Shown piece by piece: positions 1-36,237 of a DNA stretch of 36,237 bases (positions within the stretch are counted from its first letter, which is position 1; every line of letters begins with the position of its first letter). Below the pieces are notes generated by a model, which saw only the letters and a list, made by a program, of their open reading frames with translations, searched no databases and was not told where the DNA came from. The DNA comes from a virus, in IMG/VR virus record IMGVR_UViG_3300034524_000191, positions 1 through 36,237 of that record. One strand, given 5' to 3'. The position numbers and the translations under genes were made by a program.

Positions 1-606
1 CTAAAGCTCTTCTGTTTTAAATTCGCTGTATCCTTCATAGTAATAGCTGACATCAATACCTTTCATAAATAGGGTACGATCCTCAGTTACATCTGTCAGC
101 GCAGCTTGCAGCAGAACTTTAATTTCCACATCTTTCACAGGACTGCGTTGCATGGCAGACAGGTAGTCGTCCTTATCTACGGCATTCCAGTCAACCACCA
201 GCTTCATCTCTTTTTTTAGAATCAAATCCAGCCAGATGCGTGTTGCCCGTCCGTTGCCTTCACGGAAAGGATGAGCGACGTTCATTTCCACATATTTTTC
301 GATAATCTGGTCAAAGTTGCTCTGCGGCATAGCGTCAATGTGCTTTAGCGCTGGCTCAAGATACATGACGGGCGCAAAGCGGAAGTTGCCTTTTGCTATA
401 TTCACATCGCGGATTTTACCTGCAAAATCGTAGATATCTTCAAAAAGATAGGCATGAATGAAGGCTAGTCCCTTAAATGTACCAACCTCTGCTTTGGCGA
501 TGTCGCCAGTGTCAAAAAGCTGTTTTGCCTTTTGCTTGCTGATTTTTTCTTCGGCTTTTGCCAGCTCTATCTGGTTCGTGATTTGTAGTTTATTTTCAAG
601 AATCAT
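1..606 (-). CDS. fic: Fic family protein adenylyltransferase
   Basis: 201-residue single-domain Fic protein. Fic enzymes transfer AMP (sometimes other nucleotide groups) to hydroxyl side chains of target proteins. The catalytic loop HPFREGNGRATR lies at residues 112-123 with the His, acidic residue, GNGR and terminal Arg all intact, so it should be active. No inhibitory (S/T)xxxE(G/N) helix is obvious inside the protein, and no small antitoxin gene is seen just upstream. The start has a GGAAGAG ribosome site. The protein looks like the widespread short Fic type common in Firmicutes and many mobile elements (recalled, not searched). The region is more AT-rich than the phage genes, which fits horizontal transfer. 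Target unknown. Confidence 0.93.
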   Translation of the reverse strand: MILENKLQITNQIELAKAEEKISKQKAKQLFDTGDIAKAEVGTFKGLAFIHAYLFEDIYDFAGKIRDVNIAKGNFRFAPVMYLEPALKHIDAMPQSNFDQIIEKYVEMNVAHPFREGNGRATRIWLDLILKKEMKLVVDWNAVDKDDYLSAMQRSPVKDVEIKVLLQAALTDVTEDRTLFMKGIDVSYYYEGYSEFKTEEL

Positions 607-704
607 GCGCTCTTCCTTTTTGAAGCAGTCAGGACGGATGAAGAAGCTTATATAGGCACGTTGCCTTGAATTCTTTTGTTTTTTGCACCTTCATCTAAAC
701 CATG

Positions 705-1268
705 TTATCCCCTCACCGCTGCAACGCCCAAGTGTTCACACCAGAGCCGCTGAAATTCACGAAGGGGCCAAATATAATTTTTTTCACCATAGCGGGTACG
801 AGGTGTTTCATTGATACGTATATTCATCTGAAATACGTCTTCCTGTCGCGCAAGGTTTATGGGCGGTTCATGCAACAAGTAGCATTCCAAAGTGAGAAAA
901 CTGTCTCGAATATGTGCTTGGACACTTCGATTGAGCCCTTTATGATAGATGTTTTCGGAGCACATATCCGTAGTCATGGCTTGAATGCTGCCAAATCGGG
1001 CAGTCGGCACGGCGCATAACGAAACAATATGTCGCCAAAGTGTATCTGCAAAAAATTCAGGAAAATTTTTGAAAAAGGGCTGCGTAACCCGGCAAAAAAG
1101 TAATGCATAACGCGTGGATTCTTCCATAACAATAACATGCTTGCGTCTTTGCATGGTAACACGCTGTACATACCAATGCTGGCGAAAAGCATCAGCACTG
1201 CCCGAAAAATCTTCAAACCTGACAATTTTTAAATCGCTAGCTGCATTACCTGAAAGATGAAAGTGCAT
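705..1268 (-). CDS. DUF6933-like protein of unknown function
   Basis: 187 residues from the ATG at 1268; a TTG 60 bases upstream is possible but has no better ribosome site. The N-terminal half (His/Leu-rich start, a WYVQR stretch, a VIVMEESTRYALLF strand, then an FPEFFADTLW segment) resembles the DUF6933 family as I remember it. That family is small, soluble and uncharacterised. No catalytic motif, signal peptide or membrane segment is visible. It lies between an integrase and fic, all on the minus strand, so it may be cargo of whatever element the integrase belongs to. The family assignment is from memory and should be treated as tentative. Confidence 0.6.
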   Translation of the reverse strand: MHFHLSGNAASDLKIVRFEDFSGSADAFRQHWYVQRVTMQRRKHVIVMEESTRYALLFCRVTQPFFKNFPEFFADTLWRHIVSLCAVPTARFGSIQAMTTDMCSENIYHKGLNRSVQAHIRDSFLTLECYLLHEPPINLARQEDVFQMNIRINETPRTRYGEKNYIWPLREFQRLWCEHLGVAAVRG

Positions 1269-1343
1269 AATAGTCTTGATTTTATAACTGTTTCTTATGT
1301 TGATGAACGTTGGTGTATTAGTTCTCAATATTGCTGTTAACTT

Positions 1344-2597
1344 TTACCCCTCCCCGCTCAAAGCCGCAGATAACGCTTCCATGGCTTTTCTCTTCGTGGC
1401 TGGAATAGCATGTGAATAGCGTTCCAGCATTTTAAGGGTAGACCAACCCATGATGCTTTGTACAGTAACGGGGTCTACACCGTTTGAAAGGAGCAAGGTA
1501 GCGGCAGTATGGCGCAGGCAGTGGAAGGTGAGTTTTGTTTTTGCTGTTGCGTGCCCCTCGTTAAGTTTTAAGGCGCTCAGGGCTGATCTGAATGCTGTTG
1601 GGGTGTCTGTGCGTAGTCTGCCTTCAATTTCTTTAAAAAAGGGCTTACGGGCTTTGGTGAGAAACACGATCTTTCCGGCAAGTCCGGCAGGGGTGTAGTT
1701 CGTGCCTAAAGGTATACCAGAAGTTTTAGCCGAGGACATAGTCATGAGCAGGTCAGAGAACATATCATGCAACTCCGGTGTCATTGGAACAGAGCGGGGG
1801 ACTCCTGATTTTGTGTGGATGAAGTTGATCTGCCTGTCAGGCAGGTTGACTCTGTCCCATGTCAGATGGGCCAGTTCACCCAGTCGCGCACCCGTGTGGG
1901 CAGCGCACAGAGTGATGCGGTAGGTATGTATGTCTTTGCGGTGCAGCCATCCAAGTAGGCTTTGCAGTTCCGCAGCACTGAAAAATCGCTCGCGTGAACC
2001 GTCGGGGCGGATGCGCTCCATTTGCGTGACAGGGTTGCGGCCTTCGATCAACTCACGTTTATAGGCCCAGTTCCATGCAGCGCGGAACAAGTCTATGGCA
2101 TGGGCTGCTGTTTGCTTTGAACGACCGGCAGCGAGAATCTGTTTCTGAATCTGTTCCAAATGGCCAGCGGTCACCTGCCGTATGGGCAGGGGACCGAGGT
2201 CTGGCAGAAGCCACTTGTCACCGTATCCTTTCTGCACTGCCAGAACGCGGGTGTTTTTTTTCTCCGTACCCGCCTCAAGGTATCCGGCTAAGATTGTCGC
2301 AAAGGTGATGTTCTTTTTTTCTTTCAGTGCTTTTTGGGCTTCCGCTGCTTTGCGTTTTTCTTGCAGGCGAGTTTCGCCTTCTCCGGTGGTGGCAGCTTCG
2401 CGCAGCTTGGCCAGTGTCGCCACAGCCTTGTCCAGTGTCCATCCTTCGGATGCCCAGCCGAGACCTTCTTCTACGCGTTGTCCAGATCTTTGGTATCGAA
2501 TTGTATAGTAACGGTCTTTTTTGATACCATGCTTGCGAGTGTCATGCTCTCTGTAGCGAATACCCTTAATGTTCGTTTTGATCCATTTGAACGCCAT
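1344..2597 (-). CDS. int: Tyrosine recombinase / integrase (first of two)
   Basis: 417-residue site-specific tyrosine integrase. Order: N-terminal arm-binding domain (about 1-95, rich in Lys/Arg), SAM-like core-binding domain (about 96-195) and catalytic domain (about 205-400). Catalytic residues are visible: Arg238 in GARLGE, Lys263 in TKSG, His359 and Arg362 in HCLRH, Trp385 in MGWS (Trp in place of the second His, as in many family members) and Tyr394 in ERYSH. The ATG at 2597 follows GGGGG; a GTG 36 bases upstream would overlap repeats that look like arm sites. It lies just beyond the last tail gene. A second, unrelated-looking integrase sits at the other end of the prophage, so this one probably belongs to another element or to left-end cargo. 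Confidence 0.93.
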   Translation of the reverse strand: MAFKWIKTNIKGIRYREHDTRKHGIKKDRYYTIRYQRSGQRVEEGLGWASEGWTLDKAVATLAKLREAATTGEGETRLQEKRKAAEAQKALKEKKNITFATILAGYLEAGTEKKNTRVLAVQKGYGDKWLLPDLGPLPIRQVTAGHLEQIQKQILAAGRSKQTAAHAIDLFRAAWNWAYKRELIEGRNPVTQMERIRPDGSRERFFSAAELQSLLGWLHRKDIHTYRITLCAAHTGARLGELAHLTWDRVNLPDRQINFIHTKSGVPRSVPMTPELHDMFSDLLMTMSSAKTSGIPLGTNYTPAGLAGKIVFLTKARKPFFKEIEGRLRTDTPTAFRSALSALKLNEGHATAKTKLTFHCLRHTAATLLLSNGVDPVTVQSIMGWSTLKMLERYSHAIPATKRKAMEALSAALSGEG

Positions 2598-2613
2598 GCT
2601 ACCCCCAAAAAGT

Positions 2614-2632
2614 TGTCCCCATTCTGTCCCCA
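2614..2632. repeat. Tandem TGTCCCCA repeats at the integrase start
   Basis: Two direct copies of TGTCCCCA (2614-2621 and 2625-2632) begin exactly 11 bases apart, immediately upstream of the integrase ATG. Same-face spacing suggests protein-binding sites. Similar GGGGACA repeats occur next to integrases of many islands (recalled). They may be arm-type integrase sites or an operator for autoregulation. Confidence 0.5.
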
Positions 2633-2689
2633 CTTTTTGCTAAAATCAAGTGAAAAAGAGTGATTTTGGGTGACATTGAAAAGAATGAA

Positions 2690-2733
2690 ATGTTGTCGTT
2701 ACATATTGATTTTTAATTAAAAAATGACAACAT
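2690..2733. promoter_or_regulatory. AT-rich inverted repeat, possible integrase promoter
   Basis: ATGTTGTC (2690-2697) and GACAACAT (2726-2733) form a perfect 8-base inverted repeat around a very AT-rich 28-base core. On the minus strand the right arm gives a TTGTCA box, with TATGTA-like sequence 19 bases on, which could serve the integrase gene. It may instead be the weak end of the tail operon. Tentative. Confidence 0.3.
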
Positions 2734-2755
2734 ATGATGACGTGTGAAAATGCGA

Positions 2756-3520
2756 TCAAACGGTCTTGGCCACCGTTGTGGTCACAGCCCCTCGCACATC
2801 AGTGTGCACGTTACGGCCCACCACCTGCAGCGCATCCTGCCCCACGGTGCTGGCCATGTCTCTGGCGCTCGTCAACGACAGCGAATCTCCGGCAGATAAC
2901 CGCGCAGAACCTGCCGTCAGCAGGCGCAGTGCGCCAAGCGCTTCCACCCGCTTTACGCCGTCCACCCGCTCGGTGCTGTTCTCGGTCACGCGGCGGATCT
3001 CGCGCACCACGCTCTCCATCTTGCGCACGGCGGTGATGATACGGTCGCGGCTTGCGTCCGTGATGGCCATATCCGTTTTGCGCGTCCAATTCCCATCTGC
3101 GTCTATCCCTTGGTGCGCGGCCTCGCTCTGCATCCAGCGCAGCTCCCCGGCCTGCAGCTGCGGCAAGGAAAGCCCAAGAGGGTACACATTGCGGATGAGC
3201 GGCAGATCCGCGCGCCCATAGGCGAACTCCACCACCACAAGCGCCCCCGTGTGTGGATACCCGAACAGGCCAGCCTCATGCCCGCAGCCAACCGGCACGG
3301 GCAGCGGCACGGCCTCATAGACAGGATACGCGGCATCCGGCTCCCCTTCCGGCGTGAGGATCTGAATATCCACGGCATAACGGGGCCGGAACCGTTCACA
3401 TGTGCCTCCGGCTTCCGGTGTTTCCGCTACGGCCAGCACACGGGCATAGCGCGGCAGGTGCAGCCCCGCCGCAATCTCAGGGAAAAGCTTGAGCACTATT
3501 TTTCTAATTGCTTCACGCAT
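2756..3520 (-). CDS. V: Baseplate spike protein (gpV-like)
   Basis: 254-residue tail-spike/baseplate assembly protein. The N-terminal part (about 20-130) has the look of the OB-fold of the gpV/gp5 group, with the pattern of short strands ending in GALVVVEFAYGRADLPLIRNVYP. The C-terminal half is a run of short hydrophobic/polar repeats (ALGALRLLTAGSARLSAGDSL...) typical of trimeric beta-helical stalks. It would cap the tail tube and pierce the outer membrane. The start overlaps the end of the hub gene by 25 bases. It is the last gene of the minus-strand tail operon. No metal-binding HxH tip is visible at the C-terminus. Confidence 0.82.
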   Translation of the reverse strand: MREAIRKIVLKLFPEIAAGLHLPRYARVLAVAETPEAGGTCERFRPRYAVDIQILTPEGEPDAAYPVYEAVPLPVPVGCGHEAGLFGYPHTGALVVVEFAYGRADLPLIRNVYPLGLSLPQLQAGELRWMQSEAAHQGIDADGNWTRKTDMAITDASRDRIITAVRKMESVVREIRRVTENSTERVDGVKRVEALGALRLLTAGSARLSAGDSLSLTSARDMASTVGQDALQVVGRNVHTDVRGAVTTTVAKTV

Positions 3521-4194
3521 GTCACCACCATGTTTTCGCCCTGCAGCTGCAGCGCCCTCACATATTCGCCGTTCAGCAACACGCCCGGACGCAAGGCAGG
3601 CAGCACAGGCAGCGTTTTACCGCCGTCCGCATTGCATGAGCTGAACCACCGCTCCTCAACCGTTACAGGCCGCGTTGCCCACCGGCTATCGTCCCAGCTG
3701 CCCACAAATACCTTTTCATCGCCCTGCTGCAGCCACACATAGCGCGGAATGCCAAACACAGCCCCGATGCCGTCCATACCCTGATGCCCGCTGCCAAGCG
3801 TGCAGAAGCTGGCCACATCACGCGAGGCATACGCCCCCTGCCCCAGAATGAACGAAAGCCCTGTGCGCTCGGAATACGCCGCCAGCACATCGGCAAGCGT
3901 TGGATGCCGCAGAAACACGGGCATGTGCACGTCCAGCAACGCGGTCAGCTCGCGGCACATAAGCCGCTGTGTCTGCGCATCCACGGTCACGGATTTCTCC
4001 ACGTAGCCGGTGATATACAACTGGTCTGCATCCTGGTTGGAATAACCAAGATACAACCGCACAAAGCCACTCAGCGCCGCCGCGCTCTGCACGCGGAACA
4101 TGGCCCGACCGGGCGCGTGCAGCTCAAGCCGCACATCCTCGTCAACCAAGGGAATATTCTGGCCATTCACGGTCAATCGCTTACGCAGCTTCAT
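3496..4194 (-). CDS. Baseplate hub protein (gpD/gp27-like)
   Basis: 232 residues. The N-terminus (KLRKRLTVNGQNIPLVDEDVRLELHAPGRAMFRV) and the ITGYVEKSV stretch fit the hub proteins that form the collar between tube and spike in contractile tails. It is shorter than P2 gpD (about 387 residues), so it may be a compact hub. It is transcribed between the 187-residue tail gene and the spike gene and overlaps both (14 and 25 bases), so translation is likely coupled. The start at 4194 has only a weak GGTGG ribosome site, which fits coupling. Role inferred from position and overall pattern. Confidence 0.6.
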   Translation of the reverse strand: MKLRKRLTVNGQNIPLVDEDVRLELHAPGRAMFRVQSAAALSGFVRLYLGYSNQDADQLYITGYVEKSVTVDAQTQRLMCRELTALLDVHMPVFLRHPTLADVLAAYSERTGLSFILGQGAYASRDVASFCTLGSGHQGMDGIGAVFGIPRYVWLQQGDEKVFVGSWDDSRWATRPVTVEERWFSSCNADGGKTLPVLPALRPGVLLNGEYVRALQLQGENMVVTCVKQLEK

Positions 4195-4744
4195 CAGAAC
4201 CACCCAACGCGGTATCCACGGATTTCAGCATCCTTTCAAACGAGGTCAGCGGCTCGGCAACGGCCTCTGCCGTCTGTGGATCCGGCGCGGCCTCGCCCAC
4301 TGCCTTGCCAGCGCTGGACTGGGTAACGGACTTGGGCGCACTCTCGCGCTGTTCCACCATCTCCGGCCTGCTCTGGAACTCCCGCAGCGTGAACGATACA
4401 TCCCAGCAGCGCGGGCCGTCGCTCTCGTTCACGGCAAAGCGCTCGGTGAACTGCACCTGCCGCACGCCCATGGCGTTTACGGTGTCATTCACACAGGCAT
4501 ACACGCGCATGCGGTCGCCGGAATCTCTGGCCTCGGCCTTGGCCGTCAGCTGCTTCAGGTCTGCCGCGTCATCATATTTCACGCGCAGCGATACAGTGAA
4601 GGTCTTGGGCTTCACGCCCTTGTTCACCGTGCTGGTGCTACTGGTCTCGCCGCTCAGATCCTCGTTTTTGATCTGCAACGCGCCCTGCACCATCAGCCCG
4701 AAGCCGGGCAGCGAATAGCCATCCAGCATCAAGAACTTGCTCAT
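4181..4744 (-). CDS. Baseplate/tail protein, unknown exact role
   Basis: 187 residues from the ATG at 4744, which follows a strong AAGGAGG. Residues 1-120 look like a compact beta-rich fold (SLPGFGLMVQGALQI, FTVSLRVKYDD, VQFTERFAVNESDGPRCWDVSFTLREF). The last 60 residues are Ala/Glu/Ser-rich and probably disordered. It overlaps its upstream neighbour by ATGA. The position suggests a baseplate component replacing P2 gpU or gpX. Homologues in related prophages are annotated as baseplate complex protein, as I recall. No enzymatic motif is seen. Confidence 0.6.
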   Translation of the reverse strand: MSKFLMLDGYSLPGFGLMVQGALQIKNEDLSGETSSTSTVNKGVKPKTFTVSLRVKYDDAADLKQLTAKAEARDSGDRMRVYACVNDTVNAMGVRQVQFTERFAVNESDGPRCWDVSFTLREFQSRPEMVEQRESAPKSVTQSSAGKAVGEAAPDPQTAEAVAEPLTSFERMLKSVDTALGGSDEAA

Positions 4745-5691
4745 AGCCCGAAAACCTCCTTGAACACGGCCACCCGCTCGGTAGCGCCCACCCAGCACAG
4801 CGCGGCGCTGAGCTTATAGGCCGACACTGGCGTGCCACCAGCCGCAAGCTGCCGCGCCATACCTGCTGCATCGCCGCTGAGATACCAGCCAAGGCCAGCA
4901 GCGCCAGCATCACCAGAAAGGCCGGAACACAGCGCCTGCCATGCGGCATCCAGCTGGGCCACATGCGCGACACGGGCCTGCATCAGCGCGGCAAGCTCGG
5001 CCTCTGCCGATGCGTTCTCAGCGGCAAACGCCTCGCTCTGGGCCACCAGTGCGCCAAGCGCCGAATCCATGCCGCACAGCGCACCATGCCGGTGCGGGGC
5101 CGATGCCACCCAGCGCGGCTCCTTGGGGGCCGTGGCGATGATGCGTTTATCCTTCTCCAGCGTTATCAGCTGCCGCGCCCGCCGTTCCGCAAGTTGCAGC
5201 TCAGTGACGGGAAACACGGCATTGAAGGCAGCCAGCAGCGCCGCAAAGGGGCCATGGTCCGCCGCATGCAACAGCACGCACACGGCGGCAAGGTTGCCAT
5301 CATCGGCATCACCGGCACCGTCTTCAGAGGCCGTCTCGGATGGCTGATCCTCCGGATCGGCTACCTTCCCGGCCAGCGCGGCCACGCAGTCAGACGGCGT
5401 GAGATAGCTGTATTCCCCGCGCCGGTCGCCCACGGGATGCACATACGGGTGCACGCACACAAAGCGCCCGCCCGCCTGCAGCAGCGCTTCCAGCTGCGCA
5501 CGAAGGGCCGCGACATTGGCCGCAGCCCCAGCCAGCGGGGATTTCTGCGGCACAGCCCCGCCCGTAACAGCGGCAAGCCGCCCCGTGCCTTCTGCCGTGG
5601 CACCGGTAACGCCAGTGACCACAGCCGATAGGCCGGAACGGATTATCTGCGCCGTAGCCGGCACCGTGAAGGATATGGGGATAAAGCCCAC
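4741..5691 (-). CDS. Tail-operon protein of unknown function
   Basis: 316 residues, GTG start at 5691 supported by AGGAG eight bases upstream. Very Ala-rich (N-terminal VTGVTGATAEGTG and ALRAQLEALLQAGG, long helices around 205-290). A central acidic linker at about 110-130 (PEDQPSETASEDGAGDADDG) divides two helical halves. The segment GRFVCVHPYVHPVGDRRGEYSYLTPSDCVAALA precedes the linker. I do not recognise the family. Lying between the fibre-assembly gene and the baseplate genes, it is probably a tail or baseplate accessory protein conserved in this phage group. Not a membrane protein despite the high Ala content. Confidence 0.7.
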   Translation of the reverse strand: MGFIPISFTVPATAQIIRSGLSAVVTGVTGATAEGTGRLAAVTGGAVPQKSPLAGAAANVAALRAQLEALLQAGGRFVCVHPYVHPVGDRRGEYSYLTPSDCVAALAGKVADPEDQPSETASEDGAGDADDGNLAAVCVLLHAADHGPFAALLAAFNAVFPVTELQLAERRARQLITLEKDKRIIATAPKEPRWVASAPHRHGALCGMDSALGALVAQSEAFAAENASAEAELAALMQARVAHVAQLDAAWQALCSGLSGDAGAAGLGWYLSGDAAGMARQLAAGGTPVSAYKLSAALCWVGATERVAVFKEVFGL

Positions 5692-5694
5692 GGG

Positions 5695-6114
5695 CTAGGC
5701 TCCTGCAGGCGCTTCAGGTTCTGTTGCCGATTCGGGCTTGGGATACAGCGCCTTGATGCCCTGAATATCCGCCAGCAACGCTGCCAGCTTCTCAGGCCGC
5801 TGCGGGCTTTCCGCCGCCTCGGTCAGTGCTTCCAGCTGGGCAGGCAGGGGCCACTTTGCCAGAATCGCGGCACGGCGCTGCTCGTCATAGGTGGGGGCAG
5901 GCGGTGCAGGGGGCGGGGTAAACGTGATGCTGCCGTCAGCATGCACCACCGTGTTGTGCGGGCCTGCAAGGTGGGCCAGATCACCAAAGGTGCCCTCCAC
6001 CTCTTCCGCTGCAAGCTCACGGGCTCCGCGCTTCAGCCACAGGGCTGCATCATCGGCGTTGTCCGCATTGGCCACGCGACCGTCCAGAATAAACACACGA
6101 ATGGAATCAGGCAT
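5695..6114 (-). CDS. Tail fibre assembly-like protein
   Basis: 139 residues, ATG at 6114 after GGAGAACC. The N-terminal half carries short strand-like segments (IRVFILDGRVANADNA, NTVVHADGSITFTPPP), a Pro-rich hinge, then a helical tail with YDEQRRAAILAKW, a pattern common to small tail-fibre assembly chaperones (DUF4376/gpG-like). It directly follows the fibre gene on the same strand, the usual place for such a chaperone. Probable job: folding or attachment of the fibre C-terminus. Assigned mainly on position and shape. Confidence 0.6.
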   Translation of the reverse strand: MPDSIRVFILDGRVANADNADDAALWLKRGARELAAEEVEGTFGDLAHLAGPHNTVVHADGSITFTPPPAPPAPTYDEQRRAAILAKWPLPAQLEALTEAAESPQRPEKLAALLADIQGIKALYPKPESATEPEAPAGA

Positions 6115-6125
6115 GGAAGGTTCTC

Positions 6126-8045
6126 CTATTGGTAGGCGTAGATAGTGCCGCCGGAATACAAGCTGTTTACCCCGATAGAAACGGTCGTATCCGTCGGGAT
6201 TATCAGTGCTGCATTAACGCTGCTGTTCGTGGAACCGGTAAGAAATCCGAACGGCTGGGAAGAGGTTCCTGCGGCCACGGCTCCGTTGATGACATAGAAC
6301 GCAGACAGAGTTGCGCTCACATCCATGCACAGAATGAGTGGCTTACCAACCACAACGCCCACAATGGTCCACGTACCCGTGGTGCTACGCGAACCTTTCA
6401 ACTCTACGATGCTGCGATATTCAACATCGCCCTTGTCCACCTTTTCCCCGTTGATGGCAGCTACCTGGGCAGCCAGCGCCAGCAGGTCCACCTGCGCGGC
6501 GTTCACGGCCACATCACAAGCTTTGATGCAGGGAAGGAGATAAGAGGTTTTAGGGCGGTTTTCGTCTGCGGTTGGGACAACTAAAGATACGTTCATTGAC
6601 GTTGGACGCATGTAGCTGACGGTACTGCCAATGAGTTGCTGCCCAGCCACCGGAGTCGTTGTAAACGGTGGTGTTGCAGACCCGTCGGAAAGAATCCTCC
6701 CAAGTGACCCCGTAATATTCCGTATCGCATCACCAGCCCAATCCCCAACGCCCTTCCCTGCAACGTCATCTTGTGCCGACGCAAAGTAATGCTTGTAGCA
6801 AGGGAGAATTATATGGGTGTCAGTAAGGCAGTAGCGGCCGCACGTTCCTTCCTGTGCTGCGGCCTCGGCATCCCATGCCTCTTCGGTGGCAAGGTAGCCT
6901 CCATCGGCAAGCACGCGCACCACCAGCTGCGGATATAACCCGCGCACAAACTTCTGCTTCACGTTGGCAGCCACACAACCGGGGGAAGGCTTGCCCGTGC
7001 TGGACCAGCACAGATCACCCACGGCCACGCCGCTCATGTTGCCCCACACAATGGAACCATCTTCCTGCTTGATGAGCACCTGCCCCGGCTCGCCTCCGGC
7101 CAGCGGCAACCCGTGGGGAGATGCGCTTTCCAGATGCTCTTTGATTTCCTTTGCCCCGCCGTTTTCCAACAGATAGGCCACAAGATCCGTCACCACGCCT
7201 TCCGTGCGGCGCAGGTCGGTCACGGTACCGTCTGCGGCAATCTCCGCAAGCGGCACGCGATACCGCGCATTGCCCACGCCATCGGCATAATCCGGCGCGG
7301 CCTGCTCAGGTGGCAGCACGGTCACGGCCATATCCTCCACCATATCCGCCCCTTGTTGCACAAGCCCCACATCAAGCCACACCTTTTTGGGCAGGCTTCC
7401 GGCTTCAAGGGGCATGGCGGCAAAGGCCGCGCGCACGCCTTCCACATACAGCGTACCGGCCTGCAACGTGAACGCGCCCGCGTTGTTCACCACCTTGGCG
7501 GCATCGGCAAAAAAGCAGGCTCGCCCGTATATATCGCGGTTGCTCAGGCGCTCGCGCGCATCAATGCCACGCATGCGGGCGGTAAAGTCCACCTGCCACG
7601 TTGCGGCCTGAATGGTAATGCCCGTGGCCGCCTGTGCGCCGGAAAACTCCAGCAGCATGTTGCGGGTCAGGTTGTTCCCTGCCGTGTTGGTGGAGGTGTC
7701 GGTTTTCCACTTGGCCATTTCCGGCAGATGGCTGATGGCCACCACCACATCGTCCGCGCTGGAATACAGCCCCAGCCAGTTGAACGTAAAATTGCCAAGG
7801 TCAGACCCCAGCAGCATGGAATACACCACCTGATTGGGGTTCACATACCCGCGATACTCGTCGGGAATCTGGTAGGTATGCACAATCTGCGCGGCAGCGG
7901 GCTTGCCCTCGCTGCGGTCCACGGGCAGATCCGGATCAAGCCCCGGCACCAGCGCCAGCACAAAGGCATCTATCTGCAGCGGCACCCCCGCCGCCTGCTT
8001 GCGTGCAATAAGGCTTTCGCCTGCCAGTGTGATTACGGTTGCCAT
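6126..8045 (-). CDS. H: Tail fibre / collar protein (gpH-like)
   Basis: 639 residues. The N-terminal 165 residues (ITLAGESLIARKQAAG, LGNFTFNWLGLYSSADDVVVAISHLP, WQVDFTARMRGIDARERLSNRDIYGRACF) match the phage tail-collar fibre N-terminal domain (DUF3751 type) that docks fibres to the baseplate. The middle has a Gly-rich linker (GGEPGQVLIKQEDGSIVWG). The C-terminal 200 residues are Thr/Ser/Val-rich strands, the probable receptor-binding tip. It would determine host range. The start abuts the stop of gpI (TAAATG). No variable repeat or reverse transcriptase is near, so no diversity-generating system is apparent. Confidence 0.85.
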   Translation of the reverse strand: MATVITLAGESLIARKQAAGVPLQIDAFVLALVPGLDPDLPVDRSEGKPAAAQIVHTYQIPDEYRGYVNPNQVVYSMLLGSDLGNFTFNWLGLYSSADDVVVAISHLPEMAKWKTDTSTNTAGNNLTRNMLLEFSGAQAATGITIQAATWQVDFTARMRGIDARERLSNRDIYGRACFFADAAKVVNNAGAFTLQAGTLYVEGVRAAFAAMPLEAGSLPKKVWLDVGLVQQGADMVEDMAVTVLPPEQAAPDYADGVGNARYRVPLAEIAADGTVTDLRRTEGVVTDLVAYLLENGGAKEIKEHLESASPHGLPLAGGEPGQVLIKQEDGSIVWGNMSGVAVGDLCWSSTGKPSPGCVAANVKQKFVRGLYPQLVVRVLADGGYLATEEAWDAEAAAQEGTCGRYCLTDTHIILPCYKHYFASAQDDVAGKGVGDWAGDAIRNITGSLGRILSDGSATPPFTTTPVAGQQLIGSTVSYMRPTSMNVSLVVPTADENRPKTSYLLPCIKACDVAVNAAQVDLLALAAQVAAINGEKVDKGDVEYRSIVELKGSRSTTGTWTIVGVVVGKPLILCMDVSATLSAFYVINGAVAAGTSSQPFGFLTGSTNSSVNAALIIPTDTTVSIGVNSLYSGGTIYAYQ

Positions 8046-8645
8046 TTATACCTCACTCGCGTTCATGGTTACACTGTCGTTGCCGAACTCGCAGACGCAC
8101 ACCCGCACGGAACACGGCGGCACGGCAGCCCGCTCCATGGTGTAATCGTTGCCGAACTCAACCGCCCGCACTCCGATGGGCAGGGGCGTTATGATCTTCC
8201 AGCGGTAGCGCCTGCAGGTGCGCCCGTAATGCTGAATAAGCACGGATAACAGCGCCTGATTCTTGGCCAGCTGGGAATCAGTGAGCCGAATGTCCACTAT
8301 GTCCCAGTCAATGCCGGGCATGCGCTCTTCCAGCTCCACATAACCGATGCCAAGCCGCATGAAGATGCGTTTGAACCCGGCCACGCTTCCGGCATCCCGC
8401 GCGTTGGTATAAGCGTACTTCACGCGCTTGCGGTACAGGCTGAGCGGTTCACCGGCAAAGCGCCGGATGTCCCGCTGCCATGCCACCAGATCCAGCACCA
8501 GCTCGTCGCAGGTGTCCGTATCCAGCTGGCGCATGGGCCACGCGGCCCATTCCGCCACCTGTGCCCACCACGCCACGGCTGCAAGGCGCAGCTTCTCCAG
8601 CTCGCCCTTGGCCATCCAGAAGGGTAACGAGATATTCACGTCCAC
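8046..8645 (-). CDS. I: Phage tail protein I (baseplate wedge)
   Basis: 199 residues. Matches the P2 gpI family: N-terminal helical part with LDTDTCDELVLDLVAWQRDIRRFAGEPLSLYRKRVKYAYTNARDAGSVAGFKRIFMRLGIG. This wedge protein binds gpJ and anchors the fibre. The start is GTG at 8645, sharing its first base with the stop of gpJ (TAGTG) and preceded by GGAGG, so translation is coupled. The C-terminus carries two similar VEFGNDY / CEFGNDS motifs, an odd internal duplication of about 8 residues. Confidence 0.85.
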   Translation of the reverse strand: MDVNISLPFWMAKGELEKLRLAAVAWWAQVAEWAAWPMRQLDTDTCDELVLDLVAWQRDIRRFAGEPLSLYRKRVKYAYTNARDAGSVAGFKRIFMRLGIGYVELEERMPGIDWDIVDIRLTDSQLAKNQALLSVLIQHYGRTCRRYRWKIITPLPIGVRAVEFGNDYTMERAAVPPCSVRVCVCEFGNDSVTMNASEV

Positions 8646-9826
8646 TACGCGCCTCCGTTGGTCACGGTCAGACTGGCCAGCACGGGCAGCTCCAGCGCCG
8701 CCACAATGTCTTCGCGGTCAAATTCAATGGATGCCATATTCGGCAGCTGCGCGTGCAGCTCGTCACCCAGCACCGAAAGAGAAAAGCGGTTGTGCGGCCA
8801 TGTGCGGGTCATGTCGTAGTCCGTGTTCTCGCGGAATGCGGCGCGAATCCGCCCTTCCACGTCCTGCAGCAGCACGGCGGCTTTTTCGTCGCTCAGGTTG
8901 GGCACGGGGTGCACGGTGGCGGTCAGGTTCACGGCCAGTGCAGGCATCGGAAAACACAGCATGTCATCACCATGGCCATGGTTGCCCGCATCGCGGATAT
9001 GCGCGTTTATGGTGTCCACAAACTCCTGCGGTGCCGGGCCGGAATCAATCATAATGTAGGCGTTGGCACTGCCGGGGCCGCGCGGTGCCTCGTGCTCAAA
9101 CACAATGTAGTCGGTGCGAATGCCCGCAAAGCTGGCTATGTCCGCCGTATAGGCCGCATCGTGATGATACTGCCCCACGGCGCTAAACTGGTTGCGGCAG
9201 CGCAGGCGCAGTTCCTCATCCGTCTCTTCATCGGCACCGGGTGCCGTGAGCCAGTTCTCCCCGTTGGTCACGGCGGCAATGCCGGAAATGGGCTGCGGCA
9301 GAATGGAATAATACCCCGGCCCCAGATTGTAGGCCGTGCCGGTTTTCTCCGCACGCACAGCAATGTCCGCTGTGAGCTGCTTGTCTGCCATGGTGGTGTT
9401 CTGCAGCACGGCCACACGATACACATGCCCGTTGATGGAAGGGCTCTCGATCACGGTTCCGGCAGGTATGAGCAGTTCCCCCGCGCTGTTGGTGCGGGTA
9501 AAGGTTATTGCCCCCTGCGCCTGCACCGCCTCTTTGCGGGCCAGATCCACGCCCCATGCGTATATATCCAGCCATGCACCGCTGGCCGTTTTCAAAAAGG
9601 TCTGCGGCAGAATGGTGGTCACCAGTGCGGAAACCAGCGCCTTCATAGGCTCGGTGACAATGGCGGATATGAGCCGCCAGAAGGGCGACCACTTGCTGCT
9701 GTTGGTTATCTGCGAGCCTTGCTGTTCATTCAGGGCATCCCACCGCGCCTGCATGGCGCTTTCCGTTGTGGGAAAGCCCGCCTCGCTGAGCATGCGGGTA
9801 AAGAGCTTGTCGGTGTCACTACTCAC
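8645..9826 (-). CDS. J: Baseplate wedge protein gpJ
   Basis: 393 residues of the baseplate J/gp47 family. Typical features: a GAWLDIYAWGVDLARK block near residue 80, followed by AQGAITFTRTNSAGELLIPAGTVI, then the AVTNGENWLTAPGADEETDEELRLR signature. Forms the wedge with gpI and the gp25-like protein. The GTG at 9826 is chosen because GGAGG lies six bases upstream and the N-terminus then reads SSDTDKLFTRMLSEAG; it overlaps the previous gene by 8 bases. The next ATG would lose 11 residues. Confidence 0.9.
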   Translation of the reverse strand: MSSDTDKLFTRMLSEAGFPTTESAMQARWDALNEQQGSQITNSSKWSPFWRLISAIVTEPMKALVSALVTTILPQTFLKTASGAWLDIYAWGVDLARKEAVQAQGAITFTRTNSAGELLIPAGTVIESPSINGHVYRVAVLQNTTMADKQLTADIAVRAEKTGTAYNLGPGYYSILPQPISGIAAVTNGENWLTAPGADEETDEELRLRCRNQFSAVGQYHHDAAYTADIASFAGIRTDYIVFEHEAPRGPGSANAYIMIDSGPAPQEFVDTINAHIRDAGNHGHGDDMLCFPMPALAVNLTATVHPVPNLSDEKAAVLLQDVEGRIRAAFRENTDYDMTRTWPHNRFSLSVLGDELHAQLPNMASIEFDREDIVAALELPVLASLTVTNGGA

Positions 9827-10154
9827 TCTGGGCCTCCAGCGACAGCGCAATGCTGCCGAACTCAAGCGTTTCCGCCTTCAGGTTGAACAGGCCCAGCCCC
9901 ACTTCTTCTATCTCCGTGCTGCCGGGAACAATGCGCTCATCCTTGTCCACCTCCAGCGTGAGAAGCAGCAGATTGCGGGCCTTGGTGCGCACATCACGGT
10001 TGCCCACCAGCTCCACCAACAGGCCGGTCTCGCGGATCATGTGCACAATGTCCTGCGCTATGGAATCACGGTCCGCCACCGGCACGGGCAGGCCGCCCGC
10101 ATCCAGCGTTATGTCATCGTCCGTGATGAGAATATCCAGATACTTGCCGCTCAT
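9819..10154 (-). CDS. DUF2590 baseplate protein (gp25/gpW-like role)
   Basis: 111 residues. The sequence ITLDAGGLPVPVADRDSIAQDIVHMIRETGLLVELVGNRD resembles the DUF2590 family found before gpJ in K139-type phages. In P2 this position is held by gpW, a gp25-like wedge protein, and the pattern of a helix containing D-x-I-x-Q followed by a turn fits that role. It is soluble, with an acidic C-terminus. It lies between the tape measure and gpJ and overlaps gpJ. Functional equivalence with gpW is inferred. Confidence 0.78.
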   Translation of the reverse strand: MSGKYLDILITDDDITLDAGGLPVPVADRDSIAQDIVHMIRETGLLVELVGNRDVRTKARNLLLLTLEVDKDERIVPGSTEIEEVGLGLFNLKAETLEFGSIALSLEAQSE

Positions 10155-10157
10155 GCG

Positions 10158-11945
10158 CTACCCCGCCGCCATCCATGCCATCTCGTTCATGCTCTGGGCA
10201 TCCATGGGCTTGCTGGTGGTTATGTTCACCTGCTGAATGGTCCGGCTGTTGCTGCTGTTCTTGGAAACAGCGTTGGAAATGGACTGCGTAACACCGCCCG
10301 CAGGCACGCTTGCGCTGCGCGGTGCTTCCAGCATAGCCGGGGCGTTTACCTCGGCAGAGGCTCCGGAATCCATCCCAAGGAATTTCTGCACGGCCTGCAC
10401 CTTCTCAAGAACCCAGCCCCACATGCGGCCCAGCATGTCAAAATACCACTTGAACACGCCTGCCACCTGATCAATCACGCCCATGATAGCCTGCCCCCAG
10501 CTGGTATCCAGAAAGGCAGCCTTAAGGTCATCCCACCACCAGATCACAGCGCCCACGGCAGCCACAAGCGCCACAAGCGCTATGACAATCCATGTGCCGG
10601 GGAAACCCCACATGGCGGCATTGGCCACCCACTGTGCACCGGAATACAGCGCCCATGCCTTGCGCATAAGCCCCAGCGTGCCGGTTATCGGTCCCATCAC
10701 CGTGCTCAGGCCGAACATGGAAATCCGCGCAACACCGCTGGCAACGGACGCAAGCCCAAGCACCGCACCAAAGCCCAGAATGAGCATGATGCCGTAGCCC
10801 ACCCAGCGCGTCAGGTTGGGGAACATATCCGCCCAGCGCACCATGGTGCCGGTAACATCGGTAAAGCCGTCCACCAGCGGATTGATGGAAGGCAACAGCG
10901 CCTGCCCAACAACCGTTATCAGTGCGTTCACGCCCTGCGTTGCCCTGTCAAAGGGATCCACCATCCTGCCCGCCATGGTGGTGGCCTTGTCCATGCCCTG
11001 CACCTTGCCCAGCTGGTCAATGGATGCGCCAAGCCCCTTGGTGTCCGCCATGAGCAGCTTGATAAGCGAAACAGCCTCATCACTGCCGAAAGCCTTTTTC
11101 AGGGTGTCGGACTCTGCAACGTCAAAGGAATCACCGAACTTGCCTTTCAGCTTGCCCATAATATCCATCATGCCCAGCATGTTACCGTTCGCATCCGTAA
11201 ATTTGAGCCCCAGCTGCTGCTGTGCATTGCCAACACCGGCAAGAAACGCCTTGTACTTGGTGCCTGCCTCAGATCCGCTCATGGTGGACTGCAGCGTGCC
11301 CAGAATGGCCATCTGCTCCGCCACACCTATGCCCGCAGCGGTCGCGTTGGCACCAAGCGAGGTGAAGGCACTGCTCATCTCCTGTCCGGTGGTCTTGAAC
11401 ATCTGCACCGCCGTGGCCGTCTGCCCTGTAAGCTGCTCCACCCACTTGGCCTTGCCCATGTCGTTCGCCTGATTCTTGAAGATGCCGTACATGGTGCCCA
11501 CATAGCTGGTGATGGTGGCAGCATCCGCCTTGGTGGCCTTGGCCAGCACGTTGGACGAAACCGTGAAGCGCGAAAGCTCATCACCGCTCAGTCCGGCAAT
11601 GGACGACTGAATATCGTAGGCGGAAGAGGCAACAGCACTGGCGGACTCACCAAAGCGGATGGAAAAGGCCAGCGCCTCACGGTTCAGGGTCTTGAGCGCC
11701 TTGGGTTCCACATCAAGGCTGGAAACCTCCATAAGCGCCTTATTCATCTGGCGGGCTGGCGTGAGCATGTAGTCCATGCTCTGGCCAGCCGCCCATATGC
11801 CTGCAGCACCGGTGCCGATCTGAACGAACGCTTGGCGGGCATGGCCTGCCAGATCGTCCAGCTGTTTCTGCATCTTCCCCACAGGGCCGGTCACCCCGTC
11901 CTGCAGGTCGATTGCGAACATCAGTTTTTCAAGATTGGTGCTCAT
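10158..11945 (-). CDS. T: Tail tape measure protein
   Basis: 595 residues, shorter than P2 gpT (about 815), so the tail is probably shorter. The N-terminal 130 residues include a coiled-coil start (VGKMQKQLDDLAGHARQAF). The central part (about 130-350) is the TP901/gpT-type repeat block (SGDELSRFTVSSNVLAKATKADAATITSYVGTMYGIF...). Residues about 365-470 hold strong hydrophobic helices (GIMLILGFGAVLGLASVASG; WIVIALVALVAAVGAVIWWW), which fit membrane insertion during DNA injection. ATG after AGGGGAAT. Encoded right after the chaperone pair, as in all contractile phages. Confidence 0.9.
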   Translation of the reverse strand: MSTNLEKLMFAIDLQDGVTGPVGKMQKQLDDLAGHARQAFVQIGTGAAGIWAAGQSMDYMLTPARQMNKALMEVSSLDVEPKALKTLNREALAFSIRFGESASAVASSAYDIQSSIAGLSGDELSRFTVSSNVLAKATKADAATITSYVGTMYGIFKNQANDMGKAKWVEQLTGQTATAVQMFKTTGQEMSSAFTSLGANATAAGIGVAEQMAILGTLQSTMSGSEAGTKYKAFLAGVGNAQQQLGLKFTDANGNMLGMMDIMGKLKGKFGDSFDVAESDTLKKAFGSDEAVSLIKLLMADTKGLGASIDQLGKVQGMDKATTMAGRMVDPFDRATQGVNALITVVGQALLPSINPLVDGFTDVTGTMVRWADMFPNLTRWVGYGIMLILGFGAVLGLASVASGVARISMFGLSTVMGPITGTLGLMRKAWALYSGAQWVANAAMWGFPGTWIVIALVALVAAVGAVIWWWDDLKAAFLDTSWGQAIMGVIDQVAGVFKWYFDMLGRMWGWVLEKVQAVQKFLGMDSGASAEVNAPAMLEAPRSASVPAGGVTQSISNAVSKNSSNSRTIQQVNITTSKPMDAQSMNEMAWMAAG

Positions 11946-11951
11946 ATTCCC

Positions 11952-12119
11952 CTATCCGTTGAAGGCTTTAGCCACACCGTTGGTAACGGCAACGGCCATC
12001 TTCTCCCAATAGTCCTTTTCCAGCAGCACGGCCTCGGCCATGGACTGCGCATCCACCCCACGCCCCGGAAGCCAGCGGTGCACAAGCATGGTCATGCGGG
12101 CCAGCGGGTTGCGCTCCAT
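11952..12119 (-). CDS. DUF6890-like tail chaperone extension (E'-like)
   Basis: A 55-codon frame (MERNPLARM ... TNGVAKAFNG) too short for most gene finders. It contains RWLPGRGVD, SMAEAVLLEKDYWEKMAVAV and GVAKAF, resembling the DUF6890 family found at this position in K139-type phages (from memory). It lies between the tail-assembly chaperone and the tape measure, where P2 has E'. The frame stays open upstream past the ATG and joins the preceding chaperone gene by a -1 shift at a run of five G. The local GAGGGA sits too close to the ATG to be a good ribosome site, so it may be made mainly as a frameshift fusion. Confidence 0.65.
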   Translation of the reverse strand: MERNPLARMTMLVHRWLPGRGVDAQSMAEAVLLEKDYWEKMAVAVTNGVAKAFNG

Positions 12120-12136
12120 TCCCTCGGCGAGGCGCT

Positions 12137-12403
12137 CTACTCCCCCACGGTGATCTGCAGATCCGGGGTGTACTGCTCCATAATCGCACCGGCGATCTGA
12201 ATGGGCGCACCGGGCTTATCCAGCAGCTCGCGCACGTGGTCCTTGTCTTCAGCGTCCACGCAGCGCATCACAAAGTTGCGTGCCGGTGCCACCTTGTTGT
12301 TGGGCATCATGGCGTTGATGTAGTCGTTGTAAATGTCCAGAGAAGGGGCAAAGGTCACCTTGCGGCCCTGAATGGTCATAATGATCTTGTTTGCGGTTTC
12401 CAT
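12137..12403 (-). CDS. E: Tail assembly chaperone (Phage_TAC_10-like)
   Basis: 88 residues from the ATG at 12403, preceded by GAGGA. The core IIMTIQGRKVTFAPSLDIYNDYINAMMPNNKVAPARNFVMRCV and the end GAIMEQYTPDLQITVGE fit the phage tail assembly chaperone family PF10963 (DUF2765 type) as I recall it. It would coat the tape measure while the tube assembles. Its stop codon directly follows GTGGGGGAG; slippage there would extend it into the next reading frame, in the manner of P2 E/E' and lambda G/GT. Confidence 0.75.
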   Translation of the reverse strand: METANKIIMTIQGRKVTFAPSLDIYNDYINAMMPNNKVAPARNFVMRCVDAEDKDHVRELLDKPGAPIQIAGAIMEQYTPDLQITVGE

Positions 12404-12411
12404 GGCATTCC

Positions 12412-12672
12412 TCACTTTGTCGCGCACAGGGTTTTCACCAGCTGATCGATGCGCCCTTCGATCCGCCGTTCAAAATCAGAGAACATCTTTTCCAGATCCT
12501 TCTTGCCGGTGTAATGCTCGGCCACATGCAGCCGCAGTGCTGCCACGGCATCCTTGCCCTTCTGGATCTCTTCGTTGCTCTTCTGGATGGAGCGGTGCAG
12601 ATACACGTTCCACGCCAGCAACGGGGGCCAGATGAACTTGGCAAAAAAGACAAAGGCGTCGGTAAAATCCAT
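12412..12672 (-). CDS. Small membrane-anchored coiled-coil protein, lysis accessory
   Basis: 86 residues. One N-terminal hydrophobic helix (FVFFAKFIWPPLLAWNVYL, about 8-26), then a charged amphipathic helix up to the end (SNEEIQKGKDAVAALRLHV ... FSDFERRIEGRIDQLVKTL). This resembles an inner-membrane spanin or an XhlA-like holin partner. It is directly downstream of the holin and endolysin genes, with AGGGATAG before the ATG. No lipoprotein outer spanin is nested in it that I can see. Function inferred from shape and place. Confidence 0.6.
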   Translation of the reverse strand: MDFTDAFVFFAKFIWPPLLAWNVYLHRSIQKSNEEIQKGKDAVAALRLHVAEHYTGKKDLEKMFSDFERRIEGRIDQLVKTLCATK

Positions 12673-12675
12673 GGG

Positions 12676-13197
12676 CTATCCCTTTGCTTCTCTGGCAGTG
12701 CTGCGGGTGGCCATGAACTGCGTCACCAGCGGCAGCAGGTTCTTCACCGTGCGCTCACCGAACAGGAAGCCCAGCACCAACAGGTTGACGGACCAGAAGG
12801 CAAGGCCGTGCGGGGTCCACCCGCCCTGCTCTGCGGACAGCTGCACCTGCCACCCGCCGCTGAACACCTGCCAGTCCAGATACATGGTGAAAACGCCCCA
12901 CAAAGGCCGCTGACACCCGCGAATGAAGATGATGAAGCTGCCGACAAAAGGAAGGGCTTTTAAGTCTGCGGCGGTGCCTTCCAGCTCTGCCGCACGGCGG
13001 GTCACTTCCTTGTCTGCCTCCACGGCCAGCTCCATCAGCTGCACCTCGCGCTTGTGCTCGGCCTCGCGGATCCGCGCCGCCAGCTCGGCCTTTTCCGTCT
13101 CGCTCATGGACGGGGGAAAGTATTCTTTCACCGTGTCCGTGATGGTGGAGACAATGCCGCCGCCGAAAAAATCCATGATCTTGGAAACAAAGCTCAT
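12676..13197 (-). CDS. Holin (three-TM holin family)
   Basis: 173 residues. The N-terminus MSFVSKIMDFFGGGIVSTITDTVKEYFPPSMSETEKAELAARIREAEHK, with an amphipathic helical stretch, is followed by two to three hydrophobic segments (about 85-100, 103-115 and 135-150: FVGSFIIFIRG, WGVFTMYLDW, WSVNLLVLGFLFGE). This is the pattern of the 3TM holin family of phages and gene-transfer agents. It would permeabilise the inner membrane at the end of the lytic cycle. GAGGAAAGAGC precedes the ATG. It sits between the endolysin-like gene and the spanin-like gene. Confidence 0.8.
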   Translation of the reverse strand: MSFVSKIMDFFGGGIVSTITDTVKEYFPPSMSETEKAELAARIREAEHKREVQLMELAVEADKEVTRRAAELEGTAADLKALPFVGSFIIFIRGCQRPLWGVFTMYLDWQVFSGGWQVQLSAEQGGWTPHGLAFWSVNLLVLGFLFGERTVKNLLPLVTQFMATRSTAREAKG

Positions 13198-13209
13198 GCT
13201 CTTTCCTCG

Positions 13210-13623
13210 CTAGGCGCGGGCCAGTTCCACGCCGCGAGCAATGGTTGCTGCGTCGTAAGGGCACTGACCGTTTTCGTGATGAATGATGGCACCAACCAGC
13301 GGGGCCAACAGGCTATCCACATCAATGGCATCATCCGCGCCCACACCCAGCTTTTCAGCCACGTGCAGCACGTATGCTTCGGTGTCGTTCTCGGTGGGCG
13401 GTGCCCAGCGGCTGATGATGCCGCGCACGGTGTTCAGGCCATATTTCCGCTGGTAGTTGCGCAGAATCCTGCCCATGGCGCGGATGCCGTATTCCGGCGA
13501 AACAAAGGTGCAAAAGGCGCTGTCCGCCTGTTCCGGCGCAAGCCCCTGCCAGCTGTCACCGTGACGGATATTGCCGGGGTTGTTGTTGCGTATGCCGCGG
13601 GGTGCGTTTGCGGGAATGCTCAT
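13210..13623 (-). CDS. Endolysin-like / structural lytic protein
   Basis: 137 residues. The start RGIRNNNPGNIRHGDSWQG, then FCTFVSPEYGIRAMGRILRNYQRKYGLNTVRGIISRWAPPTENDTEAYVLHVAEKLGV, is the hallmark of a small phage family placed in lysis modules and often called structural or lytic transglycosylase-like protein. Probably cleaves peptidoglycan. No signal peptide, so it would need the adjacent holin. The ATG at 13623 overlaps the zinc-finger gene stop (ATGA). A longer upstream frame is ignored because it lies wholly within that gene. Confidence 0.78.
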   Translation of the reverse strand: MSIPANAPRGIRNNNPGNIRHGDSWQGLAPEQADSAFCTFVSPEYGIRAMGRILRNYQRKYGLNTVRGIISRWAPPTENDTEAYVLHVAEKLGVGADDAIDVDSLLAPLVGAIIHHENGQCPYDAATIARGVELARA

Positions 13624-13835
13624 TTGCCGCCCTCCATTTCGGTTTGGCAGGTTATGCAGCGCTGCACCCCCGGCACGGCGTTGCGCCGTGCTTCGGGGAT
13701 GACTGCACCACACTCCATGCAGGTTTCACGGGACGGAACCTTGGCCTTGCGGTCATTACTGCGCCTTGCGTGCTCTATGGCATCCTGCCTGAACAGCGCC
13801 TCGCATGCCTGCGCCCGGTCAAAGAGATCCGTCAT
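13620..13835 (-). CDS. DksA/TraR-type C4 zinc-finger protein
   Basis: 71 residues. A Cys4 finger C-x2-C-x17-C-x2-C (CMECGAVIPEARRNAVPGVQRCITC) near the C-terminus, after a helical N-terminal part. This is the TraR/phage DksA-like family, which binds the RNA polymerase secondary channel and can alter promoter choice. Its place in the late operon between the tube gene and lysis genes is typical of P2-group phages. It lacks the long coiled coil of DksA, as expected for TraR-size proteins. Confidence 0.88.
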   Translation of the reverse strand: MTDLFDRAQACEALFRQDAIEHARRSNDRKAKVPSRETCMECGAVIPEARRNAVPGVQRCITCQTEMEGGK

Positions 13836-13837
13836 GC

Positions 13838-14284
13838 TTACAATCCTTCGGTTTCTCTGGCGTCGAGGTACGGCACGCCGTTCATCCGCACAAAGTCAGG
13901 GCTGGTCACATCGTAGGGCAGCGTGGTCACATCCTTGGTGGCGCTGTTGGAATCCACATCCAGCAGCTTGCTCACGCGCAGCCTGCAGCCGAATATTTCC
14001 ACCCGCTTCTCTTCATCACCGGCCTTGGCGTAGGCCACGATGTCAAAGGTGGACAGGGCATGAAAACTTCCCGCGCTGCGTGCTGCCTCCAGCACAAGCG
14101 AAAGGTTGGTGGTATCAAGCTCAATCTCGCCGGATGCCCCCACCGGACCTTCCAGCCAGCCAACGGGAATGCCCTTGGTCTTGGCCACTTCGCCGCCGTC
14201 TTCTATGTCGCAGGTGAACTTCTCGGCATGGATGGAAAGATCACCCAGCTGGAAGTCAAAGCACTTTCCGCTGATTCTGCTCAT
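13838..14284 (-). CDS. Tail tube protein (DUF2597)
   Basis: 148 residues. ISGKCFDFQLGDLSIHAEKFTCDIEDGGEVAKTKGIPVGWLEGPVGASGEIELDTTNLSLVLEAARSAGSF fits the DUF2597 family that follows DUF2586 in K139-type phages; this is the place of P2 FII. Beta-rich, hexamer-forming tube subunits are expected. GGAGG lies eight bases before the ATG. Tube function is inferred from position after the sheath gene and size. Confidence 0.82.
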   Translation of the reverse strand: MSRISGKCFDFQLGDLSIHAEKFTCDIEDGGEVAKTKGIPVGWLEGPVGASGEIELDTTNLSLVLEAARSAGSFHALSTFDIVAYAKAGDEEKRVEIFGCRLRVSKLLDVDSNSATKDVTTLPYDVTSPDFVRMNGVPYLDARETEGL

Positions 14285-14287
14285 GGC

Positions 14288-15418
14288 TTACACCTCCGCA
14301 TAATTGGTAAGATCCAGCATCACGTTGCAGGTGATGGCCTTGGGGCAGTTGTAGGGGCGCACCACCATGTAGATTTCCACCTTGGTGCGCGTGGGCCAGC
14401 TGATCACAATGTCACCATCCTGCGGGGGCTTCACCTCGCCGGGAAAGGTCACCCCCATAATCTGCACACTGCGGCTCATCTCACGCAGGGGGCGGGCAAA
14501 ATAGCTCTGGTTCATGGCAATGCTGGCCGGGGTGCTGTTCAGCTTGCGGTCGCCAACGCGGAACACGGCAAGGGGATACACACGGCGCATGGCCTTGTGC
14601 ACCACACGCAGATTCTCAATCACGCGGTAATCGCCTGCCTCGGCATCCAGCAGCGCACCATCCCCCCAGAACATGCCGGGATAATCCGGATACCACTGCG
14701 GAACGCTGAACCGCGCATCCGCCAGTTCCTTGAGAATGGCCATGTCGATTTCGCGGCCGGTCTTGTCCTTGGGCTTGGCCGTCCACGCGCCCACCAAGGG
14801 ACCGGTGGCCACACGCATAGGCGAGTCCGCCACGGTCACGGCCTTGTTGGCCAGCCTGCCCGCAAGCGTTCCCTGGTCATGCCCCCACAGGGTGGGAACA
14901 ACCATCACCTGATCTGCGAGAACAGCTGAAACAAGGGGCTTTATGGCGGCGGTGAAATCCGGCCATGCCTCGCCGGTCTCGGCGGCAGCATCGATGGCGC
15001 GGGTGGCGGCCACAAACCATATGGGCCGCATATACAACCCCATAATCTCCACGGTCTTGGCCTGCATGGCTTCCACATCCGTGGACTTGGTAACAGGGTC
15101 GGTCACGATAATCGCTTCCACCGTGATCTGCGCCATGGAGTAGTCCACGGCATCTTCCCAGCTCATCACGCCATCCAACGGTATAACGGCGGCGTTCCAG
15201 TTCTGCCCGGCGTTTTTGCGGGCCGCATCCACCTGCGTTTTGAGCACGCTTGCCGTTGCACCCAAAAGCTCATCCAGATCGGAATCATTGTTCAGGCTGA
15301 GCAGCTTGCCCTCGTTCACGCCGGATCCGCGACCGACAAAGAGGAAGTAATTTTCCACCTCGTCAAACTCGCCCTGCATGAGGTTCAGCTTGTTCACCTG
15401 CACGGTACCCAGTGCCAT
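14288..15418 (-). CDS. Contractile tail sheath protein (DUF2586)
   Basis: 376 residues. The N-terminus MALGTVQVNKLNLMQGEFDEVENYFLFVGRG, the long middle with Ala-rich helices, and the C-terminal FARPLREMSRSVQIMGVTFPGEVKPPQDGDIVISWPTRTKVEIYMVVRPYNCPKAITCNVMLDLTNY match the DUF2586 family, the sheath of K139-like phages. It contracts to drive the tube through the envelope. Strong AAGGAG upstream. Tube and sheath genes are adjacent and co-directional. Confidence 0.87.
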   Translation of the reverse strand: MALGTVQVNKLNLMQGEFDEVENYFLFVGRGSGVNEGKLLSLNNDSDLDELLGATASVLKTQVDAARKNAGQNWNAAVIPLDGVMSWEDAVDYSMAQITVEAIIVTDPVTKSTDVEAMQAKTVEIMGLYMRPIWFVAATRAIDAAAETGEAWPDFTAAIKPLVSAVLADQVMVVPTLWGHDQGTLAGRLANKAVTVADSPMRVATGPLVGAWTAKPKDKTGREIDMAILKELADARFSVPQWYPDYPGMFWGDGALLDAEAGDYRVIENLRVVHKAMRRVYPLAVFRVGDRKLNSTPASIAMNQSYFARPLREMSRSVQIMGVTFPGEVKPPQDGDIVISWPTRTKVEIYMVVRPYNCPKAITCNVMLDLTNYAEV

Positions 15419-15436
15419 ACAATTTTCTCCTTCGGG

Positions 15437-16180
15437 CTACATTTTGCCCTTGCTGCGCAGCCGGTTCAGGGACAACCGCGCCAGTTCTTCCAGCATGGTT
15501 CCGGACTGCCGCACATTCACGCCAAGAAAGGCACGTTCCGGAACGCCCACTGTCCACGAATCCGGCGCGTCATACCCGGTGAGCTGCTGCCATATGGCCA
15601 TGGCCTCGGCGCGGCTCATATTCTGCACAATCCAGCTCACAGCCACTTTCTGCTGACGCACCCTGCCGTTTTTCAGCCGCACTTCTTTGCGGTAGCCACG
15701 GGCAATAAGCTCCTTGGCCAGCCAGCGTTCCACCCGCGCCTTGGGGTTGTAAAAATCGCTCTGCTTGTCGCTGATGTTCTTGCCGCTCGCGTGAAAACGC
15801 TCATCTTTGCCGTGCTGGTGCTTGTCCGCGATCTTGGCTGTGTAGGTGTTGGCCCACGACACCTGCCCACGACCAACGCGGGAAGCCTCAATGCTCATGA
15901 GCCGCCCCAGCCCCACCAGCATTTTCAGGTTGGCGCGGTCATCCTTGCGCCTCTCCAGCTTGCCGCGCCGGTTGCGCTTATTCTTTTTGCGCGGGGCCAT
16001 GGGCGAACCATCCACGCACCGCTGCTGCTTGATGTTCTGGCGGGAGAAGCGGCGCACTTCCATGGCCATTTCCCGCACCAGCTTGCGCTTGGCATCCGGT
16101 GACAGGGCCAGCACTTCCAGCTGCTGCTGCAGGCGCACCATGCCTGCCCGGTCAATGCCAAAGGTCATGGCATCAGCCAT
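15437..16180 (-). CDS. S: Tail completion / virion morphogenesis protein gpS
   Basis: 247 residues from the ATG at 16180 (GGAGG nine bases upstream). The pattern LSPDAKRKLVREMAMEVRRFSRQNIKQQRCVDGSPMAPRKKNKRNRR, and later IWQQLTGYDAPDSWTVGVPERAFLGV, fits P2 gpS (virion morphogenesis family), with an inserted basic segment that makes it longer than P2 gpS (about 150 residues). Works with gpR in finishing the tail top. Overlaps gpR by 8 bases. Confidence 0.8.
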   Translation of the reverse strand: MADAMTFGIDRAGMVRLQQQLEVLALSPDAKRKLVREMAMEVRRFSRQNIKQQRCVDGSPMAPRKKNKRNRRGKLERRKDDRANLKMLVGLGRLMSIEASRVGRGQVSWANTYTAKIADKHQHGKDERFHASGKNISDKQSDFYNPKARVERWLAKELIARGYRKEVRLKNGRVRQQKVAVSWIVQNMSRAEAMAIWQQLTGYDAPDSWTVGVPERAFLGVNVRQSGTMLEELARLSLNRLRSKGKM

Positions 16181-16643
16181 TGATACCGGCCTCCTGTGCT
16201 TCGCCGTCCACGCGTTCCACGGCTTCGGCCACATCCACGGGCACGTCCGTCACACTCCACATGTAACCGCCATAGGGAATACGCCCCTGCGGATCCATGA
16301 CCAGCTCCACACCCTCGTCAAAGGAAATGCGTATTTCCACGTCCGCGCTGTCATCATCCAGAATAGTCACTTCCACCTTGGGATCCGACAGGTCGTGCCG
16401 CTCGCGCTCCGCGTCATGGCCCACCACCCACGCCATCACCAGCGCCAGAATCTGGTGGCCGTCTCCGGCATAGCCGTAGAGGTAGACGGATGCGTCATAC
16501 CGAAAACGCGCCACCTCAATGCCGTGGCCAAGATCCTTGCCCGTGGGGTTCAGTTCGCCGGAGTCCACAAAGGCATCAAAGGACTCACGCGGCAGGCTGG
16601 TTGCCTGCATCAGAAAGGTGGTAAGCGCCCGCAGCTTGCGCAT
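16173..16643 (-). CDS. R: Tail completion protein gpR
   Basis: 156 residues. MRKLRALTTFLMQATSLPRESFDAFVDSGELNPTG ... FRYDASVYLYGYAGDGHQILALVMAWVVGHD is the P2 gpR pattern: tail completion, caps the top of the tail before joining to the head. Acidic C-terminus. The start overlaps the stop of gpL (ATGA). Confidence 0.85.
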   Translation of the reverse strand: MRKLRALTTFLMQATSLPRESFDAFVDSGELNPTGKDLGHGIEVARFRYDASVYLYGYAGDGHQILALVMAWVVGHDAERERHDLSDPKVEVTILDDDSADVEIRISFDEGVELVMDPQGRIPYGGYMWSVTDVPVDVAEAVERVDGEAQEAGING

Positions 16644-17104
16644 CAGATCAACCCCACGCGCACACGGCAGATGCCCAGCAGGTCCGCCAGCGCCTTGGTT
16701 GCCTGCTCATGGTAGGCAGCTTCCGTCTCCGGGCTTTCCGTTGCCGCGTTGGCGGCATCCGCACGGCGCACAAGCACCTTGCTCTCCTGCACCAGCAGGG
16801 CGCGGCACTCATTGAACACGGCGGCGCGGTAATACACGGCCAGAACGGATTCCCCGCCCAGCGTATCGGCAGGCACCTCGGCAAGCGTGGCATGGCCCTC
16901 GGCCTTCTGCTGCGCCTTCCAGCCGCTCAACTGGCGGTTAGCCCATGCCATGGCCAGCTTCAGCTGCACGGCAAGTGAGGCAACAGCAAACGAGGGGGGC
17001 ACGCGATATTCTTTCGACAGCGCCTGCGTGCTCAGGTCCGGAAAGAACCCGTCGTTCTGTATGGTCTGGTGCGCCGATTCGTCTTGGAAGCCGCTAAAGC
17101 TCAT
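16643..17104 (-). CDS. L: Head completion protein gpL
   Basis: 153 residues, the size of P2 gpL (169). Helical, with the start ... DESAHQTIQNDGFFPDLSTQALSKEYRVPPSFAVASLAVQLKLAMAWANRQLSGWKAQQ, then an LGGESVLAVYYRAAVFNECRALLVQESK helix pair. Fills and seals the capsid portal vertex after packaging. Preceded by a gap of about 100 bases after the small terminase gene in which I see no gene, only an 8-base inverted repeat (17124-17131/17185-17192). Confidence 0.85.
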   Translation of the reverse strand: MSFSGFQDESAHQTIQNDGFFPDLSTQALSKEYRVPPSFAVASLAVQLKLAMAWANRQLSGWKAQQKAEGHATLAEVPADTLGGESVLAVYYRAAVFNECRALLVQESKVLVRRADAANAATESPETEAAYHEQATKALADLLGICRVRVGLI

Positions 17105-17207
17105 GAATACCGCCTTGAAAAGGGACCGGCCACGCCGTCAACTAGCCTGCAGCGAACCTATGTGGTTGTGTGGCGTTTGCGGCGGGCCGGTCTGGGGGGG
17201 TGAGTAT

Positions 17208-17897
17208 CTACTGTGCGGCCTTGGCCAGCTGCTTGCGGGCCTTGTCCAGCACTGTCTTTACCGATGCGCCCAGCTCAAACGCCGTTTCATACGCTTCCAC
17301 GGCCTGCTCCCACCGCTCCGCATTGCTACAGGCATCGCCAAGCAGCTTGAGCAGGCGGGCGCTCAGCTTGTCAGGAATATCCCACTGCCCGCACAGGCCA
17401 TCAGCTGCGTGCACGTACAAGGGCAGATAGGGTTCCACGCTCTCTTTGCGAGAAACAAGCGGCTCAGCCCAATCAGCCACAGCATCAGCCATAAGCGTGG
17501 GCACGGTGCGGTTAAAGCGCTCCGGCAGCGGCACGTTGTGGGCAATGCACCACAAGCCGTGCTCAAGGCCTTTTTCCATCTCTCCGGCATCGAGCAGCCA
17601 GACAAGATACCAGCCCAGCAGCTCATGCTGCTGGCCTTCGCGTTTCAGGCGTTCCACATAGGGGGCATACTTGGGGATAAGATCATCCCTTTTCAGATCC
17701 TGCTTGCGCTCAACGGACTGCAACGCAGAAAGGCGTGCAAAGTCTTCACGCAGGGCGCTTGTGAGCTGGGTAAGCAGCTGGCGTTCCGCCATGAAGCCGG
17801 TAGGCACAATGGCGATAACCCTAGTAGGTTTATTGGGCTGCGACTCCGGAACCATGCCGTTCTGCACGGCCTGCTGGTGTCTGCGCATAAGGCTCAT
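17208..17897 (-). CDS. M: Terminase small subunit gpM
   Basis: 229 residues from the ATG at 17897 (GGGAG eight bases upstream). The N-terminus SLMRRHQQAVQNG and the run LREDFARLSALQSVERKQDLKRDDLIPKYAPYVERLKREGQQHELLGWYLVWLLDAGEMEKGLEHGLWCIAHNVPLPERFNRTVPTLMADAVADW match P2 gpM. Binds cos DNA and partners the large subunit encoded on the other strand at 20052. The C-terminus has TPR-like helices (ERWEQAVEAYETAFELGA). Confidence 0.88.
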   Translation of the reverse strand: MSLMRRHQQAVQNGMVPESQPNKPTRVIAIVPTGFMAERQLLTQLTSALREDFARLSALQSVERKQDLKRDDLIPKYAPYVERLKREGQQHELLGWYLVWLLDAGEMEKGLEHGLWCIAHNVPLPERFNRTVPTLMADAVADWAEPLVSRKESVEPYLPLYVHAADGLCGQWDIPDKLSARLLKLLGDACSNAERWEQAVEAYETAFELGASVKTVLDKARKQLAKAAQ

Positions 17898-17920
17898 AAT
17901 CGTTTCTCCCGCACCCTCCC

Positions 17921-17954
17921 TGCGCAAGGTGGCCCCGCATGAGGCCACCGCGCA
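17921..17954 (-). other. Stem-loop between capsid and terminase genes
   Basis: GGTGGCC (17928-17934) and GGCCACC (17943-17949), extended by TGCGC/GCGCA outside a two-base bulge, form a long hairpin in the short gap between the major capsid stop and the gpM ribosome site. There is no run of U after it. It may cause partial termination or protect capsid mRNA, giving more capsid than terminase. Confidence 0.45.
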
Positions 17955-17972
17955 AAAGAGGAAGGATGCCTA

Positions 17973-18998
17973 TTATGCCCAGCCGCCGGAGCCATCCGGC
18001 AGTTTGACATTCTTGAATTCAAGGGCCGCGAACTTTTCAGGGGTTTCAACCACATAGCCTTCGTTACGGCTGTTGTAGTCTTCAACGCGGTTCTTCTTGG
18101 GTTCTTCCACGATCTGCCTGCGCCAAGAGCTTTCCTGATAGTAGATGGAAAGGTTGTCGTAGCTGGTGACCACAATGCCACGAGCCGGGAAGTTGTAAGG
18201 GCTGTCCCACACAAGACCGCCAAGGCGGGCCATGGCCATGTTCATGGCGTTCTTTTCGGTGGGCTTGCTGCCCACAGCGGCAAAGAGGGCTGCGCTTTCC
18301 TGCGCGATAAGGTCGGAACCGACCAGCGCCACAAGGCCATCACGCAAGAACGCGGGAATGGCCTGCAACAGGTCGAACACGGCAAGGTCAAGGTTGGCGT
18401 AGTCGCCACCGGCACCGATGCGGATTTCACCGGGGGTACTGCCCTGCAGCAACACGTTGGCGGGCAGATTTTGCCGCACGTACTGCATCCATCCCTTGTT
18501 CACGTCCTGCATCAGCGGATAGGTGGCAAGGTCTGTGTTCGCTGCAGCCTGTTCGCCATGCCAGCCGACCAGCTCACGGTCTACGGCAATGCGTTTCTGC
18601 ACATAGCCGGTGTAACGCTGCCCCAGATCGGGGAACTTGGCCCACGCATCAACGGTGCCATAGGTGATGTGCACGTCCGAGTTGGTGGCAAACAGCTCGT
18701 AACCAACAGGAGTGAGGCCCAGCACGTCACGGGTCTTGCGTTCCTTGCCATCCACGGTTGTATCCGTGCGGCCGGTCACAGGGCCGGAGGCAGAGCCAAG
18801 GATGTTCTGGCCCTTCAGTTCCGTAACAGCAATGAGGTTGATCTTCTGCAGGAAGTCACTGGTAGCAACTATCTTGTCCTGCAGGCGCTGTTCAATAGAC
18901 GGGTCCACGGCGAACTGGCGGGAAACGTCCGGCACGCCGTAGGCCTTGCCCAGAATGCCCTTAAGGGTCTCAAAGCGTTTGATAGCGTTTGCGTTCAT
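17973..18998 (-). CDS. N: Major capsid protein gpN
   Basis: 341 residues, close to P2 gpN (357). The sequence RFETLKGILGKAYGVPDVSRQFAVDPSIEQRLQDKIVATSDFLQKINLIAVTELKGQNILGSASGPVTGRTDTT is the classic P2-family capsid start. HK97-type fold expected. The N-terminus would be cleaved by the gpO protease. The ribosome site is AGGACG. Confidence 0.93.
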   Translation of the reverse strand: MNANAIKRFETLKGILGKAYGVPDVSRQFAVDPSIEQRLQDKIVATSDFLQKINLIAVTELKGQNILGSASGPVTGRTDTTVDGKERKTRDVLGLTPVGYELFATNSDVHITYGTVDAWAKFPDLGQRYTGYVQKRIAVDRELVGWHGEQAAANTDLATYPLMQDVNKGWMQYVRQNLPANVLLQGSTPGEIRIGAGGDYANLDLAVFDLLQAIPAFLRDGLVALVGSDLIAQESAALFAAVGSKPTEKNAMNMAMARLGGLVWDSPYNFPARGIVVTSYDNLSIYYQESSWRRQIVEEPKKNRVEDYNSRNEGYVVETPEKFAALEFKNVKLPDGSGGWA

Positions 18999-19006
18999 GT
19001 GTCGTC

Positions 19007-19939
19007 CTACAGAATATCCGCCGCATCACCTGCGGGGCCGGAGGTTTCAAACTGCTTGCCGCTGCCCTTCTCGCCTTCCATGCGCTTGGACATGGCTCCA
19101 AACTGGTCAGCCAGCTTGCCAACGGTATCGGTCAGGCTATCCAGCTGCTTGCCCAGATCATCGCCGGTAAACCCTTCGGGCTTCTGAGTGCCTGCGGCAG
19201 TGGTTTCCTGCTGATGCTTCTGCGCTGCGCCGTTATCGGCAGGCGCTGCATCAGATGCGGTAGTGTCGCCTTCGGGCTTGACGCTCAGTGCATCAACCTT
19301 CTTGGAAAGGCCGTCGAGCTTCTGGTTCAACGCCTCAAACTGTTTAGCGTCCATGGGTTCCTCGCTGTCGGGTTCAGATTTGTGAAAACCGAACATCCGG
19401 AAGGTGCGTTCCAGCAGGGACAGCGCCTGCTGTTCGTCAGCAGTTGCGGTGCCCTCTCCGGCAGTGTTCGGGGATGTAAAGAGATTGGGCAGCTCAAGGC
19501 CGCTGTGGCAGAAGCGGGTTTTCTCGGCATCTGCGCCGCGCTTGGCCGTAAACAGCTTTATCTGCTCGGTGCCAAGGCTTGCGGGCTGGTCGGTAATGGC
19601 GATGCCGCCAAGGTAGCACTTGCCGCCGTTCGCAAAATTCGGCCAGATTTCAATGCTGGTGAACTGCTTCTGGCCCTGCTGGTTCTTTTCCAACATGCGC
19701 CAGCCCGGCTGTAGCTTGGCCCACAGCTCGGTCACATCACCGTTTTCGCGCACCTCAACAGCCAGCACAGTGCCGTGGCTGCCGAAAAAACGCTCATGGT
19801 CGGGCCAGATAACAGCGGTGTACGTTTCGAGGCTGTAGGTCTCCGCGATTTCGCGCAGCTCCTGCGGGTCAATTGTGCGCCCGTCACAGGTCGGGCCGGA
19901 CTGAGCCACCTTGATGAAATCTGTAGTGAGTGTTGCCAT
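19007..19939 (-). CDS. O: Capsid scaffold-protease gpO
   Basis: 310 residues from the ATG at 19939. The N-terminal protease domain (about 1-130) keeps the P2 gpO active-site pattern: Asp19 (TCDGR), His48 (WPDHERFFG) and Ser95 (FTSIEIWP). The C-terminal third is a scaffold: Ala/Gln-rich and helical (FEALNQKLDGLSKKVDALS, DDLGKQLDSLTDTVGKLADQFG). It builds and then cleaves the procapsid. No good ribosome site precedes the start, so its promoter/leader in the divergent region needs attention. Longer upstream starts would run through the control palindrome and are rejected. Confidence 0.92.
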   Translation of the reverse strand: MATLTTDFIKVAQSGPTCDGRTIDPQELREIAETYSLETYTAVIWPDHERFFGSHGTVLAVEVRENGDVTELWAKLQPGWRMLEKNQQGQKQFTSIEIWPNFANGGKCYLGGIAITDQPASLGTEQIKLFTAKRGADAEKTRFCHSGLELPNLFTSPNTAGEGTATADEQQALSLLERTFRMFGFHKSEPDSEEPMDAKQFEALNQKLDGLSKKVDALSVKPEGDTTASDAAPADNGAAQKHQQETTAAGTQKPEGFTGDDLGKQLDSLTDTVGKLADQFGAMSKRMEGEKGSGKQFETSGPAGDAADIL

Positions 19940-19983
19940 GCCGCAAGAATATGCGGCGGAGATTGGTACAACAAGATAATGCG

Positions 19984-20052
19984 TTCCGATACTATGTAGT
20001 ATCGGAATGAAAACGGCATGCTGCAATACAAAATCGTTGTAGTGTTCCGATA
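19984..20052. promoter_or_regulatory. Divergent control palindrome between capsid and terminase operons
   Basis: A perfect 10-base inverted repeat TTCCGATACT-ATGT-AGTATCGGAA (19984-20007) lies in the 112-base gap between the divergent capsid and terminase genes. A further half-site TTCCGATA occurs at 20045-20052, running into the terminase ATG. This is a good candidate binding site for a regulator (the Ogr-like activator, the terminase N-terminal HTH or another protein). I see no clear TGT-N12-ACA Ogr site. Confidence 0.55.
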
Positions 20053-21875
20053 TGGCACAGTATCCAGCAGAGGTAAAGGAAGCCGCGCGCGGCCTTTATT
20101 GCAAAAAATACAATACACGCGAGATTTCACGCACGCTCGGCATACCTCGACGCACGCTGTATCATTGGATTGATACGGAAGGATGGGGCGACATGCTGTT
20201 GCATGAAAGTGTAGAGGATGCCACCCAGCGCCGCCTTGTGCTGCTCATAGAGCGCGATGGCAAAACCAAGGTGGACCTGCAGGAGATAGAGCGCCTTACA
20301 TCCGCACTGGAGCGCTTCCAGCGGCTACGCGAACGCGAACAGGCCATGCGGGACGTTGTGGCCTCGGAACGGGCACAGAACGCGACAAACAGAACAAACG
20401 GCACAACGGACAAAGCAACAGCTCCTGCCGCCCATGATGCAAAGAGAAAGAGCGACAAGGGCGGCGGATCCGGCGGCAAGCGCCGTGGCCGTCCCATAAA
20501 AAACGATGTTTCTCACCTCACGCCGGAAGATTTCAAGGCGCAGCTGCATCAGCATTACTACGCCTATCAGCGCGAGCTGATGCAGGCCAAGCACTACCGC
20601 AACCGGCAGATACTCAAAAGCCGCCAGATTGGGGCCACGTGGTACTTTGCGCAGGAAGCCTTTGAGGATGCCTGCAGGACCGGCGATGACCAGATATTTC
20701 TATCCGCCACACGGGCACAGGCTGAGGTGTTCCGCACATACATCATCAACATAGCGCAGGAAAAATTTGATCTTGAGCTGAAGGGCAACCCCATCACCCT
20801 GCACACTGCCCACGGGGCTGCCACGCTGCGCTTTCTTTCCAACAACAGTAAAAGCGCACAGGGCTACCACGGCCACGTCTACATTGATGAGTTCTTCTGG
20901 ATCCGTGGATTCAAGGAACTGCATAAGGTGGCCACCGGCATGGCCGCGCACAAGAAATGGCGGCGCACGCTTTTTTCCACGCCCAGCGCGGTGACGCATC
21001 CCGCCTATGGCCTGTGGAACGGCGACTGGTTCAACGCCCGCAACAAGGTGAAGCGGCAGCAGTTCCCCGGCTTCAAGGAAACGCAAAGCGGCATCCTGTG
21101 TCCAGACAACACGTGGCGCAAGATCATTACGCTGGAAGATGCCATGGCGGGTGGCTGTGACCTGTTCGATCTGCACGACCTGAAGCTGGAATACGGGCCG
21201 GAAGAGTTCGAGAACCTTTTCATGTGCGGCTTTGTGGACGACACAAACGGCGTGTTTCTGCTGCACCAGCTGGAAGCCTGCGGCGCGGATCCGGCAGAAT
21301 GGGCGGATTTCAACCCCAAGCTGCCCCGTCCCTTCGGCAACAAGCCGGTATGGTGCGGCTACGATCCCAGCCGTTCGCGCGATGATGCCTCGTTCGTAGT
21401 CATTGCCCCTCCGGATACTCCGGGCGGCATGTTCCGCGTGCTCGAGCGCTTCAAGTGGGTCAATAAGAGCTACCTGTGGCAGGTGGCACGGATCAAGGAA
21501 ATCACAGAACGCTACAACGTGCAGTTTATGGGCATTGATACGACCGGCCCCGGCATCGGCGTGTATGAAAACGTGCGCATATTCTACCCCCGCGCCACGT
21601 CCATACACTATTCCCTGCAGACCAAGACAGAACTGGTGCTCAAGGGCCGCGAGCTGGTGGAAGGCGGGCGCATACAGTGGGATGCAGCGGACAAGGAAGT
21701 GGGCCTTGCCTTCATGATGATACGCCAGACCACCACCCCCAGCGGGGCCATGACCTACGCGGCCAACAGATCGGAAAGCACAGGCCATGCAGATGCGGCG
21801 TTCGCCATTCTGCACGGCGTTTCATATGAACCTCTGGCGCGGTCGCGCGGCGGCTGCAGGGTAGTCATAGGATAG
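20052..21875 (+). CDS. P: Terminase large subunit gpP
   Basis: 607 residues, similar to P2 gpP (590). N-terminal HTH (about 6-45: AEVKEAARGLYCKKYNTREISRTLGIPRRTLYHWIDTEGW), a Lys/Ala/Gly linker (about 110-150), an ATPase with a deviant Walker A (KSRQIGATW, about 189-197) and Walker B (HVYIDE, 275-280), then a C-terminal nuclease domain with WCGYDPSRSRDDASF and GIDTTGPGIGVYENV. Packages DNA and cuts cos. The ATG is not preceded by a clear ribosome site; a TTCCGATA half-site overlaps it. It is co-transcribed with the portal gene. Confidence 0.93.
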   Translation: MAQYPAEVKEAARGLYCKKYNTREISRTLGIPRRTLYHWIDTEGWGDMLLHESVEDATQRRLVLLIERDGKTKVDLQEIERLTSALERFQRLREREQAMRDVVASERAQNATNRTNGTTDKATAPAAHDAKRKSDKGGGSGGKRRGRPIKNDVSHLTPEDFKAQLHQHYYAYQRELMQAKHYRNRQILKSRQIGATWYFAQEAFEDACRTGDDQIFLSATRAQAEVFRTYIINIAQEKFDLELKGNPITLHTAHGAATLRFLSNNSKSAQGYHGHVYIDEFFWIRGFKELHKVATGMAAHKKWRRTLFSTPSAVTHPAYGLWNGDWFNARNKVKRQQFPGFKETQSGILCPDNTWRKIITLEDAMAGGCDLFDLHDLKLEYGPEEFENLFMCGFVDDTNGVFLLHQLEACGADPAEWADFNPKLPRPFGNKPVWCGYDPSRSRDDASFVVIAPPDTPGGMFRVLERFKWVNKSYLWQVARIKEITERYNVQFMGIDTTGPGIGVYENVRIFYPRATSIHYSLQTKTELVLKGRELVEGGRIQWDAADKEVGLAFMMIRQTTTPSGAMTYAANRSESTGHADAAFAILHGVSYEPLARSRGGCRVVIG

Positions 21876-21887
21876 GAGCAAGCAGGA

Positions 21888-22904
21888 ATGAGCAAGAAAA
21901 AGAATAAACTGAAGGCTAACCCCTCCACCGGTGGCGGGGCGTTCATGTTCGGCGATCCGCAGCCGGTGTTGGATGGCCACCAGTATGTGGACTCCCTTGG
22001 CGTGTACCTTATCGACAACGGCAAATACTACCAGACACCTGTGCCGTTCGCCGGTCTATCGCGCCTGCTCTATGCCAACGCCTACCACGGGCCGCTTCTG
22101 GAGTTCAAAGTGCTCATGGTCATGCGCGGTTTCAAGCCCACCACGGCCATTTCGCGTAAAGATATGGATGCCGTGGCCACGGACTTTTCCGTATTCGCAA
22201 ACGCCTACATGCAACTGCACCGGAATTACTACGGCGAGGTCGTGCGCTGCAGCCACCTGCCCGCCATCAACATGCGCCGCATGAAGGAGCCGAACCGCTA
22301 CGGCCTCATTCAGGTCAACGGCCAGATCCACGAGTTCGAGCCGGGCGAGGTGTTCCACTTCAAAAACTACGATGTGGCCCAAAGCATTTACGGCAAGCCC
22401 CGCTATCTGGGGGCCATTCAAAGCATGCTGCTCAACGAGGATGCAACCCTGTTCCGCAGGCGCTACTACAAAAACGGCGCTCACATGGGCTACGTGTTCT
22501 ACACCAGCGGGGCAGATCTGGAAGAAGAAGCGCAGAACCGCATCCAAAAAGCCATTGAAGGCTCCAAGGGGCTTGGCAACTTCCGCAACATGTATCTGCA
22601 TATACCCAACGGTGACCCCAAGGCCGTGCAGATCCTGCCGGTCGGCGACTTCTCCAGCAAGGACGAACTGGAGAAGATAAAGAACCTTTCGCGCGATGAC
22701 ATGATTGCCGCACACAGGGTGCCACCCATCATGGCCAACGTGATACCCACCAACACTGCAGGCTTCGGCGACATAGAGAAGTTCGACAAGGTGTATGAGA
22801 AAAACGAGATTGAACCCGTGCGCACCCTGCTCAAAGATGTGAATGAGGTGCTTAAGCCGAACTTGCAAATCGATTGGGAAAAGCAGGAAGTTGCTAACGA
22901 ATAG
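21888..22904 (+). CDS. Q: Portal protein gpQ
   Basis: 338 residues, like P2 gpQ (344). The N-terminus KKKNKLKANPSTGGGAFMFGDPQPVLDG, then FEPGEVFHFKNYDVAQSIYGKPRYLGAIQSMLLNEDATLFRRRYYKNGAHMGYVFYTSG is the P2-portal core. Forms the dodecameric ring for DNA entry. Preceded by AGGAG, 12 bases after the terminase stop. Confidence 0.93.
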   Translation: MSKKKNKLKANPSTGGGAFMFGDPQPVLDGHQYVDSLGVYLIDNGKYYQTPVPFAGLSRLLYANAYHGPLLEFKVLMVMRGFKPTTAISRKDMDAVATDFSVFANAYMQLHRNYYGEVVRCSHLPAINMRRMKEPNRYGLIQVNGQIHEFEPGEVFHFKNYDVAQSIYGKPRYLGAIQSMLLNEDATLFRRRYYKNGAHMGYVFYTSGADLEEEAQNRIQKAIEGSKGLGNFRNMYLHIPNGDPKAVQILPVGDFSSKDELEKIKNLSRDDMIAAHRVPPIMANVIPTNTAGFGDIEKFDKVYEKNEIEPVRTLLKDVNEVLKPNLQIDWEKQEVANE

Positions 22905-22959
22905 GCATGTTGACAGGGTATCGGAGGGGCAATAGTGTCTTTTGCATGAGGGATACACT

Positions 22960-23217
22960 ATGAGACAGGTTATAGTACGGTGCAACAGGTGCGGCAGCCC
23001 GGCAGTGATAGATTCCAGCAAGGAAATATCAGACGTTGCAAAGCACCTCTATTGCATGTGTAAGAACGTGGAGTGCGGCCACACCTTTGTGGTAATCATG
23101 GAGTTCTCGCACACACTCTCCCCCTCCGCCCTTGACCTGCCCGAAGAGGTTCGGGAACGGCTCAAAGGGTACAGCAGGACGCAACAGCAGCAGCTCTTTG
23201 CAGAACTACAGCACTAA
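22960..23217 (+). CDS. ogr: Ogr/Delta-family late transcription activator
   Basis: 85 residues from the ATG at 22960 (GAGGG eight bases upstream). The zinc finger is exactly C-x2-C-x22-C-x4-C (Cys8, Cys11, Cys34, Cys39), the Ogr/Delta signature. Such proteins bind upstream of P2-type late promoters and touch RNA polymerase alpha. Here it follows the portal gene rather than gpD. The C-terminal half (LPEEVRERLKGYSRTQQQQLFAELQ) is helical. It would be expected to switch on the terminase and capsid-tail operons. Confidence 0.88.
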   Translation: MRQVIVRCNRCGSPAVIDSSKEISDVAKHLYCMCKNVECGHTFVVIMEFSHTLSPSALDLPEEVRERLKGYSRTQQQQLFAELQH

Positions 23218-23246
23218 AAGCAAGAAAAAACAAACCCGAGAACTAC

Positions 23247-23948
23247 ATGAGCGAAAAAATAGGATTATTGGCCAATTTAATTCTTCTTGCATCAGCATGC
23301 CTAGCTTATTTCGGAGTAAACTCTTGGAGATCTCAAATATCGTGTAAAGCGAAACACGATGCAGCCCTCGAGATACTTAAATCGTTTCATATTTTTATTT
23401 ATACAATAAAATTTTTAAGGCCTAATTTTATCACATATGACGAAATGAATGAAGTGCACGAATATTTTAATAAAAGTCATGAAACAAAAATCGAGCGAGA
23501 CCCTTGTGGCATCATCAATGATGATGATATAGAAATAAAAGTATTTTACTTTAGACTACAAAACAAATTTGAATCTATAAATAATTTTATTATCCAAAAA
23601 TACACATGCAAAGCAATTTTTGGCGAAAATGAATCAGCATTTATTGAAAAAACTACTGAAATATTTTTTGATTTACAAGTAACAGTATCTCAACTTGCGA
23701 GATTAAAAAAAAGAATACAGAGAACTCCCCCCAACATGCGAAGTAAATATCTAGAAAATAAAGAATCTCTTTTAGAAAAATTACGCGGCGGAGAGAATGA
23801 TGAAATTGAAAATAAAATAAAAGAACTTGAACTAGAGGCGGACAGACTGTTTCGCCCCCATCTGCTTACACCTATCCTACCACCACATCGCGCAGTGCTA
23901 AACTGGCTTAAGACATTACCATCCCCCTACTCCAAGTACAGGCAATAG
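23247..23948 (+). CDS. AT-rich membrane-anchored protein of unknown function
   Basis: 233 residues. One N-terminal hydrophobic helix (IGLLANLILLASACLAYFGV, about 5-24), followed by a basic WRSQISCKAKH stretch, then a mostly helical cytoplasmic part with a coiled-coil-like segment (about 150-205: RLKKRIQRTPPNMRSKYLENKESLLEKLRGGENDEIENKIKELELEADRL). Base composition and codon use (many AAA, AAT, ATA, TTT) contrast sharply with the phage genes around it, so it is recently acquired. It sits directly after ogr, where P2-type phages often carry cargo. I do not recognise a family. It could be a lysogenic conversion or phage-exclusion protein, but that is inference from place and shape. Confidence 0.75.
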   Translation: MSEKIGLLANLILLASACLAYFGVNSWRSQISCKAKHDAALEILKSFHIFIYTIKFLRPNFITYDEMNEVHEYFNKSHETKIERDPCGIINDDDIEIKVFYFRLQNKFESINNFIIQKYTCKAIFGENESAFIEKTTEIFFDLQVTVSQLARLKKRIQRTPPNMRSKYLENKESLLEKLRGGENDEIENKIKELELEADRLFRPHLLTPILPPHRAVLNWLKTLPSPYSKYRQ

Positions 23949-23970
23949 TTTCTTGCAAGCCCCTAAACAC

Positions 23971-24014
23971 AAAAGGCCTCATCCAAGATTTTCTTAGAAG
24001 GGGCCTTCTTTTTT
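23971..24014 (+). terminator. Rho-independent terminator
   Basis: AAAAGGCC...GGGGCCTT stem with a long loop, then TCTTTTTT. It ends the terminase-portal-ogr-cargo operon and separates it from the small-peptide gene. Confidence 0.75.
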
Positions 24015-24119
24015 GGGACATGCAAAGTATTCGGAACACTTCCCTACCCCCGTGTAGATTTGCCGACGGCAAGTATACACAAAAGCAACAAAATCAACAA
24101 CTTGAAAGAAAAGCTGCCA

Positions 24120-24148
24120 TTGACACTAAGCAAGGCAACACCTAGATT
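24120..24148 (+). promoter_or_regulatory. Sigma-70 type promoter of the small-peptide gene
   Basis: A perfect TTGACA (24120-24125), a 17-base spacer and TAGATT (24143-24148). Transcription would begin near 24155, seven bases before the first leader hairpin, producing an RNA of about 245 bases. Confidence 0.6.
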
Positions 24149-24161
24149 ACCTAAACAGAAC

Positions 24162-24255
24162 GAGGGGTGGACTGGCCACCCCTCAAAGTTCCCCACAACC
24201 GACTGGCTCGGCGCAGGATCTTTCCATTGCAAAGTCAAGATAATGCGCCGAGCCA
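24162..24255 (+). other. Strongly folded 5' leader (two perfect hairpins)
   Basis: Hairpin 1: GAGGGGTGG (24162-24170) with CCACCCCTC (24176-24184), loop of five. Hairpin 2: a perfect 12-base stem 24204-24215/24244-24255 (TGGCTCGGCGCA paired with TGCGCCGAGCCA), loop of 28 with a small inner CTTT/AAAG pair. It ends nine bases before the ribosome site AAGGAGG. It could control translation of the peptide or act as a structured RNA in its own right. Confidence 0.7.
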
Positions 24256-24278
24256 ACAGAAGCAAGGAGGAAAAAACC

Positions 24279-24362
24279 ATGCTTCAGTTCATATCAACGA
24301 CAGGGGATCTGGCTTCGATAGTAAGCCTTATCCTCATGTGGCACTGGCGCAGGCCCAACTAG
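24279..24362 (+). CDS. 27-residue hydrophobic peptide
   Basis: Too short for ordinary gene calling but well supported: AAGGAGG eight bases before the ATG, an upstream TTGACA promoter and a hairpin terminator 12 bases after the stop. The peptide begins MLQFISTTGD, has a hydrophobic stretch LASIVSLILMWHW (11-23) and ends RRPN, the layout of small toxic or regulatory membrane peptides. I know no exact match. It could be a type I toxin, a membrane-stress peptide or a leader peptide. Alone it is a complete small transcription unit between the phage late operon and the lipoprotein gene. Confidence 0.65.
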   Translation: MLQFISTTGDLASIVSLILMWHWRRPN

Positions 24363-24373
24363 CCACAAAACAA

Positions 24374-24396
24374 AGGGGAGCCGCAAAGGCTCCCCT
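24374..24396. terminator. Terminator hairpin after the small-peptide gene
   Basis: AGGGGAGCC-GCAAA-GGCTCCCCT, a perfect 9-base stem followed by only a weakly U-rich tail (TACTTCACATCTTT). On the minus strand it is followed by TTGTTTTG, so it could also stop leftward transcripts. Confidence 0.6.
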
Positions 24397-24520
24397 ACTT
24401 CACATCTTTACCCTTACTCGCCTGCAGGCGGATCCGCCACGGCCAGCTCCACTTCAAGGGCGGTAAACTGCTCCGGTGTGGGCAGAATAACTACAATGGA
24501 TACACATGGGAAATCCCAAA

Positions 24521-24546
24521 GCCGGGTGGTGTGTCAGTTTCCCGGC
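24521..24546 (-). terminator. Weak terminator after the lipoprotein gene
   Basis: GCCGGG/CCCGGC stem (loop 14) followed on the minus strand by TTTGGGATTT. Between it and the previous hairpin (24397-24520) I see no convincing gene. Confidence 0.35.
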
Positions 24547-24563
24547 CATTGGGCGACGATCCC

Positions 24564-25364
24564 CTATTTAATTACAGGCCGGGCTTCAAAATACGTCACC
24601 CCGCTGGACTCACGCCACATGGCATAGAGCGCAGTCCCCACTTGGGCCTCTACCTTTTCCCCGTCCTTCTTTTCGCGCAACTGCATTATGAGGTTCAACA
24701 TCATGGCCTCACGCGCATCAGCACTTTCAGAAGGGGTCACTATGGCCATAATCCCTTGCATCAGCAGCACAGGGCCAAAGTTTGACAGCTCGCCGCGCTT
24801 TAATATGGCATTCACACTGACACCCGAAAGCTCGCCACCCCACTCCGAGAGCCGGAGGGCCGCACGCCCTTTTTCTCCAGCTTCCAGATCGTAATCCCAA
24901 TAGGTGGATTTTTTCAGAGGGGCTATAGCTTCCTTGGCAAGAATCGCGTTCATGCCCTCAAGAAAGCGCTCTGGCGCAATAGAAAATACGGCCTGCTCTT
25001 GTGCAGAACCACCAATAGCCGCCTGTATAGCCTGCATATCAATGGACTGCGGCGCATAGGATATTCCACCAGAAAGCTCTTTCGCTACGCCGTTCACGGC
25101 GTACACTTTGCCATCTCGTACCCAATATCCTGCAGTATCTTCAACCAACACGGCAACCCCATTGGCAAGGGGGGCAGATTGCGAAGAGCGGGCATTCCCC
25201 GGTTGCTTCAATGTTTCACGCACTGCGGCCATGCTGGGCGAATCTTCCGGGCCACCACAACCCGAAAGGGATACCGCAACAAGGCAGATGCACAGTGCAA
25301 TAGATGCCATACGAATCAACGCGCCTGCCTGATTAGTGCAAGCGGTGCGCATAGTTATTGTCAT
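24564..25364 (-). CDS. Phage-borne lipoprotein of unknown function
   Basis: 266 residues. The start is fixed by AAGGAGG seven bases before the ATG. Signal peptide with a hydrophobic core (ASIALCICLVAVSLSG) and lipobox LSGC with lipid Cys36, followed by GGPEDS (no Asp at +2, so outer-membrane sorting is likely in enterobacterial terms). The mature domain of about 230 residues mixes strands and helices (GVAVLVEDTAGYWVRDGKVYAVNGVAKEL; FGPVLLMQGIMAIVTPSESADAREAMMLNLIMQLREKKDGEKVEAQVGTALYAM). No known family recognised. It lies outside the lytic operons, so it is probably expressed in the lysogen. Surface exclusion of related phages is a fair guess only. Confidence 0.82.
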   Translation of the reverse strand: MTITMRTACTNQAGALIRMASIALCICLVAVSLSGCGGPEDSPSMAAVRETLKQPGNARSSQSAPLANGVAVLVEDTAGYWVRDGKVYAVNGVAKELSGGISYAPQSIDMQAIQAAIGGSAQEQAVFSIAPERFLEGMNAILAKEAIAPLKKSTYWDYDLEAGEKGRAALRLSEWGGELSGVSVNAILKRGELSNFGPVLLMQGIMAIVTPSESADAREAMMLNLIMQLREKKDGEKVEAQVGTALYAMWRESSGVTYFEARPVIK

Positions 25365-25454
25365 AAACGAACCTCCTTGAGAAACACACCAAGGAAGCCC
25401 TTACCAGCTAACCGGATAGGTGAAAAGCGTTCTGGAATATCGAAAAGGCAAAAG

Positions 25455-25487
25455 AAAAGCCCCGACACCATCGGCACCGGGGCAGCA
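25455..25487 (-). terminator. Rho-independent terminator after hicB
   Basis: On the minus strand GCCCCGGTGCCGATGG...TCGGGGC is followed by TTTTCTTTT. It ends the hicAB transcript. Its core is nearly the same as the terminator at 26202-26237. Confidence 0.8.
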
Positions 25488-25511
25488 ATAAAGCGGAATA
25501 GTATCTTGCGC

Positions 25512-25910
25512 CTAAACGCTGCACCCGCTCCCAGCACAACGCAGCGCACAATCCACAATATACGCGGATCTGCTTTTACCGCTGGCCTTGGCCGCGCGGT
25601 CAATCTTGTTCCGAACGTACACCGGCATGGTGATGTTCACAGGCACGGCTTTCTTGTCCAGAAAGGACATATCCACCGGCACCAAGATCACAGCACCGCC
25701 CTCTGCCTCTGTGGAAGCGATAACAGCAGAAAGAGGTGACGGCGTAGGCGGCTCCATGTCTTCGCCTTCCATGTAGCATTCCACGGCATCCTGCACGTTT
25801 ACTATCAGCTCTTCCAAGGTGCTGGCAGCGGTAAAGCAGCCGGGAAAATCTGGAACTGTTCCGCCATAATCGGATGTAGGATCCTTGTGTACTATTACCG
25901 GATAAATCAT
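25512..25910 (-). CDS. hicB: HicB antitoxin with C-terminal ribbon-helix-helix
   Basis: 132 residues. The N-terminal HicB domain (about 1-60) has DYGGTVPDFPGCFTAASTLEELIVNVQDAVECYMEG. The C-terminal DNA-binding part (about 88-122) has VPVNITMPVYVRNKIDRAAKASGKSRSAYIVDCAL, a ribbon-helix-helix. It would neutralise HicA and bind the operator upstream of hicA. AAGGGG precedes the ATG. A hairpin in the 37-base hicA-hicB gap ends 15 bases upstream. Confidence 0.93.
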   Translation of the reverse strand: MIYPVIVHKDPTSDYGGTVPDFPGCFTAASTLEELIVNVQDAVECYMEGEDMEPPTPSPLSAVIASTEAEGGAVILVPVDMSFLDKKAVPVNITMPVYVRNKIDRAAKASGKSRSAYIVDCALRCAGSGCSV

Positions 25911-25925
25911 ATGTACATACCCCTT

Positions 25926-25950
25926 TAGGGGGGCCTTTCGGCCTCCCCTA
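25926..25950 (-). other. Hairpin between hicA and hicB
   Basis: In the minus-strand RNA, TAGGGGAGGCC-GAAA-GGCCCCCCTA folds with a GAAA tetraloop and one bulge. It contains the hicA stop codon and ends just before the hicB ribosome site. It may protect or re-initiate hicB translation so that antitoxin exceeds toxin. Confidence 0.45.
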
Positions 25951-26133
25951 TCTGAGTGTTAGTTTCGATTGTCTTCTTATGTTCCCTAGGGTTCCTTTCG
26001 GTATGTCCTTCACAGGGTGGGTTACTATGGTTATTCGCCCGTCTGGGTGTTTGAATTTCCAGTGGTCACCCTTTGTGCTAACATGAATGAACCCCGCCTC
26101 GACCAGCCTTTTGATTACCTCCGTGCTGCTCAT
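25948..26133 (-). CDS. hicA: HicA mRNA interferase toxin
   Basis: 61 residues, the family's usual size. Double-stranded-RNA-binding-like fold: SSTEVIKRLVEAGFIHVSTKGDHWKFKHPDGRITIVTHPVKDIPKGTLGNIRRQ, with the catalytic His in KGDHWKFKHP. Cleaves translated mRNA when HicB is lost. The ATG at 26133 has no ribosome site, and the best promoter places the transcript start at the ATG itself, so the mRNA may be leaderless. Toxin first, antitoxin second, as in most hicAB operons. Confidence 0.92.
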   Translation of the reverse strand: MSSTEVIKRLVEAGFIHVSTKGDHWKFKHPDGRITIVTHPVKDIPKGTLGNIRRQSKLTLR

Positions 26134-26139
26134 GTGAAG

Positions 26140-26192
26140 ACAATACGCATAATGCGCATAGCTGTCAAATAAAAATGCGCATAATGCGCATA
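26140..26192 (-). promoter_or_regulatory. hicAB promoter with twin palindromic operators
   Basis: Minus-strand promoter: TTGACA (complement of 26163-26168), a 17-base spacer and TATTGT (complement of 26140-26145). Operators: TACGCATAATGCGCATA (26144-26160), inside the spacer, and ATGCGCATAATGCGCATA (26175-26192), upstream of the -35. Each is a pair of ATGCGCAT-type palindromes; the two copies lie 31 bases (three turns) apart. Fits cooperative binding by HicB dimers. Confidence 0.75.
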
Positions 26193-26201
26193 GAAATTTA
26201 A

Positions 26202-26237
26202 AAAATACCCCCCCGGCACCATCGGCACCGGGGGGCT
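26202..26237 (-). terminator. Rho-independent terminator before hicA
   Basis: Minus strand: CCCCCCGG...CCGGGGGG stem with an 11-base loop, then TATTTTTTAAA. It stops transcripts of the 149-residue gene upstream of the hicAB promoter. Confidence 0.8.
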
Positions 26238-26242
26238 TTACC

Positions 26243-26692
26243 TTACTTTTTCACCCTATCCGCTAACAGCGGATGCACTGGAAGATCGCAGGCCATGGCC
26301 TCGCGCAAGGCTTCTTGTGCCGCCTGCAGGCGTGTACGCGAGACCTCCGGCAAATCCGCCGCCATGCTGGCCAATTCATCAAGGCATGGCTCGGCAGCGG
26401 CCAGCGCCACGCGGCCCAACTGATAGCCAGCAACCAAACGTATCTGCAGCGCTATCTCTGCCAGCTTGGGCATGTTCAGTCGCTCCGCATGGCCATCCAA
26501 TGTGGTTGCCACCACAAGCAAGGCTCGAGCTGCTTCCCGTCCCTTGTGCACATCATCGCACACCAGCACATTGCGCATGGCATCGCGTAATCCCTCATCA
26601 CTGATATGCTCCAGATCCTTATCCGCCCTTTCCGCTTTGAGCTTCTTCACCTCATCAGCAAAACTCAATACCGTCACATCGTTACCTAACAT
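26243..26692 (-). CDS. Helical protein of unknown function
   Basis: 149 residues, nearly all helix: FADEVKKLKAERADKDLEHISDEGLRDAMRNVLVCDD, then GREAARALLVVATTLDGHAERLNMPKLAEIALQIRLVAGYQLGRVAL and EVSRTRLQAAQEALREAM. No membrane segment or catalytic motif. AGGGGG precedes the ATG, and it has its own terminator. A palindrome TACAAACTTGTA (26733-26744) lies 40 bases upstream and could be its operator. Not recognised. Confidence 0.7.
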   Translation of the reverse strand: MLGNDVTVLSFADEVKKLKAERADKDLEHISDEGLRDAMRNVLVCDDVHKGREAARALLVVATTLDGHAERLNMPKLAEIALQIRLVAGYQLGRVALAAAEPCLDELASMAADLPEVSRTRLQAAQEALREAMACDLPVHPLLADRVKK

Positions 26693-26747
26693 TTTTACCC
26701 CCTAGAGTATCAGGTACGCATACACATATAAATACAAACTTGTAAAT

Positions 26748-26783
26748 CAAAAGCCCCTTGAACCATATTAGATTCAAGGGGCT
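26748..26783 (-). terminator. Rho-independent terminator of the four-gene small operon
   Basis: AGCCCCTTGAA (26752-26762) pairs with TTCAAGGGGCT (26773-26783); the minus strand then reads TTTTGATTT. It ends the transcript running from 27718 to 26788. Confidence 0.8.
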
Positions 26784-26787
26784 GCAA

Positions 26788-26991
26788 CTATTCAGCTCGC
26801 CGCCTCTCAACAAGCGCAGAGAAACTTACTTTCCCAGCTACCCATTCCTCATATTCCTCTGGAGTAAGTCCCAAGGCATCACGAAGAGAGCGCGAATCAT
26901 CCCCGTCGTGCCAGTGATCAACGGCAGTGCTATCATCTTGCGGAACGGCTTCACCAGATAAGCACTGCTCCATAAACGTGTTACTGCCCAT
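26788..26991 (-). CDS. Small acidic protein, unknown
   Basis: 67 residues. The ATG at 26991 overlaps the previous stop (TGATG), so translation is coupled. SRSLRDALGLTPEEYEEWVAGKVSFSALVERRR suggests a helical DNA- or protein-binding unit of a type common in small phage proteins. No function assigned. Confidence 0.6.
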   Translation of the reverse strand: MGSNTFMEQCLSGEAVPQDDSTAVDHWHDGDDSRSLRDALGLTPEEYEEWVAGKVSFSALVERRRAE

Positions 26992-27221
26992 CACATCAAC
27001 CGCTCCTGTTTGATCTCCTGCAGCATAGTTTTCTTTCCCGGCAACCTCGGACAGTCCAACATCATTCTCTTAGACGTGGCCGGGGGCGAATAAGGATACA
27101 TTTCTGCCTGCCGTACCGACAGCGTTTTCCCGCCCTCTACAAAGACATGCGTATCCGTCACCGTCAGAATCCGGCGCGGGGTTCCAAGTATCAACAAGGA
27201 TCCGTCCTTCTCGTATTGCAT
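26991..27221 (-). CDS. Small protein, unknown
   Basis: 76 residues: MQYEKDGSLLILGTPRRILTVTDTHVFVEGGKTLSVRQAEMYPYSP, with a beta-like N-terminal half, then a basic helical tail. GGGAGGAAGGATC before the ATG. A longer overlapping frame (27070-27342) is rejected because it lacks such a site. Second last gene of a four-gene operon. Confidence 0.6.
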   Translation of the reverse strand: MQYEKDGSLLILGTPRRILTVTDTHVFVEGGKTLSVRQAEMYPYSPPATSKRMMLDCPRLPGKKTMLQEIKQERLM

Positions 27222-27236
27222 GATCCTTCCTCCCTT

Positions 27237-27428
27237 CTATTGTCCTTCCGGCCAGCGGACGGCATCCGCCTTGCCAGTAAACACCAACCATGTGGCCTTG
27301 AGGCGGTAGCGGATCCAATTCTCTGGCCCAACGTGCCGCCATGGTACTTCCTTGCCGTTAATAAATACCTGTGCGGCGTAACAATGCTTAATCAGGTCCT
27401 GCACCCACCATATTCTAGGCGCTTTCAT
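27237..27428 (-). CDS. Small protein, unknown
   Basis: 63 residues rich in Trp and basic residues (MKAPRIWWVQDLIKHCYAAQVFINGKEVPWRHVGPENWIRYRLKATWLVF). The start shares bases with the previous stop (TAATG) behind a GGGGGG run. No family recognised. Confidence 0.6.
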   Translation of the reverse strand: MKAPRIWWVQDLIKHCYAAQVFINGKEVPWRHVGPENWIRYRLKATWLVFTGKADAVRWPEGQ

Positions 27429-27718
27429 TACAGCCCCCCTTCCAGCTCCGGCAGCTGCAGCCTGTGCGGATGCCCCATGTTCGGGTCATAGTCTCCACCA
27501 GCGTCATACAAATCATCCATGGCCAGCTCGTAACCGGCTGCGGCCTCTTTCCGGATCCACTCCAAAAGCTCCGCATCATCCAGCTTGTTCAACAGGTGTG
27601 AAGTAAGCATGGAGCGGTCACATTCTCCACCACAGCAGGGCAGCTTTTGAGATACGTGCGCACCTTCAAAAACGGCTCCGCACTTGCCGCAGATGCTGAT
27701 TACCTTGATCTCTTTCAT
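27428..27718 (-). CDS. Zinc-ribbon-like small protein
   Basis: 96 residues from the ATG at 27718 with AAGGAG seven bases upstream. Two Cys pairs (CGKCGAVF and LPCCGGEC) suggest a zinc ribbon; the rest is acidic helix (LLNKLDDAELLEWIRKEAAAGYELAMDDLYDAGGDYDPNMGHPHRL). It is the first gene after the iteron region, so its promoter may be inside or beside that region. Function unknown. Confidence 0.62.
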   Translation of the reverse strand: MKEIKVISICGKCGAVFEGAHVSQKLPCCGGECDRSMLTSHLLNKLDDAELLEWIRKEAAAGYELAMDDLYDAGGDYDPNMGHPHRLQLPELEGGL

Positions 27719-27741
27719 AGCGTCTCTCCTTTCAGACAGGA

Positions 27742-28068
27742 GGAGGGGGGTCCGGAAAAGTGTAACATTTGTAATCTCACCCATCATTTTCCTCGCAACA
27801 CCGCATGGCTCTAAGGGAAACTGTAGACAGGTGAAAATGTAATTTTACTGTAATCAGATGTAACCTAAAATGTAATCTTCAATTATTTCAGTGCATCGCA
27901 GTTACTGAACATGTGCTCAAAAAGTAACCTGCAAACTGTAATCTCGTTACACTGAAATTACATAAAAATTACACTTTTCAAATTCCAATATTATCATTTT
28001 TGTTCAAGTGGTTACACCTTGTTTTCGGAATGAGATTACAAATGTTACACTTTTCCGGACCCCCCTCC
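27742..28068. repeat. Likely replication origin: 38-bp inverted repeats around a TGTAAY iteron array
   Basis: Left arm 27742-27779 and right arm 28031-28068 are perfect 38-base inverted repeats, each with a G6/C6 block, a TCCGGA and two copies of TGTAAY. Between them lies an AT-rich 251-base core. Exact TGTAAY sites on the plus strand start at 27761, 27770, 27838, 27849, 27859, 27871 and 27937; on the minus strand they lie at 27946, 27957, 27968, 28011, 28035 and 28044. AGTAAC variants occur at 27901 (minus) and 27923 (plus). Neighbouring sites are 9-12 bases apart and converge on the centre. It lies directly after the primase-helicase gene, as P4-type origins lie near alpha, whose protein binds such repeats. 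Confidence 0.72.
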
Positions 28069-28092
28069 ACATTTGGGATTTATGATTTTCCA

Positions 28093-28112
28093 ACGCGCAC
28101 ACACATGCGCGT
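28093..28112 (-). other. Short stem-loop after the primase gene
   Basis: ACGCGCA (28093-28099) pairs with TGCGCGT (28106-28112) around CACACA. There is no U tract. It may be a weak terminator or part of the origin region. Confidence 0.3.
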
Positions 28113-28135
28113 GTATATTCAACAATTTCTGCCGA

Positions 28136-30814
28136 TTAAGCCTCAAAAACCCAGCAACGCAGGGTCTTATTAAGGTGGCGGCTGTTTACGGGGGCACTGC
28201 TGGCCACGAACTTGTGGCGCTTAGAATGGGGAAGCAACTTCTTCAGCTGCTTGATGTCGGGCAGCTCCTGCCCATTGTGAAGACACAAATCACGGAACTG
28301 GTTCAAGTTCACGGCGATAGTATCTTCTTCGCGGGAATGATTGAGCCATCCCACGGTTCCCTTGGGGGATTCGTCGTTCAGGTAACGGTAGGTTTCCCAA
28401 AACTGCTCAAGCAGGGGGTGGTCTGCAGAAAGGCGTTCTTCGCGCACCTTGGCACGTTCATAAAGATATTCCGTCAGCTTCTCGCAGCGTTCCTTAGTCA
28501 TGGATGGGAACAGTACGGAAAGCGCATACCCGCATGCAGCCACTTGAGCATGGTTTTTTATGATACGCTCCATTTTCAGCAGGCCACGACTTCTGAATTG
28601 CGTAGAGACTTCTTGAAAAGCCTTGCGGTATACATCCAGGATCTGCGTCTCATGGGTAAGCGCTTCGCGCAGAAACCCGCCGACAGTTGCAGCGCTCTGC
28701 CCTTCAAACCACTTTGCTACACCAAGCGTCTCGCGGGTGTGGTGCTTCTTGGTCACATGCACATGCACAATTCGCTGCAGAAGAGCTTCTGATCCCTCAA
28801 CTTCTGCGTTCTGACTGATAATAAGTGAAGCCTGAAACAGGTGCTCTTCAATCTCGTTGCCACGCTTGGCCACACCCAATGTGCCGGTGCTACGTCCGTT
28901 GAAGAATGGCTTGCACTCGTCAAAATTGAACATCTTGGCTTTAGCGTCTTTGTCTCCGGATCCGGTATCACGGTCCGATTCGATGATGACAACAGGCAGA
29001 TTGCTGAGCTGGTTGAATGCACGTCTTCGGCCTGCGGGCGACGACTTCATCACGTCAAACCCTTCATACTCATCACGCCCACAACACTTCCAAAGAAATT
29101 CAAGGGCGGTGGATTTACCGGCACCGGGTTCTCCGGTGAATTCAAAAAAGGGGAAGGTTTTATCCTCCGCGCGGATCTGCTGCGCAAATAGCGACCCCAT
29201 CCAAAAAGCCAGCAGGGCAAGCCCCTGCCAGCCAAATGCCAGATGATACTTTTCAAGCCAATTAGGGTTGAACTCCCCGCGAGTATGAACGGCTACCGCG
29301 ACTAGACTTGTCTTGATCCCTTTGCGGCCGATCTCAAAATAGCCATGCTCGTTGAGAGCGATTTCCTTTCCCATATGGTAGGCATGCTTCTGGTACACAT
29401 ACGTTTGCAGCTCCCTGTCGTAGCCAACGAAAGGAACTGAGGCGACAGTCAGCATGCTATGGTTCAGCCAGCGATCCCGCAGGTATTTCAGGTGGCGCAC
29501 GTCACCGTCAAAGGTGCCGCCGCGGGCCTTGGTAAGCATCGCTTTGTTGAACGCTTCCGGACTAGTGAGATGTGTACCATCCAGTCCGATAATGTCGTCA
29601 CTGTTGCCGTTTGAGTAGCAAACCTTGAACACGTAGCGTTGCTCATCCATTATCGGGTCGACTTCCATGTAAAGGAAATCGGGGTATACGTTCGATATCA
29701 AATCCACATCACAATTGGACCTGAATATATCCCGACCGCGCGGAGACTTGAGAACCGCGTCCAATAATGAATCAAATGGCTGTTGGCCATCCTCCTGCTT
29801 CTCATCCTCTTCCGTGACGTTGTTCATCAACTCTTTGTCTAGGCTGTCCGACACCTTCACACCGAACAGGGAATTACCGAACTCCAGCACGAACTTTCTG
29901 TGCCGGTTACGCACATAGTAGTGATATGCTTTTTCGTTGGCTGTCTCGGACATGAACAGCCGTCCACGATACAACCCATCTTCAATGTACTTATCCGTGA
30001 GCCTGCCGGCACGAAACAAATCATCCCAATCCTGCTTATTGGCCGGGCGGCACACCTCGTATTGTTCACCCATGGTGCGCAGTTTTTTTGCATGGCGCTT
30101 GGTGTAGTCTGCTCCGGCTTTATCACCGTCCAGCGCCAGCACCCATACCACCCCCTTGTCCTTGTGAGCCTCAATGAGCTGGCGAGGAAAGTTGGAACTG
30201 GAAATGGCTGCAGCAGCCTTAATGCCCACATGCTGCAGGGCTATACCGTGGAAGATCCCTTCAACGATGAATACGCGGTCGCCGCGCTCAATCTCCATCC
30301 CCGGAGGCGTCCATGCCATGCCCTTGAAATCGCCGAACACACGGGCCTTGCCCTTGTTCTCAGCATGCTTGTCCGGCTTGATAAGGCGCTGCCAGCAAAC
30401 GGTCTTTTCTGTGTCGACGTACACGCGCACCGTGGGTGTGAAGTAGTTGGAGTGCGGATACTGGTATGTGCCCTGATCGTACCACCCCCTGATCTTGGAA
30501 AGATCAAACCCACGGTTCATGCCCATATAGACGTTGGCCGTGCGGTCCGGCTCCGTCTCAGTGGGCGGATACTTATCAACGAAGTTTTCAAACAGCTCTG
30601 GCAGCAGATCCCGCACGGGTTCTTCCCATCCGCAGTTATTTAAACGGCTGCACTTCATCACCCACGGCTGCTCAATGCTGATAAACAACTCTTTTTTGCC
30701 GCAGCTGGGGCAGGGACCACCGCGAAGGTAGTCCCCTTTCTCTTTCAACTGGAAACGCGGATCCGCCAGAAGAGCCTGCACAATGTCACGGGCGGAAATC
30801 TCGTAGCCACTCAT
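28136..30814 (-). CDS. Primase-helicase (phage replication protein)
   Basis: 892 residues. An N-terminal zinc finger (Cys35, Cys38, Cys55, Cys61) like that of DnaG-type primases. Toprim domain with Glu185 in RVFIVEG and Asp229/Asp231 in LALDGDKAG. Linker, then a helicase/ATPase with Walker A GEPGAGKST (561-569) and Walker B LPVVIIESD (about 606-614). The C-terminus would hold the DNA-binding part. One protein could thus prime, unwind and recognise the neighbouring iteron array, as P4 alpha does. The start overlaps the ASCH gene stop (ATGA). Probably the key lytic replication gene. A cellular defence or plasmid role is less likely given its place. Confidence 0.88.
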   Translation of the reverse strand: MSGYEISARDIVQALLADPRFQLKEKGDYLRGGPCPSCGKKELFISIEQPWVMKCSRLNNCGWEEPVRDLLPELFENFVDKYPPTETEPDRTANVYMGMNRGFDLSKIRGWYDQGTYQYPHSNYFTPTVRVYVDTEKTVCWQRLIKPDKHAENKGKARVFGDFKGMAWTPPGMEIERGDRVFIVEGIFHGIALQHVGIKAAAAISSSNFPRQLIEAHKDKGVVWVLALDGDKAGADYTKRHAKKLRTMGEQYEVCRPANKQDWDDLFRAGRLTDKYIEDGLYRGRLFMSETANEKAYHYYVRNRHRKFVLEFGNSLFGVKVSDSLDKELMNNVTEEDEKQEDGQQPFDSLLDAVLKSPRGRDIFRSNCDVDLISNVYPDFLYMEVDPIMDEQRYVFKVCYSNGNSDDIIGLDGTHLTSPEAFNKAMLTKARGGTFDGDVRHLKYLRDRWLNHSMLTVASVPFVGYDRELQTYVYQKHAYHMGKEIALNEHGYFEIGRKGIKTSLVAVAVHTRGEFNPNWLEKYHLAFGWQGLALLAFWMGSLFAQQIRAEDKTFPFFEFTGEPGAGKSTALEFLWKCCGRDEYEGFDVMKSSPAGRRRAFNQLSNLPVVIIESDRDTGSGDKDAKAKMFNFDECKPFFNGRSTGTLGVAKRGNEIEEHLFQASLIISQNAEVEGSEALLQRIVHVHVTKKHHTRETLGVAKWFEGQSAATVGGFLREALTHETQILDVYRKAFQEVSTQFRSRGLLKMERIIKNHAQVAACGYALSVLFPSMTKERCEKLTEYLYERAKVREERLSADHPLLEQFWETYRYLNDESPKGTVGWLNHSREEDTIAVNLNQFRDLCLHNGQELPDIKQLKKLLPHSKRHKFVASSAPVNSRHLNKTLRCWVFEA

Positions 30815-31119
30815 GACTCACCCCTTGCCAGATCAATCCCGAACCAGAACACCTCACGACACAGCGGACCATAAACGGCCTGAACGTCTCGGCGGTCCTC
30901 TCCGTCCAGATCCGCAACACGGCAGTGTCCACAATCCGTAATTACGCCTTGCATGCGGCTCTGTGTGCCGTAGCCGCGCGAAAGCAGCACGGCCCGACCG
31001 GCAGCGCATGTTTCAGGGTTATACTGGCCGCCGGGGCGGCGGTATTCTCTGCTCTTTTCACCGTTTGCGAACTTGTCATAGTAACGGGCGGTAAGAGGCA
31101 AAAAGAGAGGTTTAGACAT
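30811..31119 (-). CDS. ASCH-like domain protein
   Basis: 102 residues. The start FLPLTARYYDKFANGEKSREYRRPGGQYNPETCAAGRAVLLSRGYGTQSRMQGVITDC has the G-x-K-x-x-E-x-R core of ASCH/PUA-like domains, thought to bind RNA or modified bases. Overlaps its neighbours by four bases or less on both sides (TAATG, ATGA). The exact role in the phage is unknown. Confidence 0.68.
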   Translation of the reverse strand: MSKPLFLPLTARYYDKFANGEKSREYRRPGGQYNPETCAAGRAVLLSRGYGTQSRMQGVITDCGHCRVADLDGEDRRDVQAVYGPLCREVFWFGIDLARGES

Positions 31120-31385
31120 TACTGTGCCCTCCTTGCGCGCTCGTCTTGGCCACTGGCCAACAAGGTGCTGGTTTCGATAACGTAGTACCGCTCTGATACG
31201 GATACGATGCCACCGCTTCGGATGGCTCCCTGCAAATAGGCAACAGCGGCTCCTTGTTGCAGGGCCAGTGCTTCCAGATGGAGAATGTATGTCAGCAGAT
31301 CATGAGTGGCCTGATTAGGCTTTGCTCCCAACTGAATGGCCAACTCCAGATTGTTCACAGCTGCAGGACGTTCCAGCTTATGCAT
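31119..31385 (-). CDS. Small helical early protein, unknown
   Basis: 88 residues from the ATG at 31385, behind AAGGAGG. LELAIQLGAKPNQATHDLLTYILHLEALALQQGAAVAYLQGAIRSGGIVSVSERYYVIETS is largely helical. No family known to me. Overlaps the upstream gene by eight bases; clearly part of the early operon. Confidence 0.65.
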   Translation of the reverse strand: MHKLERPAAVNNLELAIQLGAKPNQATHDLLTYILHLEALALQQGAAVAYLQGAIRSGGIVSVSERYYVIETSTLLASGQDERARRAQ

Positions 31386-31626
31386 CGGCCACCTCCTTGG
31401 CAGGAGACACGTCACTGTCTGAAACGTACTTGTCGAGCTTGAGCTGGACAGTGCTTCCATCATCGAACTCAATCTCGTCGTCATCATCAGACAACCAGTT
31501 TATGGAGTTGCCCTTGTATTCACTAACGGCATCCCAAGCCACGTCGAAGGCATCCTTTTCCGATGCTGCCTCTACGGTAGCAGTTCCTTTTATTGTAAGC
31601 GTGAAGGCGCAAACGAACTTAGGCAT
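31378..31626 (-). CDS. Small acidic early protein, paralogue of next gene
   Basis: 82 residues from the ATG at 31626 (GGAGGTGCC). MPKFVCAFTLTIKGTATVEAASEKDAFDVAWDAV, then a strongly acidic SDDDDEIEFDDGS. A beta-strand followed by helix-shaped start resembles the next gene upstream (31619-31909), suggesting an old duplication. No function assigned. Confidence 0.62.
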   Translation of the reverse strand: MPKFVCAFTLTIKGTATVEAASEKDAFDVAWDAVSEYKGNSINWLSDDDDEIEFDDGSTVQLKLDKYVSDSDVSPAKEVADA

Positions 31627-31909
31627 GCGGCACCTCCGATGCGGGCTGGCCGTCAATCTCACGGGCCGGGAGAAGGTCGGGATTCAATACTTCGCTTTCA
31701 ACCCGAATGGTGATGAAGTGGGGCGTTTCACCTTCCTGCACACGGATCAAAAATTCCCGCTCAAGACGCAAGGCTAAGCAGCTTGCGAAATGCGTTGTCT
31801 TGAGAGACTCATCAGCAAGCCGCTGGGCCTGCTGAGCTGTGGGAGCACTTGCGTACACAGCCACAGCCAGCTCAATTTTGCCGGTGCAGATAAACAGCTG
31901 CTTACTCAT
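31619..31909 (-). CDS. Small early protein, paralogue of previous gene
   Basis: 96 residues from the ATG at 31909. MSKQLFICTGKIELAVAVYASAPTAQQAQRLADESL mirrors the strand-helix start of its neighbour; both end in similar ...EV(A/P)(D/H)A tails. The fit is weak in sequence but strong in layout. The ribosome site AGGGGG(A)GC lies upstream. Confidence 0.6.
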   Translation of the reverse strand: MSKQLFICTGKIELAVAVYASAPTAQQAQRLADESLKTTHFASCLALRLEREFLIRVQEGETPHFITIRVESEVLNPDLLPAREIDGQPASEVPHA

Positions 31910-32456
31910 TGTGCTCCCCCTTCGCTTCTTCATGCTGCTCTTTCATTGCGTGGTATTCAGACTCTTTCAGCAAGGTCAGCCCCTCAATAACGGGCGGGGT
32001 TTCCCCTTCCTGCAAAGGAACACCCCATACAACGGTGCTACCAAACGGCATGGCTCCGCCCTGATACCAATTCCCCTTGATTATCTTTTCAAGCAGCTGT
32101 GGTTCCCCTCCGAATTCTGCAACCTTTCTGGAAACATCAAATCGGTCTGGGTAATCCGCTTTCCTCCATTCTTTCCGCAACGCCCTGCCGCCAGTTCGTC
32201 TCGGATCTGGGGAATAAACTCCCTCGCCGTCTTTTTTCCTGTTAAAGAGTTCGGGGAACTGCTGGGCATCTTCTTGAGAAAGCACTACCCCTAAGAACAT
32301 ATTGCCCACCGTGGTGTATCGTTGGATTCCATATTTACCGCAAATCTCACTTCTTACAGCTTGAGCTGCGATTGCCTGTTCAGCGTACCATTGATATGCA
32401 CGCTCATAAGGACTTCCCTTCTCAGCCACGTATTGCCTATAAACTACCCCGCTCAT
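31902..32456 (-). CDS. Early phage protein, unknown
   Basis: 184 residues, soluble. RAYQWYAEQAIAAQAVRSEICGKYGIQRYTTVGNMFLGVVLSQEDAQQFPELFNRKKDGEGVYSPDPRRTGG, then WYQGGAMPFGSTVVWGVPLQEGETPPVIEGLTLLKESEYHAM. The mix of Trp/Tyr and acidic end suggests a small binding protein rather than an enzyme. Starts three bases after the CII gene stop. Not recognised. Confidence 0.65.
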   Translation of the reverse strand: MSGVVYRQYVAEKGSPYERAYQWYAEQAIAAQAVRSEICGKYGIQRYTTVGNMFLGVVLSQEDAQQFPELFNRKKDGEGVYSPDPRRTGGRALRKEWRKADYPDRFDVSRKVAEFGGEPQLLEKIIKGNWYQGGAMPFGSTVVWGVPLQEGETPPVIEGLTLLKESEYHAMKEQHEEAKGEHNE

Positions 32457-32458
32457 AG

Positions 32459-32977
32459 CTACTCCCCTCCCTGTTCCTTGAGGCTGCGTTCCAGCGCCCG
32501 CAGATCACCAATTAGCGCCATGCTTTTACTCACCACATCGCTCAGCTCACGGATAATCCGGCGCAGCTCTTTAGGCTCCAGAATGCCATCCCTGATTGAA
32601 TCGGATGCTTCCTGCCCTACGTCGCTCATTTCACCGAACAGGTCGCCGATGCGCTTCACCAGCTCCGCGCAATCCACATTGATATGTTGAGGCTCAACGC
32701 CATACTGCATCGCCTGAACGTGCAGCCACTGCACGACGATTGTGTTGCCTGCCACGTTGCAGAACTTGGGCAGATCCTCAAACGTAGGGAAATAGCGTTC
32801 TGTGCCGAACACTCGTTTTGCGTGGTATTCACTCCAGCCCATTTCTCGCATGATCTGCGGCATGGTCTTGCCACTTCGCTCCCAAGCAAGCTTGAAAGCG
32901 TCTACTGCATCCAGCCCAGCCAGCGAGTGCCGGGGCTTTTCCATGGGGATGTACAATTCATCGTCGCGCTCTTTCAT
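32459..32977 (-). CDS. CII-type phage regulatory protein (Phage_CP76)
   Basis: 172 residues from the ATG at 32977 (AGGAGG eight bases upstream). DAFKLAWERSGKTMPQIMREMGWSEYHAKRVFGTERYFPTFEDLPKFCNVAGNTIVVQWLHVQA is the P2/186/HP1-type CII-like domain (PF06892), a HTH regulator. The C-terminus is a long helix (VKRIGDLFGEMSDVGQEA ... ELSDVVSKSMALIGDLRALERSLKEQ), probably for oligomerisation. It would help set the lysogenic decision. It is the second gene of the minus-strand early operon. Confidence 0.82.
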   Translation of the reverse strand: MKERDDELYIPMEKPRHSLAGLDAVDAFKLAWERSGKTMPQIMREMGWSEYHAKRVFGTERYFPTFEDLPKFCNVAGNTIVVQWLHVQAMQYGVEPQHINVDCAELVKRIGDLFGEMSDVGQEASDSIRDGILEPKELRRIIRELSDVVSKSMALIGDLRALERSLKEQGGE

Positions 32978-33063
32978 CGTGTTTATCCTCCTGAGAAAAC
33001 ACATAAATTGAACACACGCAGAGAATTACCTAGGGTATGCTCTGCGAATTGGGGGAACTGCTC

Positions 33064-33351
33064 CTACTCTTCCTTTCTGCTCTTAGAGAGAAGACGTTGG
33101 TCAGCAGCTTTGATCGCAGCCTTTAAGTTCGCATCCGAAAGACCGTGCTCCGCTCGAAGAACCTTGAGCACTTCACGCAACCTGATAAGCTTCGCTGCAA
33201 GAGCAACACGGTGCGCAGCCTTACGGTTAAAGTGCTTCCGCTGGTCACGGAACGTGCGCGGCAAAACATCCATGAACAAAGCAGCGTTCGTGAAAGTGCC
33301 GAAATGCCCAAGCAGTAGAGAGAGATGTTTTCGATATGCGGCGTTATTCAT
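33064..33351 (-). CDS. First early gene, Cro/Cox-position protein
   Basis: 95 residues, very basic. MNNAAYRKHLSLLLGHFGTFTNAALFMDVLPRTFRDQRKHFNRKAAHRVALAAKLIRLREVLKVLRAEHGL may hold a HTH at about 17-50, but I do not recognise a family. It is the first gene after the lysogeny promoter region, where Cro/Cox-like proteins sit. No ribosome site is visible; the predicted transcript start lies at or 1-2 bases before the ATG, suggesting a leaderless mRNA. Confidence 0.65.
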   Translation of the reverse strand: MNNAAYRKHLSLLLGHFGTFTNAALFMDVLPRTFRDQRKHFNRKAAHRVALAAKLIRLREVLKVLRAEHGLSDANLKAAIKAADQRLLSKSRKEE

Positions 33352-33358
33352 GACTCAG

Positions 33359-33430
33359 TTGATAGGGGATTTTCTCCTATCTGGTCAAGAAAAAAATCTC
33401 CTCTTCCGCTAGGTGAAAAACACCTATAGA
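33359..33430. promoter_or_regulatory. Lysogeny switch: divergent promoters with operators O1 and O2
   Basis: O1 (33361-33381): GATAGGGGA-TTT-TCTCCTATC, near-perfect palindrome. O2 (33410-33426): TAGGTG-AAAAA-CACCTA, perfect. Early promoter (minus): TTGACC (complement of 33383-33388), an 18-base spacer holding O1, TATCAA (complement of 33359-33364). Repressor promoter (plus): TATAGA at 33425-33430 with O2 filling the spacer and only a poor -35 (TCTTCC). Thus each operator lies between -35 and -10. Repressor binding to O1 would shut the early operon. The O1 sequence recurs at the integrase promoter (34111-34129, 17 of 19 positions). Confidence 0.78.
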
Positions 33431-33438
33431 GTGATTAC

Positions 33439-33723
33439 ATGGAAAACACTGAAGATTTCGAAAAAATATTCGTAGACTACGTGGTTGAACTCTTGGCCCA
33501 AAAAGGCATCTCCCATAACGAGTTCGGAAAGCTAGTGTTTGGCGACGCTGATGGTGGAAGGCTATGGCGCAGCATCCGCGACCCGCAAAACAGTGGGAAG
33601 CGCCGAAAGGTGAGCATCAATGAAGCTTTTTCGATGGCACAGATCCTAGGCACAGACCTCCCCTCATTAATGTGGCAAATCAGCCAAGCCATCACCTCCA
33701 AAAAAAAGAGCCAGATGCAATAG
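33439..33723 (+). CDS. Lysogeny repressor (CI-like)
   Basis: 94 residues. HTH-type: FVDYVVELLAQKGISHNEFGKLVFGDADGGRLWRSIRDPQNSGKRRKVSINEAFSMAQILGTDLPSLMWQISQA. No C-terminal peptidase domain, so induction would be by an antirepressor or by competition rather than by RecA-led cleavage, as in P2. Divergent from the early operon. No ribosome site; TATAGA ends eight bases before the ATG, so it is probably leaderless, like lambda cI from PRM. Confidence 0.8.
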   Translation: MENTEDFEKIFVDYVVELLAQKGISHNEFGKLVFGDADGGRLWRSIRDPQNSGKRRKVSINEAFSMAQILGTDLPSLMWQISQAITSKKKSQMQ

Positions 33724-33738
33724 CATCCGGCTCTTTTT
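33708..33738. terminator. Bidirectional Rho-independent terminator
   Basis: GAGCC-A-GATGC-AATA-GCATC-C-GGCTC with TTTTT on the plus side and a run of seven A upstream, so it works for both the repressor gene and the convergent gene at 33763-33945. Confidence 0.88.
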
Positions 33739-33762
33739 CACTTCTTAGCAGGGAACTATCCC

Positions 33763-33945
33763 CTAACCACACCTAGCCTGTTCCTTCCTTTCCAGCCTAT
33801 CGGCAACCGCCTCCAGCTTCCGGCACTGATCCAGAAGCAGAACACTCACCCCTCCGCCCCACTCCATACCTGCAGCTGCTACGGCCACAAACCGTAAAGC
33901 AGCTATCACTTCATATATGTGTGTAATCTCATCAACTCTAGACAT
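33763..33945 (-). CDS. Small phage protein, unknown
   Basis: 60 residues: MSRVDEITHIYEVIAALRFVAVAAAGMEWGGGVSVLLLDQCRKLEAVADRLERKEQARCG. Helical, with an Ala-rich centre. Convergent with the repressor gene and sharing its terminator. The sequence before the ATG (ATAGGGTGT) is an operator half-site, so it may also be repressor-controlled. Possibly a small regulator; no known family. Confidence 0.55.
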   Translation of the reverse strand: MSRVDEITHIYEVIAALRFVAVAAAGMEWGGGVSVLLLDQCRKLEAVADRLERKEQARCG

Positions 33946-34078
33946 ACACCCTATCCTATCGTTTTACAGATTGCCCCAAAGCTCAATAGACAAGGATGTA
34001 CTGACAGCGACTAAAAACGTCAACCCGTGCTGGCACACCCCATACAGCGACAGCGATACCACACCCTCCCCACTCATA

Positions 34079-34132
34079 AGGAGAAAACACCCTATTTTGA
34101 TTCTTGACGAATAGGGTGTTTTCTCCTATATA
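34079..34132 (+). promoter_or_regulatory. Operator-controlled promoter of the excisionase-integrase unit
   Basis: A perfect 18-base inverted repeat (34079-34096 and 34110-34127) separated by 13 bases. The right arm carries the same ATAGG...CCTAT operator as O1. Promoter: TTGACG (34104-34109), a 17-base spacer made of the operator, and TATATA (34127-34132). The repressor would block integration/excision gene transcription in the lysogen. Confidence 0.75.
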
Positions 34133-34138
34133 AAAGCC

Positions 34139-34186
34139 ATGTGCACTGTGGAGCTTGCCCGGAACAGGCTATTCCTTCGCTGCTAG
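34139..34186 (+). CDS. Possible 15-residue leaderless leader peptide
   Basis: ATG six bases after the TATATA box, where transcription should begin, then MCTVELARNRLFLRC and TAG. It may be chance, but the position is exact and matches the layout of the two other operator-controlled promoters. It precedes two strong hairpins and could couple translation to their folding. Confidence 0.35.
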   Translation: MCTVELARNRLFLRC

Positions 34187-34220
34187 GATCTCCTGAATAA
34201 CTCCTGAGAAACACCACACA

Positions 34221-34311
34221 GGCGGGTTTCCGGACCCGCCCCACAGCGTACATAAGCGATCCCCACACCACCGGCCCGCGACACCCCCCACTGAATCCGT
34301 GTCGCGGGCCG
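34221..34311 (+). other. Two strong hairpins in the xis-int leader
   Basis: GGCGGGT-TTCCGG-ACCCGCC (34221-34240), and a perfect 13-base stem 34272-34284/34299-34311 (CGGCCCGCGACAC with GTGTCGCGGGCCG). No U tract follows the second, so it is probably not a simple terminator. It may regulate translation of the excisionase, whose start 22 bases later lacks a ribosome site. Confidence 0.55.
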
Positions 34312-34332
34312 CAAACGTAGAAAAGCCCCGCC

Positions 34333-34719
34333 ATGAGCCTCAGCTACCAAGAAGAAACCCTGCCTGCCATTGTTGACCTTGACGGCATGGCCATTATCCT
34401 CAAAATGGAAAAGAAAACTGCGCAGGCAGAGTGGAGACGCTGGCCGCATTTCTTCCGCACTTCCGGAAGAGATGCGCGTTCTGTATTGTTCCGCCCCGCC
34501 CGTGTAATAGCTTACCTTGAGGAGCAGACAGGGAGAAACTATGGCTATCACGGCGTACAAAACGAAGAAGGGCACCCGCTACATGGCGGATCTGTTCATA
34601 GAAGGGCAGAAGGTTCAGACAAAGCGCGGCTTCGAGAAAAAGACCGATGCAGTTCGATGGCAGGAGGAAGCCCGGAGGCAATACTCACAACCGGCCCGGA
34701 TCCGCACTGCCTTCTGTGA
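34333..34719 (+). CDS. Excisionase-like HTH protein
   Basis: 128 residues. The first 70 (DLDGMAIILKMEKKTAQAEWRRWPHFFRTSGRDARSVLFRPARVIAYLEEQTGR) look like an HTH of the excisionase/AlpA type. The last 60 residues are encoded within the integrase gene in another frame (179-base overlap) and have low-complexity, unlikely sequence. The start lacks a ribosome site; expression probably depends on the leader structure. Role from position next to int and HTH shape. Confidence 0.55.
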   Translation: MSLSYQEETLPAIVDLDGMAIILKMEKKTAQAEWRRWPHFFRTSGRDARSVLFRPARVIAYLEEQTGRNYGYHGVQNEEGHPLHGGSVHRRAEGSDKARLREKDRCSSMAGGSPEAILTTGPDPHCLL

Positions 34720-35650
34720 CATTGCCAACCCCTACCTGACATACTCCCAAAAGCACCACGGCCAAAGCACATATAGCTACAAGCGGGCCTCCTGTAAGCG
34801 GCTGATCCATTTTGTTCAGCAGAAATTCCCCCCCGGAACGCCACAGGAGGCTCAACTTTTTTTCCCGGTTGATCTGCTGACCCCCCACCTTTGCGACGAA
34901 TATCTGAACCACCTGCACGAAAGCGGCGGATCCAAACTGGCCAACCGAGAGTTGCGCGAGCTGAACACAATATTCAAATGGGCAGTCCGCAAGGGGGTAA
35001 CTGCTTCAAACCCTTTTGCCACATCGGACCCATATCCAGAGGAAAAGTTCATCCGCACCATCCCGACCAGAGAGGAACTGGCCGCAGCACGGGTGGCATG
35101 CGAGGAGGGGATGGAACGCGCATTGTTCGACTTCATCTTCTACACAGCGGCCCGGCCCGTAAGCCTTTTTCGTCTGACATGGGATGATCTAGACTTTCAA
35201 CGCAACAGCATGCGCATGTGGATCCGCAAACGCAAGGGGGGCAATCTGGAAAGCTACACCCTAGCTATGGCTGCCCCCTTACGCAAAGCCCTGCTGAGCC
35301 GCTGGCAACAACGCCTGCCCGATGTACCCTATGTGTTCCACAACGAAGAAGGACGCCCCCTTCACAAAAACAGTAGGCTTTACAAGTACCTATTTAAGCG
35401 GATCTGTGAGAGGGCCAACATCCCACTATTCACGGTCAACAGTCTACGTGCATACATTGCCAGCTATGCAGATGATTCCGGCGCTGGCCTTCGAGATATT
35501 CAGGCGCAGTTCGGACACAAACGACAGGCCACCACAGAGCACTACATTCAGTCGCTCAGGGTATCTCGCGGCATCACAGACACCATCATGGCGCTCGACT
35601 CTGAACTTGAAGCCGAAGCCCCTCTCGTTTTTGAAGTGAATTTGAAGTGA
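34541..35650 (+). CDS. int: Prophage integrase (tyrosine recombinase)
   Basis: 369 residues from the ATG at 34541 (GGGAG five bases upstream). Arm-type N-terminus (about 1-55), SAM-like core (about 56-170) and catalytic part with Arg205 (TAARPVSLFRL), Lys232 (RKRKGG), Arg303 (NSLR), His326 (FGHK) and Tyr335 (EHYIQ). The usual first His of HxxR is Asn here, an unusual change, though the rest is intact. The stop lies 92 bases from the tRNA-Ser fragment that marks the right attachment site, so this is the phage's own integrase. Confidence 0.92.
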   Translation: MAITAYKTKKGTRYMADLFIEGQKVQTKRGFEKKTDAVRWQEEARRQYSQPARIRTAFCDIANPYLTYSQKHHGQSTYSYKRASCKRLIHFVQQKFPPGTPQEAQLFFPVDLLTPHLCDEYLNHLHESGGSKLANRELRELNTIFKWAVRKGVTASNPFATSDPYPEEKFIRTIPTREELAAARVACEEGMERALFDFIFYTAARPVSLFRLTWDDLDFQRNSMRMWIRKRKGGNLESYTLAMAAPLRKALLSRWQQRLPDVPYVFHNEEGRPLHKNSRLYKYLFKRICERANIPLFTVNSLRAYIASYADDSGAGLRDIQAQFGHKRQATTEHYIQSLRVSRGITDTIMALDSELEAEAPLVFEVNLK

Positions 35651-35742
35651 TTTTATCTGCCGTTCTATGTTCAACCCACACCTTGTGAGCACTTAACAGA
35701 CTGAAACAACATGTTATTTAGTTTTAACAACTCATCTCTTTT

Positions 35743-35806
35743 CGCCTGCTAAGCGGGTATACGCCTTAAAAGCGTATCGAGGGTTCGAATCCCTCCCTCA
35801 TCGCCA
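35743..35806 (+). tRNA. tRNA-Ser(GCT) 3' fragment, right attachment site
   Basis: Contains anticodon loop CTGCTAA (35746-35752, anticodon GCT), variable arm ATACGC/GCGTAT (35759-35777), T-arm GAGGG-TTCGAAT-CCCTC (35779-35795), acceptor CCTCATC, G and CCA (35804-35806). The D-arm and 5' acceptor strand are missing, so it is not a working tRNA. This is the remnant left when a phage integrates into the 3' half of a tRNA. Homology probably starts near 35743. Confidence 0.88.
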
Positions 35807-35812
35807 GATTTC

Positions 35813-35845
35813 AAGGGTTCAGTCGCAAGACTGAACCCTTTTCTT
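35813..35845 (+). terminator. tRNA terminator
   Basis: AAGGGTTCAGTC-GCAA-GACTGAACCCTT, a perfect 12-base stem, then TTCTT. It originally served the tRNA-Ser gene and was displaced together with the 3' half. Confidence 0.85.
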
Positions 35846-35958
35846 ATTGCCCTTTTTCGGCACTCTAAAAGCCTTGTGGACTTGTTTTACCTCCCCCGCT
35901 CGCGCTAGCTCTCAACAGTATTCATGTTGATATTTAAAGTTCGCTTGAAAATTTGAAC

Positions 35959-36237
35959 TTAAGTGAGAGCCTGTTCAAGATCAGCAAGCAAGCGTCTCGG
36001 TACACCCGTCTTACCAAATTGACCGTAGATTCGGCGAAGTCCATCACAAAGACCTTCAAAGTCTTCAAATTGGTACTTTGTAGATCCATGTAGAAAGAGC
36101 AAACAGGTTAGGACGTACCCAGAGCCTTCTCGCTGAAGGTGGTGAATTGTGAAGTCGCCGTTACCAAAAGAAATCTCCTCGTCTGGATTATCAAGAATAT
36201 GAACGAGTCGATTTGTAATCTCTTCGCTAAAACCCAT
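35959..36237 (-). CDS. Host protein of unknown function, possibly partial
   Basis: 92 residues with the ATG at the last three bases of the window, so a longer gene cannot be excluded. MGFSEEITNRLVHILDNPDEEISFGNGDFTIHHLQREGSGYVLTCLLFLHGSTKYQFEDFEGLCDGLRRIYGQFGKTGVPRRLLADLEQALT is a soluble mixed fold. Not recognised. It lies outside the prophage. Between it and the terminator (35846-35958) I see no gene. Confidence 0.6.
   Translation of the reverse strand: MGFSEEITNRLVHILDNPDEEISFGNGDFTIHHLQREGSGYVLTCLLFLHGSTKYQFEDFEGLCDGLRRIYGQFGKTGVPRRLLADLEQALT

Follow-up and report, generated by a model that had tools for sequence, protein, structure and literature searches.

Positions 27742-28068 of this stretch are very probably the place where a P2-like bacterial virus starts copying its DNA. 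The window, by which we mean the whole 36,237-nucleotide record that was analyzed, carries P2-type capsid, scaffold, terminase and portal genes, an integrase and a CII-like regulator. Our best reading of the module, to which we assign a probability of roughly 0.86, is a bidirectional theta-type origin that is bound by the adjacent primase-helicase through a winged helix and onto which two hexamers are loaded. A first-pass annotation of the sequence had already raised a phage replication origin. That idea is now supported by the unique density of the repeats, by their conservation in relatives, and by the absence of an array above chance in four P2-like phages that have a different initiator.

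The first-pass annotation had reported 13 exact TGTAAY motifs and two AGTAAC variants in 327 bases, and our recount agrees exactly; the variants lie at 27901 (-) and 27923 (+), and the sites of the exact motifs are given in Table 1. The other 35.9 kb of the record hold 14 TGTAAY motifs, and any comparable stretch outside the module holds at most two, i.e., the density is unique within the record. In 3000 dinucleotide shuffles of the module, the motif occurred 0.74 times on average and at most 5 times. The arms at either end were verified as perfect 38-bp inverted repeats (100% complementary, with 251 nt between them), each carrying two TGTAAY motifs and one G6/C6 block. The reported spacing of 9-12 bases within runs is correct for sites on the same strand. 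The proposed division into plus-strand sites on the left and minus-strand sites on the right holds broadly but is imperfect: a plus-strand site at 27937 is next to a minus-strand site at 27946, and the two variants also break the pattern. The array is better described as two mirror-image half-arrays. When offsets are counted from the outermost iteron of each half, the iterons are at 0, 9, 76, 87 and 98 on the side of the primase gene and at 0, 9, 77, 88 and 98 on the other side. A word-agnostic scan for this geometry found a sole match in the window, at 27761-28049. The array is intergenic, and lies 3' of the primase-helicase gene as had been noted, between the stop of that gene (28136, minus strand) and the probable start of the gene that follows (ATG 27718), whose longest open reading frame begins at 27787, within the module.

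Table 1. Features of the proposed origin and its surroundings; coordinates are those of the window.
Feature	Position	Strand	Evidence
Whole origin-like module, two mirrored half-arrays	27742..28068	.	Motif counts, arms, shuffles, geometry scan
Outer arm distal to primase: G6 block, CGGAAAA, iterons 27761 and 27770	27742..27779	+	Perfect inverted repeat; like layout in most relatives
Outer arm proximal to primase: iterons 28044 and 28035 (-)	28031..28068	-	Perfect inverted repeat; like layout in most relatives
Distal inner iterons 27838, 27849, 27859, 27871; offsets 77, 88, 98, 110 from arm	27838..27876	+	
Proximal inner trio 27968, 27957, 27946; offsets 76, 87, 98 from arm	27946..27973	-	Equal offsets in relatives
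Lone iteron in opposite orientation, directly after proximal trio	27937..27942	+	Three direct plus one inverted, by eye, in many relatives
A+T-rich spacer from proximal arm to trio, with extra iteron 28011 (-); candidate unwinding element	27974..28034	.	A+T content; role presumed
CCGCATGGC, possible degenerate counterpart of CCAGYAACCAYGCGGG, the second word of related arrays	27801..27809	-	Weak assignment
Primase-helicase, 892 aa, phrog_1139, proposed initiator	28136..30814	-	AlphaFold2 model, Foldseek
C-terminal winged-helix domain, residues 828-892, proposed iteron-binding domain	28139..28333	-	AlphaFold2 fragment model
Next gene downstream; start presumably at ATG 27718	27428..27718	-	List of open reading frames

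It might seem that arms of this length mark the remnant of a mobile element, i.e., 38-bp terminal repeats of Tn3-type or MITE character with an ACA flanking duplication. The usual length of Tn3-family ends is in fact 38 bp, and ACA stands beside both arms. However, a 3-bp flank match is weak, and the arms lack the usual Tn3 ending. The record contains the module only once, and near homologous primases it is found again with its internal geometry unchanged but another sequence. We regard a mobile element as extremely unlikely.

The base composition is uneven within the module. The A+T fraction is 0.70-0.85 in 20-base steps starting at 27952-27992, and the spacer between the proximal arm and its trio has a value of 0.70, versus 0.50 in the other spacer. 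In the mechanism that we propose, the primase-helicase would bind the TGTAAY iterons via its C-terminal winged helix, and each half-array, comprising the arm pair at 0/+9 and the inner trio approximately 75 bp away with its steps of one helical turn, would organize one helicase assembly. The A+T-rich DNA in the module would then melt, after which the mirror symmetry would cause two hexamers to be loaded in opposite directions. The fused primase would prime both forks, and replication would be bidirectional.

An AlphaFold2 model of the primase-helicase has a mean pLDDT of 89.6. In a Foldseek search, this model matched SCCmec Cch (5dgk, E-value 2.9e-14), SaPIbov1 Rep (8tch, 1.9e-12) and DnaG primases (from 1.4e-07), and Pfam identifies a Toprim domain. 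The sequence profile of the primase alone gave no match to Cch or SaPI Rep in the PDB. Based on the model, the protein is predicted to join a DnaG-type TOPRIM primase, an AAA+ helicase of the SCCmec Cch/SaPIbov1 Rep type and a C-terminal winged helix. The last 158 residues, modelled as a fragment, have a mean pLDDT of 96 and are predicted to form helices and a winged helix with the order strand-helix-helix-strand-strand. A comparison of this winged helix with the PDB gave no significant match by fold or by sequence.

The window primase shares 30-36% identity with proteins encoded by Pseudomonas, Stenotrophomonas, Escherichia and other phages. Because single-sequence peptide patterns are too specific, searches with this primase alone found no match in viral and genome contigs. 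We therefore aligned ten phage primase homologues, collected 80 viral and 80 genome loci, and scanned the loci for repeated 6-mers and mirror symmetry. Among 168 usable loci, 34 have a 6-mer whose count in the 450 bases past the primase stop is higher than in all 60 shuffles; the final few of them, where it occurs 6 times, are weak. The symmetry centers group at 157-300 bp 3' of the primase stop (+157 to +300). A blastn search of phages with the module itself found no match.

In total, at least 36 relatives with the same primase carry an array of approximately 300-370 bp that follows a fixed grammar. In each half, a pair of iterons at 0 and +9 is followed by about three at +74-77, +84-88 and +95-98, and the other half is its mirror image. 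The iteron word itself changes among relatives: we observed TGTAAY, GGTAAY (including GGTAAT), CCTAACC/GGTTAGG, CCGGAACA, CGGGACA, TGGAAGG, GCGAACC, CGAATG, CATTACA, TTAACA and others. With most words, the outer arms have a G-rich block and CGGAAA preceding the first iteron, followed by the two-iteron pair.

To quantify this geometry, we pooled 52 half-arrays, in which 123 of 153 further sites fall in 17 of 118 positions, where 22 would be expected (p = 1e-74). A second set of half-arrays came from a scan of 2.9 million IMG/VR viral contigs with one GTAAY arm pattern, which returned 52 contigs, most with 10-16 GTAAY motifs in the array. Two of the matches, L197 and L215, are not arrays (3 and 2 motifs, respectively), and the same scan with a CCTAACC arm found no match. 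This set was found with the arm motif alone, and the pattern fixes only positions 0 and +9. Among its 41 non-redundant half-arrays, 92 of 129 sites fall in the same 17 of 118 positions, where 18.6 would be expected (p = 4e-48); some of these contigs are possibly related to first-set loci, and there is partial relatedness among the arrays. It is important to note that both p-values mean little beyond the rejection of chance, because sites were treated as independent and are not fully so.

The array is kept beside or near homologous primase genes, the setting in which the first-pass annotation had expected conservation. Adjacency is not universal, because some phages have the array upstream of the primase (L043, L045 and L073) or 1 to 5 kb downstream (L017, L021, L100, L101/L188 and L112/L186). 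Several relatives, e.g., L018, L019 and L105, have no array in the fetched stretches. A repeat cluster near 8.8 kb in L107 (CGTTCA) was set aside as likely coding repeats. In a tree of the primases, the loci with arrays are clustered; the array label of this tree understates the spread, because flanks were short. Most distant relatives are labelled there as having no array, and whole genomes showed that short flanks account for at least part of these labels. The nearest relatives of the window primase in the tree are one viral contig and Desulfovibrionales, and the host of this phage is therefore probably of that group.

We also asked how closely array and primase travel together. When 50 contigs from the arm scan were searched over their whole length, all 11 that are at least 30 kb long and have a real array encode the C-terminal domain of the primase, and the sole long contig without this domain (L197) has no array. 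The primase is the only protein family present in all of 30 array loci compared, a result that shows just that no other gene is shared, because the loci were fetched through the primase.

In complete phages that carry this primase, the word-agnostic scan found one place each in Dobby, phi3, Smp131, ev239 and 2F_1 (scores 7-10) and a weaker array in HboP_4908 (score 6). The ev239 array lies at 28390-28650 of NC_049392. The scan missed an array of CTGACA in PfPro that is visible by eye, and found none in the ZY1 record. In P2, 186, HP1 and Fels-2, the scan gave scores of at most 5, which shuffles also reach, so these phages have no array above chance. Because all twelve phages share P2-type terminase and portal genes and an integrase, we conclude that the array goes with the replication protein. 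Rolling-circle replication is the textbook mode of P2 and its classical relatives, and P2, 186, HP1 and Fels-2 use gpA for it. Like the window, these phages have the same structural module, but their nick site is annotated inside gene A (P2 and 186), with no iteron array above chance. Conversely, the 36-kb record gave no match to the rolling-circle initiator family Phage_GPA (PF05840) in a search that was positive for an E. coli control. None of the complete phage records with this primase that we examined annotates an origin.

These phages also bear on two functions other than replication. The first is packaging: in a cos site, the iterons would be binding sites of the terminase and the G-block would lie near the cut. 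Repeats are indeed present in lambda cos sites, and the array is near the end of the record or on the portal side in Dobby, Smp131, 2F_1 and HboP_4908, roughly where P2 has its cos. However, the four phages without an array above chance have the P2-type terminase and portal, and the annotated cos of P2 and 186 is a 19-nt end. Moreover, 4.8 kb with several open reading frames separate the array of the window from its portal gene, and in phi3 the array is next to the primase, at a distance of 3.1 kb from the portal. A cos site is therefore very unlikely in our estimation. The second function is integration, since arm-type sites of an integrase are repeats around a core, and on the circular map of Dobby the array and the integrase gene lie close together. 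We give hardly any credence to an attP region with such sites: in the window, the array and the integrase gene are 6.4 kb apart, and P2 and 186, whose attP is annotated, do not have such an array.

Alternatively, the module could serve not as an origin but as an operator or a partition-like region to which a phage repressor or antirepressor binds. A regulator may bind the array, because L216, L219 and L242 encode, near their arrays, proteins that join the same winged helix to a Bro-N/antirepressor-like or Rha-like N-terminus. However, these fusion proteins are found in only three of 52 contigs, while the primase is common to all array loci compared. In addition, ten to sixteen sites of fixed phase in mirrored halves exceed what is usual for operators. 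We consider an operator highly improbable as the function of the array, and prefer the origin; it is possible that the stand-alone fusion proteins are regulators or competitors at it.

The fusion proteins are about 272-276 aa long (L242:4518-5342, L216:3700-4515 and L219:1455-2282) and are encoded about 0.5-1 kb from the array. Their N-termini were named by eye, as Bro-N/antirepressor-like in L242 and L216 and as Rha-like in L219. The L216 contig also encodes a full primase.

Given a fixed layout and a changing word, we compared closely related primases whose words differ. In three such comparisons (L118/L121 versus L122, L108/L152 versus L020, and L043 versus L045), a one-base change of the word (GGAACA/GGGACA, CTAAC/CGAAC and GTAAC/GTGAC, respectively) coincides with a change from Ala to Thr in the same wing region. 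The pairs that share a word, L118/L121 and L108/L152, keep Ala. This joint change is suggestive only and may serve as a lead, as each pair has other differences too. We found no clear effect when asking whether the winged helix diverges faster than the rest of the protein as the word changes. On balance, we think it somewhat more probable than the contrary that these modules form a class of phage origin spanning the whole family, with a fixed layout (mirrored, 0/+9/~75/~86/~97) and a word that drifts with the winged helix of an initiator type that has been little studied, which would give each lineage a private replication specificity, and that the fused antirepressor-like protein of some phages could compete for the origin or regulate it.

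An iteron origin of a self-loading helicase is a known kind of origin. The first-pass annotation had compared the module to that of satellite phage P4, whose alpha protein combines primase and helicase and acts on short iterons through an origin-binding domain at its C-terminus. This is the right type of system, as the window shares the fused primase-helicase and the short iterons, with a putative C-terminal binding domain. However, by structure the helicase is closest to SCCmec Cch and SaPIbov1 Rep, and no P4 alpha structure is among the matches listed in our structure searches. P4 also needs two separate regions, ori and crr, while the window, like each complete phage genome found to have the array, has it at a single site. 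Iteron plasmids of the RK2, R6K and pSC101 type likewise have phased short repeats next to A+T-rich DNA, as the window does. They differ in that their iterons are long and direct, and in that their Rep has no helicase or primase and host DnaB is loaded.

The best reading is that the module works like a SaPI/Cch origin but has its own architecture. The points of likeness to the Rep/ori of SaPIs (SaPIbov1 and SaPI5) and to the putative origin of SCCmec Cch/Cch2 are an initiator helicase of the same fold (by Foldseek, on the modelled structure) and a C-terminal DNA-binding domain in the initiator, putative in our case. A third is an array of short iterons beside the initiator gene, usually just 3' of it; SaPI Rep uses its C-terminal domain to bind iterons that lie immediately downstream of its gene (PMC7581432). 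Unlike in these systems, the helicase of the window is fused to a DnaG/TOPRIM primase. Compared with the SaPI and SCC origins as described in passages of that source, the module is also distinguished by its mirrored halves, its arms (G-block, CGGAAA and iteron pair) and the fixed positions 0/+9/+75/+86/+97. Modules of the window type sit in P2-like prophages of mostly Gram-negative hosts.

In the open literature that we searched, we found neither an origin described for these phages nor any account of a mirrored fixed geometry with interchangeable words, of the arms, or of a fusion to a DnaG-type primase in P2-like phages. Many P2-like phages carry this primase in place of the rolling-circle machinery of classical P2. 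The conserved geometry could readily be used to test how self-loading hexameric helicases are placed on DNA, and serves as an origin finder that is independent of the repeat sequence. The drifting word and the small C-terminal domain form a natural series for reading a recognition code, and this series could predict which prophages can or cannot cross-replicate.

Related arrays contain a second conserved word, CCAGYAACCAYGCGGG, with 15 matches in 12 kb of arrays versus 13 in 329 kb outside them, an enrichment that is biased upward because the consensus was drawn from arrays. It is found in the array spacers of L022, L005, L107, L099, L106, L108, L272 (about 575-600) and others, often inside a short AACCC...GGGTT hairpin, and on one strand in all array copies scored. 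The assignment of CCGCATGGC as its counterpart in the window is weak, because this copy falls below the threshold used for the matches.

Two further observations concern individual genes. In Smp131 (L010/L273), the annotated primase, at about 25406-28088, ends early, and the tblastn match goes on in another frame, with two pieces at 25481-28088; this suggests a frameshift or a sequencing error near the 3' end. In the window, the open reading frames at 25948-26133 and 25512-25910, both on the minus strand, resemble a HicA/HicB toxin-antitoxin pair, judging from sequence alone.
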